Source of the DNA: a virus | Length of the DNA stretch: 34,387 nt | IMG/VR virus record: IMGVR_UViG_3300032893_000894 | Location: 1 to 34,387 of that record | Direction: 5' to 3' (one strand) | In this document: positions 1-34,387 of the stretch, one piece after another | Layout of the letters: every line of letters begins with the position of its first letter | How positions within the stretch are numbered: position 1 is the stretch's first letter | Made by a program: the position numbers and the translations under genes | Notes under the pieces: generated by a model | What the model saw: the letters and a program-made list of their open reading frames with translations, nothing else | The model's database searches: none | Told to the model about the DNA's origin: nothing

Positions 1-2
1 GC

Positions 3-3000
3 TTCCAGTTCATCGGGTACGACCAGAGCGCCAACACGGTTGTTGAAATCAGCAACGGATCGCCATGGAATGTTTGGCAGGGCACGCTCTCGGGCGGCGG
101 CGGCCCGACGATCAATATTCCGCTCACCGTGCAGGAAGCGCTCTACCCTGGCGACAATACCGGCCACACGTACAGCGCGGCGGGCGGCATCTCGCGCACG
201 AACGATGCTTGGTGTAACGGCGTGCCGATCGCGGATTCGACCGGGCTCACGTCGCTGTCTAGCCTAGGGCTCACCGGTGCATCGGCAGGCCAATTCCGCA
301 CGCTCGAAACATGGCCCAGCGGCAATATCCGCGACATCGAAGTTTGTGGCGTGCTGGCGTCATACACAGCGGGGACCCCGCAGACGGTGACGCTGGTGAA
401 CTCTGCTTCGGGAAACTTCGGCACGCCATCAACGATGACCTCGGGCACGTCCACGATTACGATCAATACGACAGGCGGGACGTGCGGAAGCGGCAGCGCG
501 ATTTGCTTCACGATGAAAAGCGGAGCGAGCTTCGACGGGATCGATACGGCCACGATCGGCTCAACCACGCTGGTAGCAACCGGGACATCGACGGGCTTCC
601 AAGTCACCGCCCCGGCATACCCGAACACGGACTGCGGAACTGTGAACGTCTGCACTACGGCCTACACGAGCAAAAACTCATCGAACACGCTCACGGTTGA
701 AAAGGATGGTCCGGTTGAGGCGGTGATCCGCGCGGACGGGTCGCTCGAGGATGGCAGTGGAAACGTCTATGCGACGTACACCGCGCGCTTCTACTTCCGC
801 AATTCATCCTCGAAGGTCAAGGTTGTCAGCCAGCTCAAGAATGCGGCCTACGGAACCAGCAATACCTTCGCGACGGCCTGGAAAGGAATGCAGGCGTGGG
901 AATTCCGCATGGGCTCGAATCTCGGTTCCAGCCTTTCGTGGAACATCGGCAATCACACCGGAGTAACGACGCCGACCACGGGCACGATGACCGGCACGGA
1001 TACGGTGTTCATTTACCAGGGCCAGAATACGACCTTCGGCGATTCCACATGGTCCACATGCACCTCGCCGTGTAACGCCTTCACTACGGACGGGGGCTAC
1101 ACGATCAAAAAGAATGGCTCCGCATCGCAGACCGGAACCAATGCTCAGGCGCCTGTCGGCTATGCCTACCTCGCGAACGGCTCGGGCAACTACATCGAAA
1201 CCGGCACATTCTTTTTCGCCGGGCTCGGGCCTAAGTCGCTCGAATTCCAATCTGGCGGCACGGGCACGGACGCGATCCGCATCGGGCTCATGTCGGCGCA
1301 GAACACGTTCTCGACGCATCTTGCTTGGCCTCAGTGGAAAACCGATGAGTTTTATGTGGACTTCGGAACTAGCGCGCCGGGCAGCAACACCGCAATCGCT
1401 GACGTGATGCTCTCGCAACAGCACGCGCTCATCGCGAATCCATCGGTGTCGCAGTGGAACGCCTCGGGCGTGCTCACCTACCCACTCGACACGGCGGCGG
1501 ACGAAGATGCCTACTACTATTCGACCGTCACCGCGGCAAATCCGACCGTCACCACCACGAGCGGCTGCGCAGGCGGATCTTCCTACCTTACTCTCGGCTG
1601 CATTTACGACGTCGGAACTCAGACGGTGCCGCAATGGCCGCTCCTGGTTTACCCGGTCGGTTACACGTGGGAGCAAGGCGGCGGACGCGACCAGATCGAG
1701 TGGCGCGAGTCGGATCTTTATAACTGGATCACGCGCGGGCACACAGGCCGGTATCTCCAGGTCAAGCAGTTCGAGATGATGCAGCAGGACCAATGGAATT
1801 CGCACACCGATGGAACCTACACATGGCGCTCGAAAGCCAGTTCGCAGCTCGACACCACCGGCAGGCCGAACGCGACATCGAGCGGGCCAACGGGGACGTG
1901 TAACACCAACGGAACGACTACGGTCACGCTTGCGACCGGAGCTTACTTCGAGCCCTGGTATCACAGCACCTCGGGCGGCGAGACGATCACCATCGGCGGG
2001 ACGGGTTACTCCGTGGCTTCGGTCCAGTCACCGACATCCCTCACCACAACGGCGACGGTCCCGAGCGCAACGGGTGCGACATGCACATATTCTTCGCTCG
2101 GCGTGGCATCGCTGCGCACATGGTCTTTCGCGGGCGGTGCGGGGATCGACAATGCCCACTCGCATGTGACGGGCGCATTCCGCTGGTACGAGATTTCCGG
2201 CGATGAGGCGCAGCGCAGCGCCATCCGCGACACTTTCGACGATTATCTCCTGAACCTGAACACCAACCAAGCCTCCGTGACTTCGCAGATCGGAGTGACC
2301 GGCACCGGCGGCACAAGTACCACCACGCTGACGATTGCGACCGGCGGCCCGCTGCCCGCTTACGTCACAGTGGGATACCCGATCCTGATCGGCTCGACCG
2401 TTTCAAACTATGCGGCGTACACCATTACGAACATTTCAGGCTCGACGATTACTCTGGCTACGTCGGCGCCAACGATATCTTCGCCGAACGCGAAATGGAT
2501 TATCCTGGGAAGCACTCTGAGCCAGCGCGCCGCAGGTTTGTCGATGACCAACGGCGCGAAGTATTCAGACTTCCTGACGGCGCTCAGCGATACCACCGAC
2601 GCGGCGACGGCGCTCCAGTTGGCCGAGAACGTCTATTACATGGGGGTCAAGCCAGCGCTGTGCCAGTCGGGATATCCATCAGGCTGCGCTTTCGGCAGCG
2701 TCCACAATGGCCCGTGGCAATCGCAGGGCACGAGCCTGACGCGCGGGCTGATGTACCAGTCTTACAACACCGGCATCACGGACACGCCTTGCGATGCGTC
2801 TTCGGTGGATAATCGCGCGTCCTCGCCTTTCCAGATGGACATCGAAGAAGAGGGCTTGTGGGAACTGCGGCGTGTGGCCGGTTCATCCTGGACTGACTAC
2901 ACAACTTCATTTGATCTGTTAATTGGCGGGGTGCTTTGGTCACTTTCGGAGGGCTCTAACTTTGACGGCAGGTCGATTTGGACGAATAACGGATATCGCT

Positions 3001-4268
3001 ACTACGTGGCCACGGATATCGGGAACTGTGCGGGCGATGCGACGTACTACCCGGTGCGGGCAAACCAGTCGCTCTGGAACCATCACCTCTATTGGAACTA
3101 TTATTACGGGGCGAATCCCACCGCGCAGCAGAACTTCCAGGCGCAGGCAATTCAGCGGTTCATGTCTTCTAACCCGGTCGGTGTGGGGCTCACCGCGCAG
3201 GGCATCGACGTGGGAGCCTACCAGCTCAATTCGCTGATCTATCAGCTTCACAACGGCTCCAGCGCCACGCTTCAGACCGTGCCGATCACGAGCTTCACGA
3301 ACAACGGCGGCGGATCGTACACGATCGGCTGGACCACACCCAGCGGGACCTCGAACCTCAGAGCAAAGTGGAACACGCTCGCGGTTGTGGACTGGCTCGG
3401 CTTCGATCCGGTGAACAACGTGTTCAATACCGCGGCGTGCGCGGCGAGTCCGCAACTCGGCCTCCTGAATTGCGCATCGCCGACCACGAGCGCACCTTGG
3501 TTCGCGTCCACCGAGGTTAGCGGGATGCCGAGCCCGGTAACTGGCGCCCAAACGAAGACCATCACGGGCTTGGCATCCACCACCTTGACCAGCGCGAACT
3601 TCATGGTGAAGGCCATGACCACATCCAGCCCGCCTTCTGGCTGTACCCCCGTGATCACGAGCCCCACGGCGGGTGCCACGGTGTCGGGCACATCACAGAG
3701 CCTCACGGCGACGTTTACGGGCTGCTCAGGCGTTTACCAGGTTTTCTGGTACGTTCAGGCATCCAATGGAGCGGCAGTCACGCAGGACGATCAGCACCTC
3801 GCGGGGAAGTGGGTTTACGGCAATCCGGCGACGCTCGGCACGGTAAATTGGAATCCCTTCGTCACGAGCTTCGGTGGACCGTATACCACCTTACAGGTGG
3901 TAGCTACCGATGCGACCGGCTTGGTGCTCGGAACGTCGACGGCGGTCACATTCTCGACCGTCACGATCGAACCGCTGGCGACGTTCGCCTGGACCATCGC
4001 GGGGCCGTCGACCTGGACCGGGACGGTGACGGTCACGCCGACGTACACCGGAACGAATTCGACTCATGGGCGCATGGCGTGCTTCGTGGACGGGCAGGTA
4101 GTGATCGGTGGATCGGGCGCGATCAGCGGTGCGGGGACAATCGACACCACGAAATTCAACAATGGATCGCACATCGTCCGGTGCAACGGGCAGGACAACA
4201 GCCTGTCGCTGCCCGGGCTGGGGCTGTATCCTATGGAGTGGGAGCAGCAGGTGACCTTTGCGAATTAA
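3..4268 (+). CDS. Giant tail-associated protein, polysaccharide-lyase-like (5' end missing)
   Basis: The frame is already open at the first bases of the window, so the true start lies upstream; about 1421 residues are visible. Roughly visible residues 220-290 read as a beta-sandwich segment with EKDGPVEAVIRADG followed by a run of alternating hydrophobic strands. This resembles the N-terminal barrel of exo-rhamnogalacturonan-lyase-like (PcRGLX/YetA) proteins. Around residues 710-745 DNAHSHVTGAFRWYEISGDE looks like a helix pair of an alpha/alpha toroid. The last ~200 residues carry an Ig-like segment (TSPTAGATVSG) and a beta-rich end. A role as a virion-borne glycan-degrading or glycan-binding fibre is inferred from size, fold hints and place beside the tail genes. 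It overlaps the next gene by 11 bases. Family assignment is from remembered motifs, without a search. Confidence 0.6.
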   Translation, partial: FQFIGYDQSANTVVEISNGSPWNVWQGTLSGGGGPTINIPLTVQEALYPGDNTGHTYSAAGGISRTNDAWCNGVPIADSTGLTSLSSLGLTGASAGQFRTLETWPSGNIRDIEVCGVLASYTAGTPQTVTLVNSASGNFGTPSTMTSGTSTITINTTGGTCGSGSAICFTMKSGASFDGIDTATIGSTTLVATGTSTGFQVTAPAYPNTDCGTVNVCTTAYTSKNSSNTLTVEKDGPVEAVIRADGSLEDGSGNVYATYTARFYFRNSSSKVKVVSQLKNAAYGTSNTFATAWKGMQAWEFRMGSNLGSSLSWNIGNHTGVTTPTTGTMTGTDTVFIYQGQNTTFGDSTWSTCTSPCNAFTTDGGYTIKKNGSASQTGTNAQAPVGYAYLANGSGNYIETGTFFFAGLGPKSLEFQSGGTGTDAIRIGLMSAQNTFSTHLAWPQWKTDEFYVDFGTSAPGSNTAIADVMLSQQHALIANPSVSQWNASGVLTYPLDTAADEDAYYYSTVTAANPTVTTTSGCAGGSSYLTLGCIYDVGTQTVPQWPLLVYPVGYTWEQGGGRDQIEWRESDLYNWITRGHTGRYLQVKQFEMMQQDQWNSHTDGTYTWRSKASSQLDTTGRPNATSSGPTGTCNTNGTTTVTLATGAYFEPWYHSTSGGETITIGGTGYSVASVQSPTSLTTTATVPSATGATCTYSSLGVASLRTWSFAGGAGIDNAHSHVTGAFRWYEISGDEAQRSAIRDTFDDYLLNLNTNQASVTSQIGVTGTGGTSTTTLTIATGGPLPAYVTVGYPILIGSTVSNYAAYTITNISGSTITLATSAPTISSPNAKWIILGSTLSQRAAGLSMTNGAKYSDFLTALSDTTDAATALQLAENVYYMGVKPALCQSGYPSGCAFGSVHNGPWQSQGTSLTRGLMYQSYNTGITDTPCDASSVDNRASSPFQMDIEEEGLWELRRVAGSSWTDYTTSFDLLIGGVLWSLSEGSNFDGRSIWTNNGYRYYVATDIGNCAGDATYYPVRANQSLWNHHLYWNYYYGANPTAQQNFQAQAIQRFMSSNPVGVGLTAQGIDVGAYQLNSLIYQLHNGSSATLQTVPITSFTNNGGGSYTIGWTTPSGTSNLRAKWNTLAVVDWLGFDPVNNVFNTAACAASPQLGLLNCASPTTSAPWFASTEVSGMPSPVTGAQTKTITGLASTTLTSANFMVKAMTTSSPPSGCTPVITSPTAGATVSGTSQSLTATFTGCSGVYQVFWYVQASNGAAVTQDDQHLAGKWVYGNPATLGTVNWNPFVTSFGGPYTTLQVVATDATGLVLGTSTAVTFSTVTIEPLATFAWTIAGPSTWTGTVTVTPTYTGTNSTHGRMACFVDGQVVIGGSGAISGAGTIDTTKFNNGSHIVRCNGQDNSLSLPGLGLYPMEWEQQVTFAN

Positions 4269-7200
4269 GCTCATCCTTGCCTTTTTCTTCGCAGTCGCTC
4301 TCCACGCCGCGACACCGATGGAGTTGCGCCTTCAGCCTGGATACGAGGTATTTCTATGCACAACGAATCTGAGCAACTGCCCGAACTCGATAAGTATCTC
4401 TGGCTTGGACGTGAATACCGACGAGACGAGCGCGGCGGCAACCTTCCCAAGTCAGCCGACGATTGGTGGCGCACCTTTCCCTACAGCCCCGATAACTCTC
4501 TCTTCGTGCTCCAATTGCAGTACGGTGACGCTCACCGCTTCCTCCACTGCCGTCGGTTCAGTGCCGATCACATTTACGGATAGCCTCGGCTTCGCCCGCG
4601 TCCTGTGGGCGCACGTCAACACCTCGAACATCATGCCGCACTGGGGCACCGACCTCGCCACGTACACGACGTACACGGCGGGCAAATCGTTCCTGCCGGT
4701 GAGCCTGTTCTCGACAGGCGGTGCGTACCTGCAAGACACGCAATACCCCGCGTTTTCTTCGATGCCGAAGGACATGTTCAACTCTGGCGTGCTGGTGGCC
4801 GAGACGGGCCTCTCGACGCCCGAGAACCTTGGCGGGACGTACTCGCAGGCGCACTATGCCTCGGCGCTGGCTACGCAGATAGCCGCAAACACGGCGCTGC
4901 TCAACGGGTACGCGATGTATTACAACTATGCCGGGGACAATTGGATCAAGGCCACCGGCACCGATTCTGCACCTGGGCTATTCCAGTCTACTCAAAAGCC
5001 CGCTGCGGCCTGGAGTCCCACAGCCATGGCGACCGCTGTTCAGGCGCTGCAAACAGCGGCGAACGTGCTCACGGTGCAAATGTGCGACGAATGCGACACG
5101 AGTTGGGAGAACGTGCCAGGCGGCACGGTCAATTGGGCGAACGGGCTCACGTCGGTGAGTTGGAACGGAACAACGGTCACGATGACGTGCACCAATTACG
5201 TCCAGACGGCGGGACTAGCGATTCCCACCGGCTGCCCTTACAATGCGGCTAAACGGGGCATCATTACCGGAAGCGGAGTCAGCGGACTCGACTACGCCAA
5301 CGACAACGTAAGATATTCCTTGACGGTCACTACCACCGGAGGAAATGGCGGCTGGACTACGATCACGTTTCCACAGCCCGCAGGGTTGGTCGGCTCAGGA
5401 TCACTCACCAATGGCGGGAATCCGGGGACTACATTCAACTGGGCGGTGGCGCAGACATTCGATTCCTCCTACGCTTCCTGCACGACTTCGCCGAACTGCA
5501 CGCTCTATATCACCAATGGAGCAATTCGGCAGCTTTCGACGCAGTATTTTGCGAGCTCCGGCGGCGTGACGGCAAGCCCGCTGCTAGCTTACGAAGTCTC
5601 GGGATTGAATGGATCGTATGGTGCAAGTCAAAACTGGATGGGGGATCAAACGATAAGCGGATCGCCCACGATCTACGACATTGGCAATCCTTCTTCGCCA
5701 ATAGGCTTCATGCCGAATGGCGGGACGCTTTGGAATTTCAGCTATGCCGTGGGTGCGCTTCCCGCTGTCTTCCGAGACAGATATGCTCTGCTTGGGGCGA
5801 ATCGACTCCAGCCCATCTCAGGGAAAGTCTCGGGCGTCACGCAGAATTATGGCTTCGAAGGAAGCGCTCTCACGGTATCGACCTGCAACGGGAACACTTT
5901 GACATTCACCGGCAACCACGGACTCTCGAACATTCAGCCGTGGACGACGCGGATCTCTGTATCGGGGAACTCAACGAGCGCTTGCAATACTAATTTCTAC
6001 GTGATTGGCATCCCGAACGCGACATCGCTCACTGTGGCGCTGGCACAACCCACTTCCCTCGGATGCTATGCGGCATCGACCAGCCCGTCATGCAGCGGCA
6101 ACACCACGGCAGTAACGGCCACGCTCGACACAGGCGGAACGTTCCAGATCCTCTATATGTTCGCGGGCGCGAGCACCTACGGAAGCCGGGTGATCGGTCA
6201 GAACGACGGGGCGAGCAACTGCACGTATACGTTTAACCGCAGCCATTCCTTCACTGTGGCGACAGGCGTTTCTAATCTCGACAACAATACTTGGTTCATG
6301 ATTCCGGCTCCGTATGGTGCATCGTGCGTCGGAAGCCAGCCTCAGAATCGCGGCATCATCGCGCAGGTTCCGAACTTCTCCTCTGGCTCGGGCGGCACGG
6401 CTCTGCTGACGCCAGATAACGGCTACCATGCCGGAGTCAATTACGTGGCGTTCTCTTCGTTCGCCTCGCCGCGCTGGATGCACGCAAGCGCGGATCTCCA
6501 GGTGATCCTCGGAGCGCGGCAGCTCCGCTGGTACTTCGGGGGCTTAAACATTAACTATCCACCGGCCGGCGCAGCCAACTACAACACGGTATTCAACGAC
6601 ACAAACGCATCGTTTCAGGCTGCCGTGCATCCACGCTTCAACGAATTCGGGCGCGGGCAGAAGGACTGGGACGGCGGCGTGGAGGCGTTTAAGTTGTGGC
6701 AAGCGCTCTCGCCCTGCATCGACCAGCCTCGGGGCAGCGCACCGGACCTCGGACAAGGCGCAGGCTTCGAGACGGCGCTGTTTCTCTCGGCTACATGCAA
6801 CGCCATCATCGGAACCGTGTTGAACGACGGGCCTGGCGTGACGCGCACGGTGGACTTGTCCGGGATCGTGGTGAGCGGCCAGCCGACGATCCAATATTGC
6901 TCGGGCCAGAACGGCATCACGATCCGCTCAATCGCCTCTGGCGTGACCTCGGACACTTTCACGTTCACGCCAGATAACTGCACAGGCTTCGCTTACGTTG
7001 GCGCGACTAACTGGTGGACGCCTCCCGTGCGCGGGGTGAATTTCGCGGCGTGCCCCTCGGGATCGACTGGAATTTCCGTGCAATGGTCCTACTCACCGAT
7101 CGGCTTCGTGCCTGCGGTTTACAACGGCATCACTCCGCTGACGGTGAACGCGGGCGCTGCTTCGAGCGTCACCATTCCAGCAGATCGGCGCATCGGCACA

Positions 7201-7269
7201 ATCTACTACCGAGAGATTTGCTACTCGGGAACGGGGCCGACAGCCACAGGCGACGTGCAATCGTTCTAA
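4258..7269 (+). CDS. Large secreted-type protein with signal peptide, possible glycan-active tail protein
   Basis: 1003 residues. The TTG start has AGGTG a few bases upstream and overlaps the end of the preceding gene. Residues 1-18 are a textbook Sec signal peptide: basic MRIK, a hydrophobic core rich in Leu/Phe/Ala, then HAA before TP. The middle (about 200-300) contains YYNYAGDNW and MCDECDTSWE, which could be loops of a TIM-barrel hydrolase, with D277/E278 as candidate acidic residues. Residues ~550-600 look like the beta domain with an HGL-type turn often found in phage tail proteins. Near 856, NDGPGVTRTVDLSG resembles a C-terminal beta sandwich of glycosidases. Function is not certain: it may be a secreted enzyme, or a virion protein whose hydrophobic N-terminus has another purpose. 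Confidence 0.6.
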   Translation: MRIKLILAFFFAVALHAATPMELRLQPGYEVFLCTTNLSNCPNSISISGLDVNTDETSAAATFPSQPTIGGAPFPTAPITLSSCSNCSTVTLTASSTAVGSVPITFTDSLGFARVLWAHVNTSNIMPHWGTDLATYTTYTAGKSFLPVSLFSTGGAYLQDTQYPAFSSMPKDMFNSGVLVAETGLSTPENLGGTYSQAHYASALATQIAANTALLNGYAMYYNYAGDNWIKATGTDSAPGLFQSTQKPAAAWSPTAMATAVQALQTAANVLTVQMCDECDTSWENVPGGTVNWANGLTSVSWNGTTVTMTCTNYVQTAGLAIPTGCPYNAAKRGIITGSGVSGLDYANDNVRYSLTVTTTGGNGGWTTITFPQPAGLVGSGSLTNGGNPGTTFNWAVAQTFDSSYASCTTSPNCTLYITNGAIRQLSTQYFASSGGVTASPLLAYEVSGLNGSYGASQNWMGDQTISGSPTIYDIGNPSSPIGFMPNGGTLWNFSYAVGALPAVFRDRYALLGANRLQPISGKVSGVTQNYGFEGSALTVSTCNGNTLTFTGNHGLSNIQPWTTRISVSGNSTSACNTNFYVIGIPNATSLTVALAQPTSLGCYAASTSPSCSGNTTAVTATLDTGGTFQILYMFAGASTYGSRVIGQNDGASNCTYTFNRSHSFTVATGVSNLDNNTWFMIPAPYGASCVGSQPQNRGIIAQVPNFSSGSGGTALLTPDNGYHAGVNYVAFSSFASPRWMHASADLQVILGARQLRWYFGGLNINYPPAGAANYNTVFNDTNASFQAAVHPRFNEFGRGQKDWDGGVEAFKLWQALSPCIDQPRGSAPDLGQGAGFETALFLSATCNAIIGTVLNDGPGVTRTVDLSGIVVSGQPTIQYCSGQNGITIRSIASGVTSDTFTFTPDNCTGFAYVGATNWWTPPVRGVNFAACPSGSTGISVQWSYSPIGFVPAVYNGITPLTVNAGAASSVTIPADRRIGTIYYREICYSGTGPTATGDVQSF

Positions 7270-7278
7270 GATGGATCT

Positions 7279-7647
7279 ATGCCGAACTACGGAGTAAAGC
7301 AATCGGGCGGAGTCCTCACCGAGATTCAGCCGGGCGATCAGTTTGTTCTGTTCAATGCCGAGAGCCCGACGCCTCCACAGGCATCGGTAGCATTCAACAC
7401 TGGCTACCAACCCGGCGGACAATCGCCGCAAATCGCGTTCACCATCGACTTCGCCACGGCTCCATCAGCATCCGAGGTTCATATCCAGGGGGCGAACATC
7501 AACGCCGATGCGGATTTCCAGGATCTCTACGTCAGCACGAATGTCCAGCATGATTTATACCTCGATAACGGCAAGCTGGCCTTCTATCGCGCGAAGCTGG
7601 TTGGCAACACCGGCGGCGGCGCGCTCACTGTCATCGCGCAGCGGTGA
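7279..7647 (+). CDS. Small conserved-type phage protein, unknown function
   Basis: 122 residues, starting with ATG nine bases after the preceding stop. The sequence is beta-rich (alternating VAFNTGY, IAFTIDF and LTVIAQ) with no membrane segment, zinc motif or helix-turn-helix. It ends in the GTGA overlap with the terminase gene, so the two are probably translationally coupled. It sits where a small terminase subunit is often found, but the absence of a helix-turn-helix argues against that role. A minor capsid or tail decoration protein is equally possible. Confidence 0.65.
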   Translation: MPNYGVKQSGGVLTEIQPGDQFVLFNAESPTPPQASVAFNTGYQPGGQSPQIAFTIDFATAPSASEVHIQGANINADADFQDLYVSTNVQHDLYLDNGKLAFYRAKLVGNTGGGALTVIAQR

Positions 7648-9245
7648 AACACTTCGAGTGCGATCTTCAGCCGAAGCAAGAACGCCTCTATCTTCTCCTC
7701 AAAACCGACTATCCTGATTCTCCGACGTGGCTCGGCTATGGCGGCTCGCGAGGCGGCGCGAAAAGCGGTGCGATCCGCCGTTGCGCGCTGGCGCTTGCAT
7801 CCGAACAGCCCAAAATAACCGTCTGGATCTTCCGGCGTGTCTACGAAGACCTGCGAAAAGACCACATCGAGAAGTTCTGGGAAGACTTTCCAGAGCTTCA
7901 GCAGTATTACAAGGCTGCGAACCATGAAATCACGCTTCCAAACCTGTCCAAGATCGGCTTTGTCTATGCTGAAACGAAAGATGAGGTCATTCGCAAGTTC
8001 CGCGGCCCTGAAGCGAAGTACATTTTCGTGGATCAGGCCGAACAGCTGTCAGAGGAAGAGCTAAACCGCCTGCATTCGGCGAATCGCGCGCCGGGAACGA
8101 GGCCGGGCCAATGCAAAATCGTGCTGTGCTTCAATCCCGGAGGAATCGGCACGGAATTTCTGCGGCGCGTGTTCTTTTTGAAGCAATACAAGCCCAACGA
8201 AGAACGCCCGAGCGATTACGAATTCATCCAAGCCTATGGATGGGACAACTACGAATGGTTTCGGGGGCTCGGGATCGACTACGTTGATTTTTACAAGCTC
8301 TCGCCCGAGCAGCGCTTCGATATGTTCATCAAGGACACCGATTACGGGCGGAATCTGAATTCCCTGCCTGCGGCGCTCCGTGTCGGTGAGCTTTTGGGTT
8401 CATTCGAGCACTTCGCGGGGCAATATTTTGCTGGCGTCTGGGATGAGCAGAAGTGCGTGCTCTCTTCATCGCTCACCCGCCAGATGATTCAGCCCTGGTG
8501 GAGTTGCTGGATGTCGCAGGATTGGGCGTTCGCCGAACACGCGGTGCATTTGTGGTTCTGCGCTGGAAAGCTCAGCCCTTCGGATGCGATGAAGTTTTTA
8601 CAGATCACAACCGAATGGCCGATCGATGTGGTGATCGTTTACCGGTGCCTGGTTGTGCAGGAAATGGCTGAGGCGGATCTTGCTATGAAGATTGTCGATA
8701 TGACGCCGGACGATGAGCAGCCGGAACGCTTCTGGCTTTCGCCGGATGCCTGGGCGAAGCGCGGTGCCGCGAATACCGTGGCTCAGCAATTCGAGCCGAT
8801 CCTACTGAGGCATGGGCTCCCGCAACCCGAGCAGGCCGACGATGACCGGATCGGCGGCTGGCGTCACCTTTATAACGGCTTCCGGCAATCAAGCTCGTTG
8901 CGCGGCTCCGTGGCGGACGAAGAGCGGGCACGGCAAGGGCCGTTGCTTTTTATTTCGGCGGAATGCCCCGAGGTCATTTCTCACATCCCCTTGGCGGTGA
9001 GAGACGAAGACAATCTCGAAGACGTGGCGCGCGTCTCTGGTGTGCTTTGGGAGGATATCACGGACGCGCTGAGGTACGGTTACAAGAGCCATCTGGAATC
9101 CAGGGGACTCGCGCCGCGCGCGATTCGGCGGCAAATGGTGTATGATTCTCTACAAGACATGACAGCCAAGGCGCTCGCGGTGAGAAAGTTCGACGCCGAT
9201 GAGCGCTCGAAATCGCTGGTGTCTCGGGGGCAACGATGGCGCTAG
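7644..9245 (+). CDS. terL: Terminase large subunit (DNA-packaging ATPase/nuclease)
   Basis: 533 residues with a GTG start overlapping the previous stop. It is the motor that pumps phage DNA into the prohead and cuts it. The ATPase half shows Walker A GGSRGGAKSG (33-42), Walker B KYIFVDQAEQL (D130) and a coupling motif LCFNPGG (about 161-167). The nuclease half begins near 290 with SQDWAFAEHA, where D293 is a candidate metal-binding Asp; further acidic clusters occur at LSPDAW and QADDDRIGGW. The residue after the Walker B Asp is Gln (DQAE) rather than the usual catalytic Glu, with Glu two residues further on. Length is typical for the family. It is followed by a 10-base overlap with the next gene. 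Confidence 0.93.
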   Translation: MKHFECDLQPKQERLYLLLKTDYPDSPTWLGYGGSRGGAKSGAIRRCALALASEQPKITVWIFRRVYEDLRKDHIEKFWEDFPELQQYYKAANHEITLPNLSKIGFVYAETKDEVIRKFRGPEAKYIFVDQAEQLSEEELNRLHSANRAPGTRPGQCKIVLCFNPGGIGTEFLRRVFFLKQYKPNEERPSDYEFIQAYGWDNYEWFRGLGIDYVDFYKLSPEQRFDMFIKDTDYGRNLNSLPAALRVGELLGSFEHFAGQYFAGVWDEQKCVLSSSLTRQMIQPWWSCWMSQDWAFAEHAVHLWFCAGKLSPSDAMKFLQITTEWPIDVVIVYRCLVVQEMAEADLAMKIVDMTPDDEQPERFWLSPDAWAKRGAANTVAQQFEPILLRHGLPQPEQADDDRIGGWRHLYNGFRQSSSLRGSVADEERARQGPLLFISAECPEVISHIPLAVRDEDNLEDVARVSGVLWEDITDALRYGYKSHLESRGLAPRAIRRQMVYDSLQDMTAKALAVRKFDADERSKSLVSRGQRWR

Positions 9246-9508
9246 AGTGGCTATTCGGAAATCGTGACGAAGAACTTGCCAGTAGGATCGTGCAGCAATT
9301 TGCCGCCGACATTGCGGCGGCACAGGAGCCGCTGAAGCTGGGTATCGCGAACGCTCTCGCGCGCATCGACGAACTCGAAAAGCAAGTTAACGTGTTACGT
9401 TTCGCTGCCGAGCGTGCGCCGAAACAGCCCGAGACGATACAAACGCGCTCATGGCGTGAATTTCAGAAACTCACCGATCAAGGAGAATTGCTAGATGCCG
9501 ACCGATAA
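9236..9508 (+). CDS. Small coiled-coil protein, unknown function
   Basis: 90 residues. ATG lies within the last codons of the terminase gene. The protein is almost wholly helical, with a heptad-like stretch ARIDELEKQVNVLRFAAE (about 41-58) that should form a coiled coil. It has no membrane segment and no known catalytic motif. Position between terminase and the His-rich protein suggests a packaging or head-assembly accessory, but nothing in the sequence identifies the role. Confidence 0.7.
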   Translation: MALEWLFGNRDEELASRIVQQFAADIAAAQEPLKLGIANALARIDELEKQVNVLRFAAERAPKQPETIQTRSWREFQKLTDQGELLDADR

Positions 9509-9968
9509 GAAGGGAAAGTTTCATCTGGGAACTCAGCGGGCGCACGCCGCAGACCGCGAGGCGGCGCCGAAGGCCGCTAAAGAACCGCCAACGGAAGGCG
9601 CTCCCGAGCACAACATGAACGACGGCGAAGGCGCGCACACGTCGCTCCATGAGCACGGCGATGGCACGTACCACACCGAGGGCCATGACGGAGAGCGCGT
9701 CGAGCATCCCCACATCGGACATGCGCTGATGCATATGGCGGCGAAGCACGGCGGCGGCGGAACGCATATGCACGCACACCATGACGGAGTGAGCCATGTT
9801 ACTCATCACGTCCGCGATGGCGGCGAAGTAGAAGGACCACATGAACATCCCGACGCCGAGGCCATGAAGGAGCACATGGGCAGCGTGTTCGAGGACGGCG
9901 GCGACGGACATCACGAAATGGCTATGGATCGGGGAGGCAAGGGAACGTGCGCATCGGGAAGTTGGTAG
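9495..9968 (+). CDS. Histidine-rich phage protein
   Basis: 157 residues, of which about 25 are His, clustered in HEHGDGTYH, EHPHIGHALMHM, GTHMHAHHDG, VTHHV and GPHEHPD. Asp, Glu and Gly fill most of the remainder. AAGGAG precedes the ATG, which overlaps the preceding gene by 14 bases. There is no signal peptide or membrane segment. The composition predicts binding of several transition-metal ions, or pH-dependent charge, and probably a disordered fold. The site between terminase and head genes suggests a virion or head-assembly protein. Metal binding is inferred from composition only. Confidence 0.75.
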   Translation: MPTDKKGKFHLGTQRAHAADREAAPKAAKEPPTEGAPEHNMNDGEGAHTSLHEHGDGTYHTEGHDGERVEHPHIGHALMHMAAKHGGGGTHMHAHHDGVSHVTHHVRDGGEVEGPHEHPDAEAMKEHMGSVFEDGGDGHHEMAMDRGGKGTCASGSW

Positions 9969-10003
9969 AATAATCCCCAAGGGCAACTAGCCCCAGGAGA
10001 CTT

Positions 10004-10912
10004 ATGGCAAATAGAACACGTTTTGCAGGCAGATTCGCCGCAGTGGATTATGCTTACGGCTGTCCCGGTTCGGGCCTTCCGCCTGGATTGGTAGTAGACA
10101 GTCCTTCGGTCGCGTCCGGCGCGCAAACGCTGACGCTGGCTTACGGCTTCACAATCATGAGTGACGGAACGTTACTGTTCCCGCTCAACACCAACGCGCC
10201 GATTAACATCGGCAGCGACAGCAATGCGGAGCAGGTTACACCGACCGCCGTTGGGACTGCTACGACAGCGCGCTATGAGGCAACCACCCTCACCGCGACG
10301 TTTGCGAACAGCCACGGCACCGGTGATCCGATTTCCTCGGCCACTTACGGGCTCCAGGAAGCCATCAACGACGCCAACGCGCGCGGTGGTGGTGTTGTGG
10401 TGGTAGATGCGGCTTGGTACGCACTTGGCGGGACTGCGACAATTCTCGCCGCAGCGACGCTGCCGTCCAACGGTTCGGTTCAGATCGAAGACACGAGCAA
10501 CGCCAGCGGTGTTGGAGTAGTTCGGACGATCCTCATTCCGAACGCCAGCGTGTTGACCCTGTTCTCAGTGGGTACACAGTTGCTCCCGGCCCCCGGCGCG
10601 GGAAATATGTACGACATCATGGACATGGTTGTCGAAAATGTGTTCAAAACCGGCGCATTTGCGTCGGGTGGAGCGATTCAGGCATCTTACGGTACCGGAG
10701 TTACCACCCCGGCCACCGCGACGATCGCTGCGACGTTCCTCACTTCGCCTACCGCCAATCAGATCATCAAGGTCGCTGGCGCGCTGGCTTCTTCGCTGTC
10801 TTCCGCCGTGTTGAACAAGGCGATTACCCTGGCTGCGGCCACCGCCGATTTCACCACCGGCGCGGGCAGCCTCATCGTGAAGCTGAACTATCGCCTGTTG
10901 ACCGGATTCTAA
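10004..10912 (+). CDS. Beta-rich head/decoration-like structural protein
   Basis: 302 residues, preceded by AGGAGA three bases before ATG. The protein is rich in Ala, Thr, Gly and Ser with many alternating beta strands. It has the segment GDPISSATYGLQEAINDANA followed by GGGVVVVDAAW (about 105-145), which looks like the opening turn of a beta-solenoid or jelly-roll. The C-terminal third is TATIAATFL and ITLAAATADFTTG-type strands. It has no catalytic motif. The place between packaging and portal genes suggests a capsid decoration, head fibre or minor head protein; this is inference. Confidence 0.65.
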   Translation: MANRTRFAGRFAAVDYAYGCPGSGLPPGLVVDSPSVASGAQTLTLAYGFTIMSDGTLLFPLNTNAPINIGSDSNAEQVTPTAVGTATTARYEATTLTATFANSHGTGDPISSATYGLQEAINDANARGGGVVVVDAAWYALGGTATILAAATLPSNGSVQIEDTSNASGVGVVRTILIPNASVLTLFSVGTQLLPAPGAGNMYDIMDMVVENVFKTGAFASGGAIQASYGTGVTTPATATIAATFLTSPTANQIIKVAGALASSLSSAVLNKAITLAAATADFTTGAGSLIVKLNYRLLTGF

Positions 10913-10913
10913 A

Positions 10914-11084
10914 ATGCCCTACACCCCGAGGCAGACGCGCTATCTTCTGTCCTCGGGGTCCCCGCTGTCTCCAGCGCAGAAGGACAGAATGAAAGCTGAA
11001 TTGCACGCCGACCCATCGCTGGCGCATAAAAAGAAGGGCGGAGCGCTCACAGAAGCAATGCGGAAACGGAGGAAGAATGGCTAA
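10914..11084 (+). CDS. 56-residue basic phage protein (paralogue of next gene)
   Basis: ATG lies one base after the previous stop. The product starts MPYTPRQTRYLLSSGSPLS, contains KAELHADPSLAHKKKGGALT and ends in a strongly basic tail (MRKRRKNG). Its 3' end overlaps the following gene by 8 bases. The GALTEAMRKR segment resembles GALTAAAKRH in the next protein, so the two may be distant duplicates. The size, basic charge and tight packing in the operon support a real gene. A DNA-binding or RNA-binding role is possible but unproven. Confidence 0.7.
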   Translation: MPYTPRQTRYLLSSGSPLSPAQKDRMKAELHADPSLAHKKKGGALTEAMRKRRKNG

Positions 11085-11247
11085 ATGGATTCAGAAGGCC
11101 GTGAAGCATCCCGGAGCACTCACCGCCGCCGCTAAACGTCATGGCGTCTCGAAGCTCCAGGAAGCCGAAAAGGAATCGCATTCTTCAAACCCGCACGTCC
11201 GCGCCAGGGGTCTACTCGGGAAGCGTTTCATCAAACACAAGATATGA
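11077..11247 (+). CDS. 56-residue basic phage protein (HPGALT type)
   Basis: The product reads MAKWIQKAVKHPGALTAAAK near the start and ends ARGLLGKRFIKHKI. The start is supported by AACGGAGGAAG just upstream (GGAGG) and an 8-base overlap with the previous gene; the stop overlaps the next ATG as ATGA. Very small basic proteins of the KWIQ...HPGALT type are common in phage structural modules. Their function is not established. I recognise the pattern but cannot name a characterised homologue. Confidence 0.75.
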   Translation: MAKWIQKAVKHPGALTAAAKRHGVSKLQEAEKESHSSNPHVRARGLLGKRFIKHKI

Positions 11248-11513
11248 CGCCCGAGGACAAGATCGATTTCATCGAAAAGCAGATTGCCAACTGCGAAGCG
11301 GGCAAGTCGGACGTGATTATCTGTCCGTACTGCGGCGGACGGAATTACCGGCCAGCATCGCATGTGGTGAGCATCGATGGACTCATCGAGAAGCCCGAGC
11401 CGTTGTGCTGCCTCACATTCGGGAAGGCCGTGCGCGCGATTTTACAGCGCCAGGCTACACAGGAACTCGCCGACAACGCCGCGCGCATCGCTGAGAAGGT
11501 GGCCCAGAATTGA
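11244..11513 (+). CDS. Small zinc-knuckle protein
   Basis: 89 residues with ATGA coupling to the preceding gene. Residues ~27-30 give CPYCGG, and CC near 54-55 could supply the second metal-ligand pair, so a zinc ribbon is plausible. The C-terminal third (AILQRQATQELADNAARIAE) is helical. It ends by overlapping the TTG start of the portal gene. Function is unknown; a structural or packaging accessory is the most economical guess. Confidence 0.7.
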   Translation: MTPEDKIDFIEKQIANCEAGKSDVIICPYCGGRNYRPASHVVSIDGLIEKPEPLCCLTFGKAVRAILQRQATQELADNAARIAEKVAQN

Positions 11514-13867
11514 CCCCGACGATCGATCCGCCCGAGGTCGATCAGCCGACCGAAGAGCAAGAAGCTCCGCAGTCTGACTACGGCGAAAATAACCGCGAAC
11601 TTCCCAAGCAGCTGATCGAAGCCATCAAGGCCGCGGTCAAGGAATTTCAGGAGCAGGAAAAGTACACGCGCCGGCGCGAGGTTCTGCATGACCGAAGAAA
11701 TCGATTCTACGAACGCAGCTATCAGCATTTGTCCTGGAACTCCCAGAATGGCGGTTTCGTACTGGCCAGCCCAGGAGCTTCCATCGTCAACTCCGCTGGT
11801 AACAGCGTCCAGTGTCCCTCCTACATCGACGACTACGATATCTTTGGCCCTTATCTATGGATTTTGATTGCGATTCTGACGCAGAATACGCCGGGCGTGA
11901 ACTTCCAGCCCATTGATCCTTCGCAGCCGGACGATATCGACAAGGCGCGTGCGGCAGAGGCTTATGGTCACGCTTTCGACCGGATGAACGACATCAAGGA
12001 AATCCAGACCGAGATGGTGCGGATGATGGCTCTGAGTGGGCGCGTGGTTTCCTGGACGCGCACGGAACAGGACGCGCAGCGCTTCGGGTACGAGCAGGAT
12101 CAGATCACGCCGAAGTATTTCCAGCGCACCACCATCTACGGAACGCTCGAAACTAAGGTTCCGATCCTGGCGAAGAAATTTGATCGCGACTGTCCCTATG
12201 TTCTGATTTACGATGACCCGGATTTGAAAGTGGCGAAGAGCGACTATCCCTGGATCGCCGACAAGATCCGCGCGAACGTCGCGGCCTTGGGCGAATCGAT
12301 GTACGAGCGTACCGCGCGCCTCGGGGTGCTCAACGGGACGCGCAACCAAGCGCAGATCGGGGACTCGTTCACACACCTGGTGAGCCGGGTCAACGCCTTC
12401 CTGAGGCCTGCCGCGTTCACGGGCGACCTGTATGATAACGTGCTCGAAAAAGCTGGACCCGGCGACACGGTTGCGGAACAGGACGAAAACAGTCAGACGC
12501 AAACTCGCACGATGACCGTGGGCGAGAAGCTGAAGCAACTCTTCCCGGACGGATGCCGCGCGGTATTCATGGGAGACGAATACGCCGAGAGCTTCAATTG
12601 TTCGCTGGATGACGAACTGGACATCCGGTTTCCGTTTCCCGGTGACGGGATGTTCCGCAAGGCCATCATGGACCCCATGGTGGTGGTGCAGGATGCCTTC
12701 AATGACGCAGTAAACGCCGCCAGAGAGATATTCGACACCGGCTGGCCGTCGACATGGGTGGATGCCACGGAGGACGAATATGCGGCCATTACGAGCCAGC
12801 GTGCGGCGCCCTACGCTTACCGCCAGAAGAAAGCGAAATCGGGCATCAAACTGCCCGACAGCTTCTACAGGGAGCCGAATCCAGAGCTTCCAGCCACATT
12901 CGTTGAATTCCTGGAGATGTTGCAGTCCAATCTTCCACAGTTCATGCTCTCGACGCCTCCGGCGCTCTTCGGCGCGCAAATGGAAGACCAAAAGACCGCT
13001 TCAGGGTACGCGCAGGCTAGAAATCAAGCCACCGGGCGCCTCGGTCTGATCTGGCAGTCGATCCAGCATATGTTCGCCAGAATACGGTACCAGAGCGCTC
13101 TCGCGGCGAGCAAAAACGAGCAGCAAACCGGCCAGATGATAATTCCCGGCGGTGAAGGGCAACAGGACATCAATGTTGACCTGGATCAGCTCAAAAAGGG
13201 CAATTTCGGCTGCTATCCCGATGAAGATTCGAGCTTCCCGGAGACTACGCAGCAGAAGCGCGCGACTTTGCAGGGGCTTATCACCCTCGCGGGAACATCT
13301 CCGGCCATGCAGCAGCTTCTTGACAACCCGGATAACATCGAAGAGATGAAGCGGCTCAATGGCTTTGACGAATTGGTGCTCCTGCCCGCCGAGGCGCGCA
13401 ACAAGCAGCTTGCGGAGATAGAAATTCTACTTCAGCAAGAACCGATTCCGGCGTCTCCAGAGGAAATGCAGGCAGCGATGGTCCAGCACGCCGCCGGCGC
13501 GATCGCAGCGAAGGCGCAAGGGACCATGGAGCCGCAGATGATGGCGCCGCCCATGCATCCGTCCGTCCCGGTGGACGAACTCGACTACCATCAGTGGGAG
13601 TTCGAGAAATGCCAGGAATGGCTATCGAGTGCCGCACGCCGCGAGGAAGATAAAAAGGGCAACCAAGCGGGCGTTCAGAACGTTAAGTTACATGCGCTGG
13701 CCCATCGTGCTATGCTCATGCAAATGCAAGCCGCTGCCGCAGCCGCCGCGCCACCGCCTCAGCCGCATCCGGTTGCCGCGAAGCCCGCGCCCGCGCCGCC
13801 GAAAGGACCGCCGGGCGCGACGCCGGGACCGAGCGCGCCAGCGGCGCCGCCAGCGATAGCAGCATAA
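11510..13867 (+). CDS. Portal protein (head-tail connector)
   Basis: 785 residues. The portal is the dodecameric ring at one capsid vertex through which DNA passes. Evidence is position (terminase upstream, scaffold and capsid downstream), size close to podovirus portals and typical content. It has an N-terminal RRREVLHDRRNRFYERSYQH helix region and WILIAILTQNTPGVNFQP. A mid-section (about 480-540) has ALFGAQMEDQKTASGYAQAR followed by a long helix, as in portal stem regions. The last ~60 residues are low-complexity Ala/Pro. The TTG start overlaps the previous stop and has AAGGTGG eight bases upstream. A slightly different start cannot be excluded. Confidence 0.85.
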   Translation: MTPTIDPPEVDQPTEEQEAPQSDYGENNRELPKQLIEAIKAAVKEFQEQEKYTRRREVLHDRRNRFYERSYQHLSWNSQNGGFVLASPGASIVNSAGNSVQCPSYIDDYDIFGPYLWILIAILTQNTPGVNFQPIDPSQPDDIDKARAAEAYGHAFDRMNDIKEIQTEMVRMMALSGRVVSWTRTEQDAQRFGYEQDQITPKYFQRTTIYGTLETKVPILAKKFDRDCPYVLIYDDPDLKVAKSDYPWIADKIRANVAALGESMYERTARLGVLNGTRNQAQIGDSFTHLVSRVNAFLRPAAFTGDLYDNVLEKAGPGDTVAEQDENSQTQTRTMTVGEKLKQLFPDGCRAVFMGDEYAESFNCSLDDELDIRFPFPGDGMFRKAIMDPMVVVQDAFNDAVNAAREIFDTGWPSTWVDATEDEYAAITSQRAAPYAYRQKKAKSGIKLPDSFYREPNPELPATFVEFLEMLQSNLPQFMLSTPPALFGAQMEDQKTASGYAQARNQATGRLGLIWQSIQHMFARIRYQSALAASKNEQQTGQMIIPGGEGQQDINVDLDQLKKGNFGCYPDEDSSFPETTQQKRATLQGLITLAGTSPAMQQLLDNPDNIEEMKRLNGFDELVLLPAEARNKQLAEIEILLQQEPIPASPEEMQAAMVQHAAGAIAAKAQGTMEPQMMAPPMHPSVPVDELDYHQWEFEKCQEWLSSAARREEDKKGNQAGVQNVKLHALAHRAMLMQMQAAAAAAAPPPQPHPVAAKPAPAPPKGPPGATPGPSAPAAPPAIAA

Positions 13868-13876
13868 GGAGAACTA

Positions 13877-15175
13877 ATGGAAGAAGGCTTGATTACAACC
13901 GATGCTCCGGTAGAAACCAGCGTAGAATCAACGGCTACTGGCGTCGACACCCATGTCGACACCCAAGTCGACGCTTCCGAACCGGCAGATGGGTCCACAG
14001 GCCCGCAATCTACCGAACCCGAACCACAACCGGATAAGCAGCCGATCACAGGGCCGCCGATCGTCGATGGGCGCCTGAATCCGGCCATCAAGCCAATCCT
14101 TGAAAAGCTGAAGGCCGAAAACCCGCAAGCGGAAAAGGCCATCAGGGAAGCGTTGTTCCGGGAATCTCGCCTCGCCAAGGAATTGCCTGGCGGCCTCCAG
14201 GAGCTTCAACAGCTTCGCCAACAGATCGAAGAGATTGGCGGTGAAGACGGCATCCATGAAATCACCGGCGAACTGAACGGCTGGCGCTCGTTTGATGAGC
14301 AGTACACCTCGGGTGATCCGAAGGTGTTGGAATTCTTGACCGAAACTCCCGAGGCGGCAGCGGCATTTCTCAAGATCGCTCCGGCGGCATTCGAAAAGTT
14401 CCGCGAGCTCAATCCCGAAGGCTATGGCGCGCTTGTGTGTCAGACGTTCCTGGCCGACATGATGCAGGAGCGCGTCCCGCTGTTGCTTGAACGCCTGGGC
14501 GACTTGCTGCCACAGGACAACCCGAAGGCACTGGAGATTCTGAAGGCGCTCCAGGGCTATGTCCAGCGCATCCACGGCTACGCGAGCAAGCAGGTAGTTC
14601 CTCCGGCCACAGCGAAGCCCGCAGGCGACGATCCGCGTGCGAAGGAACTGGAAGCCCGCGAGACGGCGCTTCGTCGAACTGAATGGCGATCGGAGAGCGC
14701 TAGCCTGCACAAGCGGCTGTACGAGACAGCCTGGACGCAACAGCTTGGCGACCGTAAGCTGACCAACGAACAGCGCATCACGGTCCAGGAAATATACGGG
14801 CTGAAGCTGCAAAAGCTCATTGCGACCAATCCGAAGTTCAACGAAACGTTACAGCGTTACTTCGCGAACGGGCAAAAGGACGGATTCATGAAGTATATTG
14901 AATCCGCCTATCGCGATGCGGTTCCGAAGGCGCTCAAGACTGCTATCGCCCAGGCCGGAATCGGAGCCAAGTCCGGACCCACCGCAGGGAAGCCGGTGGC
15001 GGCTCCTGGAAAGGCTTCGCCGCTTCCGCCGAAGCCTGCCACTGGCTTCAAGCTGGTGAACAAGAAGCCGAACGTGCAAACGGAAGTGGATCGCGTGAAT
15101 ACAACGCCCGATATGCTGCTAAAAGGACAGGCTATCTTAAAGACCGGAGAACGGGTAACATGGAGGATATCATGA
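13877..15175 (+). CDS. Probable scaffolding / capsid assembly protein
   Basis: 432 residues; AAGGAG lies six bases before ATG. The protein is acidic and disordered at the start (TGVDTHVDTQVDASEPADG), then helical with Gln/Glu/Leu-rich coiled coils (LQELQQLRQQIEEIGGEDG, and LEARETALRRTEWRSES near 255-272). The C-terminus has Pro/Lys-rich linkers before a short conserved-looking end (VNTTPDMLLKGQAIL). This composition and the position between portal and major capsid gene fit an internal scaffold that guides prohead assembly and is then lost. No protease motif is seen. The stop overlaps the next start as ATGA. Confidence 0.75.
   Translation: MEEGLITTDAPVETSVESTATGVDTHVDTQVDASEPADGSTGPQSTEPEPQPDKQPITGPPIVDGRLNPAIKPILEKLKAENPQAEKAIREALFRESRLAKELPGGLQELQQLRQQIEEIGGEDGIHEITGELNGWRSFDEQYTSGDPKVLEFLTETPEAAAAFLKIAPAAFEKFRELNPEGYGALVCQTFLADMMQERVPLLLERLGDLLPQDNPKALEILKALQGYVQRIHGYASKQVVPPATAKPAGDDPRAKELEARETALRRTEWRSESASLHKRLYETAWTQQLGDRKLTNEQRITVQEIYGLKLQKLIATNPKFNETLQRYFANGQKDGFMKYIESAYRDAVPKALKTAIAQAGIGAKSGPTAGKPVAAPGKASPLPPKPATGFKLVNKKPNVQTEVDRVNTTPDMLLKGQAILKTGERVTWRIS
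15162..15174 (+). promoter_or_regulatory. Ribosome-binding site that fixes the next start
   Basis: GGAGG at 15162-15166 is followed by ATATC and ATG at 15172. An in-frame ATG at 15160 lies within this Shine-Dalgarno sequence and so is not the likely start. The chosen ATG also makes a 4-base ATGA overlap with the scaffold stop. Confidence 0.7.
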
Positions 15176-15420
15176 ATCCGCTAGGGCAATTACCAGCATC
15201 GACATCGCCCCAGTTCTCGCTTTCGAAGGTGGACTGGATCAAGATACTGCGCTATCTGGTGATTCTGGGAGCTTCGCTCTTCGTTACCGAAGTATCTCCC
15301 TACCTCGGGCACTTCACCTACGTTTACCATGGCCACGACTACACCACGGACGTGCTCTGGGCCGTCGCGGGCCTCGCCGAGATGGCGAGAAGGTTTCTGA
15401 GCGGCCAGCCGAAAGACTGA
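15172..15420 (+). CDS. Small membrane protein, holin candidate
   Basis: 82 residues. Residues ~24-46 (ILRYLVILGASLFVTEVSPY) form a convincing membrane helix preceded by KVDWIK. A weaker hydrophobic stretch, VLWAVAGLAEMARRF, lies near 61-75. Size, one or two membrane segments and a basic end fit a holin or other small virion-module membrane protein. The endolysin of this phage lies far away on the other strand, so holin function is only a possibility. Confidence 0.65.
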   Translation: MNPLGQLPASTSPQFSLSKVDWIKILRYLVILGASLFVTEVSPYLGHFTYVYHGHDYTTDVLWAVAGLAEMARRFLSGQPKD

Positions 15421-15422
15421 AA

Positions 15423-15710
15423 ATGGCGATCAACTGGGACGTCAACCCGATGAGCATCATCGCGACGGTCCTCAGCGTCGCCGGTGCCGGATTCACTTTG
15501 ATGCGGAAATTTTACGACTGGGACCGCGACAACGACCGCCGACACGTGCAAAATACCACTCGGCTAGATACGATCAGCAATGATTTGCGGGAAGCCAAGG
15601 AAGACATCAAGCAAACAAGAACGACTCAGCAGGAATGCCGCGAGTTGATCGGCAAGACTTCCGAGCGCGTCGCCTTACTTGAGGGCCGGGTCCGTATCCA
15701 CGGCGATTGA
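15423..15710 (+). CDS. Membrane-anchored coiled-coil protein
   Basis: 95 residues, starting two bases after the previous stop. One N-terminal membrane segment (about 9-27, MSIIATVLSVAGAGFTLMR) is followed by a charged helical domain (LDTISNDLREAKEDIKQTR and ERVALLEGRVRIHGD). This layout resembles both small holin-associated proteins and inner-membrane spanins. With the preceding gene it makes a two-gene membrane pair just ahead of the capsid promoter. The exact role cannot be fixed from sequence. Confidence 0.65.
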   Translation: MAINWDVNPMSIIATVLSVAGAGFTLMRKFYDWDRDNDRRHVQNTTRLDTISNDLREAKEDIKQTRTTQQECRELIGKTSERVALLEGRVRIHGD

Positions 15711-15711
15711 T

Positions 15712-15741
15712 TTGACAACCGATCCCATCTTGGCTTACTAT
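15712..15741 (+). promoter_or_regulatory. Sigma70-type promoter for the major capsid gene
   Basis: TTGACA at 15712-15717 and TACTAT at 15736-15741 are separated by 18 bases. They lie directly after the stop of the upstream gene and at the head of the only sizeable gap (15711-15892) in this part of the operon. The -35 box is a perfect consensus and the -10 box matches 5 of 6. An extra promoter here would raise capsid-protein expression above that of its neighbours. Confidence 0.65.
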
Positions 15742-15787
15742 TCGATTTCAGGCTTGACTTTCCGAAACGGAACTCGGTAAACCGTAA

Positions 15788-15840
15788 GCCAGCCTGATCG
15801 TAGCAGCAGCAGGGTAAAAGCGCAGCGGCGTCCCGCTGGC
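15788..15840 (+). promoter_or_regulatory. Structured 5' leader of the capsid transcript
   Basis: CAGCGG (15823-15828) and CCGCTG (15833-15838) form a 6-bp stem with a CGTC loop. Alternatively GCCAGC (15788-15793) can pair with GCTGGC (15835-15840) to enclose the region, so two mutually exclusive foldings are possible. No run of T follows, so it is not a typical terminator. mRNA stabilisation or translational control is inferred. Confidence 0.4.
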
Positions 15841-15892
15841 CTATTCGGGCGAAGGACACTCTCACGCTGAATTCAATTTCAGAGGTGAAAAT

Positions 15893-17167
15893 GTGGCTAT
15901 CGCTTCAGTTTCCGCTGCAATCGCTTCGCAGCATGAATATCTGAGACCCAATCTCGAAGAGCTTGCTCTTCTTTCCGGGACGCTTTGGAAACGCATCAAC
16001 GCGCGCACCGATATCAAAGCGATCTCGAACCGTCCCGCGCGCATCCCGTTCCAGCCCTTGACCGGCGGTATCTTTCGCACCGGCTCAGCTCTGTTCGACG
16101 GCAACGATATGGGTCAAGGCTCCGGGCCGCAGGAGACTTTCGGGACGCTCTCGTGCGTCTCGTTCCTCCAGGCGTCGGAATATACGGCTCTCACCGAGTA
16201 CTCAACCGACTCTGATGAGAAGGCCATTGCGAACTACGTCACGCTGACGCAGAAGCAGGCTGCCGAGACGTTTGGCGGCTACATGGACGCGCTGTACTGC
16301 TATGGCGATGGCTCTAACACGCTCGATACCGTGGTTTCCACCACCACCAACGGGCTGGTGGTGAACAACGCCAACGCCTTCCAGGACAACCAGCTGGTTG
16401 ACATCTGGTCCGCGCTCGGCGGAACGCTCCGCGGAACGGTCCAGATCCAATCCGTCGATATCGCGAACAACACGATTTGGCTGACCGGGACGTATCCGGC
16501 GGGGACGACCGCTGGCGACCTGATCCTGGTAACGGGCTCTGCCGGCGTCGCGAATTCAGGGCTGTTCGGCCTGCTCTATTACTGGGCAGCCGGCAACACC
16601 GGGAACTACATGGGTATCCAGAAGTCGGCCTATCCTGGCAAGTTCTCAACCCCCAACATCAATTTCGGCTCATCGGGCGGATCGTTGACGCCCGCGAGCG
16701 TCCGCGCTCTCGAGGCCCAGATCATTCTGGCGCTCGGCGAAGAGCGCGCGGATTCGTCGGAACTCATTGCCCACATGAACGTGGACATGGCGGCGGCGTG
16801 GGAGAACAATGCGCTCCCGGTGCAGTCCATCATCTACAACCAGATGAAAGGCGACGAATCAGCCGACATGCTGAAGAAAAAGCAGACCTCAACCATCGCG
16901 GGCCGCGAAATCGTTCGCAACGTCCGCGCCAGGCCGGGCCTGATTCACTTCATCCCGCTCAAGCACGTTTTCCGCCTGGAAACCAAGGCGGTCGATTATT
17001 ACGAAGTCGGTGGGCAGACCATCTTTCCGGCCTACGGCGCCTCCGGCGGCTTGATGTCGGCCATGCTGTTCTACCTCGTAACCATGGTGCAAACCGGGCT
17101 GGGTCAACCGCGTTTGGCCGCGTTCATGAACAACGTCACGATTCCGAAGTACTACTTCGGGCACTAA
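15893..17167 (+). CDS. Major capsid protein
   Basis: 424 residues with a GTG start and AGAGGTG five bases upstream. It forms the icosahedral shell. Support comes from position after portal and scaffold, its own promoter and leader, and content like HK97-fold capsid proteins: an N-terminal helical arm (ISQ-free, HEYLRPNLEELALLSGTLWK), KQAAETFGGYMDALY spine-like helix (about 120-135), NSGLFGLLYYW, a late helix with LALGEERADSSELIAHMNV and a beta-rich C-terminus ending IPKYYFGH. ATG at 15891 is in another frame and gives only a short product. I cannot name a specific homologue. Confidence 0.85.
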   Translation: MAIASVSAAIASQHEYLRPNLEELALLSGTLWKRINARTDIKAISNRPARIPFQPLTGGIFRTGSALFDGNDMGQGSGPQETFGTLSCVSFLQASEYTALTEYSTDSDEKAIANYVTLTQKQAAETFGGYMDALYCYGDGSNTLDTVVSTTTNGLVVNNANAFQDNQLVDIWSALGGTLRGTVQIQSVDIANNTIWLTGTYPAGTTAGDLILVTGSAGVANSGLFGLLYYWAAGNTGNYMGIQKSAYPGKFSTPNINFGSSGGSLTPASVRALEAQIILALGEERADSSELIAHMNVDMAAAWENNALPVQSIIYNQMKGDESADMLKKKQTSTIAGREIVRNVRARPGLIHFIPLKHVFRLETKAVDYYEVGGQTIFPAYGASGGLMSAMLFYLVTMVQTGLGQPRLAAFMNNVTIPKYYFGH

Positions 17168-17178
17168 AGAACTTAGGA

Positions 17179-17832
17179 ATGCTTGAAGTAGCTTCCAGCC
17201 TTCGGCACTGGCCGATATCGATGCGGCGATTCGGGTTGAATCCCTACGGGGAGGCAAAATACCGGATTGTGTGGGCGCCGTCCCGCAAGCGCATCGTTTA
17301 CGGCCAGTGGCCCGATGGTTCCACCGGCGCGCGCTTCGTCGCAGCTTACCCGGTTGGCGATATCTGGATCATGGAGCAGTGGCGCTCGGCGGCTGAATTC
17401 GCCAAGATGAGCGAGGCGCAGTGGAATCTAGAAATGACGATCCTCGGACCATACCCGACTCGGGGAGAGTACGAGATTTGCCATAGCTTCGAGACATCGA
17501 CGCCGGATGATGCGAACCTGGAAAAGCTGATCCTGTGGATTGAGAAATCAAATCACGTTCGCTTCTACGATACGCAGGACTGGCACCGGCGAGACGCTGA
17601 GCGCGAGAAGGAGGTGATCGGCAACCAGCAGGAGGCGATGATCCGCAACTGGCTCCCGGCCTTCGGAACGGCGCCCATGAGCGGCTATCGCGGCGGTAGG
17701 AGCCACAAGGCCGCGCCCATCACCAGAACCGCTGAAGAGCTTGGCTTGCCGACACAGGGCGGCCAATTGCGCTCGAAGCACAATCCCAACCGTCAGAAAT
17801 TCGCAGTGCCACTGACAGAAGCGGTATTGTAA
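17179..17832 (+). CDS. Head-module phage protein, unknown function
   Basis: 217 residues. ATG lies 11 bases after the capsid stop with AGGA directly in front; an internal ATG at 17221 (MRRFGLNPYGEAKYR) is an alternative. The same frame is open further upstream, but that part is inside the capsid gene and is not coding. The segment NPYGEAKYRIVWAPSRK is a pattern I associate with conserved proteins beside phage capsid genes. Trp- and Arg-rich, soluble, with a helical middle (WHRRDAEREKEVIGNQQEAM). Role unknown. Confidence 0.75.
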   Translation: MLEVASSLRHWPISMRRFGLNPYGEAKYRIVWAPSRKRIVYGQWPDGSTGARFVAAYPVGDIWIMEQWRSAAEFAKMSEAQWNLEMTILGPYPTRGEYEICHSFETSTPDDANLEKLILWIEKSNHVRFYDTQDWHRRDAEREKEVIGNQQEAMIRNWLPAFGTAPMSGYRGGRSHKAAPITRTAEELGLPTQGGQLRSKHNPNRQKFAVPLTEAVL

Positions 17833-17835
17833 TGA

Positions 17836-17965
17836 TGGAACCGTGGCGGGACTCGAACCTGCGACCTGATGCGAAGCGGAGCGTGATCGGCCATGCCACG
17901 ATCCTTTGGGCTCGCTGTTTTCCGCCTATGTGCACCCGCTCTATCCGACTGAGCTACACGGTCCC
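17836..17965 (-). tRNA. tRNA-like gene with 52-nt insert at the anticodon loop (or tRNA pseudogene)
   Basis: Read on the minus strand, the segment holds a D arm GCTCAGTCGGATAGAGC and a T arm GCAGGTTCGAGTCCCGC (one A-C mismatch). A 7-bp acceptor stem joins GACCGTG (17957-17963) to CACGGTT (17839-17845). GGTGC (17932-17936) can pair with GCATC (17868-17872) as a 5-bp anticodon stem, but 59 bases separate them instead of 7. Removing 52 bases leaves exactly 74, the normal class I length. No way of joining the insert ends gives the conserved U33, so the anticodon cannot be read. Two further bases on each side extend the acceptor stem to 9 bp. A -10-like TATACT lies just upstream (17973-17978). It is the only antisense feature in the late operon. 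Confidence 0.6.
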
Positions 17966-17968
17966 GTT

Positions 17969-17981
17969 CGATAGTATATCG
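17969..17981. repeat. Short inverted repeat between tRNA-like gene and next CDS
   Basis: CGATA and TATCG flank a 3-base centre. It lies where a promoter for the leftward tRNA-like transcript would be and just ahead of GGAGG (17990-17994), the ribosome-binding site of the next rightward gene. It may be only an AT-rich promoter element. Confidence 0.3.
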
Positions 17982-18000
17982 TAGTACTTGGAGGTTTTGA

Positions 18001-18735
18001 ATGCCATTCGCAGCCCATCGCGCCGCGCCGCAGATCGAACAGGAAATCAACGGACATCAGCAGTTGATGAACAACAACCGCTATGCCCCGCCGATGCTCG
18101 ACTCCATCAAAAAAGTTTCAGAGCAAAGCCGGGTCTATATTTTCAACGTCGGCCCTTGGCCGCAGCAGCGCTACCTTGGCTCGCTCGGTATGAAACTGAT
18201 TCCGGCATGTCCCGAAGGCAAGCCGTATTCCGAGCCGTTGGTGGTCGAAGGCATCGTGCGCGAACTCTACCCGATCAACGAAGGCGAGTACAAGCAGATC
18301 CTTGAAGACGGCGTGAATGTCGCACAGCAAATCTTGGGCGTTGGACCGCATCTGTCGCCGCGCAATTCCTTCGTGCCCTATGGCGTGTTTGTCTCAACGA
18401 CCGATCCGCCGAATGAAGCTGACCTGAAGAAGGCGCGCGCGGCCCTGCGCGACAAGTTCCTGGAGTTGGTGACGGAGGCCGACAGCGCGTATTCGCTTGG
18501 ACCGAAGACCGCTGAAGACACGATCCGCCCCGAAACGCATTTCGTCGCGGCGCGGGCGCTTGGCAAAACTGAAGTGGATTGCCCGTGGCTCAGAAACGCG
18601 CAGGTTCCTGCGGAGCGCGCGGAATGCCCCGGCTGCGGCACGGTCTATAAGATCGGCATCATGAAGTGCCGCGAGTGCGGGTACATTCTCGACAAGAAGA
18701 AGTACGAAGCCAACAAAGCCAACTTCGCGGCGTAA
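18001..18735 (+). CDS. Phage structural-module protein with C-terminal zinc ribbon
   Basis: 244 residues, with a strong GGAGG six bases before ATG. The N-terminal two thirds are mixed alpha/beta without a motif I recognise (RVYIFNVGPWPQQRYLGSLG; EPLVVEGIVRELYPI). The C-terminus carries four cysteines at 209, 212, 223 and 226 (CPGC...CREC), a typical treble-clef or zinc-ribbon spacing. Location between capsid and adaptor genes suggests a head-completion or minor virion protein. Zinc binding is inferred from the cysteine pattern. Confidence 0.75.
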   Translation: MPFAAHRAAPQIEQEINGHQQLMNNNRYAPPMLDSIKKVSEQSRVYIFNVGPWPQQRYLGSLGMKLIPACPEGKPYSEPLVVEGIVRELYPINEGEYKQILEDGVNVAQQILGVGPHLSPRNSFVPYGVFVSTTDPPNEADLKKARAALRDKFLELVTEADSAYSLGPKTAEDTIRPETHFVAARALGKTEVDCPWLRNAQVPAERAECPGCGTVYKIGIMKCRECGYILDKKKYEANKANFAA

Positions 18736-18751
18736 GTGGTACGCTTAGGCC

Positions 18752-21088
18752 ATGCCGGGACCGCCTTACGATAATCTCGAAACGATCGTAACGGCGGCTC
18801 GTATCCGGCTCAACGATTCGATCGCTTCCGCCAACGGCGAAGTTCTCACCGACAATGCTTCCTTCACGATTCAGACCATCAATAACGGCTGGCGCAGACT
18901 TCAGGAATTCTTGGCTGAGTCAAATGCGGCGCGGCTCATCAATGAAACCATCATCACGGGACTCCCGGTCGTAGCAACATCCGATCCTGGAATCTTCACG
19001 CAACTCAACTGGACCGGCTTCCTAGACGGCGCGAATCCGTCAAACCCGCTGTTTGTCTTGCCGCAGGATATGATCTTTCCATTGCGGCTGTGGGAGCGGC
19101 AAAGCGGGCTCAATCCGCCGCAGCAGTTCACCGACATGGAATTGGTCATTGATGGTTGGCCGGGCAATCCGAAGCAGTCGCGGAATTACAACTGGGAATG
19201 GCGCTCGGAAACACTGATCCTCTCGGGCTCGACCGTATCCATGGACCTGAAGATCCGCTACGCCGCGTACCTGCCCGACTTCGTGCCAGCGGCGACGCAG
19301 GCGTTTAACAATCAGCCGGTGCCGATCCTGCGCGTGCTCGATTCATTCGCCTGGTACATCGCTACGGAGATGGCGGCGGCGCGCGGCGACATGGACGCGA
19401 CCGCACTCATTACTCAGGCCGAGGCTGCGGCGAAAAAGCTCATCGAGCAGGACACTCGGCGCGCGGCGATGCGCAGCCAGTTCACGGTTCCAGATATCCC
19501 GCCCGCGCAAGGCAATACGCCGTATGATTCGGTGAGCACCATGATAAACGCCGCGAGAGTGCGGCTGAACGCGCTGGCGAAAGGCGCTGGCGATTCGGTG
19601 AGCACGAGCCAAGCGTTCCTGCAACAGGCAACGAATACGGCTTGGCGTAGACTCCAGGAATTCCTGATCGGGCAGAAATTCAAACGGCTGATGTTCACCG
19701 CGCAGGTATTGAATCTTCCGGCGGTGTCGAGCACCGATCCCGGTATCATGTGCAGCCTCACCTGGAATGGATACTCGAACTCGGGCGGCGCGCCGAATCC
19801 CGGCCTGAAGCTCCCGGCGAATCTTGTGCGGCCGTTGAAGCTCTGGGAGCGCGCCTCGGGCCAGTCCAACCCGCCACCGTTCACGCCCATGGAATACGTC
19901 GAGAACGGCCTCGGGCAGCAAGCCAAGCAGGGGCGGAATCTGAACTGGGAATGGATCTCGGATTCGCTCAATATCCCCGGCGCAACACAGGCCATGGATT
20001 TGCAGATCCGGTATGAAGGCTATTTGCCGGATTTTGTCACGAGCGGAACAACCCCATGGTATTTGCAGCCAATTCCTATTTCCCGTGCGCTTGATTCGCT
20101 GGCATGGTTCATGGTTGCTGAGATTGCGACTGCGCGGCCTGATTTGAATCTCGACGCCGATGCTATCAAAGGAATCCAGTCCACGGCGGAAGCGGCGGCC
20201 ATGCTGCTTGTTTCGCAGGACAAGAATGCAGCGGATCAGCGAGGGGAATGGACGGTCCCCGATCTTGCCGGGCCTTACGGAACGACCCCGGCGCCCTACG
20301 ATTCGGTGGTGTCGGTCCTGAACGCGGCGCGCGCTCGACTCAACCGGGTTGCTGGCGTCTCGGGCGATATCATCTCCATCAATCAGGCATTCACCCAGCA
20401 GTATTTCAACAACGCATGGAGAAAGTTCCAGGAATATTTGGCGAACCTCGGCGCGGATGATTTGATGACCGAAATTCTATTGACCGCACTGCCTACCGTT
20501 ACCTCCCTGGACCCGGCCAGCCAGACCGTTCTGAGCTGGTCGGGCTTTTTCGACGGGACGAATCAGCAGAGCGCCCCGCAATTGCCGAACGACCTGATCC
20601 GGCCTGTGAAAATCTGGGAACGCTACACCGGCACGAATGCGCTTTTCCAAGATCCCGGCATGGAGCAGATGGTCGATGGGTTGGTGACGCTTCAAAAGTT
20701 CACCTATAACGGGCAATGGTGCTGGCAGGCGGGCGCAATCCTGATGCCCGGCTCGACGCAGTCCATGGATCTGAGAATCAGGTACGCGCGGTACCTGCCG
20801 GATTTCGTGCAGAACGGCTACGGGCAGAACATTTCACCCTGGTACGCGCAGCCTGTTCCGATCGCGAGGTGCCAGGATTCGCTATCGCTGTATGTCTGCG
20901 CCGAAGTCGCCATGGCGCGGCCCGATCTGAATCTGGATCCGTCTGAGCTGCGGATGGAAGCCGAAGCCATGGCCGATAAGGTCTTCAACCGGGACGTGCG
21001 AAGTAAGCAGCGGGTGAATGTCCGCCGGATCTCCAGAAGTGGAAGACTTGAAGGCGCGGGCGGCGGAGACTACGGATTGCTATACTGA
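18752..21088 (+). CDS. Triplicated head-tail adaptor-like protein
   Basis: 778 residues made of three consecutive copies of one ~250-residue domain, starting near residues 5, 257 and 515. Each copy has the same landmarks: PYD(N/S) with an AARxRLN helix, a W(R/K)xxQE(F/Y)L helix, a P(L/V)(K/R)(L/I)WER strand, MDLxIRYxxYLPDFV, and a DS...(A/V)xAR helix. Single-domain versions of this pattern (AARVRLN...WRRLQEF) occur in phages as adaptor/connector or head-completion proteins. Position before a nozzle-like protein matches T7 gp11 and P22 gp4. The function is therefore inferred as the ring below the portal. The copies are diverged at base level, so the duplications are not recent. Its start has only a weak AGG upstream. 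Confidence 0.75.
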   Translation: MPGPPYDNLETIVTAARIRLNDSIASANGEVLTDNASFTIQTINNGWRRLQEFLAESNAARLINETIITGLPVVATSDPGIFTQLNWTGFLDGANPSNPLFVLPQDMIFPLRLWERQSGLNPPQQFTDMELVIDGWPGNPKQSRNYNWEWRSETLILSGSTVSMDLKIRYAAYLPDFVPAATQAFNNQPVPILRVLDSFAWYIATEMAAARGDMDATALITQAEAAAKKLIEQDTRRAAMRSQFTVPDIPPAQGNTPYDSVSTMINAARVRLNALAKGAGDSVSTSQAFLQQATNTAWRRLQEFLIGQKFKRLMFTAQVLNLPAVSSTDPGIMCSLTWNGYSNSGGAPNPGLKLPANLVRPLKLWERASGQSNPPPFTPMEYVENGLGQQAKQGRNLNWEWISDSLNIPGATQAMDLQIRYEGYLPDFVTSGTTPWYLQPIPISRALDSLAWFMVAEIATARPDLNLDADAIKGIQSTAEAAAMLLVSQDKNAADQRGEWTVPDLAGPYGTTPAPYDSVVSVLNAARARLNRVAGVSGDIISINQAFTQQYFNNAWRKFQEYLANLGADDLMTEILLTALPTVTSLDPASQTVLSWSGFFDGTNQQSAPQLPNDLIRPVKIWERYTGTNALFQDPGMEQMVDGLVTLQKFTYNGQWCWQAGAILMPGSTQSMDLRIRYARYLPDFVQNGYGQNISPWYAQPVPIARCQDSLSLYVCAEVAMARPDLNLDPSELRMEAEAMADKVFNRDVRSKQRVNVRRISRSGRLEGAGGGDYGLLY

Positions 21089-21104
21089 CGCAAAGGAGAT
21101 TTTC

Positions 21105-21503
21105 ATGAGCGTTGCCGTTGCCGTTAATCAGAATCAGCTTCCGAATGCGATCGATCACATGCAGAATCAGTTCTGCGTCGATGGCACTCTTACTCTCTCC
21201 GGCAACTACGGAGGCGGCGCAACTCACGGTGACACCATGGACCTCACCGGCGTCTGCCCGACGGATCAGGTTCCGAACCGCGTGGAAATCTTCGAGGCAC
21301 CGACAGCCGGCAACGCGCCAACGGGCTATGTGTTCGTGTATGCTCCCGGCACCAAGATTTCCAACGGGCTGCTAGTTGTTATGCAGGGCCAAGGCTCCGC
21401 AGCACCGTTGCTTGAAATCACTGAAGGCTCGGCCTATCCCGCAGCGCTCACTGCGGCAACCGCCAATATCAAATTCAGAGCGTGGCTTACAAAGTTCGTT
21501 TAG
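21105..21503 (+). CDS. Small beta-rich structural protein
   Basis: 132 residues. AAAGGAG sits eight bases before ATG at 21105; the frame is open further upstream but that part overlaps the adaptor gene and lacks a ribosome site. The protein has alternating strands (NRVEIFEAP, GYVFVYAPG, LLVVMQGQ, FRAWLTKFV) and no helices of note, typical of phage tail or head decoration proteins. The context, between adaptor and the large tail protein, supports a virion role. No specific family recognised. Confidence 0.75.
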   Translation: MSVAVAVNQNQLPNAIDHMQNQFCVDGTLTLSGNYGGGATHGDTMDLTGVCPTDQVPNRVEIFEAPTAGNAPTGYVFVYAPGTKISNGLLVVMQGQGSAAPLLEITEGSAYPAALTAATANIKFRAWLTKFV

Positions 21504-21512
21504 GCTGGTAGC

Positions 21513-24500
21513 GTGGCGTTCAACACTCAAGGCGGTATAGCTGTACCGCTGACTGTGTTCGGAAGTCTCTGCACCGAAATGGCCGCGCCGGATCTGCCGG
21601 AAGGCGTGTCGCCGGATAATGCCGATGTGGTCTTCGTGCCCGGCTCCGTGGCATCGCGCCCCGCCTTCCAAAAAGTCTTCGGAACACCATTCGCAGGGCC
21701 GCCGTTGTGGGCCAAAAGCTACGTCAATCAAACTTCGACATACAATCTGTATCTCGATTCGACCGGGATCATTTGGGTTGAGAACGTCATTGCCACACCC
21801 GGCGTCTACACACAATTAGCGAAGACAACGCCAGGGTCTTATGCGAAATCCATCACGGCTTTCGGGCGCGAATACATCGCAATCTCGGACGGCTTGCACG
21901 GCACCGATTCACCGCTTCAGTGGGACGGAACGAACCTGGACCGCGTGACACAGGACGGGCCCGGCGCGCCTCCGTCGATCGCAAATCTGATAATCGCCGA
22001 ATCGAACATCTCAAGCCTCGCGCGCGCCGCGAATGTGGTGACGGTGGTGACTGCGACCTCGCACGGTCTCAAGGTCGGCTATCAAGCGCAAATCTCTGGC
22101 GCCGCGAATCAACTCATCGGTGCGCTCACGTCCGTGGTCATCAACAACGAACAGCAGCCGGGCATTGCGACGGTGACGATGGGATCGGCGCACGGCTTGG
22201 TTCCTGGAAACTTCGTCACTATCAGCGGAATCTATGCGGCTCCGGTGGGCACCGCCATCACGAATCTTTACCGTGAGAGCCAGGTAACGAAGGTGGTGAC
22301 GTCCACCGCTCACGGCTTGCAGCCAGGCGCGACGATTCAGATTCTCGGGGCAACGACAGGCTTCAATGGAACCTGGACTGTCGATGCGGTGATCGACGCG
22401 CTCAACTTCACCATCGTCCAGGTGGGCGCGGACGCCACAGGAACCGGTGGAACGCTTTCCCTTCTGTGGCCGATCCCGGATGTCGCGGCGGATGAATTAT
22501 ACGAAGTGATCTCGGCGCCCACCGCCGACACGTTTCAAATCGCCATCAGCTACAACGACGGAACGTGGACGACGGGGAATGTGTACTTCACTTGGAACGG
22601 GACCTTCTTCGTTCAGAGCGTGATCTCGGCGACTTCGTTCACCTATCAGCAGTACGGGCCGAACGGAACCGCGGGAGCCTCGGGAATGGTCACGCCTTAC
22701 GGCCAGGCCGCTCCGGGTATTCATCAAATGCAAGTCCTGTTCCTAACACGGCAGGGCTACACCACAAGGCCGAGCCCGCCAGTGCAGTTCATCGCGAACG
22801 GCGGCCAGTATTTGAGCGTGACGAACATCCCCATTGGACCGCCCAACGTTGTCGCGCGCATCCTCGCTTTCACCGGAGCAGGCGGCGACCTGTTCTTCTA
22901 TCTCCCTGTCTCGGCGCAGGTCAACGGGCAAGTCGTCTCGACGCCGACCCAAATCAATGACAACACTACCACGAGCGCAACGCTTGATTTCTCGGACAAT
23001 AGCCTCTTCGCCGCCCTTGGAATATCTATATCAGGTAATAATCTCGCTTCGCAGATCATCCTCGACGGAGCCTTGGGTTTTGGATTCTACGGATCAAGAC
23101 TTGTTTGTTGGGGGCAAAGGAACCAAATCCAGAATCTACTCAACATGGGATTCAATGGAGGATATTTGCCAAGTGCAAGTACACTTCCGAGTGGATGGAC
23201 CGCTGCCGGAGGCGGTGCGGGCGGAACTCTCTCACCAGGCATTTCTCTTGGCTCGGGATATAGCTGGAGCGTTACCGGAGCGGGCTCCATTTATCAATCG
23301 TTTTTCCAAGATGCTTACGGCGCTCCAATCGGAACACCCAACACCAAATATCGCGCGCGCGCCTTCGTCCAAGGCGGAACAATCACCGTAACGATCTCCA
23401 GTGTATCGGCGAGCTTCACATCGACTGCGACACTCGCCGGAAACGCCTCGGGTCAGTGGGCTGAAGCGGCGTTCACCCAAGCGATGCCGAATACGATCCC
23501 GACTGACATGATCCTGTCGATTTCAGGGACCGCAGGCACGTCGGTTGACAACATCAGCATCATCTACGCGCAGACGCCGTACCTTGAAACGGTGCTGTTC
23601 GGCAGTTATGTGGACAACCCTGAAGGCTTCGACGGACTCAGTGGAAAATTCGGGCCGACCGATGACACGCGGAAGGTCATGGACGTCGGGATCATTCGCA
23701 ACACGTTTTACCTCGTGACGCAGGACCCGAGCGGACGTCTGCACGCGACAAATGATAACGGCGTCACGGAACCTTCGGGCTGGACGATCTCGCAGGTGGG
23801 CGCGAACTGCGGCGTGCTTTCTGCCTTCGGGCTGACGCATTCGCAGGCGGATGATTTCTCGGCGGGCGGCGGTGAAGAATGGTTCGCATGGCCGTCGGCT
23901 TCCGGCATCAGGATTTTCGGCGGAGATCAGCCGTGGAAAATCAGCCAAGAGAACCAGCCGATCTGGGATTCGATCAACCTTGCAGCGGCGAAGACGATCT
24001 GGGGCTTGAATGATCCGGTTTCTCGCGTCATGTACTTTGGGCTTCCGCTTCCGCGCGACCATGGAGATGACAATGTTCCCACCAAGGTCTACGTCTTGAA
24101 CTATCGGGAACTCGACACACCTTACCAGATTTTCTCGGCGGCTCCCTACCATCCATCATTCGCGGGGCACTTGATTGCGACGGACAATACGCGGAAATCA
24201 ACGCTCTGGAATCGCCCGATGAACGGAGCAGCGATGATGTACCGCGCTCCAGGACAACTCTCGCCGGTGTTCCTCGGTGGATCGTTCCAGAACGTCTACA
24301 CGTTGAATCCGGCGAAGTTCACAGATGACGATTACGGCCTGATCGCACCGTACTATACGACTTACTTTTTCGTGAACGCCATCCAGGAATCAGGTTTGCG
24401 AAATGAAAAAGGCGAACCGCTCGGAGCGTACCGGAAGATTCTGGCGTATCTCACGGCTTTCGTTGCGGGCGTGGGCAATGTGACGATCACAGCCTTCCCG

Positions 24501-24722
24501 GATTCGCTGACTAACCCATGGCCGCTTACCTGCACGCGAACGCTTGCGGCAAATCCGACTTATGATCTGGAGTGGGCCGGCGGAAACGTCATCGGCCAGC
24601 GTATCGCAATTCGGGTTGCCTCGACCCCGCTGCAAGGCCAGACCGATAACGCTTTTAATCTTCAGAAGCTCATGTGTGTGATGCGGGCGCAACGGCACCT
24701 TCCGATCCGGGGCGCGGCATGA
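21513..24722 (+). CDS. Large tail protein (nozzle/tubular protein B-like) with carbohydrate-binding-like domain
   Basis: 1069 residues with a GTG start. The N-terminal third includes three HGL...G..v.I.G units (about residues 185, 228 and 265; SHGLKVGYQAQISGA, AHGLVPGNFVTISGI, AHGLQPGATIQILGA), the beta motif annotated in phage tail proteins as E1-FCCH-like. Residues ~540-690 read as a jelly-roll of the CBM4/9 type (GWTAAGGG ... YSWSVTGAGSIYQSF ... DNISIIYA). The remaining part has repeated WxxS-type strands that could be a propeller. Following the adaptor and preceding internal virion proteins, it corresponds in order to T7 gp12, so a nozzle or tail-spike base is inferred. The stop overlaps the next ATG. 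Confidence 0.7.
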   Translation: MAFNTQGGIAVPLTVFGSLCTEMAAPDLPEGVSPDNADVVFVPGSVASRPAFQKVFGTPFAGPPLWAKSYVNQTSTYNLYLDSTGIIWVENVIATPGVYTQLAKTTPGSYAKSITAFGREYIAISDGLHGTDSPLQWDGTNLDRVTQDGPGAPPSIANLIIAESNISSLARAANVVTVVTATSHGLKVGYQAQISGAANQLIGALTSVVINNEQQPGIATVTMGSAHGLVPGNFVTISGIYAAPVGTAITNLYRESQVTKVVTSTAHGLQPGATIQILGATTGFNGTWTVDAVIDALNFTIVQVGADATGTGGTLSLLWPIPDVAADELYEVISAPTADTFQIAISYNDGTWTTGNVYFTWNGTFFVQSVISATSFTYQQYGPNGTAGASGMVTPYGQAAPGIHQMQVLFLTRQGYTTRPSPPVQFIANGGQYLSVTNIPIGPPNVVARILAFTGAGGDLFFYLPVSAQVNGQVVSTPTQINDNTTTSATLDFSDNSLFAALGISISGNNLASQIILDGALGFGFYGSRLVCWGQRNQIQNLLNMGFNGGYLPSASTLPSGWTAAGGGAGGTLSPGISLGSGYSWSVTGAGSIYQSFFQDAYGAPIGTPNTKYRARAFVQGGTITVTISSVSASFTSTATLAGNASGQWAEAAFTQAMPNTIPTDMILSISGTAGTSVDNISIIYAQTPYLETVLFGSYVDNPEGFDGLSGKFGPTDDTRKVMDVGIIRNTFYLVTQDPSGRLHATNDNGVTEPSGWTISQVGANCGVLSAFGLTHSQADDFSAGGGEEWFAWPSASGIRIFGGDQPWKISQENQPIWDSINLAAAKTIWGLNDPVSRVMYFGLPLPRDHGDDNVPTKVYVLNYRELDTPYQIFSAAPYHPSFAGHLIATDNTRKSTLWNRPMNGAAMMYRAPGQLSPVFLGGSFQNVYTLNPAKFTDDDYGLIAPYYTTYFFVNAIQESGLRNEKGEPLGAYRKILAYLTAFVAGVGNVTITAFPDSLTNPWPLTCTRTLAANPTYDLEWAGGNVIGQRIAIRVASTPLQGQTDNAFNLQKLMCVMRAQRHLPIRGAA

Positions 24723-25285
24723 TTCGGAATCTTGAGTACATTCGCGGGCTTGCTTCGAAGGAATTTCCCGACATGGGCGCGAAGCTCTATGAGGCGCTGA
24801 TTGATCTGGTGAATCAACAGGGCGCCACTTCGCAGCAAACAAATTCGAATCCCATGGGCCAACCCTCGTCACCGCCGGACATCAATGGCCTGAAGGTCAC
24901 AGCGCAAAACGGCCACTTTTCCGCGCAGATCATCGACAACAACATGATCTACCGGGGGATCAATTACTGGCTGGAGCACGCCGACAATGCTAATTTCACG
25001 AACCCGCAGATCATTGATCTTGGGCAAACGCGCAACATCAGCCTGTTCCTCGGGAACGTGACGCGGTACTGGCGCGCATACTCGAGCTACGCCTCGAGCC
25101 CGCCCTCGAGGCCCGCATATCACGGCGGGGCGGCGAGCCCGCAACCGGTGACGGGCGGAGGGGACATCGGTGGGCCGGTGTTCCAGGATTCGCAAGGCTC
25201 GGGCACTGGCGCTGCGGGTGTCGGGCTTTCGGGGCCCGGCCTGGCTCCGTTCCGCTCACAGAATGGAGCGGCGCCAACGCGATGA
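24719..25285 (+). CDS. Tail-module protein with Ser/Pro/Gly-rich C-terminus
   Basis: 188 residues. ATG overlaps the preceding stop as ATGA; an upstream in-frame ATG at 24674 is inside the tail gene and is not preferred. The first ~30 residues are helical (IRNLEYIRGLASKEFPDMG). Residues ~55-120 are a beta domain (GLKVTAQNGHFSAQIIDNN; NISLFLGNVTRYWRAYSSY). The end is low-complexity Ser/Pro/Gly. It overlaps the GNAT-like gene by 4 bases. Function unknown; virion component likely from context. Confidence 0.7.
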   Translation: MIRNLEYIRGLASKEFPDMGAKLYEALIDLVNQQGATSQQTNSNPMGQPSSPPDINGLKVTAQNGHFSAQIIDNNMIYRGINYWLEHADNANFTNPQIIDLGQTRNISLFLGNVTRYWRAYSSYASSPPSRPAYHGGAASPQPVTGGGDIGGPVFQDSQGSGTGAAGVGLSGPGLAPFRSQNGAAPTR

Positions 25286-25659
25286 TGGTGCGCGAGTTCA
25301 GGGAATCCGATCGTGAGCTATTGACGAAGCTCGCCGCCGAATCAGGATTCCCATACCCGCGTGAAGGTAAAGCGCAGAGCTACCGCGTGGTGGTGGACGA
25401 TCACGATCAGCCGGTTGTGGCCGCGCTCGCTGAGCCGATCATTCAGCTGTTCCTGATCTCGGATAAGCGGTTTCCTCCGGTGCAGCGATTGCACGCGATT
25501 CGATTGCTTCACAGAGATATGGCTCAAGAATTGCGTATACTTGGATTCAATGAAGCGAATGTGTTTCTGCCGCCGTCCATCGAATGCAGTTTCGGGAATC
25601 GCCTCATGAAAACCTTCGGCTGGCAGCGGAATTGGAACTCATTCTATAAGCAGTTCTAG
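25282..25659 (+). CDS. GNAT-like acetyltransferase-fold protein
   Basis: 125 residues. It begins MMVREFRESDRELLTKLAAE, the usual opening strand and helix of GNAT N-acetyltransferases. It continues with a strand containing VVVDDHDQPVVAALAE, then a helical segment HAIRLLHRDMAQELRILGF and NEANVFLPPS followed by NRLMKTFGWQRN, matching the last alpha/beta elements with the FG(W/F) turn. The acetyl-CoA-binding Q/RxxGxG/A loop is not clear, so it may be degenerate. Small GNAT-like proteins recur inside phage structural operons with unknown purpose. Confidence 0.65.
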   Translation: MMVREFRESDRELLTKLAAESGFPYPREGKAQSYRVVVDDHDQPVVAALAEPIIQLFLISDKRFPPVQRLHAIRLLHRDMAQELRILGFNEANVFLPPSIECSFGNRLMKTFGWQRNWNSFYKQF

Positions 25660-25671
25660 GAGGACGATACG
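25658..25671 (+). promoter_or_regulatory. Strong ribosome-binding site in front of an ACG start
   Basis: AGGAGG at 25658-25663 stands five bases before ACG at 25669, with no ATG, GTG or TTG at that distance in any frame. The spacing is ideal. The first in-frame conventional codon, GTG at 25729, lies 60 bases further on and has no ribosome site. Confidence 0.6.
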
Positions 25672-26214
25672 GCGCGCGGGTCCAATCAAGCACGAACGGC
25701 GGCTAACACGGCCCAAGGCGCGGCGAATGTGGCCGAGGCGAACGCCGGGCAACTCTACAGCACTCTTTCGCCCGCGTTAGAACAGGAAGCCACGAATCCT
25801 CAGGGCTTCGCGCCAACCGATCTCGCGGCCATGAATACCGCTGCGCAGGAATCCGCCGGCGGTAGTGAGGCTGCGGCGGTCGGGCAGGGAGGATTGAAAG
25901 CGGCACGAACGCGGAATGCAGGTGGAGCGGATGCCGCGATCGCGCAGTCGGCGCGAACTTCTGGCGAGAATCTGAGTAAAGCAGCTCTCGGAACACAGAT
26001 CAAGAACGCGATGCTCAAGGAACAGCAACGGCAGTCCGGGCTAAGTGGGTTGGAGCGGCTGGACCTGGGTGAACTCGGCGCTGGCACTGGCGACATCAAC
26101 GCGGTCTCGAACGCTGTCAATGCGAACACGAACGCCGCAAATGCGAGCTGGGACTGGGCCAAGGACTTATTGGACCCGGCTTTAGCGGCAGCCGGGCAAA
26201 GCAAGTACACATAA
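25669..26214 (+). CDS. Ala/Asn-rich helical virion protein, probable ACG start
   Basis: 181 residues if begun at ACG (25669), 161 if begun at GTG (25729). The reading frame from ACG gives ARGSNQARTAANTAQGAANVAE, a helical, amphipathic continuation of the same low-complexity style as the rest (NAVNANTNAANASWDWAKD near the end). The protein lacks membrane and catalytic motifs. Its place after the tail genes and before two similar helical proteins suggests an internal or ejection-type virion protein. The strong ribosome site is what decides the start. Confidence 0.7.
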   Translation, partial: TARGSNQARTAANTAQGAANVAEANAGQLYSTLSPALEQEATNPQGFAPTDLAAMNTAAQESAGGSEAAAVGQGGLKAARTRNAGGADAAIAQSARTSGENLSKAALGTQIKNAMLKEQQRQSGLSGLERLDLGELGAGTGDINAVSNAVNANTNAANASWDWAKDLLDPALAAAGQSKYT

Positions 26215-26216
26215 CC

Positions 26217-27764
26217 ATGGGTGGAGCTTACGTAAGTCCGTTGGCAGTGGGATTGCCCGACAATCCTCTGTTGAAGCATATCGACGATAAAGTCGCCGAA
26301 ATGCACCCTCTGGCTCAGAACGCCATCAATCAGGGCCTCGGGCCAACCGTGGAGACGATTAAGGCGCACGAAGCGCAGGCGAGCCCTGTAGCCGCTCCGG
26401 TTGCAGGGGGTGTCCAACCAGCCACCGCCACAGAGACAGCCACACCCGCGCCATTGGCTACGCCGGGGCGGGTAGCGCCAATCGTTCCACGTGGAACGTC
26501 GGAATCTCCCGAACAACAGGCGCGCATCAACGAATTGGGCAGGCTGGAGCAAACCGGCTCCGGCGTCTCCCAAGTGCATAGCCCGTGGGCGCGCATCCCA
26601 TTGCAAATATTGGACGCGATTGGATCAGGTTTCTTCCCGCGCGTGGCCGCCGAGATTCCCGGCACGACAGCGCATCACGGTCAGTTGGTGAACGCAGCAG
26701 CGAACGCCGTAAATCGCGGGGAAACCGTTGAAAACGAACAGCAGAAGCGTGCGCTGGCAGCAGAAGAGGCTCCAGTGAAGGAAGAACTGGAGCGGGCTCA
26801 AACCGAAAACCAGCGCGCGGAAGCCGGGGCCCACGGCCAGAAAATGATTCCGCTGAAGGCCGGGGAGGGACTCTATGACCCGACCAAAGGAGCCTGGCAG
26901 GTCGAACCTACCAGCGAAGAAGGCGTGACCGAAATCGAGCCTTCAGTCGGCCAATCACTCGGGCTGAAGCCGAACAAGGATGGCCGGTACCTGCTGCCGA
27001 AGGGTGGGGCTTCGCTCCTCAAGAAACCGGAGCCGAAGGAAGACGACGAACCACTTGGGGACGCTAGAATCACGGAACTGAACGCGCACCTTCCGAAGGA
27101 GTACCAACTGAAGCCGGGAGCCACAAAGGGCGACTATAAACGCACGGAACAGTTGTTCTCGCACGGCGAATCTGAACAGGACCGAAAAGCGGCGCGCGAA
27201 CAAAGCCGGATGCAGCATGAAGAGACGATGGCTGCAACACGCGAGGCTCGGACTGAAAAGCAGGACACGGCCACCAAGCAGGCAGCTTTCAAGGCTTATG
27301 CGCCGGCCATGGATTCAGCCGAGCGCTTCAACGTCATGGCGAAAAATTACGAGGACGCCACCAAGAACCACGATCAGCAAGCCATGCTATCGCTTCTCGC
27401 GAATCACCTTGGCATGACCATGGGACTCCAGAAGGGCGCCCGTCTCACCAAGGACATCATTCGCGAGGCTGAGGCTTCCCGGCCTTGGCTTCAGGGCATG
27501 GGCGCTAAGTTCGACAAGGATGGATACTTGAGCGGGGTCACACTGACGCCGCAGCAAATGAGCCAGATGTTGAACCTTGGGCGTGAACGCTTCGCTGAAG
27601 ATGTTTCCAAAAGCGGCAATGAAGCGCGGTATCTGGGCGCGACGGACGAAGGGCCGGAGCGGACGCCGAACAAGGCCACGATCACGCATTATCTCGGGCT
27701 CGCTGGTGGAGACGTGCAGAAGGCCAAACAGTTGGCCAAGCAAGATGGTTGGACGGTGAAATAG
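26217..27764 (+). CDS. Probable internal virion / ejection-type protein
   Basis: 515 residues beginning two bases after the previous stop with no clear ribosome site, so coupling to the preceding gene is likely. The N-terminus is Ala/Thr/Pro-rich (about 45-95). The middle has Lys/Glu/Gln-rich coiled-coil helix (EQQKRALAAEEAPVKEELER; EQDRKAAREQSRMQHEETMA). The C-terminus (about 390-450) includes HLGMTMGLQKGARLTKDIIR and a repeat-like end (HYLGLAGGDVQKAKQLAKQD). The pattern suits proteins packed inside the head and injected with DNA. No lytic transglycosylase motif is seen. Confidence 0.65.
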   Translation: MGGAYVSPLAVGLPDNPLLKHIDDKVAEMHPLAQNAINQGLGPTVETIKAHEAQASPVAAPVAGGVQPATATETATPAPLATPGRVAPIVPRGTSESPEQQARINELGRLEQTGSGVSQVHSPWARIPLQILDAIGSGFFPRVAAEIPGTTAHHGQLVNAAANAVNRGETVENEQQKRALAAEEAPVKEELERAQTENQRAEAGAHGQKMIPLKAGEGLYDPTKGAWQVEPTSEEGVTEIEPSVGQSLGLKPNKDGRYLLPKGGASLLKKPEPKEDDEPLGDARITELNAHLPKEYQLKPGATKGDYKRTEQLFSHGESEQDRKAAREQSRMQHEETMAATREARTEKQDTATKQAAFKAYAPAMDSAERFNVMAKNYEDATKNHDQQAMLSLLANHLGMTMGLQKGARLTKDIIREAEASRPWLQGMGAKFDKDGYLSGVTLTPQQMSQMLNLGRERFAEDVSKSGNEARYLGATDEGPERTPNKATITHYLGLAGGDVQKAKQLAKQDGWTVK

Positions 27765-28805
27765 ATGGCCGATCAATGGGAAGAAGCCGCGAAGCAGTTC
27801 AAGGGGCCCGCGCAACCAACAGCCTCCATTTCTGAAGGTGATCCTTGGGAAGCCGCGGCACGCGAGCATGGCGGCGGTCTTCCGCCTGGCGTGGCCGGCA
27901 TTCCTTCGCCGATTCCGGGTGGCGCATCGACGCCATTGGACATCAGCCAAAATCCGGTTTCGATACCCATGCGGGCACTCTCCAATCTGCCGCAATCGCT
28001 GCACAACTTCGGGCGAATGGCGATGCAGGGCTTAGGCCCAACATCCGGGCCAGCACCTACCAAAAATCCCGAGGCTGGCAAGCCAGACCCCGAGGGAAAC
28101 ATCCAGGGAGAATGGTCCTTTCCGTCTCCTATTGCTTCCGCGAAATCAACCTTCAGCGGATTGGCAAATGTCGTTCGTCACCCGCTTGAAGCGCTCGCCG
28201 AAGATCCCGTTGGAACGCTCACTCTCGGTCGGGCTGGGCTGGAAGCTGGCCGCGGATTGACTAAAATCCCCGGCATGATACCGAATGCGGAACGCGCTGG
28301 AAAGAACTTCGAGACCGTGATGCAGCACGCCAAAGACGTGCCGCTCGATACCGGCAAGTTTCAAACACCGCTCCTGCGATCTCAAGAATTGCGCGAAGCC
28401 GGCGCTAGTATGCCCGGCGTGTTGAATAAAGCGCTCAAGCGCACAACGACACCGGGCGCAGAACCGCTGACTTATGGGAAGGGGCGAGACATAAGCAGCA
28501 TTGCCGGGAGGCTTTCAGGTGAAGAGAATGCCCGCATGGTGCCACAGATGCGCGGAGCACTGAACCGGTTCGCTAGAGGCATCAGCGATGCCAATCGAGA
28601 GGCCGCATACAAGGCCGGTGTAGGCGAAATTTATGACTCGGCCATGAATGAGTATCGCCGGGCGATGAAGATGCAGGATATTGGCGAGGCTTTTGGGAAA
28701 GGTGCCAAGAGAGCCGCGCGCGCAGTTCCATGGGCGCTTGGTGCCGGGGCTGGCGGTGCAGTTGGCTACCACTTACTCAGGCCATTCTTCGGAACGGAGC
28801 GCTAA
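27765..28805 (+). CDS. Probable internal virion protein with C-terminal membrane segment
   Basis: 346 residues; ATG directly abuts the previous stop, with GGTGA upstream. The N-terminus holds two similar units (DQWEEAAKQF and DPWEAAAREH), a short motif often repeated in phage ejection proteins. The middle is Pro/Gly/Lys-rich and then helical (ADVVRHPLEALAEDPV-like). The C-terminus has a Gly/Ala-rich hydrophobic stretch, VPWALGAGAGGAVGYHLL (about 323-340), that could insert in a membrane during DNA ejection. It is the last gene of the late operon. Confidence 0.65.
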   Translation: MADQWEEAAKQFKGPAQPTASISEGDPWEAAAREHGGGLPPGVAGIPSPIPGGASTPLDISQNPVSIPMRALSNLPQSLHNFGRMAMQGLGPTSGPAPTKNPEAGKPDPEGNIQGEWSFPSPIASAKSTFSGLANVVRHPLEALAEDPVGTLTLGRAGLEAGRGLTKIPGMIPNAERAGKNFETVMQHAKDVPLDTGKFQTPLLRSQELREAGASMPGVLNKALKRTTTPGAEPLTYGKGRDISSIAGRLSGEENARMVPQMRGALNRFARGISDANREAAYKAGVGEIYDSAMNEYRRAMKMQDIGEAFGKGAKRAARAVPWALGAGAGGAVGYHLLRPFFGTER

Positions 28806-28855
28806 AAGCAGCACGGGCCCGGCCACCTCCCCCGAGATTAACCGAGCCCGCGTTC

Positions 28856-28877
28856 AATCAGCCAGACTGATTCAGTC
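28856..28877. repeat. Overlapping inverted repeats in the convergent intergenic region
   Basis: Between the converging operons (28806-28903) AATCAG (28856-28861) pairs with CTGATT (28867-28872) around a 5-base loop. GACTGA and TCAGTC (28865-28870, 28872-28877) form a second overlapping palindrome. GTTCTGTTT follows on the plus strand, which is only weakly U-rich. This could be a modest bidirectional terminator, but no strong canonical terminator is visible. Confidence 0.35.
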
Positions 28878-28903
28878 GTTCTGTTTGCGCGCCTGTTCTC
28901 CTT

Positions 28904-29305
28904 TCATTTTGAAGTGGCCGCTTCGATCAATGCGGCTTCAGTTGTACGCCGGGATAGCAAACCCGGCTCAATGTTTCCGTGATGGTCATGCACAAAGTCG
29001 AGCATCCTGGCTTTGCCTTGCAGAACGAGAGCCAGCGATGCCTTGCCGCAGTTGTAGCCGAAGCTGATATACGCGGCTGCCGCGATGATGGGCTTGTCCT
29101 TGACTAATTCGAACAGCGGCTCGGCATCGGTGGCGAGCATTTCCGTTGCCGTTTGGTAGGAAATGGCATAGAGGGCTTTGATATCTGACGGAGTCATCCG
29201 ATGACCGAAGCCGATCGTCCACAGTCCGCCACCGTCCTGGTACGGAGTGAGGCGGCAGCCCTCGAATGTTCGGATGAGTGCTGCTGCCAAGTCTTGAACC
29301 GTCAT
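28904..29305 (-). CDS. Endolysin, GH24 (T4-lysozyme-type) muramidase
   Basis: 133 residues. It cleaves the glycan backbone of peptidoglycan (N-acetylmuramic acid to N-acetylglucosamine bond) to release phage. The catalytic triad spacing is intact: E15 in FEGCRL, D24 in PYQDGGG and T30 in LWTIGFGH, exactly the E-x8-D-x5-T pattern of P22-type lysozymes. Later NCGKASLAL and GLLSRRTTEAALI correspond to the C-terminal lobe. The protein is a little shorter than typical (about 145-165) and lacks a signal or SAR segment, so it needs a holin. The start overlaps the upstream stop as ATGA. Confidence 0.93.
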   Translation of the reverse strand: MTVQDLAAALIRTFEGCRLTPYQDGGGLWTIGFGHRMTPSDIKALYAISYQTATEMLATDAEPLFELVKDKPIIAAAAYISFGYNCGKASLALVLQGKARMLDFVHDHHGNIEPGLLSRRTTEAALIEAATSK

Positions 29306-29469
29306 ACTGCGGCCCTCGCGTCGATCTCGATCACACCGCCATAACGGCCTAAATACTTGCCGGATTCATAGTCGCTATGTACGGTCATAGCGGTTATCCT
29401 GGCGCTGGCGGGCATCTCGACTTCCACGCCGTTGATATTCAGTTCGATTGACGCATTTGTGATTTTCAT
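29302..29469 (-). CDS. 55-residue protein upstream of the endolysin
   Basis: Starts MKITNASIELNINGVEVEMP with AAAGGA upstream; upstream in-frame ATG at 29514 lies before the hairpin and has no ribosome site. It is a short beta-like protein (ASARITAMTVHSD, GVIEIDARAAV) with no membrane segment. Overlap with the endolysin start by 4 bases couples the two. No family recognised. Confidence 0.65.
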   Translation of the reverse strand: MKITNASIELNINGVEVEMPASARITAMTVHSDYESGKYLGRYGGVIEIDARAAV

Positions 29470-29483
29470 TGGATTTTTCCTTT

Positions 29484-29509
29484 GCCCCGAATCTTCCACC
29501 GTTCGGGGC
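29484..29509 (-). repeat. 8-bp hairpin directly 5' of a ribosome-binding site
   Basis: GCCCCGAA (29484-29491) and TTCGGGGC (29502-29509) pair perfectly with a 10-base loop. On the minus strand the stem is immediately followed by AAAGGA and the ATG at 29469. No U run follows on either strand. Confidence 0.5.
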
Positions 29510-29573
29510 CACACGGTCCAGAATTAGTGCTGAACTCGAAAGAGGTGAACAAGTTCTAGCGCTAAGCAGAAGC

Positions 29574-29876
29574 CTATTTGTTGAACGTGCCTGCTGGTCC
29601 GGCTTCAGTGCCGACGCCGTTCTGTGAGAGCAGCGCATGTAAGGCTGCGCCCGCCATCCAGAAGGGGACCGTCGGATTCCCGAGAGTCGCGGCATACCAC
29701 TGATCGAATTGTGTCTGGGTGAAGGTTCCATTTATCGAACCGTTGTTGATCTGGATAGCAATGGAAACCTGAACCAGGTCCTTCGCGTAGCCGGGTGTCA
29801 TGAAGTAGCCCGGATCAGTAGGCCCGCTATAAGCTCCGTTGGGCCAATTGGCCGGATAAGGTGCTGGTGTGAACAT
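29574..29876 (-). CDS. Small phage protein of the lysis-side operon
   Basis: 100 residues; AAAGGAG lies five bases before ATG. The start is Pro/Tyr/Asn-rich (MFTPAPYPANWPNGAYSGPT). It is followed by a helix YAKDLVQVSIAIQ and FDQWYAATLGNP, then a hydrophobic patch FWMAGAALHALLS (about 72-84). The patch is short for a membrane span. Lies between a small hydrophobic protein and the endolysin pair; role unknown. Confidence 0.7.
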   Translation of the reverse strand: MFTPAPYPANWPNGAYSGPTDPGYFMTPGYAKDLVQVSIAIQINNGSINGTFTQTQFDQWYAATLGNPTVPFWMAGAALHALLSQNGVGTEAGPAGTFNK

Positions 29877-29885
29877 GATTCTCCT

Positions 29886-30077
29886 TTAGGTTGTCGGGGT
29901 TGATGGTGTGCCGCCATGGCCCTTGATCCAAGCCGCAATCTGAGCCTCATCTTGGGCAGTTGCAGCCTGGGCACTCGCCACGATCGCGGTAGTAGTGCCG
30001 TCCTGATGTTCGAGAAGCAGAACGACATTCGATACCGTTGGCAAAAGAAGGTTGAGCAAATTGAGCACCGCGGTCAT
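29886..30077 (-). CDS. 63-residue hydrophobic-N-terminal protein
   Basis: Begins MTAVLNLLNLLLPTVSNVVL, a ~20-residue hydrophobic segment that could span or lie on the membrane. The rest is polar (AQAATAQDEAQIAAWIKGHG). The ATG overlaps the end of the lipoprotein gene by one base. Neighbour relation to a lipoprotein and the endolysin makes a lysis accessory (holin or antiholin) possible. Too short for firmer assignment. Confidence 0.65.
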   Translation of the reverse strand: MTAVLNLLNLLLPTVSNVVLLLEHQDGTTTAIVASAQAATAQDEAQIAAWIKGHGGTPSTPTT

Positions 30078-30520
30078 TATTTCACCCCCTGGAAAATAGC
30101 AAGTCCGGTCGTGATGCCGGTGTTGATGAGGGTTAGCCCTGCAAGGACCGCCGCTTTCGTCTTCGGATCTTTGATCTGCGGTACGTCCGTGCTGATCGTG
30201 TTCGTCACCGCCGTCTGGATCGTAGCGAAGTTGGCGGCCAATGATTGAGCGCTCGAGGCGTTCAAAGTCGCGAGAGAAGCGGTGGCATTTTCGGCTTGCG
30301 CGTCGGCGTTTTCGACCTGAAGCAAAAGCTGCATGTAAGGCATCGCTTCAGCCGGCGTCATCACGCCTTGGGTCACAGCCGTTGAAAGCACCGTGAATGC
30401 AGTCGAGCAGCCAGTGGATATATCAAGTTCCGCTTTGGCCGCCTTTTTTAGAGTGGAATCGCTACATGCGGTTGCCGAAAACAGAAGCGCCGCCAAAACA
30501 ACAGCTTCAAATATTCGCAT
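30077..30520 (-). CDS. Phage lipoprotein
   Basis: 147 residues, from ATG at 30520 with AAAGGA six bases upstream; an ATG at 30541 lacks a ribosome site. MRIFEAVVLAALLFSATACSD is a lipoprotein signal with Cys at about 19 as the lipid-attached residue (ATAC lipobox). The mature part is helical, Ala/Thr/Ser-rich (ENADAQAENATASLATLNA) and then has a hydrophobic stretch (KAAVLAGLTLINTGITTGLA). Phage lipoproteins near endolysins are often outer-membrane spanins, but this one is longer than usual, so function is open. Confidence 0.75.
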   Translation of the reverse strand: MRIFEAVVLAALLFSATACSDSTLKKAAKAELDISTGCSTAFTVLSTAVTQGVMTPAEAMPYMQLLLQVENADAQAENATASLATLNASSAQSLAANFATIQTAVTNTISTDVPQIKDPKTKAAVLAGLTLINTGITTGLAIFQGVK

Positions 30521-30557
30521 CGATTGTCCTTTCAGATTCATAGTACCTTATGCAGGA

Positions 30558-30728
30558 TCACAGCACGTCGTTCTCCAGCGATCCCGAGGTCCTGCGTACG
30601 AAATCTGCGGGGTGGTCGCGAACGTAATCCTCAGCACATCCCTCCGAGCAAAAACGTTTGTCGTCATCGAGCACCGTCTTCCAGGCTGAGTGCCCGTCGA
30701 TTTTTTCTTCGCAGTAATAGCATTTCAT
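30558..30728 (-). CDS. 56-residue zinc-binding (TRASH/MYM-like) protein
   Basis: Starts MKCYYCEEKIDGHSAW and contains KRFCSEGCAEDY: two pairs of Cys (CxxC at 3-6 and CxxxC at 27-31), the spacing seen in small TRASH/MYM-type zinc fingers. AAAGGAGG seven bases upstream supports this ATG; the frame is open further upstream without a ribosome site. Overlaps the preceding gene by 4 bases. Probably a single zinc-binding domain acting as a protein or nucleic-acid adaptor. Confidence 0.75.
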   Translation of the reverse strand: MKCYYCEEKIDGHSAWKTVLDDDKRFCSEGCAEDYVRDHPADFVRRTSGSLENDVL

Positions 30729-30931
30729 GCGCTGGCCTCCTTTCGCGGGATACCCGCATCTTTCCGGCGCTTTCTTTTTGGTTCTAGATCCAGTTCCCTC
30801 CTGGTCTGCATGATTCCTTCGCAAACCAGCAAAGTTTCGTCGGCCTGTTCCAAGTTCTCATGCAGGAACCACTCGCGAATGTCAACGTCGGTAATTTCTA
30901 TCGGCCTGCCATCCTCGGTATCGAATTTCAT
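30725..30931 (-). CDS. 68-residue small phage protein
   Basis: Starts MKFDTEDGRPIEITDVDIRE and ends in a basic stretch KRKRRKDAGIPRKEASA. GAGGTGA precedes the ATG. Acidic N-terminus, helical middle (REWFLHENLEQADETLLVC), basic tail. Overlaps both neighbours by 4 bases. Function unknown. Confidence 0.7.
   Translation of the reverse strand: MKFDTEDGRPIEITDVDIREWFLHENLEQADETLLVCEGIMQTRRELDLEPKRKRRKDAGIPRKEASA
30745..30757 (-). repeat. 5-bp hairpin directly 5' of a ribosome-binding site
   Basis: GCGGG (30745-30749) and CCCGC (30753-30757) with a 3-base loop. On the minus strand it is followed at once by GAAAGGAGG, the ribosome site of the gene starting at 30728. It lies inside the coding region of the upstream gene. 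Confidence 0.4.
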
Positions 30932-31743
30932 TTCACCTCCGATTGAGCCGCGCTGCGCACGGCCCCGAGTTCTTTGTACACCTTCTGCGCCGTCTTACGA
31001 TCAGGGATTTGGTTCGCGTGCTCAAATCCGTTTAATCCCAGGATGCGATAGTACTCGGCGTCCCCGATCTCAGCCTTGATGCCAGCGAATCCTTCGAGCA
31101 TCACCTTGAACCAGCCCTTTTCCTGGATGGCCGCTTCCTGTTCCTTGCGCTTGTTGGCAATCTCAATCGAGTCCTTGAGCTTTTGCTCCAGCACCAAATC
31201 ACGCTCCTCGGCTGATCCTTGCGGCTCCGTGATGTCATCCGGCGCTTCAATGCGTGCGCCGCGAATCGAGGCCGTTTCCGATTCGTCGAGGATACCGAGC
31301 CCGCAGATCGACAGCGTGACGCGGCGCTTCGCCTTCGTCTCGGCCTTCATCATGGCGTTGGCCTTGGCGTCGCCCTTCAGTCCTTCGATGGGCACGGCTC
31401 CGGTGGCTTCGTCCACGCGGCCATCGATCCGCGTGGCGCGCGCTGTCACCACATAGGTGCCTTCGTGGACCTCGCGGGACGGCAGCGTGAGGCTGATGGA
31501 ATGGATGGTGCGCAGTTGCTCAGTGCAATCCTTGAGTGCGTACAGCGTGAGCTTCCCGTTGAGCAGAATGTACGCGAACGGCTTGGTGAGCGGATTCAAG
31601 CCAAGACTCTGACATGTCGCGCGGTACAGTGACATGCGCTCGGCTGGCGTCAGCTTCGACAGATCACCGCCGATGAGAGCCTGTTCGATTGCGGCAGAAA
31701 CAGGACCTTCCGCTTTTACGAGCGCTTGTGTTTCAGTTGCCAT
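30928..31743 (-). CDS. RecT/annealing-type recombination protein (tentative)
   Basis: 271 residues with GAGGAAC before the ATG. Residues 31-75 (TPAERMSLYRATCQSLGLNP, then GKLTLYALKDCTEQL) and 131-150 (MKAETKAKRRVTLSICGLG) form a pattern I associate with phage RecT-like single-strand annealing proteins. Such proteins pair complementary single strands and assist replication and recombination. The central beta region (YVVTARATRIDG) fits the common core. The C-terminus is helical and charged (EIANKRKEQEAAIQEKG). No partner exonuclease gene is visible next to it. The family call is from recalled motifs and is not certain. Confidence 0.65.
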   Translation of the reverse strand: MATETQALVKAEGPVSAAIEQALIGGDLSKLTPAERMSLYRATCQSLGLNPLTKPFAYILLNGKLTLYALKDCTEQLRTIHSISLTLPSREVHEGTYVVTARATRIDGRVDEATGAVPIEGLKGDAKANAMMKAETKAKRRVTLSICGLGILDESETASIRGARIEAPDDITEPQGSAEERDLVLEQKLKDSIEIANKRKEQEAAIQEKGWFKVMLEGFAGIKAEIGDAEYYRILGLNGFEHANQIPDRKTAQKVYKELGAVRSAAQSEVK

Positions 31744-31936
31744 TTTGTTCCTCTGTAATGACGCATTCTCTCGGGAATCCCAAGCCAGACGGTTCGCGTT
31801 CTTCCGCGATGGCCTTTTGCCATTCCGATTCTGCGCAGATCACGATTGTGTTCTTGTATTCAACCAAGAACCTTCGCAGCTCAATTGCTCCGCCGTAGAG
31901 CCTGACTTTTACTATTTCGCCCTTGGTAAGCGGCAT
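31733..31936 (-). CDS. 67-residue small phage protein
   Basis: ATG at 31936 (MPLTKGEIVKVRLYGGAIEL) has GAGAGG about seven bases upstream; a TTG at 31960 in frame is inside the hairpin and less likely. It is beta-like at the start (VKVRLYGGAIELRRFLVEY, TIVICAESEW) with a charged end. It overlaps the RecT-like gene by 11 bases, so it is probably coupled to it. Function unknown; an OB- or SH3-like small barrel is possible. Confidence 0.7.
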   Translation of the reverse strand: MPLTKGEIVKVRLYGGAIELRRFLVEYKNTIVICAESEWQKAIAEEREPSGLGFPRECVITEEQNGN

Positions 31937-31951
31937 TTTCACTGCCTCTCC

Positions 31952-31974
31952 GTGCCGCAACTCCAGTGCGGCAC
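31952..31974 (-). repeat. 8-bp hairpin directly 5' of a ribosome-binding site
   Basis: GTGCCGCA (31952-31959) and TGCGGCAC (31967-31974) pair perfectly around a 7-base loop. On the minus strand it is immediately followed by GGAGAGG and the ATG at 31936. No U run follows. Confidence 0.55.
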
Positions 31975-31990
31975 AAAACGAACAAAATTA

Positions 31991-32185
31991 TTAGCGCGGG
32001 TTACGCCTATCCCGCTCCATCGCATCTTCAGCTTCCTTGGCTCGATCCAGCGATTCCCGTAGCGCTATCATCTCCGTAGGCCAAATCTCGAAGGGCTTCA
32101 CCGGCGGCGATGGCGGCTCATTGAGGCGCTCTCCCTCACGATCCAGATCAGACTGGCGGCAGCCGGGGGGCAAATTGTATCCCAT
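31991..32185 (-). CDS. 64-residue protein, MGY-LPPGC type
   Basis: Starts MGYNLPPGCRQSDLDREGER, a short N-terminal motif I have seen in small phage proteins, then Pro-rich (NEPPSPPVKPFEIWP) and a helix (EMIALRESLDRAKEAEDAM). The same frame is open upstream, but that part is inside the neighbouring gene. The start is four bases after the upstream stop. Function unknown. Confidence 0.65.
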   Translation of the reverse strand: MGYNLPPGCRQSDLDREGERLNEPPSPPVKPFEIWPTEMIALRESLDRAKEAEDAMERDRRNPR

Positions 32186-32189
32186 GACG

Positions 32190-32414
32190 CTACCACACAC
32201 ACCGGGGTGAGTTGTTTTCCATCGAATCGGCATAGCGCTGGGCGTCGTCATCGGCCTGCTTGTCGAGACGCGCCTGCTCGTCGTCCTCGTCGTCCAGACG
32301 AGCCCGATCAATGATTGCGGTATCCATCATGAGCCGCTGCACTTCAAAAGCGGTAAGACGGCAGCTAGTTCCGCGTCTGTGCGCGGCGGCAATTCTTTGG
32401 TAAGGGGTGCTCAT
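32190..32414 (-). CDS. 74-residue small acidic phage protein
   Basis: ATG at 32414 has GGAGG four bases upstream. Starts MSTPYQRIAAAHRRGTSCRL, then a helix and a very acidic segment (LDDEDDEQARLDKQADDDAQ). Overlaps the preceding gene stop as ATGA. No recognised family; regulatory or mimic roles are speculative. Confidence 0.7.
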   Translation of the reverse strand: MSTPYQRIAAAHRRGTSCRLTAFEVQRLMMDTAIIDRARLDDEDDEQARLDKQADDDAQRYADSMENNSPRCVW

Positions 32415-32590
32415 AATTCCTCCAATGCGCGAATTCCAAGATGCAGCGCCCGCAGCTTGCCGACGATGTTGCACATCGCTACGGCGTCCGCATGGCGATG
32501 TTCATCAGCCGCCCGCGCAATCTGGCTCATCAGCGCGATCATCACGCGATAACAGGCGCGGGCCTCGCGCGGCCATGCTCGTTTATTCAT
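32411..32590 (-). CDS. 59-residue helical protein
   Basis: ATG at 32590 overlaps the end of the zinc protein gene by 8 bases, which supports this start over the upstream in-frame GTG at 32749. Sequence is helical and basic at the start (MNKRAWPREARACYRVMIAL) and contains DEHRHADAVAMCNIVGKLRA. Ends as an ATGA overlap with the next gene. Function unknown. Confidence 0.65.
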   Translation of the reverse strand: MNKRAWPREARACYRVMIALMSQIARAADEHRHADAVAMCNIVGKLRALHLGIRALEEL

Positions 32591-32762
32591 CGACGTTGAA
32601 GCCTCCGCACTTCCAGCACACGCTTGGGTAGGCCATGATTCCTTCACCGTAGCTTTGGTCGCCGCCTTTGCTGCCGTGGTCTTCGCAGAAGTTTGCGGCG
32701 CAGTTGTCGCACTGATACTGCGCCGGCGAAGGGCACGTCGGATAATCACATTGGCCTCTCAC
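32583..32762 (-). CDS. 59-residue zinc-ribbon-like protein
   Basis: GTG start at 32762 overlaps the stop of the repeat protein as GTGA and has GAGG four bases upstream. The product reads MRGQCDYPTCPSPAQYQCDN then CAANFCEDH and ends VCWKCGGFNVDE. It has eight Cys and one His in closely spaced pairs (C..C, C..C, C..H, C..C), typical of a two-zinc treble-clef or AN1/B-box-like fold. Tight overlap with genes on both sides argues for a real gene. Zinc binding is inferred. Confidence 0.7.
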   Translation of the reverse strand: MRGQCDYPTCPSPAQYQCDNCAANFCEDHGSKGGDQSYGEGIMAYPSVCWKCGGFNVDE

Positions 32763-33430
32763 AAAACCTCACAGACTATCTCTCGCTCCAGTGCGCCTAC
32801 CTTGTCATCCTGAATCACGACAGGACCTTTGAGCAACACGACCCAAAGCCGCTTACCTTTCCACTTATCAGGATTCAGCGTGGCGTGCAAGGCATTCTTC
32901 GTGCAGATCTGTAGGGGACCATCGATCTTCTGTACAAGTCCTGGATGAGCCGATTCCGAAGACTTTCCGCCATTTGACGGCAATCCGTTTTTGTCGGACT
33001 TCCAGAAGGCGTAGAACCCTTCGTCGCTGAGATCAATTCCCATCGAAGCAAATACCATGCGCCAATAACCGTAGCCGTAGCCGGAGCCGTCGCCGTCGCC
33101 GTCGCCGTCGCCGTAGCCGAAGCCGTAGCCGTCGCCGGAGCCGTCGCCGGAGCCGTAGCCGTAGCCGTAGCCGTAGCCGTAGCCGTCGCCGTAGCCGTAG
33201 CCGTCGCCGAAGCCGAAGCCGTAGCCGTCGCCGTCGCCGTCGCCGGAGCCGTAGCCGTAGCCGTAGCCGTAGCCGTAGCCGTCGCCGTAGCCGTAGCCGT
33301 CGCCGTAGCCGTAGCCGTAGCCGTAGCCGGAGCCGTCGCCGTAGCCGTCGCCGTAGCCGGAGAACGCCTCAGTCCATTGGGGCAGCGCACCCCATTCTAC
33401 CCCCAGGGATCTCATTGATCTGCACCACAT
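32759..33430 (-). CDS. Gly-Tyr-Gly-Asp repeat protein with conserved C-terminal domain
   Basis: About 223 residues if begun at ATG 33430; ATG 33415 (MRSLGVEWGALPQW) is an alternative and no ribosome site decides between them. Residues ~23-121 are almost pure alternating Gly with Tyr, Asp, Ser or Phe (GYGYGDGYGYGDGYG and variants). The C-terminal ~100 residues are a proper domain: YWRMVFASMGIDLSDEG, CTKNALHATLNPDKWKGKRL and WVVLLKGPVVIQDDKVGALE. I associate such tails with a family in phages and bacteria of unknown function. Repeats may form a flexible or amyloid-like arm. Confidence 0.75.
   Translation of the reverse strand: MWCRSMRSLGVEWGALPQWTEAFSGYGDGYGDGSGYGYGYGYGDGYGYGDGYGYGYGYGYGSGDGDGDGYGFGFGDGYGYGDGYGYGYGYGYGSGDGSGDGYGFGYGDGDGDGDGSGYGYGYWRMVFASMGIDLSDEGFYAFWKSDKNGLPSNGGKSSESAHPGLVQKIDGPLQICTKNALHATLNPDKWKGKRLWVVLLKGPVVIQDDKVGALEREIVCEVL
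33070..33362. repeat. Tandem hexanucleotide-based repeat tract
   Basis: Built on the plus strand from CCGTAGCCGTAGCCG and CCGTCGCCG units. The 3-base step varies among GTA, GTC, GGA and GAA and the pattern recurs in blocks of about 50-100 bases (for instance similar arrays around 33120-33180 and 33240-33300). It encodes the Gly-Tyr/Asp stretch in the minus-strand gene. Such a tract is prone to slippage and recombination, so its length may differ among related genomes or be wrong in assembly. Confidence 0.85.
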
Positions 33431-33485
33431 TCCAGCTTCCGTTTTTTCCAGAATCTTTCTGGAAGTCTGGCATCTCCCAGCATTT

Positions 33486-33770
33486 CTAGGACCATGGCGC
33501 AGCCTCCCACTTTTCCACTGCTTCGGGACTGACCTCCGTAACCGAAGTGATATCGCGAACTTCGATGTCCGCAGCCGGGCCGATCCTGCAATTGGCATTC
33601 GGACCTCTCGTTGCCAGACCCATAAATCCGTGAAGATCGGCCGACCAATACACGCACAGACGCGCCCTTTTCAGTTGAATGGTTGGGCCGCTTGTAGCGC
33701 TTGCGTACCCGAAAAATACGCCTTTGTGGGCGGTCGTCACGAGAACCGCTCGCTCGTTTTGTTTTGCCAT
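33486..33770 (-). CDS. DUF6948-like small phage protein
   Basis: 94 residues, starting MAKQNERAVLVTTAHKGVFF. The sequence then has YWSADLHGFMGLATRGPNAN, CRIGPAADIEVRDIT and SPEAVEKWE, which matches what I recall of the DUF6948 family of phage proteins. Its function is unknown; it is compact and beta-rich. No ribosome-binding site precedes the ATG. It is the first gene of the leftward operon, with a promoter whose start site falls at the ATG. Confidence 0.8.
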   Translation of the reverse strand: MAKQNERAVLVTTAHKGVFFGYASATSGPTIQLKRARLCVYWSADLHGFMGLATRGPNANCRIGPAADIEVRDITSVTEVSPEAVEKWEAAPWS

Positions 33771-33776
33771 GGACCC

Positions 33777-33805
33777 ATCGTACAAAAACCTCTTGCAATT
33801 GTCAA
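33777..33805 (-). promoter_or_regulatory. Leftward sigma70-type promoter (overlaps the rightward one)
   Basis: On the minus strand TTGACA (33800-33805) and TACGAT (33777-33782) are 17 bases apart. The first is a perfect -35 consensus; the second matches at 4 of 6 positions of TATAAT. The expected start site, about 7 bases past the -10, is 33770 or next to it, the A of the ATG, so the transcript is probably leaderless. Confidence 0.6.
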
Positions 33806-33821
33806 TAGATTTTTGTAGAAT
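33793..33821 (+). promoter_or_regulatory. Rightward sigma70-type promoter (overlaps the leftward one)
   Basis: TTGCAA (33793-33798) and TAGAAT (33816-33821) are 17 bases apart. The predicted start, about 7 bases past the -10, is at or near 33828, the A of the ATG. There is no ribosome site before this ATG. The element overlaps the leftward promoter between 33793 and 33805, so polymerase can hold only one at a time. Confidence 0.6.
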
Positions 33822-33827
33822 ATTTTC

Positions 33828-34121
33828 ATGAGGCAAAAACGTCAGGTGTTTGACCTTCTTCGTGAACGCCGCTATTGGATGCGCCAATTTACGGATTTAC
33901 GAGAACGCCGCAACAGAATCATAGATTTACTGGAGACTTGTGATGCACAATGCGTTGCCTTGTTGAAGGACTGGACGTCCGCTGATGGTTACGTTCGCGT
34001 GGCGCGGGAGATCGGCATCGACTCGCCTCGGCCTCACGAGAACCTGCGCCAGGTGCTGCTCGGGAACCAACGGATGAGCGCAAAGGTCATGGGCCACCGC
34101 AACGAAAAGGGTAGCAAATGA
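33828..34121 (+). CDS. 97-residue basic helical protein, possible regulator
   Basis: Begins MRQKRQVFDLLRERRYWMRQ, a strongly basic helical region, followed by a second helix (RRNRIIDLLETCDAQCVALL) and a mixed C-terminus (GYVRVAREIGIDSPRPHENL). The region VRVAREIGIDSPRPHENLRQ could be part of a small helix-turn-helix, but is not a clear match. First gene of the rightward unit, without a ribosome site. A DNA-binding regulator or an early host-takeover protein are both possible. Confidence 0.6.
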   Translation: MRQKRQVFDLLRERRYWMRQFTDLRERRNRIIDLLETCDAQCVALLKDWTSADGYVRVAREIGIDSPRPHENLRQVLLGNQRMSAKVMGHRNEKGSK

Positions 34122-34387
34122 CATTAGAACAATTGCAACAGATTTTCCCGGATGCGACTGCTGAAACTTGGCATCAGCATCCCAACGGTGGCGGATGGGT
34201 ACAGAACACTGCGCGGGTCTCCGGCGATGCGCGGGTCTCCGGCAATGCGCAGGTCTCCGGCGATGCGCAGGTCTTCGGCAATGCGCAGGTCTCCGGCGAT
34301 GCGTGGGTCTCCGGCACTGCGTTGGTCTTCGGCGATGCGCGGGTCTTCGGTAATGCGCAGGTCTTCGACACTGCGCGGGTCTCCGGT
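34118..34387 (+). CDS. Hexapeptide-repeat (left-handed beta-helix-like) protein, 3' end beyond window
   Basis: ATG overlaps the preceding stop as ATGA. The first ~30 residues (MTLEQLQQIFPDATAETWHQ) form a capping segment. From about residue 31 to the window end the sequence is a run of six-residue units of the kind A-x-V-(S/F)-G-(D/N/T) (ARVSGDARVSGNAQVSGDAQ...). Each unit is 18 bases and the DNA copies are nearly identical (for example GATGCGCGGGTCTCCGGC). The pattern is the left-handed beta-helix fold of hexapeptide proteins. Only the first 90 codons are visible. No acyltransferase His is seen so far. Confidence 0.75.
   Translation, partial: MTLEQLQQIFPDATAETWHQHPNGGGWVQNTARVSGDARVSGNAQVSGDAQVFGNAQVSGDAWVSGTALVFGDARVFGNAQVFDTARVSG
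34208..34387 (+). repeat. 18-base tandem repeat inside the hexapeptide-repeat gene
   Basis: Consecutive units of the form GCG-NGG/CAG-GTC-TCC/TTC-GG(C/T)-(GAT/AAT/ACT). About ten copies are seen to the window end. Low divergence between units suggests recent expansion and possible length variation between relatives. Confidence 0.85.

Follow-up and report, generated by a model that had tools for sequence, protein, structure and literature searches.

Inside a 34,387-bp viral contig (the window, by which we mean the whole stretch of DNA analysed), the minus strand carries a tRNA-like gene in which the two strands of the anticodon stem stand 59 nt apart, compared to the usual 7. The reading that we prefer, held tentatively and with confidence just short of even, is that this element encodes a phage-borne tRNA-like RNA that does not decode and is instead a mimic. 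We favor it because the tRNA body is intact, the element appears to have its own promoter, no single cut gives a canonical anticodon arm, and the arm varies in a likely homologous locus. In the proposed mechanism, a self-contained unit made up of a promoter and an RNA of about 130 nt, placed between two structural genes and antisense to them, would be transcribed from the abutting promoter. The RNA would fold as a tRNA body whose anticodon arm has gained about 52-54 nt at the stem-loop boundary, host enzymes such as RNase P and the CCA-adding enzyme might take it as tRNA-like, and instead of decoding, it could then act as a decoy, a sponge or a stable carrier of the extended arm.

Anatomy of the tRNA-like element

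The element and its surroundings comprise the following features, with the basis of each assignment in brackets.

15893-17167, plus strand: major head protein gene (phrog_14242, E 1e-10)
17179-17832, plus strand: conserved structural-region gene that stops just before the element (homologs in relatives; the 17179 start is inferred, and the ORF finder lists the gene as 16477-17832)
17829-17838, minus strand: position 73 and 3' flank, CCATCATTAC, 9/10 as in contig L134 (sequence comparison)
17838-17963, minus strand: tRNA-like gene with acceptor, D, extended anticodon and T arms (ARAGORN with introns; RF00005, 39.6 bits)
17839-17845, minus strand: acceptor 3' strand, CACGGTT (ARAGORN, Rfam)
17846-17862, minus strand: T arm, GCAGG-TTCGAGT-CCCGC, with one A.C mismatch (ARAGORN, Rfam)
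17868-17872, minus strand: anticodon stem 3' strand, GCATC (ARAGORN, folds)
17873-17931, minus strand: 59 nt that replace the 7-nt anticodon loop (ARAGORN, folds, comparison with contig L182)
17896-17913, minus strand: insert core, GAGCCCAAAGGATCGTGG, 16/18 in common with the L134 insert (sequence comparison)
17932-17936, minus strand: anticodon stem 5' strand, GGTGC (ARAGORN, folds)
17938-17954, minus strand: D arm, GCTC-AGTCGGATA-GAGC (Rfam)
17957-17963, minus strand: acceptor 5' strand, GACCGTG (sequence and folds)
17973-18001, minus strand: promoter-like TTCAAA-17-TATACT (motif scan of the region: 1 found, 0.3 expected)
18001-18735, plus strand: conserved gene after the element, directly next to the upstream gene in relatives (homologs in relatives)

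An earlier note, made from the letters alone, had placed an antisense tRNA-like gene with a 52-nt intron-like insert at this position and had suggested a check with covariance models. Both the gene and its coordinates were borne out: in an Rfam scan of a 201-bp stretch, minus-strand 17963-17838 scored 39.6 bits against RF00005 (cut-off 29, E 2e-7), with the 59 nt filling the loop position of the alignment. An Rfam scan of the whole window missed the element, and ARAGORN run without introns called no tRNA there. With introns allowed, ARAGORN called c[17837,17963] with a 52-nt insert and labelled it Ser(GCT). The group I and group II intron models gave no match at the element, as RF00005 was the only family reported for the 201-bp stretch at E up to 10, and 52 nt is too short for an intron of either group.

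The stems of the element form 20 of 21 possible pairs. Pairing is complete in the acceptor (7/7, 17963-17957 with 17845-17839), in the D stem (4/4, GCTC/GAGC) and in the anticodon stem that had been proposed across the 59 bases (5/5, 17936-17932 with 17872-17868), and GG at 17965-17964 can lengthen the acceptor helix to 9 bp. The T stem pairs 4/5, its single A.C mismatch making the original description of the T arm as intact slightly generous. Relative to a 7-nt loop the excess is 52 nt, and relative to the 5-nt loop of L182 it is 54 nt. A hairpin that had been pointed out within the insert (GATCG with CGATC) exists, but the anticodon region as a whole folds no better than it does with shuffled inserts (z 0.1). 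The constrained fold has no bulge-helix-bulge, the mark of archaeal-type introns at their splice sites, and shows a 4 x 1 internal loop and then a 7-bp helix.

Genomic setting and a candidate promoter

The window encodes a terminase (PF04466) and a head protein (phrog_14242), and the element lies antisense inside the structural gene block, between genes that end at 17832 and start at 18001. This 168-bp gap contains only the element and the promoter-like sequence, whose TATACT ends 7 nt before the G at 17965 that begins the 5' end GGGACC; the element may be transcribed from this abutting predicted promoter. Using the flanking gene and the capsid gene, we collected 14 loci from relatives of the phage. 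Where these loci cover the site, they carry no tRNA, and the two genes adjoin each other across short gaps. Because the gap holds only the element and its abutting promoter and the site is empty in relatives, the two together look like a self-contained inserted unit. Phage morons are self-contained inserted units.

The earlier note had offered three guesses, namely a tRNA mimic, a decayed tRNA and a recombination site. The last would make the element an attP whose tRNA sequence serves to integrate the phage at a host tRNA gene, and many phages do carry tRNA 3' ends beside an integrase, including Rhizobium and Thermus phages matched here. The element, however, has both the 5' and the 3' tRNA halves, the contig has no PF00589 tyrosine recombinase, and the site is within the structural gene block. 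We consider this reading highly improbable and rejected it, as the combination of an integrase with only the 3' part of a tRNA is not what the window holds. Searching with a pattern built on the D loop of the window's element plus an insert gave no match, and only two matches share its acceptor as a candidate host tRNA, one a tRNA-Val and the other an interrupted tRNA.

Other observations concern the same phage group. A relative of the window phage (L013/L135) carries an insert-bearing tRNA elsewhere, near the terminase and beside a tRNA with anticodon TTA. Within L135 233-453 (minus strand), the latter is a class II tRNA that would read the stop codon UAA, and the former carries its insert between its D and anticodon arms. 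In the window itself, the product of 28904-29305 (minus strand, opposite to the structural genes) resembles a phage lysozyme (endolysin) from its first residues, as judged by eye.

Excision of the insert and related phage genes

Lak megaphages carry intron-bearing tRNAs (Devoto et al. 2019, PMC6784885), and a short intron was the main alternative to weigh. We enumerated all single excisions that leave 26 + 5 + 7 + 5 nt plus a variable loop. With variable loops of 3-6 and 10-24 nt, no excision gave both U33 and purine 37 with a paired 5-bp stem, which upholds and extends the earlier claim that U33 cannot be recovered by simple excision. As it stands, the anticodon region likewise lacks the 7-nt loop carrying U33 and purine 37.

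For comparison, 2.9 million viral contigs were scanned for D and T arms separated by 64-94 nt, and matches were kept if they had at least 6/7 acceptor pairs and at least 2/3 outer T-stem pairs. Among the matches listed, at least 63 tRNA-like genes pass this filter (the window included, near-duplicate contigs counted separately); these were exact-pattern scans, and the comparator counts are lower bounds biased to one D-arm consensus. Again among the matches listed, one excision restored a perfect arm, and with it a normal decoding tRNA, as expected of Lak-type introns, in 30/63, compared to 1.1 expected with shuffled inserts, and after dropping duplicates and matches with a normal T loop inside, 24/46 remained restorable. 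The window falls in the non-restorable half. By this measure short introns, or inserts resembling them, are common in phage tRNAs, since one excision restores about half of the comparators. Together with the Lak introns (PMC6784885), this makes the earlier statement that short anticodon-loop introns belong only to archaea and eukaryotes too strict.

Among the matches listed, 15 restorable genes have the insert inside the anticodon stem, mostly after CG and starting with TAA or similar, and many stem-insert genes have a hairpin followed by ACAGCAA. A set with 39-60 nt inserts at 28/29 or 29/30 (L018, L022, L026, L029, L030, L031, L041, L051, L052, L070, L079, L091, L114 and L116), most of them after CG with a start of TAAA or similar and returned to a perfect tRNA by one excision, looks like an uncharacterised class of short tRNA introns. 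A tRNA cluster in a Myxococcales MAG (L162, JAEUKI010000052.1, 3490-4500) contains several interrupted tRNAs. Their 5' halves terminate in CG|TAA(A)A and have the motifs CTGCAGCGA and GCAGTACAGC in common; one of these 5' halves is identical to that of the window at 27/28 positions. In five other comparators (L087, L115, L019, L035 and L102) the insert holds its own T-arm-like stem-loop, recalling Lak introns that may encode tRNA.

The comparator with the insert most similar to the window's lies on L134, a 9.5 kb contig from an unrelated phage without protein similarity to the window. Within its insert, GAGYCCAAAGGATCKTGG matches the window's insert core at 16/18 positions, and a shuffled window insert finds an equally good match among all comparators with p 0.09. 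The 3' flanks are identical at 9/10 positions (chance 5e-5), and the combined chance is very roughly 1e-4, post hoc. Across the 21 stem pairs, four changed on both sides yet still pair and three changed on one side. The two genes have the insert core, acceptor 3' strand, 3' flank and place of insertion in common and differ in stems and gene context, with unrelated proteins, and we regard them as likely homologous, from a single pair noticed post hoc. Scans with the insert core returned only L134, chance matches and one pair with a complete tRNA inside the match.

A scan for the common 3' end found three relatives of L134, which carries a Bacteroidetes-type integrase and has its tRNA-like gene in sense orientation about 30 nt upstream of a small ORF. 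L182 is 95% identical to L134 over 726 bp and lacks 52 nt, reading CATCC-TTAGC-GGATG where L134 reads CATCC-[52 nt]-TTAGC-GGATG, and L183 and L184 keep the body and flanks while the anticodon arm is cut down to CATATG. Because L182 lacks the insert and L183 and L184 lack the arm, these alignments indicate that the insert is a discrete unit and that this locus can do without an anticodon arm. The divergence of L134 from L183 is so recent that their identical bodies say little on selection. These phages have another tRNA-like gene as well, at L134 3852-3958 and L182 2956-3062, whose anticodon loop measures 15 nt and whose variable arm is long; one of this type is visible by eye in L183 and L184.

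These forms bear on the possibility that the element is a pre-tRNA with a short phage-type intron, removed by a ribozyme or by a phage or host nuclease and a ligase, as may act on Lak introns. An intron of no recognised type is the main rival because the 52-nt segment is precisely present in L134 and absent from L182 at the stem-loop boundary. The earlier note had named an uninterrupted tRNA in relatives as evidence against its proposal; relatives of the window have no tRNA at the site, and such a gene does exist for the best homolog, as L182 against L134. Phage tRNA introns have been reported, many other phage genes are restored by one excision, and the empty L182 form, otherwise a 5-nt loop, can form a 4-bp stem with the loop CUUAGCG (CTTAGCG in the DNA), which has U33. 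The window, in contrast, has no excision that yields U33 with purine 37, and its empty form as predicted by alignment to L182, GGUGC-GCUUC-GCAUC, would have only 5 nt in the loop, or G33 were the loop opened to 7 nt. Full and empty forms alike lack a normal arm of 5 bp and 7 nt. The constrained fold has no bulge-helix-bulge, there is no group I or II match, and the armless L183 and L184 suggest that decoding is not selected at the homologous locus. We consider an intron rather unlikely.

The same data can be read as a decayed phage tRNA that lost its function after an insertion in the anticodon loop, which we consider unlikely. The T-stem mismatch and missing U33, an extended arm that folds no better than chance, the lack of copies in relatives of the window phage and the armless versions at the homologous locus all fit such decay. 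Yet all other stems pair, with double changes relative to L134, a near-consensus promoter abuts the 5' end, and the insert is partly common to an unrelated phage. Among the three guesses the mimic fits best because of its paired stems, its abutting promoter and a likely homologous locus where the arm is long, short or absent. Non-restorability, the candidate promoter, the empty site in relatives, the probable L134 homology and an enterophage precedent argue for the mimic. On the other side, the T-stem mismatch could be early decay, the extended arm folds no better than shuffles (z 0.1), and the L134 homology is a single post hoc pair.

Enterophage tRNA-like RNAs and comparison with known systems

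Following four of the comparators led to tRNA-like elements of enterophages. In L110 and the near-identical L073 and L125, such an element separates the early leftward promoter region from the N ribosome-binding site. The P22-like phage L138 has a different tRNA-like element (1696-1825) at the same N-leader place, and in lambdoid phages the N leader looks like a cassette whose content varies. HK75 also carries the L138-type element, with the late terminator Tr' on one side and the holin gene on the other. Skatevirus and Akiravirus have it antisense to tail genes, a Pantoea phage and a Wanchaivirus have it too, and it is present in 170/5,426 E. coli genomes, mostly unannotated. The L110 copy (5714-5840) is flanked by complementary ACTTTGG-type repeats and shares a different insert with L118 328-454 (minus strand) from another contig. 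A boxA-like GCTCTT stands upstream of several copies of the L138-type family.

The family alignment (A1; L138 1696-1825 and L139-L145 at about 1200-1345) gives a consensus fold in which a tRNA body bears a lengthened anticodon arm and a variable-arm hairpin. Changes on both sides are seen at eight pairs, of which six lie in the lengthened arm, and none of the slid and shuffled controls came near this covariation. The window is not a member of the family, as the family model R1 gives it 14.9 bits, below the 18-23 bits of ordinary tRNAs; an ATAGGCG likeness between the two amounts to about 2 sigma. Judged from its covariation, the enterophage family shows only that tRNA-like RNAs whose anticodon arm is enlarged are maintained by selection in phages.

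It is conceivable, and we put this forward with less confidence than the mimic reading of the window, that the window element belongs to a broad group of regulatory or decoy RNAs of phages, tRNA-like and for the most part unannotated, that keep the body and swap the anticodon arm for a domain that is enlarged or variable. Independent versions would then exist in the phage group of the window, in Bacteroidetes phages and in enterophages, including some lambdoid N leaders. If phages widely carry such non-decoding RNAs, phage tRNA counts and arguments about codon supply would need revision, and the RNAs would be candidates for countering tRNA-cutting or tRNA-sensing defences, for trapping tRNA enzymes or for regulating phage leaders, both early and late. 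Ordinary laboratory phages would suffice to test this, given that one locus exists in long, short and armless forms and that E. coli and Salmonella phages carry the covarying family.

The open-access papers searched gave nothing relevant on phage tRNA-like leaders or decoys, and comparison beyond the L134 locus is with three known or newly aligned systems. Archaeal and eukaryotic tRNA introns are likewise short inserts in the anticodon arm, whereas the window has no bulge-helix-bulge and no restorable anticodon loop. Lak tRNA introns are also unexplained inserts in phage tRNA genes, present in some relatives and absent in others, a pattern seen between L134 and L182, whereas the window's own relatives have no tRNA at the site. 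Lak tRNAs are called with a defined anticodon after intron removal, while no excision brings the window element to a canonical loop, and unlike them it stands alone in its 34-kb contig. The enterophage family differs in being class II-like, with a variable-arm hairpin, and has no sequence match to the window, but in both a tRNA body bears an anticodon arm that is oversized and base-paired, and the Skatevirus copy is likewise antisense to structural genes.

Follow-up and report, generated by a model that had tools for sequence, protein, structure and literature searches.

The head-tail adaptors of podoviruses share a common fold without sequence homology (PMC6702177), namely a bundle of helices in which a fibre dock is inserted between the second and the third helix (PMC6702177, PMC9509320). 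In T7 gp11, acidic residues of the alpha1-alpha2 loop meet the positively charged nozzle, and a C-terminal arm reaches the portal (PMC6702177). Until crAss001 was described, the podoviruses observed had only a single such ring, built from a single protein; the tail of crAss001 has a stack of five 12-mer rings made by four paralogous ring proteins, and by gene number the genes of the nozzle-end rings (gp34, gp35) come first, that of the portal ring (gp43) adjoining the muzzle gene gp44 (PMC10172136). Adaptors, as well as stacked adaptor paralogues encoded by separate genes, are already known. The preliminary description of the locus studied here had stated that known adaptors are single-domain proteins, which agrees with the structures found, although the stacked paralogues of crAss001 qualify the statement. 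The locus lies in a complete IMG/VR record of 34,387 bases (hereafter, the window).

The triple-repeat gene, its predicted fold and its surroundings

The triple-repeat ORF (Table 1) begins with ATG, has no internal stop and encodes a single 778-aa product, composed of three units of ~250 aa that start at residues 5, 257 and 515. Unit-against-unit BLASTP comparisons gave identities of 43.6, 42.3 and 43.2% (E = 1.2e-73, 1.5e-60 and 1.7e-62, far beyond chance), and the three domains were also recovered by the family profile. The three copies announced in the preliminary description were thereby confirmed, together with all the motifs listed there (AARxRLN, W(R/K)xxQE(F/Y)L, (L/I)WER, MDLxIRYxxYLPDFV and DS...AR) and the divergence of the copies at base level, at which ~70-87% identity is left in short stretches only. 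The full 778-aa protein had no second match elsewhere in the record. No convincing ribosome-binding site was observed for internal starts at the domain borders, the site of the true start being also weak.

An AlphaFold model of unit 3 (m6d2a81d43b64) built from 31 homologous units reached a pLDDT of 88.9; an earlier model based on three sequences was poor (pLDDT 58) and was set aside. The predicted elements were helices at residues 5-20 and 32-52, strands over residues 58-191, and helices at residues 194-208 and 216-240, followed by a disordered tail, which together make up a predicted four-helix bundle interrupted after helix 2 by a beta fibre dock. The best 14 Foldseek matches of the model were all from phage portal or tail complexes. 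VIA-align 2 Z scores were 12.6 for A4, 12.3 for VP1, 12.0 for Pa223, 11.6 for GP4, 11.2 for SU10, 10.2 for N4, 9.5 for DEV and 8.0-8.1 for the crAss001 ring proteins, and the VIA-align Z was 7.0 for T7 gp11 and 6.0 for the KP32 tail tubular protein A. As modelled, unit 3 has the podovirus head-tail adaptor fold, and the same fold is assigned to units 1 and 2 by their homology to unit 3. The adaptor identity originally proposed for the repeat is supported by these matches, and the position in the gene block agrees with it. At the sequence level, searches of the adaptor against PHROGs, Pfam, PDB sequences and INPHARED yielded chance-level matches at best, none of them credible. A 741-aa adaptor match in Vibrio phage VP2 was considered as a possible multi-adaptor chain; in the VP2 record, the likely gene is annotated as resembling the RB30 outer capsid protein.

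In the relatives that were long enough, a block with the order terminase, portal, scaffold, capsid, zinc-ribbon gene, adaptor(s), small gene and probable nozzle was shared, and every relative with a complete block had the adaptor between the capsid gene and the probable nozzle gene, portal and nozzle being assigned by position. The ORF of the putative portal had no match in PHROG or Pfam. The zinc-ribbon-like gene was located directly 5' of the adaptor genes also in the relatives covering that stretch. Upstream of the terminase, the window has two very large ORFs, at 129-4268 (1379 aa) and 4258-7269 (1003 aa), which possibly encode a tail spike or an enzyme; the former gave a weak, below-cut-off match to a PcRGLX-like beta-sandwich domain. 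At 33069-33359 the hexamer CCGTAG is repeated in tandem (48.5 copies) inside minus-strand ORFs coding for low-complexity repeats of the GYGDGYGYG type, and an 18/36-base tandem array (TGCGCGGGTCTCCGGCAA) occupies the very end of the record (34210-34386).

Table 1. Coordinates of the adaptor gene, its parts and neighbouring head-tail genes in the window
Feature	Position	Strand	Basis
Putative portal protein, from position and size	11510..13867	+	Relatives have homologues in the corresponding position
Major capsid protein	15893..17167	+	PHROG 14242, E 1e-10
Zinc-ribbon-like protein, ~245 aa	18001..18735	+	Weak zinc-ribbon matches only
Triple head-tail adaptor (ring) protein, 778 aa	18752..21088	+	ORF, unit alignment, family profile
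Adaptor domain 1, non-last class, putative nozzle-end ring	18764..19519	+	Tree, acidic loop, no basic tail
Domain 1 alpha1-alpha2 loop DSIASANGEVLTDNAS, net charge -3, nozzle type	18815..18862	+	Analogy to T7 gp11 (PMC6702177)
Linker from domain 1 to 2 (SQFTVPDIPPAQGNT-PYDS), 19 residues	19475..19531	+	Similar motif in four fused-double contigs
Adaptor domain 2, non-last class, putative middle ring	19520..20293	+	Tree, uncharged loop, no basic tail
Domain 2 alpha1-alpha2 loop, net charge 0	19571..19615	+	
Linker from domain 2 to 3 (GEWTVPDLAGPYGTTPA-PYDS), 21 residues	20243..20305	+	
Adaptor domain 3, last/single class, putative portal ring	20294..21085	+	Tree, model with pLDDT 88.9, fold
Domain 3 alpha1-alpha2 loop, net charge 0	20345..20389	+	
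Basic C-terminal tail DVRSKQRVNVRRISRSGRLEG..., putative portal-gripping arm	20993..21085	+	Compare T7 embracing helix
Probable nozzle protein, from position, size and synteny	21513..24722	+	Weak match (E 4e-4) to PHROG 'virion structural protein'

Copy number and ancestry of the adaptor domains

A search with the full protein detected no close relatives in IMG/VR or INPHARED, and unit profiles were needed. These, together with a capsid protein profile, retrieved about 20 distinct adaptor-bearing phage contigs from IMG/VR, while no prokaryote genome contig was matched by either adaptor or capsid. One copy was present in L008, L010, L014, L015, L016, L019, L020, L024 and L041; no further hidden copies were detected in these across the whole records, which may be fragments. 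Two separate tandem genes were observed in L023 and L047, and three in L003 (= L004), L009, L011 (= L012), L013 and L042 (= L043), whereas the domains were fused in pairs in L002, L005/L006 and L007, and in a chain of three, among the IMG/VR relatives found, only in the window. The partial locus L051 has at least two adaptor copies. The preliminary description had suggested a search for relatives differing in copy number from one to three; such relatives were found in IMG/VR, with separate or fused copies.

Some of the relatives had additional features. The single copy of L014 (5983-6990) contains an extra insert of ~70 residues in or after the beta dock, and the first copy of L047 (12540-13451) also has an extra insert there, each possibly an added docking domain. 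The alpha1-alpha2 loop of the single copies of L019 and L020 is 39 residues long, and that of L041 at least 31, compared with 16, which suggests that these copies contact the nozzle differently.

A tree of 33 units placed the last and single copies on one side and all other copies on the opposite side (support 98/96), and when the loop and tail columns were removed the same split was still the best, with weak support (47/81). Domain 3 of the window was on the side of the last and single copies in both trees, and copies 1 and 2 clustered with the first copy of the fused doubles (100/98; 95/90 without the loop and tail columns). The AU test rejected a recent triplication confined to this phage (p = 0.007), a result which, together with copy classes common to several phages, indicates that the last and non-last classes were separated by an old duplication. 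The earlier claim of an old fusion therefore stands for the duplication, but a chain of three fused domains was observed in a single record. That copies 1 and 2 are one-to-one orthologues of the copies in the unfused three-gene phages was disfavoured, not firmly (AU p = 0.075 and 0.028); judging from these tests, the extra copy of the fused line probably arose separately from that of the unfused phages, an assignment that is likewise not firm.

Position-specific contact elements and a proposed stack of rings

The alpha1-alpha2 loop and the C-terminal tail varied with the position of the copy. In 31 units, the mean net charge of the loop was -3.0 in single, -2.9 in first, -1.0 in middle and -0.4 in last copies, and the mean charge of the tail was +6.4 in single, +3.6 in last, +1.0 in middle and +0.3 in first copies (p-values of 1e-5 and 5e-5, computed as if related sequences were independent). 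The classes overlapped at their edges, the loop charge being -1 in the first copy of L007 and -2 in the middle copy of L003 and in the middle and last copies of L011, and the tail charge being 0 and +1 in the last copies of L011 and L023. This pattern was spotted by eye in alignment A5 and then quantified in the same alignment; the later check consisted of L041, L042, L047 and L051, which were fetched afterwards with the capsid protein and obeyed the same position rule, the loop of L041 being truncated in this comparison. The most negative loop was that of the first copy in nine of nine multi-copy phages, as well as in three of three loci fetched later via the capsid protein. In the tree built without the loop and tail columns, the tail type changed once, while the loop type, labelled by position, changed at least six times, indicating that the loop tracks position and not ancestry.

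The motifs of the two elements were distributed in the same manner. Loops of single and first copies were mostly DAIxxxGGDIxTDxQP-like; in the unfused phages every non-first loop was three residues longer, and in the fused proteins the non-first loops were devoid of the first aspartate, with one aspartate still kept. Tails of last and single copies were variants of QRxNxRRxxRSGR, with a basic RRxxRSGR that was absent from the non-last copies, so that within the triple chain this candidate portal arm is carried by domain 3 only. The unfused non-last copies ended in variants of KxSExGKMxDxYTP, and the fused ones had in place of a free tail an EWTVPDIP-like linker motif, of which (F/W)(T/V/I)(V/I)P is conserved between the fused proteins. 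The suggestion in the preliminary description that each domain could have diverged for a different contact can be made more specific, with a putative nozzle-type loop on the first copy and a putative portal-type tail on the last.

With a probability of roughly 0.7, we consider that the window encodes fused podovirus adaptor domains, of which 12 chains form three stacked rings (36 domains), with copy 3 at the portal and copy 1 at the nozzle. The stacking, the stoichiometry of the copies and the 12-fold symmetry are what we infer from the analysis, the symmetry being taken from homologues. The distribution of the two elements is the one predicted for a stack: single copies have both, the tail is missing from first copies, the loop from last copies, and both from middle copies. 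Since the portal-type tail is kept only by the last copy and the nozzle-type loop only by the first, the copies would be located at different heights.

The original proposal had been a single ring with built-in asymmetry, in which four triple chains (or six double ones) lie side by side in 12 positions. Twelve is divisible by both 3 and 2, the N and C termini of a four-helix up-down adaptor are on the same side, and a lateral neighbour at ~26 A (estimated for an assumed ring radius of 50 A) is within the maximum span of the 19-21 residue linkers, 65-71 A. One ring is ~46 A high, taking the 23 nm of the five crAss001 rings, and the linkers could therefore climb one ring as well as reach sideways, so that geometry alone does not decide. 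In such a mixed ring, however, all the subunits would face both portal and nozzle and should keep both elements, whereas each element is kept by one copy; the unfused three-gene relatives would in addition require three separate proteins in strict alternation, and crAss001, the known case with several paralogues, stacks them instead. The loop on the first copy only and the tail on the last only speak against the four-chain ring, which we consider unlikely.

A ring formed by domain 3 alone, with domains 1 and 2 outside it as docks for fibres or a collar, would make use of the beta domain between helices 2 and 3, which serves as a fibre dock in T7 and SU10; domains 1 and 2 nevertheless retain both helical-bundle regions, and the nozzle-type loop of domain 1 would be idle, making this arrangement quite improbable. 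Post-translational cuts between the domains, with the pieces assembling into three separate rings, would give the same end product as the relatives with three separate genes. We regard this as very unlikely, given that no protease site was recognised and that the linker motif is conserved as if for packing, both of which weigh little in either direction.

In the stacked arrangement, 12 triple chains would be assembled under a dodecameric portal, each domain type forming its own ring. Domain 3 would form the portal ring and hold on to the portal by its basic tail, the middle ring would consist of domain 2, and domain 1 would form the distal ring, whose acidic alpha1-alpha2 loops would seat the nozzle. 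Each of the conserved linkers would leave one ring at its top and climb the following one, taking over from the free tail that the unfused non-last copies would use to hold the ring above. Duplication or loss of adaptor copies would set the number of rings and hence the length of the tail, and in a fused chain the storeys would be fixed in their order and in a 1:1:1 ratio. We lean towards the broader reading of a covalent three-storey tail barrel, in a lineage that tunes tail length between one and three rings by gain, loss and fusion of copies, with contacts that switch by storey.

Neither storeys fused in one chain nor a lineage with one to three copies, fused and separate, was found in the open-access literature searched, which covers the field incompletely. 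If the stacked arrangement is true, this lineage would offer, within one conserved block, naturally occurring tails of one, two and three rings, from separate as well as fused copies. It would then be testable how a storey is added, what specifies the order of the storeys (the loop below and the tail above) and whether sequential assembly is replaced by fusion. Protein channels of set length could also be modelled on a natural three-ring chain.

Comparison with known systems

T7 gp11 and the KP32 tail tubular protein A resemble unit 3 in having a helix bundle and a beta fibre dock (PMC6702177; Z = 7.0 and 6.0), but they are single-domain proteins with one ring per virion, and no sequence similarity to the window adaptor was found. 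SU10 gp11 and the N4/DEV adaptors (DEV gp83) have the fold predicted for unit 3 (Z = 9.5-11.2) and form a 12-mer between portal and tail; they too are single-domain, with one adaptor ring. In the GP4 portal-tail complex (PDB 8jov), chains G and 2, which are distinct and separate, both match the adaptor model, and GP4 is possibly a second phage with two adaptor-fold proteins.

The likeness to the crAss001 rings R1-R4 (gp43, gp40, gp35 and gp34) lies in the adaptor fold (Z ~8) and in the presence of several paralogues per phage, three in the window and two or three in many of its relatives; no sequence similarity between the window adaptor and the crAss001 ring proteins was found. Separate encoding of the paralogues, as in crAss001, was seen in L003, L009, L011, L013, L023, L042 and L047, in contrast to the window, L002, L005, L006 and L007. 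The number of paralogues differs among the relatives of crAss001, down to one (PMC10172136), as in the lineage of the window, and the crAss001 gene order from nozzle end to portal is the one proposed for the window domains. The crAss001 paralogues are separate genes distributed over about ten genes and are 15-31% identical, whereas those of the window are adjacent, 42-44% identical and fused into one chain.
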